Positions 1 to 36,364 of a DNA stretch of 36,364 nucleotides are shown piece after piece. Source of the DNA: Alphaproteobacteria bacterium. GTDB taxonomy: Bacteria > Pseudomonadota > Alphaproteobacteria > Thalassobaculales > Thalassobaculaceae. A model generated the notes under the pieces. The model was not told the origin of the DNA. It saw nothing but the letters and a program-made list of their open reading frames with translations, and searched no databases. Made by a program: the position numbers and the translations under genes. The DNA lies in assembly GCA_013203465.1 (NCBI GenBank), contig JABMNR010000133.1:1-36364 (forward strand), read 5' to 3'. Each line of letters begins with the position of its first letter. The first letter of the stretch is position 1.

Positions 1-42
1 ATACCGATCCGAGGCACACTTTTTGGGTTGGGAGGATCTCAT

Positions 43-780
43 ATGGAGAATCTCGGTTCAATGAGCCTCTACAATAGCGATCGACGGTATCGGCAACGGT
101 TCTGGGGTGGCTTGATCCGCCTCGTGGTGTTTGTCGGCCTGGTGGTGACGGCGGCGGTCGTGTCCTATCAGTACGGGATCGAGGATTTGGAAAGTCAGGT
201 GCGCGGTTATCAGCAGGAGGTTCACGGGCTCGAAAGTCGCCAAGGCCGACTGGAACAGGAAAACGCAAATCTGCTCGTGGAGGTGGAGCGGGCGAAGCTG
301 GCGGTCGAGGAGTGGGAACGCCGTTACACCGTGGACGTCCCGTCGGGTGACCGGCGCGCGATGCTTGATTTGCTGAGCGAGCGCTTGGAGGCGGGGATCG
401 ACCCCGAGCGCCTGGCTTTTTTGATCCAATCGGCCGAAAACCTGCGTGACTGCGAGCCGGTGGAGACCAAGCGATTCCTGATCAAGACCCCGATCTACGA
501 AGGCGCCAACACCTCGGTCTCCTTCGCCCGTGAAGCGGTTGCCGTTACCGGTACCGGGCAATCGGAGACCACGGCTGAAGGCCTGCCGCAGGCTTGGTAC
601 GATCCACGCATGCCGGTGACCATCACCCTGACCCGGATCGATGGCGAGACACGTGAGGTCACCGGGGTGTTGCCGCTGCAACAATCCATCGTGCACGAGG
701 GGGTTGAGCATCATTTCTTGCTGCGCCCCGGCGCGCGCGGCTTCGTGCAGGTGGCGGCCGAGCGCTGCGCCTATCCATGA
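43..780 (+). CDS. membrane-anchored coiled-coil protein, function unknown
   Basis: A 245-residue protein that I do not recognise as a named family. After a short basic N-terminus there is one strong membrane segment at about residues 22-42 (rich in V, L and G). A Glu/Gln/Leu-rich stretch predicted to form a coiled coil follows (about 47-90), then a C-terminal soluble domain of about 150 residues. This predicts a single-pass inner-membrane protein with its C-terminal domain in the periplasm. The ATG at 43 is chosen because GGAGG lies at 31-35, seven bases before it; an in-frame TTG at 28 sits upstream of that site, and ATG 61 is a possible shorter start. The stop codon at 778-780 is part of ATGA, the first unit of the tandem junction array leading to the MFS gene, so the two genes are probably translationally coupled. 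Confidence 0.8.
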   Translation: MENLGSMSLYNSDRRYRQRFWGGLIRLVVFVGLVVTAAVVSYQYGIEDLESQVRGYQQEVHGLESRQGRLEQENANLLVEVERAKLAVEEWERRYTVDVPSGDRRAMLDLLSERLEAGIDPERLAFLIQSAENLRDCEPVETKRFLIKTPIYEGANTSVSFAREAVAVTGTGQSETTAEGLPQAWYDPRMPVTITLTRIDGETREVTGVLPLQQSIVHEGVEHHFLLRPGARGFVQVAAERCAYP

Positions 781-873
781 AGGCCCGGTCATGAAAATCC
801 GGCCGTGAAAACCTGGCCATGAGTGTCTGGCCATGAATGTCTGGCTGTGAATGCTCGGGATGAGCCGGGGGGC
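777..873 (+). repeat. 14-nt tandem array of overlapping stop/start codons
   Basis: Seven degenerate units begin with ATGA or GTGA at 777, 791, 805, 819, 833, 847 and 860. The spacing is 14, 14, 14, 14, 14 and 13 bases. Typical units are ATGAAAATCCGGCC, ATGAGTGTCTGGCC and ATGAATGTCTGGCT. The first unit contains the stop of the coiled-coil gene. Each of the next starts opens a five-codon ORF whose TGA overlaps the next start by four bases (777-794, 791-808, 805-822, 819-836, 833-850). The GTG at 847 escapes this pattern because its unit is one base short, and so opens into the MFS transporter frame. The coordinates and frames are read directly; a role in translational coupling is an inference. 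Confidence 0.85.
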
Positions 874-2052
874 GGCGCTGGCGCGACCCTGGTCGAGCGT
901 GCCCATGGTCTGAGCCGCGCCCAGGTGGGCTGGAGCCTGGTGGCGCATTTCGCCAGCTCGCTGTCGATCGGCATCGCCGTCGGCGGCATGGTGCCGCTGA
1001 TCTCGCTGACGCTTGAGAGCCGCGATGTCGACTCCGTGCTAATCGGTGTGAACTCGGGGATGACGTCGCTGGGCGTGATCGCGGCCGCCCCTTGGGTGCC
1101 GACGATCATCCGGCGCCTGGGTGCCGCCGAGGGGATCGTGCTGGGGTTGATGCTGACCAGCGTGGCGGTATTGCTGCTGGCCTTCACCGAGAGTCTGCTG
1201 GTCTGGTTCTTCCTACGCTTCCTGATTGGCGTCGGCGTGGTCACCCAATGGGTGGTTAGCGAGACCTGGATGCAGGCGATCGTCTCCGAGCGCCGCCGCG
1301 GCCTGGTGATGTCCGGCTATGTCACCTCGATCGCCGCCGGTTTTGCTGTCGGGCCGGTTGTCCTGTCGATCGTCGGAACCGAGGGCCTGCTGCCGTTCGC
1401 GATCTTCGCGGCCATGATGGCGGCGACCGCGTTGCCGATGCTGCCGATCCGCCGTTGGGTGCCGGCCTTTGCCTTGGGTCAACGCGGCAGCGTTCGCCGG
1501 TTGCTGCGCGAGGCGCCAACCATCGCCACCGCCGCCTTGGCGGTTGGGTTGGTCGACTCGGCGTTCTTCACCTTCATCCCGCTGTATGGCGTGCGGATCG
1601 GTATGCCGACCGAGACGGCGGTGACCCTGTTGACGGTGGTGTTGGCCGGCAATGTGCTGTTGCAAATACCGCTCGGCTGGTTGGCCGACCAGGTGTCCCG
1701 CCGGATGTTGTTGGTGGTGTTGGCGGTGTTGTGCTGCGCCGGCCCGGGGTTGTCCGGCTGGCTGCTGACGATCGGGTCGATCTGGGTCTATCCGTCTTTG
1801 TTTGTCTGGGGCGGGGCGGCCTTCGGGATTTACACCGTGGCCGTCACCATGCTGGGAGAACGTTATCGCGGGGGTGAGCTGGCGGCGGCCAACGCGGCCT
1901 TCGTGATGACCTTCGAACTCGCCAACCTGCTCGGCCCGCCCGCCGCCGGCTCAGCGATGGAGGCGTGGCAACCGCATGGCCTCATGGTGTGGATGACGCT
2001 GATCGCCGTGATCTTCGCGGCGTTGGCGTTTGTGCGTGGTCTCAGGCGTTAG
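847..2052 (+). CDS. MFS transporter
   Basis: A major facilitator superfamily permease of about 401 residues with roughly 12 hydrophobic segments in two halves, and the usual short basic loop after the second and third helices (IIRRLGAAEG). It resembles the small YcaD-like or sugar/drug efflux MFS proteins, but the substrate cannot be told. No Shine-Dalgarno sequence precedes any candidate start. GTG 847 is preferred because it is the last start in the overlapping stop/start array; an in-frame GTG at 823 would add eight residues. The first helix begins near residue 30, so either start is compatible with the fold. The stop lies 13 bases from the end of the convergent lipoprotein gene, with no clear terminator between them. 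Expression probably depends on ribosomes arriving from the coiled-coil gene upstream. Confidence 0.88.
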   Translation: MNARDEPGGGAGATLVERAHGLSRAQVGWSLVAHFASSLSIGIAVGGMVPLISLTLESRDVDSVLIGVNSGMTSLGVIAAAPWVPTIIRRLGAAEGIVLGLMLTSVAVLLLAFTESLLVWFFLRFLIGVGVVTQWVVSETWMQAIVSERRRGLVMSGYVTSIAAGFAVGPVVLSIVGTEGLLPFAIFAAMMAATALPMLPIRRWVPAFALGQRGSVRRLLREAPTIATAALAVGLVDSAFFTFIPLYGVRIGMPTETAVTLLTVVLAGNVLLQIPLGWLADQVSRRMLLVVLAVLCCAGPGLSGWLLTIGSIWVYPSLFVWGGAAFGIYTVAVTMLGERYRGGELAAANAAFVMTFELANLLGPPAAGSAMEAWQPHGLMVWMTLIAVIFAALAFVRGLRR

Positions 2053-2065
2053 CCGATGAACACGG

Positions 2066-3256
2066 TCAGGGCAGCGGGCCACGGGCCTGACAGAACTGAC
2101 CCTTGGCGACGATCGGCCGGCAGAAATCCGTCGCCGCATTTTTGTTTGGGAAACCCACCGCCATCAACCGTACGTAGGTGCCGCGCCCGTTGCCCGGGTC
2201 GAACTCGCTGGTGCGCAGGGATTTCGACCTCAGGGATGGGAACCGGCGCTGCAACACCGTCCAGCCGTCGTTCGCACCCTTCTGCGAACGATAGGACGTC
2301 AGATGCACCGCCCATGGGCCATCGGTGTCATGCTTGGCCATGGCGTCACCACCCGCCGGCCTTTGCATCGCGTCACCCGCGCTCGCCATGCCGGAGAGCT
2401 TTTCCAGTCGAGTGACCACGTCCTCAAGCCGTGTCACCAAGGCGTTGGCGCGGGCCGGATCCATCGCCGTGCCGTCGGCCATCTCCTCGCCCGGTTTCAT
2501 GCTCTTGTCGTCGGACATGGTGGGGGACATGACAGGGGCGGCCATCGGCTTGCCCGCGATCGGCGTGTGGGTGGTGTCAACCGCGACCGGAAGTTCCCTG
2601 GTCCGATCATTGGCGAGTGTGACGGCCACCAGTTCCTTGTTTTCGACGCTGCCGCCGAAATCCCGGGTGCGCAGCACGTAGTTCTGCACCACCGGTGAGT
2701 AGTAATAGATGTCGAGGAAATCCTTGCGCCGGCAGTCGATGCGGTACGTCGTGAAGGAACCGGCCTTGACCGTCACGTCCTCTTGCCCGGCGACGACGCA
2801 GCGGTGCTCGTCCTGCCAACCGGCGGGCACGGTTTCCGACGAGCCGCGCACGGTGTAGGCAATCACATTACCTTCCCGGAGCGGGAACAACTGCTCCGGC
2901 GAGCCGATGATGGTCTGCCGGCCACGACCGAGTTCCGGGTGCGCCGACCAGGACAATTGAGGAGTGACAAGATTGGTGTCCTTGGTCCAGATCAGGCCCG
3001 AGTCGTTGGTCCAGACGACCCGATCTGGTGCCGTGGAGACCACCTGTTCCTCGGTGATCGATCCGTTGTCGTCGTACACGAATCGATCGCCGGCGGCGTA
3101 GACGGGGGCCGGCGCCGGGGCAAGGGTCTCGGCCGGCGTGCGCGCGTTGCCGCCGTTGCCAAGACCGAAATCGGGCATCACGGAACACCCGGCCAACATC
3201 AGCGGAAGAATCACGGCGGCCAGGGTCGCGGCGGTGGAGGGTGCGCGCTGCGCCAT
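2066..3256 (-). CDS. lipoprotein with C-terminal SPOR-like domain
   Basis: A predicted lipoprotein of 396 residues. A short hydrophobic signal peptide ends in the lipobox LMLAGC, with Cys24 as the lipidated residue. The central region (about 50-240) is an unrecognised domain with several Tyr/Trp-rich strands. It is followed by a Met/Asp-rich low-complexity linker with a short predicted helix (RLEDVVTRLEKL). The last 80 residues look like a SPOR fold: WAVHLTSYRS near its start, a YVRLMAVGF strand, and a terminal FCQARG. SPOR domains bind denuded peptidoglycan, so an envelope role is likely. ATG 3256 is preferred over ATG 3286 because AGGGA lies eight bases upstream, the signal peptide then has normal length, and a putative promoter would place transcription start near 3292. 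Confidence 0.8.
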   Translation of the reverse strand: MAQRAPSTAATLAAVILPLMLAGCSVMPDFGLGNGGNARTPAETLAPAPAPVYAAGDRFVYDDNGSITEEQVVSTAPDRVVWTNDSGLIWTKDTNLVTPQLSWSAHPELGRGRQTIIGSPEQLFPLREGNVIAYTVRGSSETVPAGWQDEHRCVVAGQEDVTVKAGSFTTYRIDCRRKDFLDIYYYSPVVQNYVLRTRDFGGSVENKELVAVTLANDRTRELPVAVDTTHTPIAGKPMAAPVMSPTMSDDKSMKPGEEMADGTAMDPARANALVTRLEDVVTRLEKLSGMASAGDAMQRPAGGDAMAKHDTDGPWAVHLTSYRSQKGANDGWTVLQRRFPSLRSKSLRTSEFDPGNGRGTYVRLMAVGFPNKNAATDFCRPIVAKGQFCQARGPLP

Positions 3257-3298
3257 ACGTGTGATCCCTTTAGTCCCAATCCTCATCAGTCACCGTGA

Positions 3299-3327
3299 AT
3301 TCATCAATATTTTGGGCGTTGTGTCAA
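3299..3327 (-). promoter_or_regulatory. putative sigma-70 type promoter of the lipoprotein gene
   Basis: On the - strand a perfect TTGACA (3327-3322) is followed after 17 bases by ATGAAT (3304-3299), which matches only the last three bases of TATAAT. The position, about 45 bases before ATG 3256, suits a promoter. The weak -10 keeps confidence low. The rest of the 3257-3467 divergent region shows no other recognisable site. Confidence 0.4.
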
Positions 3328-3467
3328 GAAAACCGCAACATGCTGCGTTCACCCGATGCAGGACATCCAGGTGATTGACCGCTCCGAACCGCACGGCCAC
3401 AGTCTGCCCCGCCATTTAGTTCGCGTCGACCCGTTGCAGTCGCCCCGTTACAGCTGAGGAGATCATC

Positions 3468-4250
3468 ATGGCGTTAGCGCTGAGCACCGACACCCCGTGC
3501 GTTCGCGACCGGGTAAGCCCCGAGGAGTGGCAAACACGGGTCGATCTGGCGGCCTGTTACCGCCTGGTGGCTCATTTCGGCTGGATCGATCTGATCTACA
3601 ACCATATCTCGGCCCGTGTCCCGGGACCGGAAGAGCATTTCCTGCTGAACCCCTACGGGTTCATGTTCGAAGAGGTGACGGCCTCGTCGCTGGTGAAGAT
3701 CGATCTCGACGGCAATGTGGTCATGGACACACCGTTCGAGGTTAACGCCGCCGGGTTCACCATTCACTCCGCCGTCCACATGGCGCGGCCCGACGTGGCC
3801 TGCGTGATCCACACCCACACCCACGCCGGCATGGCGGTCTCGGCGCAAGAGGACGGGCTGCTGCCGCTCACGCAGAATGCGTTGATGTTTCACGGCGACC
3901 GGCTTGCCTACCACGACTATGAGGGGATCGCCTTCGACTTGACGGAGCGTGAGCGGCTGATCGCCGATCTGGGAGACCGGTTCGCGATGATACTGCGCAA
4001 TCACGGGCTGCTGGCGTGCGGCCGCACGATCCCCGAGGCGTTCGAGATCCTGCAAAACCTGGAGCATGCCTGCGCGGCGCAGATCGCGGCGCAAGCAGGC
4101 GGCGGCCCGCTGATCACACCGTCCGAGGCGGTGTGCCGCCACACCGCCGACCAGTTCTGGTCCTCGACGGGCGATCGTGGCTATGGCGTGCGTGCCTGGC
4201 CGGCGATGTTGCGGCTGATGAACCGCCATAACCCGGGCTACGACGTTTAG
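3468..4250 (+). CDS. class II aldolase/adducin family protein
   Basis: A 260-residue member of the class II aldolase/adducin family, which uses a divalent metal for retro-aldol cleavage or related chemistry. Visible family features are NHISARVPG near residue 45, NPYGFMFEEV with Glu68/Glu69 near the catalytic Glu position, the metal-binding HTHTH at 115-119, and NHGLLACG with His179. The metal-binding set appears complete. The start has GAGGAG nine bases upstream. It leads a run of + strand amidohydrolase genes, the next starting 15 bases after its stop with its own ribosome binding site, so they are probably one operon. The exact substrate is not evident; a ketose or sugar-acid phosphate, or a decarboxylase-like role, would fit the family. 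Confidence 0.88.
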   Translation: MALALSTDTPCVRDRVSPEEWQTRVDLAACYRLVAHFGWIDLIYNHISARVPGPEEHFLLNPYGFMFEEVTASSLVKIDLDGNVVMDTPFEVNAAGFTIHSAVHMARPDVACVIHTHTHAGMAVSAQEDGLLPLTQNALMFHGDRLAYHDYEGIAFDLTERERLIADLGDRFAMILRNHGLLACGRTIPEAFEILQNLEHACAAQIAAQAGGGPLITPSEAVCRHTADQFWSSTGDRGYGVRAWPAMLRLMNRHNPGYDV

Positions 4251-4265
4251 GCGGAGGAGACGGCG

Positions 4266-5891
4266 ATGCCGGCACGCGCGGATACGGTTCTCACCGGCGG
4301 CCGGGTGTTTCTGGGGCCAGGGCTGGGGTTCGCCGAAGCGGTGGCGATCTGGGGCGGACGGGTGCTGGCGACCGGCGCTGCCGATGCCATCGCGGCGCTG
4401 ATCGGCCCGGACACCACGGTCATCAAGTTGGCCGGACGGCTGGCCGTTCCCGGATTGAACGACGCCCACCAGCATATGATGAGCGTCGGGCTCGGCACCT
4501 TCGAGATCGACCTGAAGCACGACGGCATCCGCACGATCGACGACGTGCTGGCCGCGATCAAACAGCGGGTCGAGCAAGCGGCGCCCGGCGAGTGGATTTT
4601 CGGCCGCGGCTACGACCATTTCGTCCTCGACGTGAAGCGCCACCCGCTGCGCGAGGAGTTGGACCGGGTCGCGCCCGACAATCCGGTCTACATCAAGCGC
4701 ACCTGCGGTCACATGGGGGTCGCCAACTCCGCGGCGCTGGCGATGGCGTCGATCACCGAGGCCTCGCCGCAACCGGCCGGCGGGCATGTCGAGAGCCAGA
4801 ACGGCCGGTTGACCGGCTTGTTGCAGGAGACCGCCCAGAACCTCGTGTACGCCGTCTTTCCGCCGGCCTCGCTTGAGCGGTTCGTCGAGGGGATCGAGGC
4901 GGGGGCGCGACTCAATCTGTCCCATGGCATCACCAGTTGCACCGATCCCGCCGTCGGCCTGCGTGAGGGCTACAAGGACTGGCGCGCCTACAACGCCGCC
5001 AGACGCCAAGACCGGTTGCCGCAGCGCATGTATCTGATGCCGTTGGCGGGGGCGACCGGCTGGCCCGAGCGTATCGTCGACATGGACATCATGACCGGCG
5101 ATGGTGACGACTGGCTGCGGGTCGGGCCGATGAAGCTGTTCGCCGACGGCTCGGCCGGCGGCAAGACGGCGGCGATGGTTGAGCCGTATACCGGTGACGC
5201 CGAGAACACCGGCATTTTCATCTACGGCGATGAGGAGTTGCACGGCTACATCGCCGATTACCACGCGCTCGGGTTCCAGGTCGCCACCCACGCCATCGGC
5301 GATGCGGCGATCGAACAGGTGCTGTCGGGCTACGAGAAGGCGATGGGCAACGCGGTCGACACCGACCGCCGCCACCGGATCGAGCATTGCGGTTTTCTGA
5401 CCGACGATCAGCTCGGCCGTATGGCCCGGATCGGCGTGCTGCCGGCGCCGCAGCCGATTTTTCTCTACGAGTTCGGCGATCTCTACATCGACGCTTTGGG
5501 CCACGGCCGGCCCGAGCGGAGCTACCCCATGCGCCGTTGGCAGGATGCGGGCTTGCATCCCTCGGCCAGCTCGGACGGGCCGGTGTCGTCGACCAATCCG
5601 TTTCGCGGGCTCTACACCATGGTTACCCGCAAGACCAACAGAGGCACTGTCCTTGGTCTCGACGAGGCGTTGAGCTTGGAGGAGGCGATCGGCGCCTACA
5701 CGGTGAACTCGGCTTATGGTGCGTTCGAGGAGGGGATCAAGGGCACGCTGGAACCCGGCAAGCTCGGCGATGTGGCGGTGCTCGACACCGATCTGTTCGC
5801 GACCGAACCCGAGGCGTGGCTCGACGCACGGTGCGACCTGACGGTTCTCGGCGGATCGGTGGTGCACGACCGGCTGGGGCAGCTCACCTGA
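4266..5891 (+). CDS. YtcJ-type amidohydrolase
   Basis: A 541-residue metal-dependent amidohydrolase of the YtcJ / N-substituted formamide deformylase type (amidohydrolase family 3 layout). The N-terminal beta domain leads into DAHQH with metal ligands His68 and His70. Later come KLFADGSAGGKTA, then THAIGDAA and RHRIEHCGF carrying the distal His ligands, and SASSDGP with the conserved Asp. The C-terminal beta domain follows, with the usual GTLEPGKLGDVAVLD. All expected ligands are present, so the enzyme is probably active on an amide or cyclic amide. The start has GGAGG eight to nine bases upstream and lies 15 bases after the aldolase-like gene, indicating co-transcription. The substrate is not predictable from sequence alone. 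Confidence 0.9.
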   Translation: MPARADTVLTGGRVFLGPGLGFAEAVAIWGGRVLATGAADAIAALIGPDTTVIKLAGRLAVPGLNDAHQHMMSVGLGTFEIDLKHDGIRTIDDVLAAIKQRVEQAAPGEWIFGRGYDHFVLDVKRHPLREELDRVAPDNPVYIKRTCGHMGVANSAALAMASITEASPQPAGGHVESQNGRLTGLLQETAQNLVYAVFPPASLERFVEGIEAGARLNLSHGITSCTDPAVGLREGYKDWRAYNAARRQDRLPQRMYLMPLAGATGWPERIVDMDIMTGDGDDWLRVGPMKLFADGSAGGKTAAMVEPYTGDAENTGIFIYGDEELHGYIADYHALGFQVATHAIGDAAIEQVLSGYEKAMGNAVDTDRRHRIEHCGFLTDDQLGRMARIGVLPAPQPIFLYEFGDLYIDALGHGRPERSYPMRRWQDAGLHPSASSDGPVSSTNPFRGLYTMVTRKTNRGTVLGLDEALSLEEAIGAYTVNSAYGAFEEGIKGTLEPGKLGDVAVLDTDLFATEPEAWLDARCDLTVLGGSVVHDRLGQLT

Positions 5892-5903
5892 CAGCGGGGA
5901 GGG

Positions 5904-6662
5904 TTAGCGGCGCGCGGTTCGGATGAGCCAGCAGATATCGAGTGCGAAGGATAGAGCCAGGGCCGCGAGGGCGGCGGCGGCAATCGGCCAGGACGCGGCT
6001 GCCGGGAGCGATGGCGCCAGCAGCGCGCCGAGGGCGATGACTTGCATGCCGCAGACCGCACGCCGCCGCCGCGACGGCGGCAGCGGCGCGGCCAGGAGCG
6101 GCATCAGCAACCCGGCGACGATAAACCCATAACGCGCCAACCCGATCGCCAAGGCCCAAACCGGTGCCGCGCTTTGTATGACAACGACGCCGCTCAGGAT
6201 CAGCATCGACCAGGCGTCGACCTCCATGTCGAACCGCCCACCAAACTCGGACGCCAGTCTTTGATGTCGCGCCGTCCAGCCGTCGGCAAGGTCCAGTACC
6301 AGGGCCAACGTAACGCCAGCCACCAGGAGCCATTCGTGGGCGGGCGTGGCCAGCACCTCGGGCGTGGCGATCAGCCCGGCGGCAAGACAGACCAGCACGG
6401 CGCGAAACAGCGTGATCCCGTTCGCCAGGCCGAACACCGGGTACGGATGCGCGCGCGGCGCCGCGATCATCACCCCGGCCGCCACGGGCAGGTAGGCGAT
6501 CACGGCGGCCATGACGTAGGCCGAGCCCGCCGATGTCAGGGCCGCCACGGTACCGGCGGCGGCGAGCAGCACCGCGCCGGCGCTCAGGACCGGCGGGCCG
6601 CACCGAGGGCTGGTATCGACGAGCCGGTGCGCCGGCGAATTGGAAAGAACGTGATCGGCCAT
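5904..6662 (-). CDS. CDP-alcohol phosphatidyltransferase family membrane protein
   Basis: A 252-residue integral membrane protein with about seven hydrophobic segments. It contains the full CDP-alcohol phosphotransferase signature D-x2-D-G-x2-A-R-x8-G-x3-D-x3-D at Asp124, Asp127, Gly128, Ala131, Arg132, Gly141, Asp145 and Asp149, so it should transfer a phosphoalcohol from a CDP-linked donor in phospholipid synthesis. The acceptor is unknown. ATG 6662 is chosen because residues upstream in the longer frame (to 6848) look non-coding and would run into the promoter region of the next, divergent gene; its ribosome binding site is weak. The gene lies on the opposite strand inside a run of amidohydrolase genes and is probably unrelated to them. 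Confidence 0.85.
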   Translation of the reverse strand: MADHVLSNSPAHRLVDTSPRCGPPVLSAGAVLLAAAGTVAALTSAGSAYVMAAVIAYLPVAAGVMIAAPRAHPYPVFGLANGITLFRAVLVCLAAGLIATPEVLATPAHEWLLVAGVTLALVLDLADGWTARHQRLASEFGGRFDMEVDAWSMLILSGVVVIQSAAPVWALAIGLARYGFIVAGLLMPLLAAPLPPSRRRRAVCGMQVIALGALLAPSLPAAASWPIAAAALAALALSFALDICWLIRTARR

Positions 6663-6876
6663 GATTGTGAGATGGCACTCTCGACGCGATTGCCAAGACC
6701 GGCCCTGGCAGGCGCCTCCCACCGGCCTCGCATCGCCGGCCTGGCTGCCGGAGAACACGCGGACAGATGGCGTGCGTATCGGCCGTTTGACGCACCCCGG
6801 CCACCGTCGCACACTATCGAACCGGGGACGTTCGTCCCTGGACTCCACGCGTCATAGAGACCAACCGAGGCACGCG

Positions 6877-8331
6877 ATGAGCGGAACGACGGTAATCCGG
6901 AACGCCGATTGGGTGATCGGCTGGAACCCCTCGGGCGGGTGGGACGGCAGCGGCGGTCACACCTACCTCAAGGGCGCCGACGTGGTGTTCACCGGCGACA
7001 AACTGATTCACGTCGGCGCCGGCTGGGACGGCAAGGCGGATACCACGGTGGACGGGTCCGGCCGCATGGTCATGCCGGGGCTGGTCGACATCCACACCCA
7101 TCCCAGCTCGGAGCCGGGCAACAAGGGGCTGAACGAGGAGTTGGGCTCGCCCAAGCTCGGTCAATCCTCATTGTACGAGTACATGCCGGTGTTCCGCATG
7201 CTGCCGGAGGGTGCGGCGCACGCCACCCGTTACGCGATTTGGGAGATGCTCAAAAGCGGCGTGACCACCTATTGCGATCTGTCCGGCGCACGGGAGAACT
7301 GGGTCGAGGAGGTGGCGGCGACCGGCATTCGTGGCGTGCTGTGCCCGATGTACCGCTCGGCGGTCTGGACCACCAAGGACGGTCACTCCGTGGTCTACGA
7401 CTGGGACGAGGCGATGGGCGAGCGCGGCCTGGAGGGGGCGATCGCCATCGTCGAGGCGGCCGATCGCCACCCCTCGGGCCGGATGTCCGGCATGATGGGG
7501 CCGTCGCAGATCGACACCTGCACCCCCGAATTGATCCAGGCGAGCAAGCAAGAGGCCGACCGGCGCGGCATCACCATGCACATCCACGCCGCCCAAAGCG
7601 TGGTCGAGTTCAACGAGATGACCCGGCGCCACGGCATGACGCCAATCGAGTGGCTGGACGATCTCGGCGTGCTGGCCAAAGGCACCATCATCGCCCACGG
7701 CATCTTCCTGAACGACCATCCCTGGCTGCACTGGCCGCAGGCGAATGACTTCGAACGGCTGGTGGCGTCGGGGGCGGCGGTCGCCCACTGCCCGAACGTG
7801 TTCTGGCGGCGCGGCATCGCCCTGAACCATCTGGGCCGCTATGTGAGCGCCGGTATCCCGCTCGGTCTCGGCACCGATACCTTCCCGCACAACTTCCTGC
7901 ACGAGATCGAAATCGCCATGGTGGCCGGGCGGCTGATGGCCGGCACCTACACCCAGGCGACGACCGAGCAGACCTTCGCCGCCGCCACCTATCTCGGCGC
8001 ACGGGCAATCGGCCGCGACGACATCGGCCGACTGGCGCCGGGCTGCAAGGCCGATTTGGTGTTGGTCGACACCGATCATCCCTACATGCAGCCGTTGCGC
8101 GACCCGCTGCGCAGTCTGCTGTATTCGGCCGGCGACCGGGCGGTACGCGACGTCTACGTCGCCGGCGAGCGCATCGTGGCGAACGGCGAAGTGGCCCGCA
8201 TCGATATCGAGGCGACCTCGGCCAAGCTCAACGAGTTCCAACGGATCACCACCTCAAGCGTGCGGCAGCGCGACTGGGCCGCCCGCGACATCGACCGGCT
8301 GACGCCGATGTCGATCCCGGTAGCGAAATAA
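6877..8331 (+). CDS. TRZ/ATZ-type amidohydrolase
   Basis: A 484-residue member of the metal-dependent hydrolase group that includes cytosine and guanine deaminases and s-triazine hydrolases. Metal ligands are visible at His73 and His75 (DIHTHP), His237 (HIHAAQ), His274 (AHG) and Asp334 (GLGTD). In many deaminases of this group the third ligand motif reads HxxE with a catalytic Glu; here the corresponding residue is Gln240, so ordinary deaminase chemistry is uncertain. ATG 6877 is chosen because GAGG lies seven bases upstream and the longer frame (from 6661) is Arg-rich and unlike the family. The divergent region 6663-6876 shows no clear promoter. Its stop starts a short repeat relay into the hydantoinase gene. 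Confidence 0.88.
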   Translation: MSGTTVIRNADWVIGWNPSGGWDGSGGHTYLKGADVVFTGDKLIHVGAGWDGKADTTVDGSGRMVMPGLVDIHTHPSSEPGNKGLNEELGSPKLGQSSLYEYMPVFRMLPEGAAHATRYAIWEMLKSGVTTYCDLSGARENWVEEVAATGIRGVLCPMYRSAVWTTKDGHSVVYDWDEAMGERGLEGAIAIVEAADRHPSGRMSGMMGPSQIDTCTPELIQASKQEADRRGITMHIHAAQSVVEFNEMTRRHGMTPIEWLDDLGVLAKGTIIAHGIFLNDHPWLHWPQANDFERLVASGAAVAHCPNVFWRRGIALNHLGRYVSAGIPLGLGTDTFPHNFLHEIEIAMVAGRLMAGTYTQATTEQTFAAATYLGARAIGRDDIGRLAPGCKADLVLVDTDHPYMQPLRDPLRSLLYSAGDRAVRDVYVAGERIVANGEVARIDIEATSAKLNEFQRITTSSVRQRDWAARDIDRLTPMSIPVAK

Positions 8332-8354
8332 TGGTGACTGAATAGTGGTGGCTG
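8327..8354 (+). repeat. 14-nt tandem duplication at the junction of two amidohydrolase genes
   Basis: AATAATGGTGACTG (8327-8340) is followed directly by AATAGTGGTGGCTG (8341-8354), 12 of 14 bases identical. The first copy holds the stop of the TRZ-type gene (TAA 8329-8331) overlapping an ATG (8331). That ATG opens a four-codon ORF ending in TAG 8343-8345, which overlaps GTG 8345, which opens a 13-codon ORF ending in TGA 8384-8386. This in turn overlaps GTG 8383, in frame with the hydantoinase. Confidence 0.75.
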
Positions 8355-8418
8355 ATTTTTGTGGCGTGGGTGTGCCACACTCGTGACAGGATTTGGCGGC
8401 GTTGTACGGGAGACGGAC

Positions 8419-9882
8419 GTGAGCGATTTCGACGTGATCATCAAGGGTGGAGTGGTGGTGAACGCCGCCGATATCCAACAGGCCGATGTCGGCATCAAGG
8501 ATGGCCGGATCATCGCCTTGGCGGAGCGGCTTTCGGGCTCGGCCACGCGCACGATCGACGCCGGCGGCCGCTACGTGATGCCCGGCGGGATCGACAGCCA
8601 TTGCCACATCGAACAGCCGTCCTCGACCGGCGGCCAGAACGCCGAGAGCTGGGAGAGCGGCACCCGTTCGGCCGCCTGTGGTGGCACCACCACGGTGATC
8701 GCCTTCTCCAGCCAGGAGAAGGGCGAGGGGGTGAGGAGCCAGGTCGAGGCCTACGCCGAGAAAGCCAAGAAGGCGTGCATCGACTACGCCTTTCACATCA
8801 TCGTCTCGGACCCGACCGACGCGGTGGTGAACGACGAGTTGCCGCCGCTGATCGACAGCGGGCTGCGGTCGATCAAGCTGTTCATGACCTACCCGAAGAA
8901 CCGGGTCGACGACCGCGAGATCCTTCGGGTCTTCGAGGTGGCGCGTCGGCACCAGGCGCTGGTCTGCATCCACGCCGAGAACCACGACGCCATCATGTAC
9001 ATGACCGAGAAGCTGGTCGGCGCCGGTCTCGGCCAGACCAAGTATCACGCCTGGTGCAAGCCGGCTCTGGTCGAGCGCGAGGCGGTGACCCGGGTCATCA
9101 TGCTTGCCGAATTGCTGGACCAGCCGATCCAGATATTCCACGTCTCCTGCGAGGAGTCGGCCGAGGAAATCCGCCGGGCTCAGGCGCGCGGTGTGAAGGT
9201 GTTCGCCGAGACTTGCCCGCAATATTTCGTGCTGACCGCCGACGACCTGGAAGGCTCCCAGCGCGAGGGCGCGCGGGTGCTGTGTTCGCCGGCGCCGCGC
9301 TCGGTCGCCGATCAGCAGGCGCTATGGAACCATGTGCGCCTCGGCACCATCGGCAACGTCACCTCGGACCACGCGCCGTATAACATCGACGCGCCGGACG
9401 GCAAGTTCTGGGCCGGCGACAACGTGCCGTTCAGCCAGATCGCCAACGGTGTGCCCGGGTTGGAAACCCGTATGCCGATCGTCTTCTCCGAAGGGGTGGT
9501 TCAGGGCCGGATCGATTTGCAGAAGTTCGTCGCCATCACCTCGACGAACGCCGCCAAGCTGTTTGGCATCCACCCTCAGAAAGGCACGATCTCGATCGGC
9601 GCCGACGCCGATATCGTGATCTGGGACGCCGAGCGGCGGGTGACCATCACCCAGGAGATGCTGCATCACGACACCGACTACACCCCCTACGAGGGAATGG
9701 AGGTGACCGGTTGGCCGGCGATGACCCTGTCGCGCGGCCGTCTGGTCTGGGACGAGGGGACGGTCGATTGCGAGGCCGGGTGGGGCCGGTTCCTGGCCCG
9801 CGCGCCCTACGACTACATCAAGCCCACCGGCCATTTCCCGACACCGTTCAACCCGATCACCGGACGGATCGAGGGTCGGTAA
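8419..9882 (+). CDS. hydA: D-hydantoinase / dihydropyrimidinase
   Basis: A 487-residue cyclic amidohydrolase that hydrolyses hydantoins or dihydropyrimidines to N-carbamoyl amino acids. The full binuclear metal set is visible: His61 and His63 (DSHCH), carboxylated Lys153 (SIKLFMTYP), His185 (IHAENH), His241 (IFHVSC) and Asp317 (TSDHAPYN). Length is normal for the family. GTG 8419 is chosen because GGGAG lies six bases upstream at 8408-8412; an in-frame GTG at 8383 overlaps the stop of a small upstream ORF and could give a form 12 residues longer. The natural partner enzyme, an N-carbamoyl-D-amino acid amidohydrolase, lies at 13799, on the far side of a glycan-type island. It could act in hydantoin or in pyrimidine catabolism; the carbamoylase supports the former. 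Confidence 0.93.
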   Translation: MSDFDVIIKGGVVVNAADIQQADVGIKDGRIIALAERLSGSATRTIDAGGRYVMPGGIDSHCHIEQPSSTGGQNAESWESGTRSAACGGTTTVIAFSSQEKGEGVRSQVEAYAEKAKKACIDYAFHIIVSDPTDAVVNDELPPLIDSGLRSIKLFMTYPKNRVDDREILRVFEVARRHQALVCIHAENHDAIMYMTEKLVGAGLGQTKYHAWCKPALVEREAVTRVIMLAELLDQPIQIFHVSCEESAEEIRRAQARGVKVFAETCPQYFVLTADDLEGSQREGARVLCSPAPRSVADQQALWNHVRLGTIGNVTSDHAPYNIDAPDGKFWAGDNVPFSQIANGVPGLETRMPIVFSEGVVQGRIDLQKFVAITSTNAAKLFGIHPQKGTISIGADADIVIWDAERRVTITQEMLHHDTDYTPYEGMEVTGWPAMTLSRGRLVWDEGTVDCEAGWGRFLARAPYDYIKPTGHFPTPFNPITGRIEGR

Positions 9883-9957
9883 GTGATCGTGTTGTCTGGA
9901 TACTTAGCCACTTAACGGCATTTTACGTCGCAACGCTTAGAGCGATAGGCAATAGGC

Positions 9958-10203
9958 ATGTTAAAAAGAATAAAAATTGAGATAATTAAACATATTAATG
10001 ACAGTAATTATGTTTCTAGGCTTATTTTGAAAAACATATAAGAAAAAAAACTTACTGAAGAAGAGGAGATTTATTTTCTAAGGTATATTTTTAAGTTTTC
10101 AAATTATATAAAATTTTTTGAATGTTTAATTGTTTATACATTAGTTTCTGACGGCCGCAAACTTAATACCACTCTAATAGGAAACTCAGCATACATTGGT
10201 GAA
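9958..10203 (+). pseudogene. interrupted 5' end of the glycosyltransferase gene, extremely AT-rich
   Basis: Reading upstream in the glycosyltransferase frame, codons stay open from 10042, and before that from ATG 9958 except for one TAA at 10039-10041 (codon 28). The translation on both sides looks like protein: it starts MLKRIKIEIIKHI before the stop and continues EKKLTEEEEIYFL after it. No ATG, GTG or TTG occurs between the stop and TTG 10204. By hand count 9961-10140 is only about 18 percent GC, against well over 60 percent in the flanking genes. Together with 9883-9957, which holds no gene, this covers the whole gap after the hydantoinase. The simplest reading is a nonsense mutation in a transferred gene; a sequencing error is possible. 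Confidence 0.6.
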
Positions 10204-11505
10204 TTGTACCCCTTGTTTTCTGAGTGGGTTGAAGAATGTTTTGTTAAGAACGATTCTACATACCCTCCGGTAAACGAGACCCAGGGCATGGCTTTTGTGT
10301 CCATGATTTTGGATGGTGCGGAAATGTATCTTTTGGGCATACGTGCCCTCGATGAGGCCAAAAAAGTATCTGACCTCAGGGGACTGATCGAAGCATCTTT
10401 CAAGTACTCAAGCAAGGAATGGATTTTTTCTTCGGGGTTTTTAAGTCACATCGGTCATTTGGTGTATGCCGCGACGTTAATAGAGATGCAAAAAAACGGA
10501 AGACTTGTCGGAGGTCCGGTTAAAATTTTAGCGGGAATCTCTTACAATAATTATCTAAAGAGCTTCTTTTCAAAACATACAACCGGATATATGCCGTCTG
10601 GAACTCAATACGCGGAAGTTATAAGTGCTCGCAAGCGACATGTTACAGCCGATGGTGGATTCTGTACGATGAGCGAGTTGGTGTCCGAAGCGGCGCAATT
10701 TTGGGCTGCTGAGAGACCGTTTATTGCGGTTGACCCCGAAATCAGGGAGCTCGGGGACACCGCTTTGAAAATATTGGGCGTGCCGCCGGGCGCGCCGATT
10801 GTCACCCTCCATGTACGTAGCCCAGGCTATAGCGGCCCGATTGCCGAGATGATGAGTCTCCGTGATGCGCGTATCGAGGACTATCGGTTGGCGGTCGAGT
10901 ACTTGGCTGCTACCGGCGCGTATGTGATCCGGCTGGGCGACCAAACGATGACACGGATGACTCCGACCGATCATTTTATCGACTACCCGTTCACCAAGGC
11001 CAAATCGGACTGGATGGACATCTATCTCGCCAGCCGTTGCCGGTTCCATATCGGAACCTCATCGGGCATGTCTTTCGTGCCGTTGCTCTTTGGCCGACCG
11101 GTGTTGTTCACCAATTGGATCACCTTGGCGCACATGGTGTGCTCGCCCAGTGTGGTGACACTTCCCAAGCGGTTGATCGGTCCCGACGGCGCCGTCGTTC
11201 CGATGCAGGAGTACTGCGACCGGCATGGGCACATCCTGGTGCGCGCCGACGCAACGCTGCACGACCTATCGTTTGAGGACAACAGCCCCGAGGAAATCCT
11301 CGACGCGGTTCAACTGATGGGCAGCCATATCGATCCGGCCACGGGGCGGTTGACCTTGCCGGGGGGGATGTTCGAGGAGCAACAAGCGTTGTTCGCGGCG
11401 TCCACCCTTGGAACGCGCCCGCAGATACCGCCAAATTTCTGGCGTGAACACTACACCGCCCGGCAAACCGCCGAGGGGTTAGGCCTCGCGCGGCTCGAAC
11501 ACTAG
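10204..11505 (+). CDS. TIGR04372-like glycosyltransferase, start uncertain
   Basis: A 433-residue open frame from TTG 10204. Features resemble the TIGR04372 family of putative glycosyltransferases: an N-terminal IGHLVYAA segment (83-90), TLHVRSPGY (201-209), the DARIEDYR segment (221-228), and IGTSSGMSFVPLLFGRP starting near residue 283, which resembles the nucleotide-sugar binding region of GT-B folds. The family name is a recollection of these motifs, not a search result. The original start is probably ATG 9958, cut off by TAA 10039, so this gene may be inactive or may be made as a shorter product from TTG 10204 without a good ribosome binding site. Base composition changes along the gene, AT-rich up to about 10620 and GC-rich after about 10740. 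Its last 27 bases overlap the end of the convergent FkbM gene. Confidence 0.65.
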   Translation: MYPLFSEWVEECFVKNDSTYPPVNETQGMAFVSMILDGAEMYLLGIRALDEAKKVSDLRGLIEASFKYSSKEWIFSSGFLSHIGHLVYAATLIEMQKNGRLVGGPVKILAGISYNNYLKSFFSKHTTGYMPSGTQYAEVISARKRHVTADGGFCTMSELVSEAAQFWAAERPFIAVDPEIRELGDTALKILGVPPGAPIVTLHVRSPGYSGPIAEMMSLRDARIEDYRLAVEYLAATGAYVIRLGDQTMTRMTPTDHFIDYPFTKAKSDWMDIYLASRCRFHIGTSSGMSFVPLLFGRPVLFTNWITLAHMVCSPSVVTLPKRLIGPDGAVVPMQEYCDRHGHILVRADATLHDLSFEDNSPEEILDAVQLMGSHIDPATGRLTLPGGMFEEQQALFAASTLGTRPQIPPNFWREHYTARQTAEGLGLARLEH

Positions 11506-12492
11506 CTTCGGGTTAGGGTCGCGCGGATCGGGGGTGACGTCGCTCATGGTATCGATCGCCCGGAGGCCGTCGTCGGTTAACTGGAACCGGTGCCACCGCT
11601 CGGCCGGGAAGGGCGCTAGAAGGCCGCTGGCGGTGCCATGATAGTTCTCGATGAGGTGCGGGTGGAACTCGACGACGAAAGTGGTTTCGCCTCGGGCAAT
11701 GATCCGACGGGCACCTTCGATCACCGCGATCTCATGACCTTCGACGTCGATCTTGATAACGGTCGGCACCAGACGATCGCGGTCGAAGGCATCGTCTAGC
11801 GTGATGATCGGAACGAAATCGTCGACAACGGATTGAGGATACTCACTGGTGAAGCGGCGGGTCTCCGATGTGAAACCGGCGCCGGGGGTGGTGTCGATTC
11901 GCGAGATCATGCCAAGACCGGCGCGATTTGAGGCACCGGCGTGCAGCGGCCGCAAGATATCGAAGGCGTTGATGGTAGCGAGCTGTTCGATCAGTGGGAT
12001 CAACTCGCGTTGGATCTCAATCGCGAAAACCGACGCGCCGGTGGTCGCGGCGAAGGCGCTGATATAGCCGATATGGGCGCCGACATCGACGAAGACGTCG
12101 CCGGGACCAAGCCTTCCGACAACGAAATCGATCAGCGCCTTCTCGTACGACTGGCCGTATTCGTCGGCCATGGCCTTGAAGGCAATCGCGCCAGGGTCGC
12201 CTAATGGAAACAGAATGTCTTGGCCGTTCACCGCCTTCATCGTCCAAGTTTCGGTTTGACCGTCCCGCGCCGCTCGATTGCGCAATAACGCGGCGAGCTG
12301 CATGATCCGGGACATCAGGTATCTCGGGCCGTCGGCTCTGGGCAACGTCGCGGCCTTGCACAGGACGCGGGTCATTTGTCCGAGTTCGGTTCGAGAGAAC
12401 GGCGGCCACACGGAAGCCATCAAAGCCGCAGGGTCCGTCGGCGTTTGGACGGCACGGCGTTTTGCCTCGCTCTTGGATTTAAAGACGTACAT
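11479..12492 (-). CDS. FkbM family methyltransferase
   Basis: A 337-residue SAM-dependent methyltransferase of the FkbM type. The SAM-binding motif I is DVGAHIGY at 136-143, followed by the acidic FAIEIQ strand, and the typical KIDVEGHE (247-254) and EFHPHLIENY follow near the C-terminus. FkbM enzymes O-methylate sugars of polysaccharides or secondary metabolites. With the neighbouring glycosyltransferase this suggests modification of a surface glycan. The N-terminal 90 residues are less conserved. The start at 12492 has only a weak upstream purine stretch; ATG for Met25 is an alternative. It is a diverged paralogue of the next gene, sharing motif spacing and nearly identical DNA over the DVGAHIGY codons. 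The gap 12493-12622 holds no recognisable element. Confidence 0.87.
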   Translation of the reverse strand: MYVFKSKSEAKRRAVQTPTDPAALMASVWPPFSRTELGQMTRVLCKAATLPRADGPRYLMSRIMQLAALLRNRAARDGQTETWTMKAVNGQDILFPLGDPGAIAFKAMADEYGQSYEKALIDFVVGRLGPGDVFVDVGAHIGYISAFAATTGASVFAIEIQRELIPLIEQLATINAFDILRPLHAGASNRAGLGMISRIDTTPGAGFTSETRRFTSEYPQSVVDDFVPIITLDDAFDRDRLVPTVIKIDVEGHEIAVIEGARRIIARGETTFVVEFHPHLIENYHGTASGLLAPFPAERWHRFQLTDDGLRAIDTMSDVTPDPRDPNPKLVFEPREA

Positions 12493-12622
12493 TGCTGCTT
12501 TTGTATCCCCGGCCGCTTGATGCCGCCCTGTCGGTCAAGAATACCAGCGATGGCCATCCGTTACGAGATTAAGGCGGCGTTCCGTCTGCTCTGTCGGTGG
12601 TTCTTATGAAGCAGGCGCCGTG

Positions 12623-13642
12623 TCATGCTGGTGGGCTAAACAACAGTTTCACGTTCTCGATATCCGGATTGTGCTCGAACCGCCGGTCGGCCTCGGTCAA
12701 CGGCCGCAGGCCGCCGTCGTCCTCCAGCACCTGGCAGTGCCAACCTTCCGGAAAACAGGCGAACAAATCGTCGGCGGTGTGGCCAAAATCGCCGATGACG
12801 TGGGGGTGGAACTCGATCAGGAATTTGGTTCTGCCGCCCTCGATCAGGCTCTTCGCCCCGTGCAGCGCGTGAACCTCATAACCCTCGACGTCCAGTTTCA
12901 CGAGGTCCGGGATAATCTGCTCCCGGCCGAACACCGTGTCGAGCCGGACGCAGAGGATGGCGTCGAACAGCGCCTTGCGATAGGCGTCGGGCGGCGGTGC
13001 GGTGATCTGGTCGTTGACCCGGAGTCCCGGGGTCGGGTTGAAGCGCAAATTGAAGATCAATCCATCGTGATCGCCCACCGCCGCGTTGATCACGTGTGCC
13101 CGATCGAGCTTGTTGGCCCACAGGTTACGCCTGACTTCGAGGAGCAGGTCGGGGTGCATCTCGACCGCCACCACGACCGCCCCCGCCGCCGCCAGGATGG
13201 TGCTGTAGTAGCCGATATGGGCGCCGACATCGGCGATCACGGCGCCGCGCTTCGCTTCCGCCACCATCCAGCGCAACACGCCCGGCTCGTAATCCCGGCC
13301 GCCGGCTCGGACAAGATCGAGGAAGGCGCGCGACGCGGCGGTCGCGACGCTGAACGACAGCGGCCCGATGCCGTCGATCTCCAGGGTCTCGAACGGCCCG
13401 GTTTGCTCGACGATGCGGTCGCGGTGCTCGAAGGTGTCGAGGGTGCGTTGCAGCGCGCTGCGCTGGCGCTCGAGTGAGTCAACCGGCAGGCCGAGCACCC
13501 GTAGCCATTCCAGCAGTGCGAGCGATCGGGCGATGTCGCCGCGCGACCGCGCGACGCCGAGACAGCCGGCCAGTACCATGGGATTGGCCGGCTCTTGAGT
13601 CGCCTTGGCGAGGGTGGCGAGGGCCTGGCGGTCGGCGGACAT
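12623..13642 (-). CDS. FkbM family methyltransferase, second copy
   Basis: A 339-residue FkbM-type methyltransferase. Motif I DVGAHIGY is at 138-145, the acidic strand is AVEMHPD, and KLDVEGYE (249-256) and LIEFHPHVI mark the conserved C-terminal part. ATG 13642 is chosen because AGGAG lies eight bases upstream. A much longer open frame runs on to 14704, but that extension is only the antisense of the carbamoylase gene. It has the same orientation as the FkbM gene at 11479-12492, and the shared C-terminal pattern (a Phe-Pro motif then Trp-His before a final acidic stretch) indicates tandem duplication followed by divergence. The likely role is O-methylation of a sugar on a surface glycan; the acceptor is unknown. 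Confidence 0.88.
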   Translation of the reverse strand: MSADRQALATLAKATQEPANPMVLAGCLGVARSRGDIARSLALLEWLRVLGLPVDSLERQRSALQRTLDTFEHRDRIVEQTGPFETLEIDGIGPLSFSVATAASRAFLDLVRAGGRDYEPGVLRWMVAEAKRGAVIADVGAHIGYYSTILAAAGAVVVAVEMHPDLLLEVRRNLWANKLDRAHVINAAVGDHDGLIFNLRFNPTPGLRVNDQITAPPPDAYRKALFDAILCVRLDTVFGREQIIPDLVKLDVEGYEVHALHGAKSLIEGGRTKFLIEFHPHVIGDFGHTADDLFACFPEGWHCQVLEDDGGLRPLTEADRRFEHNPDIENVKLLFSPPA

Positions 13643-13741
13643 GGGCGAGGCTCCTGAGCCTGTGCAATTGCGCCGATCATAGTCGATTGCTGGAGTGCGG
13701 GTCTTGGACCGTGTGGTGCGAGGCTCTACACTTGCGGTCAT

Positions 13742-13762
13742 GCGTCGGCGGTCCGCCGACGC
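13742..13762. promoter_or_regulatory. perfect 10-bp-arm palindrome upstream of the carbamoylase
   Basis: GCGTCGGCGG (13742-13751), one T, then CCGCCGACGC (13753-13762) form a perfect inverted repeat ending 36 bases before ATG 13799. No T-tract follows on either strand, so a terminator is unlikely. It could be an operator for a dimeric regulator, or a leader hairpin. No regulator gene lies beside it. Confidence 0.5.
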
Positions 13763-13798
13763 TGCTTCCGAATCGACTTGCCGAGTGGGGATGTGACC

Positions 13799-14749
13799 AT
13801 GAGCCGTATCATCAATGTGGGCGCCGCCCAGATGGGCCCGATCGCGCCGGACGAGAGCCGCGTCAGCGCGGTCAACCGAATGATCGAGCTGCTGAAGCAG
13901 GCCAAGGACCGCAATGTCAAACTGGTGGTGTTCCCCGAGCTGGCGCTGACCACGTTCTTCCCGCGCTATTACGAGGAAGACATCACGAAGATGGATCATC
14001 ACTACGAGCGCGGCGCGATGCCGACGCCGGAGTGCAAGCCGCTGTTCGACAAGGCCAAGGAGTTCGGCATCGGCTTCTACCTCGGCTTCGCCGAGCTGAC
14101 CGAGGACGGCCACCGCTACAACACCGCGATCCTGGTCGATGACACCGGCAAGCTCGTCGGCACATACCGCAAGGTGCATCTGCCCGGCCACGCCGAGTAT
14201 GAGCCGCAGCGCCCATGGCAGCATCTGGAGAAGCGCTATTTCGAGCCGGGCGATCTCGGCTTCCCGGTGTGGCGCAGCATGGGCGGTATCATGGGCATGG
14301 CGATCTGCAACGACCGCCGCTGGCCCGAGATGTACCGGGTGATGGCGCTCAAGGGGGTCGAGCTGATCATGCTCGGCTATAACACCCCCGACGTGAACAC
14401 CTCGGCCCCCGAGCCGAACCATTTGCGGATGTTCCACAACCACCTGGTCATGCAGGCCAGCGCCTATCAGAATTCGTGCTTCGTGGTCGGCACCGCCAAG
14501 GCCGGGATCGAGGACGGCTGCATGCTGATTGGCGGTTCCTGCATCATCCAGCCCTCGGGCGAGATGGTGGCCCTGGCATCCTCGCTCGGTGACGAGCTGA
14601 TCAGCTGCGCCTGCGACCTCGACCTCGCCAAGATGGGCAAGGAGACGGTGTTCAACTTCGCTAAGCACCGACGGATCGAGCACTACGGCATCATCACCGA
14701 ACAAACCGGCGTGATCGAACCGCCGTTGGAGGCGGCGGCGGCGGAGTAG
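13799..14749 (+). CDS. N-carbamoyl-D-amino acid amidohydrolase
   Basis: A 316-residue nitrilase-superfamily enzyme. The catalytic triad is clear: Glu47 (FPELALTTFFPR), Lys125 (YRKVHLPGH) and Cys170 (AICNDRRWPE). From memory these segments, and others such as QHLEKRYFEPGDLGFPV, are close to the Agrobacterium D-carbamoylase, which is about 304 residues. It hydrolyses N-carbamoyl-D-amino acids to the amino acid, CO2 and ammonia. ATG 13799 is chosen because GGGGA lies seven bases upstream; a TTG at 13778 is in frame but lacks a site. The hydantoinase at 8419 would supply its substrate. In many species the two genes are adjacent, whereas here a glycan-type island separates them. A perfect palindrome precedes it. 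It could also be a related ureidopropionase, but the motif match favours D-carbamoylase. Confidence 0.92.
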   Translation: MSRIINVGAAQMGPIAPDESRVSAVNRMIELLKQAKDRNVKLVVFPELALTTFFPRYYEEDITKMDHHYERGAMPTPECKPLFDKAKEFGIGFYLGFAELTEDGHRYNTAILVDDTGKLVGTYRKVHLPGHAEYEPQRPWQHLEKRYFEPGDLGFPVWRSMGGIMGMAICNDRRWPEMYRVMALKGVELIMLGYNTPDVNTSAPEPNHLRMFHNHLVMQASAYQNSCFVVGTAKAGIEDGCMLIGGSCIIQPSGEMVALASSLGDELISCACDLDLAKMGKETVFNFAKHRRIEHYGIITEQTGVIEPPLEAAAAE

Positions 14750-14756
14750 GGGGCTA

Positions 14757-16031
14757 CTACAACCCCTTCACCGCCTGCGAGCCGACCTTGAGCGGGCGGC
14801 GGGTGATGAGCAGCAGGCGGGCTTCGTCCGCCCGGCCTTGCTTCAGCAACGCGCCGAGCAGGGCGTATTCCACCAGATCGCGCTGGGCGCGGCTGCCGCC
14901 GAGACGCTCGTGATCGGCCATCGCCGAGGTCAGATGCGCCGTCGCCTCGGCCCAGGACCCGGCGGCGATTGCTTGGAAGGCTCCGGCCAGGGTCCGCACC
15001 AGATCGGCCGCCGGTCCCTTGGCGTCGGTGATGACCCTTCCGAGCGCCTCGCCATTGCCCGCCATGGCGTGGGCCAAGGCGGCGTGCACGTCGGCGAAGG
15101 CGATGCCGGGGGTGGGGAAGAATTGCGCGGCGTAGTCGCTGACCGCGCGCCAGCGTTCGGCCGACACCGCCACGCCCGCGAGTCCCGCCCGGTACAGGAT
15201 GGCGGCGGTGTCGGACACCACGTTGAGCGGCGGGCCCCAGGCGGCGCCGGGGGCGATGTCGGCGTCGATCACCCGCCACATGGTCTCGGCATCGCCGCGT
15301 TCCAGCGCCCACAACGCCACGTGCCAGGAGATATGACAGTGCAGGGGGCCGGTCTTGTCGTAGTCCCGCCGCCAACCATCGATGTAGCTGTAGCCGGCCT
15401 CGGTCTCGCCCGCCTCGTAGTAGACGTGGGCACGAATGTGGGCGGCGTTGGCGTTGCGCGGATTGCCGGCGAGCGACCGCTCGATCGTCTTGGTGGCGGG
15501 GCCGGTCTGGCCGGCCTCGACCTGGGAGAAGGCGTGCTGGCCGAGGAACCACCAATCGTCGCCGTAGTGCGGTGCCAAGGCCGAGGTGAAGGCGAGCTGT
15601 TCCGCCTCGCGCCCCGGCTGGCCGCTGAAGCCGATCAGGCCGAATACCCCGGTGCAGGGTTGCGCGATCAGGGCGTCGCGCGGGTCGTCGGCCAGGTGGC
15701 GGCGGATCGCTTCATAGGCGGCGGGGCCGTTGCCGTCGAGCAGGTGGCCGAGGGCGGCGACGTGGCTCGCTTCCCGTCTCGGGAGCTTGTCGGCGCGGGC
15801 GCGTGCCGCCGCCATCGCGTCCGTCGCGAGCGCACCCTTGGCCAGGATCTGTCGGGTGCGCGCCAGCGCGGCGTGGGCCAGGGCGAAGCCGTCATCCGCC
15901 TCGGTCGCGCCGACGAACGCGTCCTCGGCGCCGTGGTTGGCGCTGAGGAAAAGATCGACCCCCTCGACATAGGCGTCGCGCGCGGCGGTCGAGGCGGTGG
16001 AAAGGGTGTTGCCGTATCGGTCCTGGAGCAT
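14757..16031 (-). CDS. TTC38-like tetratricopeptide-type protein
   Basis: A 424-residue, Ala-rich all-helical protein resembling tetratricopeptide repeat protein 38. Visible marks are the repeated helix pairs, for example AHAALARTRQILAKG and ALAHAMAGNGEALGRV, and the family-like HCHISWHVALWALERGD segment at about residues 228-244. No signal peptide or membrane segment is seen, so it is probably cytoplasmic. The molecular function of this family is not established; bacterial members are often near amide or amino acid catabolism genes, but I infer no more here. It ends seven bases from the convergent carbamoylase gene, so the two are not in one operon. The start at 16031 is the first Met of the frame, with no strong ribosome binding site. 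Confidence 0.78.
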   Translation of the reverse strand: MLQDRYGNTLSTASTAARDAYVEGVDLFLSANHGAEDAFVGATEADDGFALAHAALARTRQILAKGALATDAMAAARARADKLPRREASHVAALGHLLDGNGPAAYEAIRRHLADDPRDALIAQPCTGVFGLIGFSGQPGREAEQLAFTSALAPHYGDDWWFLGQHAFSQVEAGQTGPATKTIERSLAGNPRNANAAHIRAHVYYEAGETEAGYSYIDGWRRDYDKTGPLHCHISWHVALWALERGDAETMWRVIDADIAPGAAWGPPLNVVSDTAAILYRAGLAGVAVSAERWRAVSDYAAQFFPTPGIAFADVHAALAHAMAGNGEALGRVITDAKGPAADLVRTLAGAFQAIAAGSWAEATAHLTSAMADHERLGGSRAQRDLVEYALLGALLKQGRADEARLLLITRRPLKVGSQAVKGL

Positions 16032-16111
16032 AGTCCGGTTCTATCTCTCTGATGATTGCCGTGTATTGTTTGCCGTAAATTCCGTCGAACGCCAACCGAG
16101 ATCGACCGACT

Positions 16112-16846
16112 ATGAAGTGTCGCCTTGATCAACTCCTCGTCGACCGGGGGCTCGTCGAGTCGCGCTCCAGGGCGCAGGCCCTGGTAATGGCGGGCAAGGT
16201 GTTCTCCGGCGAGCGCAAGTTGGAGAAGGCGGGCCAGCAGATTGCCGAGGACGCCGTGTTGGAAGTGCGGGGCCAGGATCACCCTTGGGTGTCGCGCGGC
16301 GGGCTCAAGCTGGCGCATGCGCTCGCCGAGTTCGCGATCGATCCCGCTGGCGTGGTGGCGATCGACGTCGGTGCCTCGACCGGCGGTTTCACCGATGTGC
16401 TGTTGCAGGGTGGGGCTGCGCGGGTCTACGCCGTCGACGTCGGGCATGGCCAGCTTGCCTGGAAGCTGCGGTCGGACCCTCGTGTGGTCGTGCTGGAGAA
16501 GACCAACGCCCGCTACCTGACCGCCGAGCAGGTGCCCGAGCCCGCCGGCATGGTGGTGTGCGACGCCAGTTTCATCTCGCTCAAGACGGTGTTGCCGGCG
16601 GCGCTCGGCTTGGCCAAATCCGGCGGCCGGCTGGTCGCGCTGATCAAACCGCAGTTCGAGGCCGGGCGCGAGCATGTCGGCAAGGGCGGGGTGGTGCGTG
16701 ATCCCACGGTGCATGAGGCGGTGTGCGAGGCTATTCGTGCCTGGATCGACGCACTGCCGGATTGGCGAGTCGACGGCGTTACCCGATCGCCGATCACCGG
16801 CCCGGAAGGCAATGTTGAATTCCTGATCGCCGCCACCCGGCTATGA
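16112..16846 (+). CDS. tlyA: TlyA family rRNA (cytidine-2'-O)-methyltransferase
   Basis: A 244-residue protein with an N-terminal S4 RNA-binding domain (about 3-60, LDQLLVDRGLVESRSRAQ) followed by an FtsJ/RrmJ-type methyltransferase domain. SAM motif I is AIDVGASTGGF (about 82-92), and later marks are YAVDVGHGQL, VCDASFISLK and LIKPQFEAGREHVGKGG. TlyA enzymes 2'-O-methylate cytidines of 16S and sometimes 23S rRNA, which affects sensitivity to capreomycin-type antibiotics. Older annotations call them hemolysin A. No good ribosome binding site precedes ATG 16112. The gene is divergent from the TTC38-like gene, with 80 bases between them. Confidence 0.92.
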   Translation: MKCRLDQLLVDRGLVESRSRAQALVMAGKVFSGERKLEKAGQQIAEDAVLEVRGQDHPWVSRGGLKLAHALAEFAIDPAGVVAIDVGASTGGFTDVLLQGGAARVYAVDVGHGQLAWKLRSDPRVVVLEKTNARYLTAEQVPEPAGMVVCDASFISLKTVLPAALGLAKSGGRLVALIKPQFEAGREHVGKGGVVRDPTVHEAVCEAIRAWIDALPDWRVDGVTRSPITGPEGNVEFLIAATRL

Positions 16847-16881
16847 TAGGCTTAGCAAGCTAAGGTAAGGGACCGCGTCGC

Positions 16882-17865
16882 ATGAACGATCGCACACCCG
16901 ATAGTGTTGAACATCTGGGAACCGCCGCCGGCCCGTCGGCGCCAGTGCCGCTTGGCTTGCCGAAACCGGAGAGCGCGAGCGCCCCGGCGCTGCCCAAGCC
17001 GTCGCCGACGCTGACCCGGCTCAACGACATGGTGGTTTCCGCCCTGGGGACGGTCCAGCGTGAGTGGTTGCGCGGCCTGCAGCACCAGCGTGTTGCGGGT
17101 GACGGTGATCACGGTCTGGCCGATCGCGCGGCCGAGCGCTCGGATCATGTGGAACTGCGCCGTCAGTTGAACGTCGAGGCGGTGTTGCAGCGCGCCGTGC
17201 GCATCCTGCCGGCGACGATCGACGAGGGCGCGATCGACCCGGATTGGGGCGCCCGGTTCTTCGCCGGCGTGGCCGATACCGCCGACGTCGAAATGGCTCG
17301 GCTGTGGGCCCGGTTGCTGGTCTCGGAGGTGCGGCGACCCGGTGCCGTCACCCCGGTGGTGGTCGCACGGCTGCCCGGCCTGTCGGTCGGAGGGTTGCGG
17401 CTGTTCAAGCGCTTTGCCGCGTTCGCCATCAACAACTTCGTGGTCCGTCTGGATCAGGAGTTCTTCGAGCGCAAGGACGTGACCGCCGATCAAATTCTGT
17501 TGTTGGAGGAATACGGCCTGGTGCGCACCAACCGTGATCTCAACCGGGTGTTCCTGAGCCAACGAAGCGACAAGTTCTCGACCAATCTGTTGTACGCCGA
17601 CAAGGCGTTGCGGATCACCCACCCGGATGCCAACAAACAGCTCACCCTCGCCTGCTACCGGCTGACCGAGTTCGGCACGGTATTGGGCCGTGCGTTGTTG
17701 GAAGAGGGGGAAATCCGCTCCGACACCGACTATATCGTCGAGTTGGTCCGGACGGTGCAGCGTCAAGGGTTCCAGACCGCACAAGCCGACATTCTGGAAC
17801 GGGCGGACGAACAGCTGGTCTCGCGTCACTCGTCGTTCTGCGACATCGCGGTTCTGCGGCGCTGA
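16882..17865 (+). CDS. DUF2806 domain protein
   Basis: A 327-residue protein whose middle matches the DUF2806 pattern as I remember it: RQLNVEAVLQRAVRIL (from about residue 94), then DWGARFFAGVADTADVEMARLWARLLVSEV with a PG shortly after, and LPGLSVGGLRLFKRFAAF. The N-terminal 50 residues are Pro/Ser-rich and probably disordered. There is no signal peptide or membrane helix. Function is unknown; the domain is found in scattered bacteria, sometimes in defence or mobile contexts, but nothing around it here supports that. A GGGA about ten bases upstream may serve as ribosome binding site. It lies 35 bases after tlyA and may share its transcript. The next gene is convergent, 18 bases away. Confidence 0.72.
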   Translation: MNDRTPDSVEHLGTAAGPSAPVPLGLPKPESASAPALPKPSPTLTRLNDMVVSALGTVQREWLRGLQHQRVAGDGDHGLADRAAERSDHVELRRQLNVEAVLQRAVRILPATIDEGAIDPDWGARFFAGVADTADVEMARLWARLLVSEVRRPGAVTPVVVARLPGLSVGGLRLFKRFAAFAINNFVVRLDQEFFERKDVTADQILLLEEYGLVRTNRDLNRVFLSQRSDKFSTNLLYADKALRITHPDANKQLTLACYRLTEFGTVLGRALLEEGEIRSDTDYIVELVRTVQRQGFQTAQADILERADEQLVSRHSSFCDIAVLRR

Positions 17866-17883
17866 CGTTCGTCGGTCACGGCG

Positions 17884-18369
17884 TCAGATCAGGGATTCGA
17901 GAAACACTTCCTCGATCTGGTTCGGGTAGCGGGCCGACAACTGGTCGTAGGTGTCTTCCTTGAAGGCGCGAATTTCATCGTTGTTCGGACGGCCGTTCTC
18001 GAACAGCCGCACGGCAAGCGGATAGACAATGCCGTTCAACGCCCATTTGTCATTTTCGAGGGCAAGCTTCGCCTCGGTTGATTTGGCTTGCACGGCCACT
18101 CGGATCCGCGTCTCGTAGGGTTGTCCCTTGACGAACAACGAGATGGTAAAGGGGCCGAGCGGCAGAACGTTTGGGCCTACCGCCTGCCGGTAGAGGATTT
18201 CCCGATTGAATTTCTTGTCCTTCTTCTTCTGATCTTTCTCCTGCTCCTTGCGGTCCTTAGTCGAGCCCTGCTCGGCGCCGCTGGCGGTGTTGCCGAACGG
18301 GGCAAGCGCACTCGGCGCGGCGAGCGCAAGCGCCAGGCCGACGACGGCTATGGTCGAACGACGGATCAT
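17884..18369 (-). CDS. small secreted protein, function unknown
   Basis: A 161-residue protein with a clear signal peptide (MIRRSTIAVVGLALALAAPS at the N-terminus) and then a highly charged Lys/Asp/Glu-rich stretch at about 33-55 (KDRKEQEKDQKKKDKK). The C-terminal domain of about 100 residues ends in VFLESLI. The C-terminal layout (beta strands, then a long helix and a final strand) loosely resembles FliL-type periplasmic domains, but this is a weak impression. ATG 18369 is chosen because GGGAGAGGGA lies eight bases upstream; the longer frame from 18417 would mask the signal peptide. A TTGACT on the - strand (18446-18441) might be part of its promoter. Confidence 0.72.
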   Translation of the reverse strand: MIRRSTIAVVGLALALAAPSALAPFGNTASGAEQGSTKDRKEQEKDQKKKDKKFNREILYRQAVGPNVLPLGPFTISLFVKGQPYETRIRVAVQAKSTEAKLALENDKWALNGIVYPLAVRLFENGRPNNDEIRAFKEDTYDQLSARYPNQIEEVFLESLI

Positions 18370-18405
18370 GATCGTGGTCCCTCTCCCAAGGGCGCATTCC
18401 GAGTA

Positions 18406-18439
18406 AGAGTGACCCACTCTACGTATCGGACCGCACTCT
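18406..18439. promoter_or_regulatory. inverted repeat AGAGTG-ACC-CACTCT with a third half-site
   Basis: AGAGTG (18406-18411) and CACTCT (18415-18420) form a 6-bp inverted repeat with a three-base spacer, and another CACTCT lies at 18434-18439. All are between a possible -35 (TTGACT, 18446-18441, - strand) and the start of the secreted protein gene, so an operator is possible. Chance occurrence is not excluded. Confidence 0.3.
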
Positions 18440-18444
18440 AAGTC

Positions 18445-18492
18445 AACAAATTAAAGACTGATGCACCGCCCGCCTTGGATCAAGGCGCGCGG
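18445..18492 (-). terminator. putative terminator after sppA
   Basis: CGCCTTG (18471-18477), loop GAT, CAAGGCG (18481-18487) make a 7-bp stem, extended by four more pairs (18466-18469 with 18489-18492) after one C/C mismatch. On the - strand it lies just after the sppA stop at 18501 and is followed by a T-rich stretch (TCTTTAATTTGTT) about nine bases from the stem, which is further than usual. Confidence 0.4.
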
Positions 18493-18500
18493 ATCAGGCT

Positions 18501-20249
18501 CTAGCGCGAGACACCCGATACGGGTTGGGCCTCGCTGCGAATCAAACCGCCTTCCGCGTGCGCGGTTAGACGGCCAATCCACTGAGTATATCTAGTCAAT
18601 GATTGCAGCGAGGTTAAGACCACGCCGATTTCCCCCTCGGCGACAGCGTCGAGCAGCGCGTCCAGGGAATCCAACGCGCGGGGGTAGCGTACCCGCTCGA
18701 TCGGCGCGCCAGGAGCGAGGCCAATCGACTGCCGGGCGAGTTGCAGGGCTTCCTGATAACCGCCTAGAGCGTCCACCAGACCAACCCGATGGGCGTCTTC
18801 GCCGGTCCAAACCCGGCCGCGCGCGACCGCGTCGATTTCGTTGCCGCCGAGCCGGCGAGCCTCCGCCACCGCATCGGCGAAATCGGCGTAGATCGCGTCC
18901 AGCAACCGTTTCAGACGACGGCGCTGTGGGTCGGTGAATGGCCGGCTCGATGAGAACATACCGGCGTTGGCGCCGATCTCGATGCGGCCGACCGAGATGT
19001 CTAACTTGTCCAGTAGGGCGGCCCCGCTGATTTTGCCACCGACCGCGCCGATTGAACCGGTCAGGCTGCCAGGAAGGGCTAGGATGTGGTCGGCCGGCAG
19101 AGCGGCGAAATACCCCCCGGATGCCGCGATGTCGGCGAAGCTGGCGATCACCGGCGTGCCGGTTGCCGCCAACCGCCGGACCTGCTCGCGTATGGTATCG
19201 GAAGCGACATAACTGCCGCCGGGGCTGGAGATGCGCAGGATAACGGCGGCAACCTCGGGATCGTTGCTCACGTCCTCGATCACGCGGGAGAAATAACCGG
19301 ACGTGACGCCGCCGCCGGCGCCAAGCGGGCTCGCATCGCCGCGTTCGATCGAGCCGTCCAGATGGATCAACGCAATCCGCGTTCCCTCGGTATATGGGTG
19401 GCCTGCCGATGCCAGATAGCGCCCGGCCGACACCGGCTCGGCGTCGCCGGCCTCGGCCAGAACGTCGTCGCGGTAGCCAAGGGCGTCGACCAGACCATTG
19501 GCCTTTGCCGCATCCGCCAGCAGCGGGCTCTGGTCGATCATCGCCACTACGGCGGAGCCGCCAAGCCCTCGGGTGCTGGCAACGCCGGTGACGACTTGGC
19601 CGTACAAGGATTCCGCGACCTGGGTGAGGTTGTCGCGCACGGCGGGCGGCAAGGCGCGTTCGGTCAGCGGTGCCATGGCGCCTTTGTACTCGTAGCGTTG
19701 TTCGAATTCGGCCGTGACCCCGATTTCCTCCAGCAAACCCCGCAGAAGGGGGATTTCGATCGACACGCCAGGTAGTTCGAGCAGGCCCGATGGCTGCAGC
19801 CATATCCGGTCGAAGGCACTGGCGAGATAGTACGCGCCGATCCCGTCGCCCTCGTAACTGTCGGCGAAGGCGATGGCGGTCTTGCCGGCGGCGCGAAAGC
19901 GAAAGATCGCCGCCCGCATCTCTTGGGTCTGGGCAACGCCCAGGCTGCTGGAAGAAAGATCGGCGACCAGTGTGGTCACGCGTGGATCGATGGCGGCACG
20001 GTCGATTGCATCGACATAATCGAGCAAACCGAGCGCGGCACGCTCCGGCAGCAGAGCGGCCAGCGGTTCAAACGCCGGCGCCTCATCCACCGAACCGCGA
20101 ATGTCGAGCACCAGAGTGATCGAGTCCGGTAATGGCTCGGGCGTGTCAAACTCGCCGATAAGCCAGCCGACCGTCACGACACCGACAACGCCGATCACCA
20201 GCGCCAAGGCGCCCACCGTCGCGAGAAACCCGACCAGGAAGCGGCGCAT
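18501..20249 (-). CDS. sppA: signal peptide peptidase SppA, 67 kDa type
   Basis: A 582-residue membrane-anchored serine protease with two ClpP-like halves, which degrades cleaved signal peptides at the inner membrane. A single N-terminal membrane helix lies at about 6-32. The catalytic Lys is Lys189 in the N-terminal half (YEYKGAMAPLTE), and the Ser nucleophile is Ser377 in the C-terminal half (DIAASGGYF). SSPGG (341-345) and GSLTGSIGAVGGK also match the family. Length is close to the 618 residues of E. coli SppA. ATG 20249 is preferred to GTG 20267 because purines (GAGAGAG) lie just before it and it puts the basic MRR directly ahead of the helix. It follows aroC on the same strand, separated by a stem-loop, so it may have its own promoter. 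Confidence 0.93.
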   Translation of the reverse strand: MRRFLVGFLATVGALALVIGVVGVVTVGWLIGEFDTPEPLPDSITLVLDIRGSVDEAPAFEPLAALLPERAALGLLDYVDAIDRAAIDPRVTTLVADLSSSSLGVAQTQEMRAAIFRFRAAGKTAIAFADSYEGDGIGAYYLASAFDRIWLQPSGLLELPGVSIEIPLLRGLLEEIGVTAEFEQRYEYKGAMAPLTERALPPAVRDNLTQVAESLYGQVVTGVASTRGLGGSAVVAMIDQSPLLADAAKANGLVDALGYRDDVLAEAGDAEPVSAGRYLASAGHPYTEGTRIALIHLDGSIERGDASPLGAGGGVTSGYFSRVIEDVSNDPEVAAVILRISSPGGSYVASDTIREQVRRLAATGTPVIASFADIAASGGYFAALPADHILALPGSLTGSIGAVGGKISGAALLDKLDISVGRIEIGANAGMFSSSRPFTDPQRRRLKRLLDAIYADFADAVAEARRLGGNEIDAVARGRVWTGEDAHRVGLVDALGGYQEALQLARQSIGLAPGAPIERVRYPRALDSLDALLDAVAEGEIGVVLTSLQSLTRYTQWIGRLTAHAEGGLIRSEAQPVSGVSR

Positions 20250-20321
20250 GCGCTCTCTCGAAATCACGGAAAATCAATGCGTAGTGTATCGGCTAGCGTT
20301 GGTGTTGTCGAACGCCGCCGC

Positions 20322-20341
20322 GGTCCGTGATCCGACGGACC
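20322..20341 (-). terminator. stem-loop after aroC
   Basis: GGTCCGT (20322-20328), six-base loop, ACGGACC (20335-20341) is a perfect 7-bp stem just after the aroC stop codon (20348-20350). No T-tract follows on the - strand, so it may be a weak or factor-assisted terminator, or an mRNA 3'-end structure. Confidence 0.35.
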
Positions 20342-20347
20342 TCACGA

Positions 20348-21445
20348 TCAGGGTCGGTCGATCGGGCCGTTCTGCGCCTCGTGCCGCATCAGGTGGTCGA
20401 GCAGCACGCAGGCCATCATCGCCTCGCCCACCGGCACCGCGCGAATGCCGACACAGGGATCGTGCCGACCCTTGGTGATCACCTCGACCTCGGCGCCGAA
20501 ACGGTCGATCGAGGGGCGCGGTGTCAGGATCGAGCTGGTCGGCTTGACCACGAAACGGACCACCACGTCCTGGCCGCTGGAAATACCTCCCAGCACACCG
20601 CCGGCGTGGTTGGACAGGAACACCGGCTTGCCGCCCTCTATCCGCATCGGGTCGGATGAGCTGTGGCCCGGCATGGCGGCGGCCGCGAACCCGGCGCCAA
20701 TCTCCACACCTTTCACCGCGTTGATGCTCATCATCGCCGCCGCCAGATCGCCATCGAGCTTGCCGTAAATAGGTTCACCCAGGCCGGCGGGAACACCGGC
20801 CGCCACCACCTCGACCACGGCACCGGCGGACGAGCCGTCCTTGCGCACCTGATCGAGAAAATCCGCCCAGCCCTCGGCGGCGACGGGATCGGGAGAGAAG
20901 AAATCGTTCTTGTCCACCTGATCCCAGTCCCAGCGTTCCCGGTCGATCGCGTGCGGGCCGACCTGAACTAGGGCGCCGCGCACCGAGAAGGCGTTGCCCA
21001 GACGCCGGCTCAGCACCTTCCTGGCGACGGCGCCGGCGGCGACCCGCATCGCCGTCTCCCGCGCCGAGGAGCGGCCACCGCCGCGATAGTCGCGGATGCC
21101 GTACTTGGCGTCGTAGGTATAGTCGGCGTGCCCGGGACGATAGCGGTCCTTGATCTCGCCATAGTCCTTCGAGCGTTGGTCCTCGTTGTGGATCACCAGC
21201 GAAATCGGCGTGCCGGTGGTCTCGCCCTCGAACACCCCGGACAGGATCTCGACCGCATCCGGCTCCCGCCGTTGGGTGGTGTGACGCGAGGTGCCGGGGC
21301 GGCGGCGGTCCAGATCGTGCTGGATATCGCCCTCGCTCAACGCGATGCGTGGCGGCGCACCGTCGATCACGCAGCCGATTGCCGGCCCGTGGCTCTCGCC
21401 CCAGGTGGTGACACGAAAAACCTCGCCAAAGGAGTTGCTGGCCAT
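20348..21445 (-). CDS. aroC: chorismate synthase
   Basis: A 365-residue chorismate synthase, the last step of the shikimate pathway (5-enolpyruvylshikimate-3-phosphate to chorismate, needing reduced FMN). The family signatures are all visible: [16 protein letters not shown] near the N-terminus (about 16-31), [16 protein letters not shown] (about 105-120) and [14 protein letters not shown] (about 122-135). Length is typical. The start has AGGGGA five bases upstream. fabI ends 50 bases before it on the same strand, an arrangement that would allow co-transcription of the two essential genes. Confidence 0.97.
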
Positions 21446-21495
21446 GTCGGTCCCCTGACTGCGCTCGTTCGGCCGCGCCTAGACCACGGAAATGC

Positions 21496-22308
21496 TCAAA
21501 CTACGGAAATATCAGGGGCGTCGACCGCCTTCATGCCGACGATGTTGTAGCCGCAATCCACATGATGAATCTCACCCGTCACTCCCGTGGAGAGCGGCGA
21601 GATCAGATACACCCCGGCGCCGCCGACATCGTCCAGGGTGACATTCCGGCGCAGCGGCGAATTATACTGATTCCATTTCAGGATGTAGCGAAAATCACCG
21701 ATCCCCGAGGCGGCCAAAGTCTTCATCGGTCCCGCCGACAACCCGTTGACCCGCACGCCCTGACCACCCAGATCGACCGCCAGATAGCGCACGCTGGATT
21801 CCAACGCCGCCTTGGCGACGCCCATGACGTTATAGTGCGGCATCACCCGCTCGGCACCGGAATAGGTCAATGTCAGCAGGCTGCCGCCATCGGGCATCAG
21901 ATCGGCTGCGCGCCGGGCGATGGCGGTGAACGAGTAGCAGGAAATGTCCAGGGTCCGCAGGAAGTTGTCGCGGCTGGTGTCGACGTACTTGCCCTTCAGC
22001 TCTTCCTTGTCGGAATAAGCGATGGCGTGCACCACGAAGTCGATTTTGCCCCAGGTCTTGCCGAGGATGTCGAACACCCGGTCGACGCTGCCGTCCTCGG
22101 TCACGTCGCACGGTTCGACCAACGACGAGCCCAGACTGCCGGCCAGCGGCCGGACGCGTTTCTCCAGCGCTTCACCCTGAAAGGTAAAAGCCAGTTCGGC
22201 GCCGTGATCGGCCGCGGCTTTGGCGATCCCCCAGGCGATCGAACGGTCGTTGGCCACGCCCATGACGAGGCCGCGCTTACCGGCCATGATACGGGTGTTA
22301 TCGCTCAT
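21496..22308 (-). CDS. fabI: enoyl-[acyl-carrier-protein] reductase (NADH)
   Basis: A 270-residue FabI, the enoyl-ACP reductase that completes each cycle of fatty acid elongation and the target of triclosan. It has the atypical SDR pattern: GLVMGVANDRSIAWGIA for nucleotide binding, and the catalytic Tyr149, Tyr159 and Lys166 (Tyr-x6-Lys) in the TYSGAERVMPHYNVMGVAK region. The terminal VDCGYNIVGM is typical. ATG 22308 is preferred over ATG 22347, because known FabI proteins start shortly before the KRGL strand; AGAGGA lies about 13 bases upstream, a little far. The divergent region to the BrkB gene (22309-22418) shows no clear promoter. Confidence 0.96.
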   Translation of the reverse strand: MSDNTRIMAGKRGLVMGVANDRSIAWGIAKAAADHGAELAFTFQGEALEKRVRPLAGSLGSSLVEPCDVTEDGSVDRVFDILGKTWGKIDFVVHAIAYSDKEELKGKYVDTSRDNFLRTLDISCYSFTAIARRAADLMPDGGSLLTLTYSGAERVMPHYNVMGVAKAALESSVRYLAVDLGGQGVRVNGLSAGPMKTLAASGIGDFRYILKWNQYNSPLRRNVTLDDVGGAGVYLISPLSTGVTGEIHHVDCGYNIVGMKAVDAPDISVV

Positions 22309-22418
22309 GCGATGGTCGCTATCCTCTTGGCTAAAAATGACCGCCATCCTACACCATCGTTAGGCCCTCGCAAGGCGCGGCGGCCGTTCCGTTGGTTCCG
22401 GCCACTCCGTGTTAAACT

Positions 22419-23789
22419 ATGGGCATGCAACAAGCCACCACGCGACTAGAAGCCTGGAAAACCGCGCGCAGCACCCGCATCGTGCGGGATATCGCGGCAT
22501 ACGGCGTCTACGCGATTCGCCGGTTCTACCGCGATCAGGGCATGCAGGCGGCGGGAGCGCTGACCTACACCACGCTGCTGGCTCTTGTGCCGTTGCTGGC
22601 GATCGCGTTTGCGATCTTCTCCGCCTTTCCAGCGTTCGAGGCGATGCAGGGCAAGATCGAGACGTTGTTGTTCGAGAATCTGGTGCCGGGCGTCGGCCAG
22701 GATGTCCGTGGCTACGTCGCTAGTTTCACGAGCAACACCACCAAGTTGACGGCGGTCGGGGTCGTCGCCTTGGGAGTGTCGGCGGTGCTGCTGCTGGCGA
22801 CCATCGAATCGACCTTCAACCGCATCTGGCGGGTCGAGCGGGAGCGTCCGGCGATGGCTCGGCTGCTGATCTTCTGGACCGTGCTCACCCTGGGGCCGTT
22901 GCTGTTGGGGGCAAGCTTTTCGCTGACCACCGACATCATGGGCAGCCTGGAACATTTGATAAGCGAAGGGGCGACCTATGTGCCGATCGACATCGACGCC
23001 CGGTCGTGGAACCTCGACCGGGTCCTGGCGGCGGCGATCCAGACGGTGGCCTTCACGGCCTTGTTCGTGATCGTGCCAGCCCGGCCGGTGGCACTGCGCG
23101 ACGCGTTCATCGGCGGCGCGATCGCTGGGGTGGCGTTTGAGGTGCTGAAATGGGGCTTCAGGCTGTACCTGACCAGTTTCCCGACCTACCAGACGATCTA
23201 TGGCGCCATGGCGGTGATCCCGATCTTCCTGATTTGGTTGTATCTGTCATGGACGGTCATTTTGTTCGGCGCGGTCTTCGCCGCCTCGTTTCCGGAGTGG
23301 TGGCGGTCCCGCGATCCGTCCTTGGCGTTGGCCTTGACCCCGGCGCGTCGTATGGAGGCCGCGATGGCTCTTTTGGCGGTGCTGGCGGATCGGGCGCGGG
23401 TCGGCGGCGAAACCAAACCCGACGCGCTAAACGAAGCCGTGCCGTTGGAGGCCGGTGATGAACTTCTCGAAACCCTGCGTGAGACCGGTTACGTCACCGT
23501 CACCGAGGGCGGGGGTTATACGCTGGCGCGTGATCTTCATGTGGCGACCCTGGTCGACTTGGCACGCGATCTTGGGTTGTCGCTTGGCCGCGATGACGCG
23601 GCGCCGGGCGGGAAGGGTGTGCACGGGGTGGCGAGCGACCTGGACGCGACCGGCGGGCGTCTGCCGAGGCTGTTGAGGGAGTTGGCGGGGGTCGAGAACG
23701 GTCTTCTCGGCGTCACCATCGGTGAATTGTTGGCACCGGCTCAGGGCGACGACGCGGTGGTCACGCTGTCGACAACGGTCGGCGACTGA
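22419..23789 (+). CDS. YihY/BrkB family inner membrane protein
   Basis: A 456-residue membrane protein. The first 300 residues match the YihY/virulence factor BrkB family: DQGMQAAGALTYTTLLALVPLLAIAF near the N-terminus, about six membrane helices, and the conserved segment FPTYQTIYGAMAVIPIFLIWLYLSW. The C-terminal 130 residues are soluble and look like a winged-helix-type extension (about 300-456), as in the longer YihY proteins. The family was once called ribonuclease BN in error; its true function is unknown. ATG 22419 and ATG 22425 are both possible, and neither has a clear ribosome binding site. The gene is divergent from fabI and convergent with the DnaJ-like gene. Confidence 0.9.
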   Translation: MGMQQATTRLEAWKTARSTRIVRDIAAYGVYAIRRFYRDQGMQAAGALTYTTLLALVPLLAIAFAIFSAFPAFEAMQGKIETLLFENLVPGVGQDVRGYVASFTSNTTKLTAVGVVALGVSAVLLLATIESTFNRIWRVERERPAMARLLIFWTVLTLGPLLLGASFSLTTDIMGSLEHLISEGATYVPIDIDARSWNLDRVLAAAIQTVAFTALFVIVPARPVALRDAFIGGAIAGVAFEVLKWGFRLYLTSFPTYQTIYGAMAVIPIFLIWLYLSWTVILFGAVFAASFPEWWRSRDPSLALALTPARRMEAAMALLAVLADRARVGGETKPDALNEAVPLEAGDELLETLRETGYVTVTEGGGYTLARDLHVATLVDLARDLGLSLGRDDAAPGGKGVHGVASDLDATGGRLPRLLRELAGVENGLLGVTIGELLAPAQGDDAVVTLSTTVGD

Positions 23790-23798
23790 CGCCGGCGA

Positions 23799-24788
23799 TC
23801 ACGAGCCAACGGTTTTGCGCGGATCGAAGGCCGCTGCGTCCTTGCGGCCCTCAAGGAATGCCTCCAAATCCGGGTCGGGCTGTTTCGGCAGGACGATGGA
23901 CAGCGTGATGTATTGATCGCCGGCCGGATCGCCATCGGTCGCCGGCACACCCTTGCCACGCAGGCGCAGCTGTTTGCCGCTGCTTGAATTCTTCGGAATC
24001 TTGAGCGAGACGCTGCCATGCACGGTCGGCACCGTGACGCTGGCGCCCAGCACCGCCTCGCGCAGGCTGATCGGCAGGTCGAGGTGGATGTCCCGGCCCG
24101 CGCGTCTAAACTGCGGGTGCGGCTCGACCTGAAGCTCAAGATAGGCGTCACCGACCGGCCGGCCGTTCCGCGCCGGTTTGCCTTGGCCTTTCAGTCGGAG
24201 GGTATTGCCGTCCTCGGTCGCGGGGGGGATCGTCAGATTGATCACCTTGCCGTCGCTCAACGTTACCCGCTTCTTGACGCCGGCCACCGCTTCGGCGAAC
24301 GGCACCTTGAGGCGATAGCGCTGGTCCTGCGGTGATTTGCGCGGCGAGCCGGGGGCCCCGGCGTCACCACCAGGCGGGCCATCGCCGGGCCCGGTACGCC
24401 CGCCCGCCCTGCCGGAGCGCCAGGCCTTCAGAATCTCGTCGATCGGATCACCGTTCTCACCGAAGTCTTGGTTGAAGTCGAACTGGGTGCGTGCGCCGCC
24501 GGGATCGGTTGGACGGCGGCTCCAGCTACGCCAGAACCCCGACCCCGACCCCGGGCCGGCGCGACCGCGCCCATCGGGGTCGATTTCGCCACGGTCGTAC
24601 TTCGCGCGTTTGTCGGGGTCGCCCAACACATCGTAGGCGGCGCTGATTTCCTTGAAGGTCTTCTCGACCTCGGCATCGCCCGGGTTGAGATCGGGGTGGT
24701 ATTTCTTGGCGAGCTTACGGTAGGCGACCTTGATCTCCGCCTGACTCGCCGCCTTCGCGACACCGAGCGTTTTGTACGGATCACTCAT
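23799..24788 (-). CDS. DnaJ/CbpA-like co-chaperone
   Basis: A 329-residue J-domain protein of the CbpA type. The J domain occupies residues 1-66 with the HPD motif at 31-33. A long Gly/Pro/Arg-rich linker follows (about 66-155), then two beta-sandwich substrate-binding domains (from [15 protein letters not shown]) and a short tail. There is no Cys-rich zinc finger, which separates it from DnaJ proper. It should stimulate the ATPase of DnaK and pass it unfolded protein. ATG 24788 starts exactly at the J domain ([10 protein letters not shown]); the frame is open to 24824 but the extra residues are Arg-rich and unlike the family. The ribosome binding site is weak. The gap 24789-24977 holds nothing recognisable. 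Confidence 0.93.
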
Positions 24789-24977
24789 TCGGCAACGCAC
24801 CCGCCGCGGGGACGGGCGTTTCATGCAATGCTATGGTCATGGCAACGATCGACATGGCGCCCGGAAGCCTTGATTTCGTTCAGACACCGATAGTCGGACC
24901 GATCGCCGGTGGCGATCAAGCCCCATGACGGGAATGCCGTTCGGCTGGACGGTTGCGGTCGGACGACGGAGCGTTCG

Positions 24978-25451
24978 TTAGTTCACGATCTCCCAGCTTC
25001 CATCCGGCTGCCGGCAGGCCTTGCCATAGGCGTCTTCGGTGTTGCCGCCGATGGTTACCGTCTGGGTGAACTCGCGGCAGTAACGCCCGTCGGGGGCCTG
25101 GTAGGTCGATGTCGGCGTGACCGTGCCGCGGTTGCCGGAATCCGGATTGACCCAGGTCGACGTCGTGCCGATCGGTTGCGCTTCCAGCGTGTTCTGGGTG
25201 GTGCGCGCCATGGCAAGCTTATCCGCCTTGTCCAGCGACCGGCCGACCTCGCTGCCGATCAAGGCGCCCAGCAGGGTGCCGGCGACCACGGCGGCCAATT
25301 GCCCCTTACCCTGGCCGAATTGGGCGCCGGCCACGGCACCGCCGAGACCGCCAAGAATGGCACCTCCGGTTTGCTTCGGCCCGGTGCCGCCATCGGCGCA
25401 GGACGCCAAGCCGACAGCCACGATGCTTACGATGGCGATCTTTCTAATCAT
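24978..25451 (-). CDS. 17 kDa surface antigen-like lipoprotein
   Basis: A 157-residue lipoprotein related to the Rickettsia 17 kDa surface antigen (RT0821/Lpp0805 group). The signal peptide ends in the lipobox GLASC with Cys18. A glycine-zipper segment follows at about 29-70 (GGAILGGLGGAVAGAQFG, then TLLGALIGSEVG), which could insert in or lie on the outer membrane. The C-terminal domain has the usual Tyr-Cys-Arg-Glu (YCREF) and a closing Cys-Arg-Gln with Gly-Ser-Trp (CRQPDGSWEIVN). AAGGA lies nine bases before the ATG. The 273-base divergent gap to pdxH (25452-25724) contains one AT-rich patch (GCTAAATATAG) but no promoter that I can define. Confidence 0.9.
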   Translation of the reverse strand: MIRKIAIVSIVAVGLASCADGGTGPKQTGGAILGGLGGAVAGAQFGQGKGQLAAVVAGTLLGALIGSEVGRSLDKADKLAMARTTQNTLEAQPIGTTSTWVNPDSGNRGTVTPTSTYQAPDGRYCREFTQTVTIGGNTEDAYGKACRQPDGSWEIVN

Positions 25452-25724
25452 TGTCGTTCATCCTTTCGTTAACGGTTCGAGGTCCACCCGTCTTCCCCTC
25501 GTCCGTTTTGTAGAGCAAAGGGTCCATACCATCCGCATGCCCATTCTCGCCCGCGATCTAGTCATAACGCTGTCCTGGCGCAAGGGCAGTGATCCACATC
25601 AGAACTTGAACGTTCGATCCAGGCTATTCCGTCGCGCGACCGTGTCGTACAGGTCTGATACGCTAAATATAGTTTGGCTGGGGCATCGTGAAGGGCTTCC
25701 GGCGCTGTTCATGAGGACGTGAGC

Positions 25725-26321
25725 ATGTTTGAACCGACCACCGATGACCCGTTCGAGCAATTCCAGGCTTGGTTTGCCGAGGCCGAGGCGTCGGAATCGA
25801 ACGATCCAAACGCCATGACCTTGGCGACCGCCAACGCCGATGGGCGGCCGTCGGTACGAATCGTCCTGCTGAAGGGATTCGATGCACACGGCTTCGTATT
25901 CTACACCAACCTGGAAAGTCAGAAAGGCCGCGAGTTGGAGGTTAACCCCTTCGCGGCGCTGCTGTTTCATTGGAAGAGCCGGCACCGTCAAGTGCGCATC
26001 AACGGCGCGGTCACCCTGGTGCCCCCCGCCGAGGCGGACGCCTACTACGGTAGTCGTGAGCGCGGCAGCCGGATCGGCGCCTGGGCGTCACAGCAATCCC
26101 GCCCCTTGGCCGATCGCGTGACCCTGACGGCGGCGGTTGAGCGGTTCGAGGCTCAGTACGAGGGCAAGACGGTTCCCCGTCCGCCCTATTGGAGTGGTTA
26201 CCGGTTGATGCCGCTTCGCTTTGAGTTCTGGCAGGATGGCGAGTTCCGATTGCATGACCGCTTCGTGTTCGAGCGCTCGGCGGAAGGACAATCCTGGGCG
26301 GTTCAGCGCTTGTATCCGTGA
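25725..26321 (+). CDS. pdxH: pyridoxamine 5'-phosphate oxidase
   Basis: A 198-residue FMN-dependent oxidase making pyridoxal 5'-phosphate from pyridoxine or pyridoxamine 5'-phosphate. Family marks are AMTLATANADGRPSVRIVLLKG, YTNLESQKGRELEVNP, the FMN/PLP-binding HWKSRHRQVRINGAV, and the C-terminal signature FEFWQDGEFRLHDRFVFER ending WAVQRLYP. ATG 25725 is chosen because AGGA at 25714-25717 is seven bases upstream; an in-frame GTG at 25719 is too close to it. Its stop overlaps the start of the CDF gene in a GTGA, so these two are translationally coupled. Confidence 0.96.
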   Translation: MFEPTTDDPFEQFQAWFAEAEASESNDPNAMTLATANADGRPSVRIVLLKGFDAHGFVFYTNLESQKGRELEVNPFAALLFHWKSRHRQVRINGAVTLVPPAEADAYYGSRERGSRIGAWASQQSRPLADRVTLTAAVERFEAQYEGKTVPRPPYWSGYRLMPLRFEFWQDGEFRLHDRFVFERSAEGQSWAVQRLYP

Positions 26322-27277
26322 CCCGGGATCGGGCCATGCCGCATGATCCGGTCGCCGCTGGGATCGAGATGGCGCGTCTGACCCGCCGCGCGGCGGTGGC
26401 GTCGTCCAGCGTGGCGATTGCTTTGATCGTGCTGAAGACCGGCGGTTGGTGGATCACCGGATCGGTGGCGCTATTGTCCAGCTTGGTCGACTCGCTGTTG
26501 GACGCGGTACTGTCGTTGGTCACCTTGGCGGCCGTGCAAAAGGCGGCGAAACCGGCCGATCGCGAACACCGCTGGGGCCACGGCAAGGTCGAATCGGTCG
26601 CCGCCCTCGCGCAGGGAGCCTTCATCGGCGGGTCGGCGGCGTTGGTGTTGGTCGAGTGCGGCCGGCGCTTGCTCGACCCGGTTCCCGTGCGCCAGGAGGT
26701 TTACGGCATCGCGGTCTCGTTGATCGCAATCATCGCCGGCTTGGCGCTGGTCGCCTACCAGACGCGGGTCGTGCGAGCCACCCGGTCAGAGGCAATCGCC
26801 GCCGACCGGGCGCATTACGGCAGCGATTTTGTGATCAATGGCGGGGTCATTGTCTCTTTGGTGATCGCGGGTTACGGCGGCGTGTGGTGGGTCGATCCGC
26901 TGATCGGTGCCGCGATCGCCGCGTGGATGGGCTGGACCGCCTATGGGATCGGCCGGCGGGCGATCAACACCCTGATGGATCATGAACTGCCCGACGATGA
27001 ACGCGTGCGTATTCGCGATCTGGCCTTGGCCGACCCCGAGGTACGGGGCATCCGCGATTTGCGCACCCGGCGGTCGGGCGCCGACACCTTCATTCAGATG
27101 ATCCTTCTGGTCGATGGTGCGATGACGGTTTCCGAGGCGCACCGCGTGGTTGATCGTGTAGAGAGACGGGTATGCGAGGCCTATCCGAGCGTCGAGGTTT
27201 TGATTCACGAAGAACCGGAGACGTTGGCCGAGGAACGCTCGACCGCCCGGCGCCCGGGCAGCCGCCATGGCCGCTGA
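26318..27277 (+). CDS. cation diffusion facilitator (FieF-like metal exporter)
   Basis: A 319-residue CDF transporter with six predicted membrane helices and a C-terminal cytoplasmic domain. The metal site is visible as SSLVDSLLDAVLSL (Asp at the usual spacing in helix 2) and HYGSDFVINGG (His and Asp in helix 5). DREHRWGHGKVESVAAL is the typical segment after helix 2. It most resembles FieF (Fe/Zn export by proton antiport), but the exact metal cannot be told. The likely start GTG 26318 overlaps the pdxH stop; ATG 26336 is an alternative. Its last 11 bases overlap the next gene, so the three genes form a tight operon. Confidence 0.93.
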   Translation: MTRDRAMPHDPVAAGIEMARLTRRAAVASSSVAIALIVLKTGGWWITGSVALLSSLVDSLLDAVLSLVTLAAVQKAAKPADREHRWGHGKVESVAALAQGAFIGGSAALVLVECGRRLLDPVPVRQEVYGIAVSLIAIIAGLALVAYQTRVVRATRSEAIAADRAHYGSDFVINGGVIVSLVIAGYGGVWWVDPLIGAAIAAWMGWTAYGIGRRAINTLMDHELPDDERVRIRDLALADPEVRGIRDLRTRRSGADTFIQMILLVDGAMTVSEAHRVVDRVERRVCEAYPSVEVLIHEEPETLAEERSTARRPGSRHGR

Positions 27278-28847
27278 CGGCAGTGCTCGGGATTTTGCGG
27301 ATGTGGTCGCGTACCTGTCCGACCCGGCGACCCATGGCGTTCCCGCCGCCGCGGTGGCGGCACCGATCGAAACCCATGGTGCCGTGGTCGTGCTGGCCGG
27401 GGATCGGGCCTACAAATTGAAGAAACCGGTCGCCTTCGCCTATATGGACCTGTCGACGCTTGCCCGCCGGCTGGCGATTTGCCGGCGTGAGGTGGTGATC
27501 AATCGGCGCACGGCGGCGGAATACTATCTCGGCGTGGGGGGCGTGGTGCGCGATCGTGCCGGCCGCCGCCGCTTGCTCGAAGACCTGAAGGACAGGAAAC
27601 CAGCCGAACGGCTGGAGGAACCGGTGGTCGTCATGCGGCGGTTCGACAACGCGCGGCTGCTGGATCGGCTGGTGCGGCGTGACGGCTCCCTGTCGCCGGA
27701 GCTTTGTGAGGGGCTGGCGCGGCGGATCGCGGCGTTTCACGAGGCGGCCCCGCGCCGCCGCGCGCGTACCGGCGTGGCGCGGGTAGCGGAGGTGCTGGCG
27801 ATCAACCGGACCCAGATCGAGGCCGCCGTACCCGCCGTGTTCGATGCCGGGTCCGCTGAAGCCGTGATCATCGCCACCGAACAGGCGGCTGTGCGACTCT
27901 CGGATGTACTGGACCGGCGGGCGCGGGCGGGGCGGGTGCGCCGCTGTCATGGTGATCTGCATCTGCGCAATGTGTTCCTGGAAGATGACGGCACGCCGGT
28001 GTTGTTCGACGCCATTGAGTTCAATGAGAATCTGGCGACCTCCGACGTGGCCTATGACTTGGCCTTTCTGTTGATGGATCTGCTGCATCGCGGGCTGAGG
28101 GTTGAGGCGAACCGTATTTGGAACATCTGGCTCGCGGCGACCGGCGACGACGGGGCCGGGACGGTGATGGGGTTGTTTTTGTCGATGCGTGCCGCTGTCC
28201 GCGCTCATGTCGGCGCGACGCGGGCAATGCAGCATCCCGATGACGCCGCGATCGCCGAGGAAGCGCGGGCCTATCTGACGCTGGCGCGCGACTTTCTCAA
28301 CGCGCGAGCACCGATCGTGGTGGCGATCGGCGGTCTGTCGGGCACCGGCAAGACCACCCTGGCGCGGGCGTTGGCGCCGTATCTCGGCTCGCCGCCCGGT
28401 GCTGTGGTGTTGCGCTCGGACGTCATCCGCAAACGACAGTGGGGAGCGGAGGAGACTGAGAAGCTGCCGCAGGAGGCCTATACGGCGGCGGCCAGTCGAC
28501 GTGTGTTCGCCGAGATCCACCGCAGGGCCCGATCGATCGCGGCCTCGGGGTGCGCGGTGGTGGCCGACGCGGTGTATGGCCGGGCCGAGGATCGCCAGCG
28601 TATCCAAGCGGCGGCGCGGCGGGCGGGCATGTCCTTTCTTGGCGTGTGGCTTGAACTGCCGGTGACCGAGGCCCAGGCGCGGGTTGCGACGCGACAGGGT
28701 GACGCTTCCGATGCGACTCCCATGATCGTCGCCCGGCAAGCCGAGGGCATCGTCGCACCGGCCGGTTGGTTGCGGCTTGATGCCGGCCGGGGCGTCGGCG
28801 CCCTGGTTGAGAATGTGCGGGCGTGTTTGGCCGATCTAAAACCTTGA
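27267..28847 (+). CDS. phosphotransferase-like / P-loop kinase fusion protein
   Basis: A 526-residue two-domain protein. The first part (about 1-345) is an aminoglycoside phosphotransferase-like kinase fold with YKLKKPVAFAYMDL (Lys50 region), the catalytic loop HGDLHLRN (228-235) and the metal-binding FDAIEFN (Asp248). The second part (about 349-526) is a P-loop domain of the AAA/zeta-toxin-like kinase type with GGLSGTGKTT (355-364) and LRSDVIRKRQWG. The fusion is a known bacterial architecture of unknown substrate, so it should not be read as an antibiotic resistance gene. Start and overlap with the CDF gene (27267-27277) suggest translational coupling. It is cytoplasmic, with no signal or membrane segment. 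Confidence 0.88.
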   Translation: MAADGSARDFADVVAYLSDPATHGVPAAAVAAPIETHGAVVVLAGDRAYKLKKPVAFAYMDLSTLARRLAICRREVVINRRTAAEYYLGVGGVVRDRAGRRRLLEDLKDRKPAERLEEPVVVMRRFDNARLLDRLVRRDGSLSPELCEGLARRIAAFHEAAPRRRARTGVARVAEVLAINRTQIEAAVPAVFDAGSAEAVIIATEQAAVRLSDVLDRRARAGRVRRCHGDLHLRNVFLEDDGTPVLFDAIEFNENLATSDVAYDLAFLLMDLLHRGLRVEANRIWNIWLAATGDDGAGTVMGLFLSMRAAVRAHVGATRAMQHPDDAAIAEEARAYLTLARDFLNARAPIVVAIGGLSGTGKTTLARALAPYLGSPPGAVVLRSDVIRKRQWGAEETEKLPQEAYTAAASRRVFAEIHRRARSIAASGCAVVADAVYGRAEDRQRIQAAARRAGMSFLGVWLELPVTEAQARVATRQGDASDATPMIVARQAEGIVAPAGWLRLDAGRGVGALVENVRACLADLKP

Positions 28848-28944
28848 TGTGGCTCAATGTGAGTTGGCGCGCCGCGCCGTAGCGTGCTCATGTGGGGAGG
28901 AGGTTGGCCTTCCTTCCTTATATCTGGGACGAGGAGACGATGTC

Positions 28945-29769
28945 ATGAAACGAGTATTGGTGCCGATGTTGGGCGTTGATGGTGACCGCGCCGCTTTGAC
29001 CGCCGCCGCTGCCGTGGCGAGCCCGGTGGGAGGCCATGTGGAGGCTCGGCTGTTCAGCCGGGACCCGCGCGACGTGCTGCCGATCGTGGGCGAGGGGTTC
29101 AGCGCGGCGATGATCGAACAGCTGCTGGCGAGCGCCGAAGCACGTGCCAAGGAACAGCAGAAAACAGCCCGCGCCAGTTTCGACGCCTTCAAGAAAGCAT
29201 CGCCCGATCTCAGTGCGGATTTCGAACAGATCATCGGCCCGTTGCCGGGGTCGCTGACCGCGCCCGGCCGTTTGGCTGACGTGATCGTCTTCGCCCGCGA
29301 TTCCAAGGACGAGAACCCGGATCGCGCCAGCTTGATCGAAACGGCGGTGATGGAAGCCGGACGGCCCGTGCTGTTGAACCCGGCCATAGCGCCCGACAAA
29401 GTTGGCGGACATGTCCTGGTGGCGTGGAACGGGTCGGCCGAAGCGGCGCGCGCGGTTGCGATGACCATGCCGATGCTGGCGCGTGCGCAGGTGGTAACGG
29501 TGGTGACCGTGGAGGACGGAGACGCGTCTATCGATCCGGCGGCGTTGGCTCGAACGTTGACCCTGAATGGGATCACGGCAACCTCGTCGATGGTGGCGGT
29601 GGATCGCGAGGGTGTGGCCGCGACCTTGGAGGCGGAAGCGAAGAAGGTCGGGGCCGACATGATCGTGATCGGAGCCTATAGTCACAGCCGGATCCGCGAG
29701 TTCGTGATGGGTGGTGTCACCGATGACGCGCTTACCGATGGCTCTGTGCCCATCTTGCTTGCCCGATAA
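28945..29769 (+). CDS. universal stress protein, UspA family
   Basis: A 274-residue protein with two UspA-like halves. The N-terminal half starts KRVLVPMLGVDGDRAAL. The second (from about 152) starts HVLVAWNGSAEAARAV and ends in the nucleotide-binding-like segment MIVIGAYSHSRIREFVMGG followed by VPILLAR. UspA proteins bind ATP or other nucleotides and aid survival under stress. ATG 28945 is chosen because GAGGAG is about nine bases upstream; the frame is open to 28849 but the extra N-terminus is Cys-rich and unlike the family. The next small gene starts ten bases after its stop and is probably co-transcribed. Confidence 0.92.
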   Translation: MKRVLVPMLGVDGDRAALTAAAAVASPVGGHVEARLFSRDPRDVLPIVGEGFSAAMIEQLLASAEARAKEQQKTARASFDAFKKASPDLSADFEQIIGPLPGSLTAPGRLADVIVFARDSKDENPDRASLIETAVMEAGRPVLLNPAIAPDKVGGHVLVAWNGSAEAARAVAMTMPMLARAQVVTVVTVEDGDASIDPAALARTLTLNGITATSSMVAVDREGVAATLEAEAKKVGADMIVIGAYSHSRIREFVMGGVTDDALTDGSVPILLAR

Positions 29770-29779
29770 GGAGTTCACC

Positions 29780-30139
29780 ATGAGCGTACGGACAATCCGT
29801 CTTGAATTGGCCCGCAACCCGGATTTTCCATTGGGCAGCAACACCCGCGGCTACGAGTTCAAGGCACCGTTGACTGGGGATGGCACTCTGGATCACGAGG
29901 CGTGGCCGGGTGTCCGGGCCGATTGCACGGTGCGGCGGTTCTGGGAGGGTGAGGACGACGAATTGGGCCGTCTCATCCATCGAGGAAGTCGGTGGCAGTT
30001 CCATTACGACGGCGTGGACGCCGAGGAGGACGAGCCGATCTTCAAATTCGACCGGCACCGCTTCGTCGAGGGCGAGTATGTCTCGATCACCGAGCACGAC
30101 GGCGAGCAGCGGACCTTTCGCGTGGCCCGCGTGCGCTAA
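29780..30139 (+). CDS. small acidic protein, function unknown
   Basis: A 119-residue protein with no signal peptide or membrane segment. It is rich in Asp, Glu, Arg and aromatic residues (RLELARNPDFPLG near the start, WEGEDDELGRLIHRG in the middle) and looks like a compact beta-rich fold. I recognise no named family. AAGGAG lies six bases before the ATG, a strong ribosome binding site. It follows the universal stress protein gene by ten bases and is likely in the same transcript, so a stress-related role is possible but only by association. Confidence 0.8.
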   Translation: MSVRTIRLELARNPDFPLGSNTRGYEFKAPLTGDGTLDHEAWPGVRADCTVRRFWEGEDDELGRLIHRGSRWQFHYDGVDAEEDEPIFKFDRHRFVEGEYVSITEHDGEQRTFRVARVR

Positions 30140-30198
30140 GCCGAGGTCGGCCTGCCGAACGCTTTTCGGATGGCACGCAAACGGCTATCGTCCGCGCC

Positions 30199-30939
30199 AT
30201 GACGGACGAGGGAAAACTCATGCTGCTCACCGGCGCGAGCCGGGGGATTGGGCATGCGACGGTTCAGCTCTTCATGCGGCGCGGCTGGCGGGTGCTGAGC
30301 TGTTCGCGCGACACACCGCCGCCGGAGTGCCGGCTCGATCCCGAGCGCGCCCATCATATCGCGGCCGATCTGGGAGACGCGGCGAGCCTGGACCGTTTCG
30401 TCGAGGAGGCGAATGCCTGGCTTGGCGGTCGGCCGTTGCACGCGTTGGTGAACAACGCCGGCTGGTCGCCCAAGACTCCGTTCAAGGAACGGCTTGGGTG
30501 CCTGAACGGCGATTTGGCGGCGTGGCGCCAGGTGTTCGAGTTGAATTTCTTCGCCCCCCTGAAGCTGGCGCGCGGCTTCGCGGCCGCCCTGCACCGGGGC
30601 CAGGGTGCCATCGTCAACATCACCTCGATCGCCGGGCACGCCATTCACCCCTTCGCCGGATCGGCGTACTCGACCTCGAAGGCGGCGCTGTCCTCGCTCA
30701 CCCGGGAGATGGCCAACGAGTTCGCCGAGTTGGGCGTACGGGTCAATGCGGTGGCACCGGGCGAGATCGAGACCGCCATGCTGTCGCCCGAGACCGAGGT
30801 GTTGATCCCGCGCATTCCGCTGCAGCGCCTGGGGGTGCCCGATGACGTGGCGGGCGCGATACACTATCTATGCTCCGAGGACAGCGCCTACGTGACCGGG
30901 ACCGAGATCTACGTCACCGGAGGACAGCACCTGTTTTAG
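30199..30939 (+). CDS. SDR family NAD(P)-dependent oxidoreductase
   Basis: A 246-residue short-chain dehydrogenase/reductase. The cofactor motif TGASRGIG is at 11-18, NNAG at 85-88, and the catalytic Ser143, Tyr157 and Lys161 (YSTSK) are in place, so the enzyme should be active with NAD(H) or NADP(H) on an alcohol or ketone; the substrate is unknown. The C-terminal IYVTGGQHLF is typical of classical SDRs. ATG 30199 is chosen because the family N-terminus lies just before the TGASRGIG strand; there is no good ribosome binding site. The frame is open upstream to 29992 but that part overlaps the small acidic protein gene. Confidence 0.92.
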   Translation: MTDEGKLMLLTGASRGIGHATVQLFMRRGWRVLSCSRDTPPPECRLDPERAHHIAADLGDAASLDRFVEEANAWLGGRPLHALVNNAGWSPKTPFKERLGCLNGDLAAWRQVFELNFFAPLKLARGFAAALHRGQGAIVNITSIAGHAIHPFAGSAYSTSKAALSSLTREMANEFAELGVRVNAVAPGEIETAMLSPETEVLIPRIPLQRLGVPDDVAGAIHYLCSEDSAYVTGTEIYVTGGQHLF

Positions 30940-30958
30940 AATTTAAAAGGGCTTCGAC

Positions 30959-31684
30959 ATGCGTGTGTGTGTATTGCTTTGTGGCCATGTTTCGGACGCG
31001 CTGAGCGACGTCATGCCGCCGCTGTTGGACAGTTTCGAGGCACTGCTGGGACCGCGATTGCCCGAGGCCCGGTTCACGGCGGAGGCGGCGATCGATGGTG
31101 AGCTGCCCAAATCGGTGGACGACCACGATGTCTATATCCTGACCGGCAGCCCGTATGGGGTGTACGAGGATGTGCCGTGGATCCCGCCACTGGAGGCGTT
31201 CGTGCGCGAGGCAGTGGCGGCGGACAAGGTGGTGATCGGCGGCTGTTTCGGCCATCAACTGGTGGCCCAAGCGCTGGGTGGTCGGGTGGTGAAATCCGAC
31301 AAGGGGTGGGGGCTCGGTGTCCATGTTCACTCGCTGGTCAACCGCGAGCCCTGGATGACGGGTGGTCCCGACGCGCCGCACGTGGTGGTCAGCCACCAGG
31401 ATCAGGTGATCGATCCGCCACCGGGTGCCGTGGTGCTTGCCACAAGCGATTTCTGCCCAAACGCCATGCTGCGGATTGGTGACCGGGTGCTGACCCTGCA
31501 AGGCCATCCCGAGATGAACCTGGCCACGGTCGATCGCCTGTTGGAGATGCGGCGCGATGGGTTGTCGCCGGAAGGCTACGCCGCGTCACGTGCCTCGCTC
31601 GACGATCCGTTGGCGCATGACGCGTTCGGTGATTGGATCGCCGGGTTCATCCGTCAGGGGGTGAAATCCCGCGCCGCTGCGTAG
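30959..31684 (+). CDS. class I glutamine amidotransferase-like protein
   Basis: A 241-residue protein of the class I glutamine amidotransferase (GATase1) fold. The nucleophile is Cys96 in IGGCFGHQLVAQALGG, and the His183/Glu185 pair is in LQGHPEMN, so the triad is complete. Stand-alone enzymes like this act on glutamine or gamma-glutamyl compounds; several are annotated as GMP synthase-like. The usual partner synthetase domain is absent from the window. The motif differs from gamma-glutamyl-gamma-aminobutyrate hydrolase, although a polyamine-type importer lies downstream on the other strand. AGGG is seven bases before the ATG. The gene follows the SDR gene by 19 bases. Confidence 0.9.
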   Translation: MRVCVLLCGHVSDALSDVMPPLLDSFEALLGPRLPEARFTAEAAIDGELPKSVDDHDVYILTGSPYGVYEDVPWIPPLEAFVREAVAADKVVIGGCFGHQLVAQALGGRVVKSDKGWGLGVHVHSLVNREPWMTGGPDAPHVVVSHQDQVIDPPPGAVVLATSDFCPNAMLRIGDRVLTLQGHPEMNLATVDRLLEMRRDGLSPEGYAASRASLDDPLAHDAFGDWIAGFIRQGVKSRAAA

Positions 31685-31704
31685 GTGTTGTTCGGTGTGG
31701 TGGC

Positions 31705-32238
31705 CTACTTCGCCAGATCGCGGGTCCAGGCGATGCGCCGGTCGACCTGATCAATCTCCATATCCAGCCACGCGGCCAGGAAACCGCCATCCAACTCATC
31801 GTGAGCCCGTAGGTCTTCCAGCCGTGCCTTCTCGCCCCGGTACATGGCGTCGAGTTGGCCGATCTGCTCCCGCCGCTCGTCGACATCGAGCATATCGATG
31901 AACCGCAGCTTGAGCGCCAGCACCAGCTTGTTCAGATCGGATACGCCGGGCCGAATGGTCGAGCTCAGATACTCTCGCAACGCCACCCGGCCGCGGTCGG
32001 TCAGCCGCAGGACGGCGTTATCCTCCATGCCGCGACCGCCCACCGCCTCGATCAGCCCCTCGAACCGCAACAGCTCGATCGAGGTGCCGAGCAGGTCCAG
32101 CGACGGCCCGACGATGCGCGAGGCGAAAGCCCGTACCTCGGCCGCGAGATCGCCATAGCTCCGATCGCCCTCAGCCAGGAAGCCGAGCGTGGCGAGACGG
32201 ATCGCCTCCTTCGGGACCAGGGAATTGTCGCGGTACAT
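31705..32238 (-). CDS. PadR-like transcriptional regulator
   Basis: A 177-residue regulator resembling PadR. The N-terminal winged helix (about 10-85) shows EAIRLATLGFLAEGDRSYGDLA, then LLRFEGLIEAVGGRG and the wing LRLTDRGRVALREYL. The C-terminal part (about 95-177) is a helical dimerisation region of the Vir/PadR C-terminal type. AGGAGGT is six bases before the ATG, a strong site. It lies 82 bases downstream of the ABC permease genes on the same strand and might be read from the same transcript, so it could regulate that importer. No ligand is known. Confidence 0.85.
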   Translation of the reverse strand: MYRDNSLVPKEAIRLATLGFLAEGDRSYGDLAAEVRAFASRIVGPSLDLLGTSIELLRFEGLIEAVGGRGMEDNAVLRLTDRGRVALREYLSSTIRPGVSDLNKLVLALKLRFIDMLDVDERREQIGQLDAMYRGEKARLEDLRAHDELDGGFLAAWLDMEIDQVDRRIAWTRDLAK

Positions 32239-32320
32239 GCACCAGACCTCCTACACCTCGCCATAAGATTGGGTTATCTGGGGCAAATGTCCAGTGTTGG
32301 CCGCGTGACGAAGGGGCTTG

Positions 32321-33184
32321 TCAGTACGTCACCCCGCGCATGCGCTCGTTGCGGCGACGCAGCAGCTCGATGGTGGCCAGCAAGGCGATCGAGATGCAGA
32401 CCAGCAGGGTGGCGACCGCCAGGATCGTCGGGCTGATCTGCTCGCGGATGCCGGCCCACATCTGACGCGGGATGGTGCGTTGCTCGAACCCGGCCATGAA
32501 GAACACCACCACCACCTCGTCGAACGAGGTGATGAAGGCAAACAGCGCCCCCGAGATCACGCCGGGCAGGATCAGCGGCATGATCACCTTGAAGAAGGTG
32601 GTCACCGGATCGGCGCCCAGCGTGGCGGAAGCCCGGATCAGGCTACGGTCGAACCCGACCAGGGTGGCGGTCACGGTGATCACCACGAACGGCGTGCCGA
32701 GCGCGGCGTGCGCCAGAATCAAGCCGGTATAGGTCTGGGTCAGCGCGAACGGCATGCCGAACGGCGCGGAGTAGAACAGGAACATCGCCGCCGCCGAGAT
32801 GATCAGCGGCACGATCATCGGCGAGATCATCACCCCCATGATGAAGCTCTTGGCCGGCAGCTCCGACCGGCTGAGCCCGATCGCCGCCAACGTGCCGAGC
32901 GTGGTGGCCACCACTGTCGACAGGATGCCGATGATGAAGCTGTTCTTCATCGAATGCAGCCACTGCTCGTTGTTGATGATGTCCTCGTACCAACGCAGGG
33001 AATAGCCGGCGGCCTCGAACCGCAGCATCTCGGGCGTAAAGGTGAAGTAAGGTTCGGCGTTGAACGACAGCGGGATGATCACGACGATCGGCGCGATCAG
33101 GAAGAAGAACACCGCCGCGCAGATGACGCGGTAGGCGTAATACCAGGTCCGCTCCAACGGGCCCGCGTAGACGGGAAGCGCCAT
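32321..33184 (-). CDS. ABC transporter permease, PotC-like
   Basis: A 287-residue inner-membrane subunit of a spermidine/putrescine-type importer. There are about six membrane helices, and the cytoplasmic EAA-type loop is RASATLGADPVTTFFKVIMPLILPG. ATG 33184 is chosen because GGGAGG lies eight bases upstream, directly after the stop of the first permease; the longer frame to 34012 is only antisense or out-of-frame reading of that gene. The C-terminus is short and charged (RRRNERMRGVTY). It works with the other permease, the binding protein and the ATPase of this operon. The solute may be a polyamine or a related cation, but is not proven. Confidence 0.92.
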   Translation of the reverse strand: MALPVYAGPLERTWYYAYRVICAAVFFFLIAPIVVIIPLSFNAEPYFTFTPEMLRFEAAGYSLRWYEDIINNEQWLHSMKNSFIIGILSTVVATTLGTLAAIGLSRSELPAKSFIMGVMISPMIVPLIISAAAMFLFYSAPFGMPFALTQTYTGLILAHAALGTPFVVITVTATLVGFDRSLIRASATLGADPVTTFFKVIMPLILPGVISGALFAFITSFDEVVVVFFMAGFEQRTIPRQMWAGIREQISPTILAVATLLVCISIALLATIELLRRRNERMRGVTY

Positions 33185-33198
33185 CTCTCCGACCTCCC

Positions 33199-34461
33199 TC
33201 AGCCGAGCTTCATGTTGTCGATGCCGACCAAGCGGTCGTACAGCCAATACATCGCCAGCACGCCGGCCAGCAGGATCGACCCCAAGGCCGCCGCCAGACT
33301 CCAGTTCAGCGATTGCTTCATGTGGTAGGCGATCAGATTCGAGATCAGCTGGCCGTCCTGGCCGCCGACCAGGGCCGGCGTGATGTAGTAGCCGATCGCC
33401 AGGATGAACACGAGGATCGAGCCGGCGCCGATGCCCGGCACGGTCTGCGGCATGTAAATCCGCACGAACGCGACCAACGGGTTGGCGCCGAGCGACCGTG
33501 CCGCCCGCATATAGTTCGGCGAGATCGTCTTCATCACCGAATACAGCGGCAACACCATGAACGGCAGCAGGATATGCGTCATCGCGATCAAGCTGCCGGT
33601 CATGTTGTAGATCATGGTGATGCGGTTTTCGGTGTCGATCAGACCGGTCCACACCAACAGATCGTTGATCACGCCCTGGGTCTGCAGCAGCACGATCCAC
33701 GAGGTGGTTCGGACCAGCAGCGAGGTCCAGAACGGCAGCAGCACCAGGATCAGCAACAGGTTCGAATACTTCGTCGGTAATGTGGCGAGCATGTAGGAGA
33801 TCGGATAGGCCAACAGAATGCAGAACACCGTCACGCCGATCGATACGTAGATCGTCCGCAGGAACAAGGTGACGTAGATTTGCTTGTATTCCGGCTGTTG
33901 CACGATGTTGCCATCGGGATCGGTGGTGCGATCGAGGGCGTTCAGATAGTAGCTGATGGTAATCGCGGGGGCGGCGTTCTTGATCACCTTCCAGGTATCG
34001 GGGTTGCCCCAATCCTTATCGATGGCGATGAACGCCTCCTTGAACGGCGCCTTTGCACCGCCAATCTTGCGCCCGGTTGCGTTAAGCAACGAGCGGAAGC
34101 CGGCGGTTTCGTAATTCAACCGCTTGGACATCCGACCGATCTCGGCACGTCGGCTGCGATCGCCGAGTTCCTTGGCAAGGGCGGCGTACACCGCTTCGCC
34201 TGGCAGGCCGGTGCCGTCCCATTTTTGCAATTCCGCAACGGTCGCGGGGATCGCTTCTTGTACCTCGGGGCTGTCCACGCTGTTCATCAGCATGTGGATG
34301 ATCGGGAAAATGAACGTGATGAGAATGAACACCAACAGCGGTGCGACCAGCAGGAACGCGCGGATTTTCGAGCGGCGGGTGGCGCGGGCAAGCGCCACCT
34401 TGAGCGGTGTTCCGTCCGCGGTCGTCATCACCCGACCTGCCGTTGCCGCCGCGTCCGTCAT
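33199..34461 (-). CDS. ABC transporter permease, PotB-like with large periplasmic insert
   Basis: A 420-residue permease, longer than the roughly 285-300 residues usual for PotB. Membrane helix 1 (about 34-57) is followed by a hydrophilic segment of about 135 residues (61-195, Lys/Glu/Asp-rich), then the remaining helices and the EAA-type loop AARSLGANPLVAFVRIYMPQ. The insert would face the periplasm. ATG 34461 is preferred (GGGGCGA about eight bases upstream) over TTG 34491. It is followed 14 bases later by the second permease. Some alphaproteobacterial importers share such inserts, but its role is unknown. Confidence 0.9.
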   Translation of the reverse strand: MTDAAATAGRVMTTADGTPLKVALARATRRSKIRAFLLVAPLLVFILITFIFPIIHMLMNSVDSPEVQEAIPATVAELQKWDGTGLPGEAVYAALAKELGDRSRRAEIGRMSKRLNYETAGFRSLLNATGRKIGGAKAPFKEAFIAIDKDWGNPDTWKVIKNAAPAITISYYLNALDRTTDPDGNIVQQPEYKQIYVTLFLRTIYVSIGVTVFCILLAYPISYMLATLPTKYSNLLLILVLLPFWTSLLVRTTSWIVLLQTQGVINDLLVWTGLIDTENRITMIYNMTGSLIAMTHILLPFMVLPLYSVMKTISPNYMRAARSLGANPLVAFVRIYMPQTVPGIGAGSILVFILAIGYYITPALVGGQDGQLISNLIAYHMKQSLNWSLAAALGSILLAGVLAMYWLYDRLVGIDNMKLG

Positions 34462-34484
34462 GATCTGTTCGCCCCGAAAGTCAT

Positions 34485-34526
34485 AAGCCAAACAAACGCC
34501 ACGGGGCGGCCGAAACCGCCCCGTGG
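34485..34526 (-). terminator. hairpin with T-rich tail between binding protein and permease genes
   Basis: CCACGGGGCGG (34499-34509), a six-base loop, and CCGCCCCGTGG (34516-34526) form a perfect 11-bp stem. On the - strand the sequence after it reads CGTTTGTTTGG, a modest T-rich tail. It sits right after the binding-protein stop (34538) and before the permease start. Such partial terminators commonly let the binding protein be made in excess over the membrane subunits. Confidence 0.65.
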
Positions 34527-34537
34527 TCGATGGGGTA

Positions 34538-35608
34538 TCAGCCGGCGAGCCACGCGTTAAAACGCTCGTTCAACTCGTCGCCGAAGTCCGCCCAGAACTC
34601 GAAATCGTTCTGCAGCGGGTTCTTGAAGTTGACCGGCGCCGTCGGCATGTGCGGCTGCATCTTCGCCTCGATCATCGGGAAGGACGACTTCCGCACCGGG
34701 CCGTAGGAGATGTACTTGGCCTGGTCGGCAAGGCGCTGGGTGTCGCTGGAGAATTTGATGAACTCCCAGGCGCGCTTCTTGTTCTTGGTGCCCTTCGGCA
34801 TGACCCACAGGTCGATGTCCCAGACCTGGCCGTCCCAGACGATTTCGAACGGCTTGCCCTCGTTGGCAATGGCGTTGAACAGGCGGCCGTTATAGGCCGT
34901 GGTCATGACGACCTCGCCATCGGCCAGAAGCTGTGGCGGCTGGGCGCCGGCTTCCCACCAGATCGTGTCGTTCTTGATGGTGTCGAGCTTCTTAAACGCC
35001 CGTTCCACGCCGGCCGAGGTGGCCAGGGCTTCGTAGACCTTATCGGCGGGCACGCCATCGGCCATCAGCGCGAACTCCAGGTTCGCCTTCGGAGATTTGC
35101 GCATGCCGCGCTTGCCCGGGAATTTCTTCAGATCGAAGAAATCGGCGATGGTGGTTGGTTTGCCCGATACCTTGTCGGTGTCATAGGCATAAACCGTCGA
35201 CCAGACGATCAGGCCGACCGCGCACTCGTGCAGGGTGCCGGCGATGAAGTCGTTAACCGCCGGGGTACCGTCCGCGGACGGCGGCAGATCGTCGAGCGGC
35301 AACGTCTCTAGGATACCCTCGTCGCAACCGCGCACCGCGTCGGACAGCTCAACGTCGACCAGATCCCAGCTCACGTTGTTGGCTTCGACCTGGGCGCGAA
35401 CCTCGGCCAGGCCGCCGTTGTAATCCTCGGAGTTGATGGTATCGCCGGTCTTGGCCATCCAGGGTTTCTGGTAAGCCTCGACCTGGCTCTTGGTGTAAGC
35501 GCCGCCCCACGAGACGACCGTGAGCGTCTCGGCCGACGCCGCGCCGGCGAGCCCGAAGGCCGCCAGGCCGACAGCCGCGACACTTGCGGATTTTAGAAGG
35601 TGTTTCAT
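34538..35608 (-). CDS. ABC transporter substrate-binding protein, polyamine type
   Basis: A 356-residue periplasmic binding protein of the PotD/PotF type. The signal peptide is visible (KHLLKSASVAAVGLAAFGLA) with likely cleavage after Ala26 (ASA before ETLTVVSWGGAY). The mature N-terminus VVSWGGAY and the segments WDLVDVELSDAV, FFDLKKFPGKRGMRKSP and IDLWVMPKGTKNKKRAWEFI are typical. Solute specificity cannot be set from sequence; polyamines, other amino compounds or even metal complexes are known in this group. AAGGAG lies eight bases before the ATG. It is the second gene after the ATPase and precedes the two permeases, with a partial terminator between. Confidence 0.93.
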   Translation of the reverse strand: MKHLLKSASVAAVGLAAFGLAGAASAETLTVVSWGGAYTKSQVEAYQKPWMAKTGDTINSEDYNGGLAEVRAQVEANNVSWDLVDVELSDAVRGCDEGILETLPLDDLPPSADGTPAVNDFIAGTLHECAVGLIVWSTVYAYDTDKVSGKPTTIADFFDLKKFPGKRGMRKSPKANLEFALMADGVPADKVYEALATSAGVERAFKKLDTIKNDTIWWEAGAQPPQLLADGEVVMTTAYNGRLFNAIANEGKPFEIVWDGQVWDIDLWVMPKGTKNKKRAWEFIKFSSDTQRLADQAKYISYGPVRKSSFPMIEAKMQPHMPTAPVNFKNPLQNDFEFWADFGDELNERFNAWLAG

Positions 35609-35677
35609 ACGTGCAGTCTCCTTGATTTGGTGCCGGTCCGACCCGGCGTACGCCCCTGTGTGTGTCTTGTTATCCGA

Positions 35678-35700
35678 GCCGATCGGGGGTCGCGATCGGC
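35678..35700. other. stem-loop between ATPase and binding-protein genes
   Basis: GCCGATCG (35678-35685), seven-base loop, CGATCGGC (35693-35700) is a perfect 8-bp stem in the 116-base gap 35609-35724. No T-tract follows on either strand. It may be an mRNA-stabilising structure or an operator; the rest of the gap shows nothing clear. Confidence 0.4.
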
Positions 35701-35724
35701 CCGTTCCTCCCTCGTCACGACAGC

Positions 35725-36364
35725 CTAGGCGTCAAGCGCCCGGCAATCATCCATCGCCCAACCGACTGCCACCGATTGTCCTTTGCTCAGCATGGCGTGA
35801 TCGTGCGCATTCGGCACCTTCACGATAAACTCGTCGTCGCCGCAGGTGTTGATGCGAGCACGCACATGATCACCCAGATAGATCAACTCCTCGACCTTGG
35901 CGTCGAACACGTTCGGCATCGAGCCCGGCTGCGGGTTGAGCATCACCCGCTCGGGCCGCAGCGACAGCGTGGTGCGGTTGCCCTTGCCGGCGTGGCTGAC
36001 GCTCAAGGCCTTGATGGTGTAGCCATCGGCGTCGACCGTGCAGCTGGTGCCGTCATCCTCGAGCACAGTGCCCATCAGGCGGTTGTTCTCGCCGATGAAC
36101 TGCGCCACGAACGCGTTGTCCGGCTTCTCGTACAGCACCGGCGGTGACGCCAGTTGCTGGATTTTGCCGTCGTTGAACACCGCGATCCGGTCCGACATGG
36201 TCAGCGCCTCGGACTGATCGTGGGTCACGTAAACCACGGTCATACCAAGATTCTCGTGGATGTGCTTGATTTCGTACTGCATCTGCTCGCGCAGGTTTTT
36301 ATCGAGCGCGCCCAGCGGCTCATCCATCAGCACGAGTTTGGGGGCGAACACCAGGGCGCGGGCG
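35725..36364 (-). CDS. ABC transporter ATP-binding protein, PotA-like (5' end outside window)
   Basis: The C-terminal 212 residues of the importer ATPase; the gene continues past the window edge, so the Walker A, Q-loop and most of the signature motif are missing. Visible are the end of the signature region (ARALVFAPK), Walker B and D-loop ([12 protein letters not shown]) and the H-loop ([10 protein letters not shown]). A TOBE-type C-terminal regulatory domain (about the last 110 residues) includes [10 protein letters not shown] and [10 protein letters not shown]. It powers the importer with the permeases and binding protein downstream. It is likely the first or an early gene of the operon. 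Confidence 0.93.

Follow-up and report, generated by a model that had tools for sequence, protein, structure and literature searches.

How is a transporter gene translated when a chain of further stop/start overlaps lies between its start codon and the stop of the preceding gene, and how does such a junction come about? The question is raised by the window, a stretch of 36,364 nt that makes up one complete 36-kb contig from the draft assembly of an alphaproteobacterium (G000, 238 contigs). Here an upstream gene, for which either ATG 43 or ATG 61 is a candidate start, is followed by an MFS transporter with a match to Pfam MFS_1 (Table 1). The upstream gene, initially annotated as a coiled-coil membrane protein, has no family match in Pfam or NCBIfam; its homologues occur in ten relatives and end in a similar C-terminus (AERCAYP-stop type). 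Relatives with names include Thalassobaculum fulvum, a Rhodospirillaceae bacterium, and strain BAL199.

Table 1. Positions of the two flanking genes and of the repeat units between them, in window coordinates.
Feature	Position	Strand	Remarks
Upstream gene	43..780	+	stop TGA 778-780, within array unit 1
Unit 1, ATGAAGGCCCGGTC	777..790	+	mini-ORF MKARS-stop; carries the stop of the upstream gene
Unit 2, ATGAAAATCCGGCC	791..804	+	mini-ORF MKIRP-stop
Unit 3, GTGAAAACCTGGCC	805..818	+	GTG start; mini-ORF VKTWP-stop
Unit 4, ATGAGTGTCTGGCC	819..832	+	mini-ORF MSVWP-stop; internal GTG 823 in the MFS frame
Unit 5, ATGAATGTCTGGCT	833..846	+	mini-ORF MNVWL-stop; its TGA 848-850 overlaps the MFS start
Unit 6, GTGAATGCTCGGG	847..859	+	13 nt; GTG is the inferred MFS start codon
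ATGA	860..863	+	out of the MFS frame; no other likeness to the units; left out of the unit count
MFS transporter	847..2052	+	401 aa; Pfam MFS_1 match

The array between the two genes consists of six units, each opening with RTGA (ATGA or GTGA), that follow each other at a spacing of exactly 14 nt. An initial annotation of this DNA had counted seven; the six units from 777 to 847 hold, while the seventh, at 860, has hardly more than ATGA and GG in common with them. The same annotation described the array as joining the stop of the upstream gene to the MFS start by way of five successive five-codon mini-ORFs, and this description proved accurate: the mini-ORFs open at the first five units, and every TGA overlaps the next start by 4 nt. 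It was also right that the unit at 847 is one base short and that its frame stays open, in frame with the MFS protein. Each junction within the array is therefore itself an ATGA/GTGA overlap, and the two genes are linked via the five mini-ORFs across a direct gap of 66 nt from the upstream stop to the MFS start. This geometry arises automatically, because duplication with a period of 3n+2 of a unit containing ATGA brings every TGA into frame with the start of the preceding unit.

Tandem Repeats Finder lists the array as two overlapping rows of 14 nt. It is the sole RTGA chain of at least three units in the window at periods of 5-39 nt on both strands (rows of 28 nt belong to the same array), and the three four-unit RTGA matches at period 14 in its own genome all overlap within it. 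A chance origin was ruled out by this detection and by the uniqueness of the array in the window and in its genome. A coding repeat was rejected as well, as the frame shifts with every unit and all frames run into TGA. Mean identity among the units is 0.70. None of the 19 base changes between units falls in the TGA columns (P 0.004 under random placement, a value that is somewhat flattering because the array was spotted through its ATGA), and position 1 has three changes, all between A and G, by which the start codon is retained. Columns 11-12 (GG) are as invariant as TGA, and the relay gives no reason for GG.

Two other short tandem repeats of 14 nt, with about two copies each, were found in the window at 8327-8355 and 3425-3453. 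One of them sits at the stop of a 556-codon ORF, and neither forms an RTGA chain of three. Elsewhere in the same genome, on the minus strand of G000:C83:3-91 (L057), a second ATGA array has a period of 17 (ATGACCCCGGCTCGCCC) with at least five identical units and is broken off at the contig end.

The MFS start was initially annotated as having no Shine-Dalgarno site, and indeed only -1.5 kcal/mol was found before 847. Energies across the array units range from -1.5 to -3.7 kcal/mol. Two picked ORF starts of the window reach -8.6 and -9.5 kcal/mol, and several further picked starts are as weak as 847 or weaker. Codons 850-922 in the MFS frame contain no ATG, GTG or TTG, and the next candidate, GTG 925, lies in a region that is conserved in relatives. 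The likeliest start of the transporter is GTG 847, with GTG 823, which is also in frame, as the alternative.

The gene pair is adjacent and co-directional in ten other genomes of the family (L002-L008, L012, L015 and L016); the sets searched hold no genome of the source's own genus. The MFS homologues adjoining the same upstream gene share 60-77% identity with the transporter of the window in L002-L008 and L012, and about 39-40% in L015 and L016. Read by eye, three relatives have a single overlap at this junction (ATGA in L003 and L004, GTGA in L012). For the remaining seven, the MFS start chosen by eye lies within about 35 nt past the stop and is followed by A, and all ten chosen starts read RTGA. 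A comparable array was found by eye in none of the ten relatives with the gene pair. The initial annotation had named unrelated sequence with a normal ribosome binding site in relatives as one outcome that would speak against a relay. The relatives do lack the array, but, as read by eye, the MFS gene begins in them at an RTGA overlap or at a closely spaced start, and a Shine-Dalgarno-like stretch precedes the start only in L005 and L006 among the ten.

Two of these junctions carry small elaborations. L008 shows a short in-frame repetition of 18 nt of the start region, and in L015 (G019) an ATGA overlap leads into a mini-ORF of eight codons whose end lies 3 nt ahead of the MFS ATG, which may amount to a relay of a single step. 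The MFS homologue of L012 (G022, on a contig that also holds L031) matches in two overlapping frames (query 21-213 and 210-401) and, judging from these matches, is either frameshifted or mis-assembled.

The expansion of an ATGA junction, which had been offered as the plainer of two ideas for this locus, is supported by the single overlap in L003, L004 and L012, by the lack of a comparable array in the ten relatives, and by arrays elsewhere, several of which have units that copy the first bases of the gene itself (e.g., L038). The simplest history would be that one stop/start overlap was multiplied in this lineage. Both ideas first offered, relay and expansion, agree with the data and are compatible with one another.

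With a probability of roughly 0.55, we read the array as a tandemly expanded -4 (ATGA) overlap that keeps termination-reinitiation coupling by hopping. Tandem duplication of a 14-nt unit would have extended a -4 nt stop/start overlap of co-directional neighbours, and, with 14 being 3n+2 and RTGA present in every unit, each copy would provide anew a start overlapping the stop of the preceding mini-ORF. A ribosome that terminates on the upstream gene at 778-780 would reinitiate at 777, read five codons and stop; repeating this unit by unit, it would have passed through five mini-ORFs on arriving at the MFS start at 847. Serial hopping would be the cheapest way for the transporter to stay coupled across 66 nt with a weak Shine-Dalgarno site. 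If each hop loses some ribosomes, more units would be expected to yield less transporter. We infer that both genes are co-transcribed and that ribosomes hop along the array, and further that the MFS gene is translated mostly by way of hopping and that RTGA is maintained in the units by selection.

The distance between the genes bears on this reading from both sides. For native E. coli pairs, one study reports that reinitiation loses 40-80% at +14 nt and nearly disappears at +38 nt (PMC10666635), while coupling across 50 nt or more is reported for other systems in the same study and in a review (PMC10666635, PMC12548453). Because of these longer couplings, hopping may be unnecessary, and direct initiation at 847 without it is possible. 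According to the former study, ribosome travel after termination is itself disputed between local overlap and long scanning (PMC10666635). Natural junctions with at least four serial ATGA overlaps, among them probable narH-narJ, oppB-oppC and sdhE-mfd, would provide a graded series in which the efficiency of single hops could be measured.

Similar arrays were searched with RTGA at exact spacing in at least four units, and the pattern read backwards served as the control. At period 14, six of 36 genomes of the family held eight arrays (17 matches vs 3 for the reversed pattern), and 46 of 385 alphaproteobacterial genomes in the class sample matched, against 24 of 385 for the reversed control, counted by eye. 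Periods 13, 16 and 17 matched in 23, 21 and 18 of the 385 class genomes, with 16, 16 and 7 in the reversed controls (by eye), respectively. Period 11 matched in one genome, and period 15 occurred in ten of the 36 family genomes, mostly as GTGA repeats or low-identity matches. RTGC, a control without the stop, matched at period 14 in three of the 36 family genomes, of which two were RTGA arrays read from the other strand and the third was a 7-nt repeat, a result that weakly fits a need for the stop. In a phylum sample, 26 of 180 genomes held matches, many of them 7-nt repeats. Outside the class, a long ORF opened at the last unit in two of the loci examined, at least one per matching genome: an enoyl-CoA hydratase (L278) and a protein of no family (L289). 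Unit sequences of the period-14 arrays vary between loci and genomes, so that one mobile repeat is unlikely and a local origin of each array is suggested.

Altogether 85 arrays were classed at period 14, 39 at period 13, 32 at period 16, and 24 at period 17. The 85 include three 7-nt or internally repeated arrays that were counted twice (L065, L074 and L143) and two read on both strands (L084 and L129). Some period-14 places in G284, G207, G399, G069 and G401, mostly contig-end or 7-nt repeats, were left out, as were a period-13 array on contig C62 of G207 and extra places in G284 and in G109 (period 17). The search at period 16 covered the class sample without the 31 family genomes outside it. 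With at least four RTGA units at 14 nt and a family-supported gene at the last, the window falls in a class with 29 further Pfam-supported cases.

Two species of one genus (G219 and G312) carry arrays before orthologous clpS genes (L062 and L064), whose proteins are 99% identical. Their inner units differ, each resembling the gene start of its own species (ATGAGC vs ATGAGT), which would be explained either by recurrent expansion at one place or by homogenisation of the units.

At the last unit, 37 of 85 arrays of period 14 open a frame of at least 100 codons, compared to 5 of 39, 2 of 32 and 5 of 24 at periods 13, 16 and 17, respectively. Over 78 period-14 arrays, however, the last-unit frame was open for 100 codons in 32 and the other two frames in 13 and 24. 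Raw ORF length thus overstates gene starts, because other frames are also often open in GC-rich DNA, and the proteins were therefore tested against Pfam. At period 14, 29 of 35 tested downstream ORFs match a family, 28 of them above the curated cut-off; with the MFS transporter of the window included, 30 of the 85 arrays have a Pfam-supported ORF at the last unit. Matches were fewer at period 13 (3 of 7 ORFs at the last and 3 of 8 at the penultimate unit) and at period 16 (2 of 5 and 1 of 8), which pooled amount to 5 of 71 arrays at the last unit and 9 of 71 when the penultimate unit is included. The excess at period 14 is significant on the wider count (30/85 vs 9/71, P = 0.0014) as well as on the last unit only (30/85 vs 5/71, P 0.00002). 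Without the period-13 and -16 ORFs of 60-99 codons, which had added one match in ten (L206), the wider count becomes 8/71 (P 0.0006). Some ORFs at period-13 arrays reach their domain rather late, as with a thymidylate kinase whose domain begins at residue 39, and the real start may lie downstream.

Period 17, with 3 of 5 tested ORFs matching, shows no excess of Pfam-supported starts over periods 13 and 16 (3/24 vs 9/71, P = 1), and ORF length alone, with penultimate units counted, does not separate 3n+2 from 3n+1 (37/100 vs 17/64, P = 0.18). The Pfam tests did not take in the last-unit ORFs of L045, L083 and L123 at period 14 (60-64 codons), those of L186, L193 and L197 at period 17, or the penultimate-unit ORF of L109 at period 13. 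The main tally excluded arrays with a unit identity below 0.55. Three arrays of identity 0.48-0.55 (L071, L061 and L126), close to the level of chance, keep RTGA and have a Pfam-supported gene at the last unit (UbiD, MarR and NtrC-type, respectively); they may be very old, or they may be coincidental. Loading at a Shine-Dalgarno site ahead of the first unit was ruled out, as first units are no stronger in this respect than later ones across the 37 arrays of period 14 that open an ORF at the last unit (P = 0.49).

Some arrays bridge two genes in the manner of the window. Besides it, twelve period-14 arrays have Pfam families on both flanks, with the stop in the first unit and the start in the last (L078, L079, L120, L122, L127, L129, L130, L137, L138, L147, L149 and L150; the downstream match of L079 is weak). 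Named from their domains, the pairs include the nitrate reductase beta and delta subunits (L122, probable narH-narJ), two oligopeptide-type permease subunits (L120, probable oppB-oppC), SdhE and probably Mfd (L130, probable sdhE-mfd), two ABC ATPases each in L138 and L149, MlaD and DUF2155 (L137), and a phosphotransferase-family kinase and RNase H (L129). At period 17, L174 bridges an IMS polymerase and a DNA polymerase III alpha type, and L178 a MarR/GNAT protein and EamA; one bridge each was found at period 13 (L164) and at period 16 (L234, which uses the penultimate unit).

Anchoring on both sides occurs in 15 of 109 arrays with a period of 3n+2 and in 2 of 71 with 3n+1 (P 0.017), where the window is counted on the homologues of its upstream gene, although this gene has no Pfam family. 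Without the window and L079 the figures are 13/108 vs 2/71 (P 0.03). Of the upstream frames, 12 of 16 tested match Pfam at period 14 (L039, L045, L080, L082, L123 and L152 were left out); 5 of 9 were tested at periods 13 and 16, of which 2 match, and 4 of 6 at period 17, of which 3 match.

These results were weighed against neutral expansion, which is a credible though less favoured explanation: the gene-start region would have expanded by replication slippage, ATG and the following A would recur only because the duplicated stretch happened to contain the start codon, the transporter would be translated from its own last start, and the relay would be a by-product. Viral contigs speak for it, in which start-region arrays occur at all periods tried (10, 11, 13, 14, 16, 17 and 20). 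Among the matches listed, ATGA arrays with a last-unit ORF of at least 60 codons make up 25 of 219 at periods 11, 14, 17 and 20, and 23 of 185 at periods 10, 13 and 16; 5 of the 219 are anchored at both ends vs 1 of the 185 at 3n+1 (P 0.23), and a viral preference for 3n+2 was thus not found among these matches. Neutral expansion is also in line with the units that copy the first bases of the gene in several arrays, and with the reversed-motif control, which itself peaks at period 14. It accounts less well for the TGA columns spared in the window, for the excess of Pfam-supported starts over periods 13 and 16, and for where the diverged arrays are found. Of the period-14 arrays whose units have diverged to an identity below 0.8 with RTGA intact, 16 of 22 have a 100-codon frame starting at the last unit, compared to 21 of 63 near-identical arrays (P = 0.002); at periods 13 and 16 taken together the corresponding figures are 1 of 13 and 6 of 58. 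This contrast was not made by the search, because RTGA was demanded in both groups, and it matches the expectation for selection on RTGA at gene starts.

Tandemly duplicated ORF starts of many different periods occur in viral contigs such as L391, L350, L589 and L795. Duplication of this kind seems to be general at gene starts, and viral contigs seem to tolerate upstream starts that are out of frame. A general frame filter for periods of 3n+2 was rejected: it is unsupported by period 17 in Alphaproteobacteria and by the viral contigs, though periods 13 and 16 are still poorer than 14 in Pfam-supported starts. Since 14 stands out, 17 does not and the viral contigs are neutral, we do not claim that a 3n+2 rule as such is selected.

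The initial annotation had suggested that the relay sets the transporter level by its copy number. In such a rheostat the number of units would determine the fraction of ribosomes reaching the MFS start, and slippage would alter it heritably, as at a contingency locus. We consider this unlikely for the window, whose units have diverged, which should lower slippage. Near-identical units elsewhere (e.g., L038, ahead of an ABC1-kinase gene, identity 1.00) suggest recent expansion and a copy number that may be labile, and the clpS arrays of the two congeneric species, with different units at an orthologous gene, point the same way. Copy-number tuning of the MFS level is accordingly possible but unsupported.

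A DNA or RNA element apart from translation (iterons, promoter, terminator or structured RNA) is very improbable: TGGCCA or CGGCCG palindromes at some unit boundaries and a folding somewhat better than shuffles (z -1.91 for 777-860 and -0.98 for 740-900) stand against a sigma-70-type search that gave no promoter-like or terminator-like site at 650-1050, an Rfam search with nothing at gathering level (best E 0.59; 14.9 bits vs a cut-off of 40), and other period-14 arrays that share RTGA and the period but as a rule not the palindrome. An RNA hairpin was rejected on the same folding, which is only weakly better than that of shuffles.

The termination-reinitiation relay first proposed for this locus is thus upheld in part, in that its geometry is real, its TGA columns are spared and 14-nt arrays at Pfam-supported starts recur in Alphaproteobacteria. 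The wider notion that Alphaproteobacteria repeatedly make coupled operon junctions into serial ribosome relays of 14-nt units, by which neighbours would stay translationally coupled over some 40-70 nt, with slippage of units heritably setting the stoichiometry of adjacent genes, we regard as doubtful. The arrays do show that a coupled junction can lengthen without losing its frame logic.

Known VNTR contingency loci usually act on promoters or reading frames, and the array resembles them in having tandem units placed where expression could be affected. The nearest precedent is the mycobacterial interspersed repetitive units (MIRUs), which, at tens of bp, are longer than the 14-nt unit of the window. 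Unit sequences of the period-14 arrays differ between loci, and the own genome has one such array by the array search. As a review describes them, MIRUs are short repeats located at a start codon, each with an ORF of its own that couples to the host gene at a spacing of -4 nt; in the view of the review this coupling limits the effect of the insertion, and the elements are described as apparently mobile and present in many mycobacteria (PMC12548453). The array shares with them a repeat ORF at -4 nt spacing to its neighbour, here in geometry alone, with mini-ORFs of five codons. Short ORFs that may deliver ribosomes have already been described in the same review (PMC12548453), and the axe-txe minigene is a very short ORF near a start that affects translation in cis (PMC8708949). 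That minigene has two codons and a stop 15 nt from the next start (PMC8708949), whereas the window has a serial overlapping chain. The four-nucleotide ATGA/GTGA overlap with termination-reinitiation coupling is treated in two studies (PMC6728339, PMC10666635) and in the review (PMC12548453). Each junction of the array is this motif, and three relatives have its single form at the same place; what differs is that the overlaps are serial, with five-codon mini-ORFs between them, and that the genes are 66 nt apart yet overlap-linked. A tandem series of such overlaps at gene starts, recurring at unrelated junctions, was not found in a limited search of the open-licence PMC literature. The parts (ATGA coupling, short ORFs and MIRU) are known.
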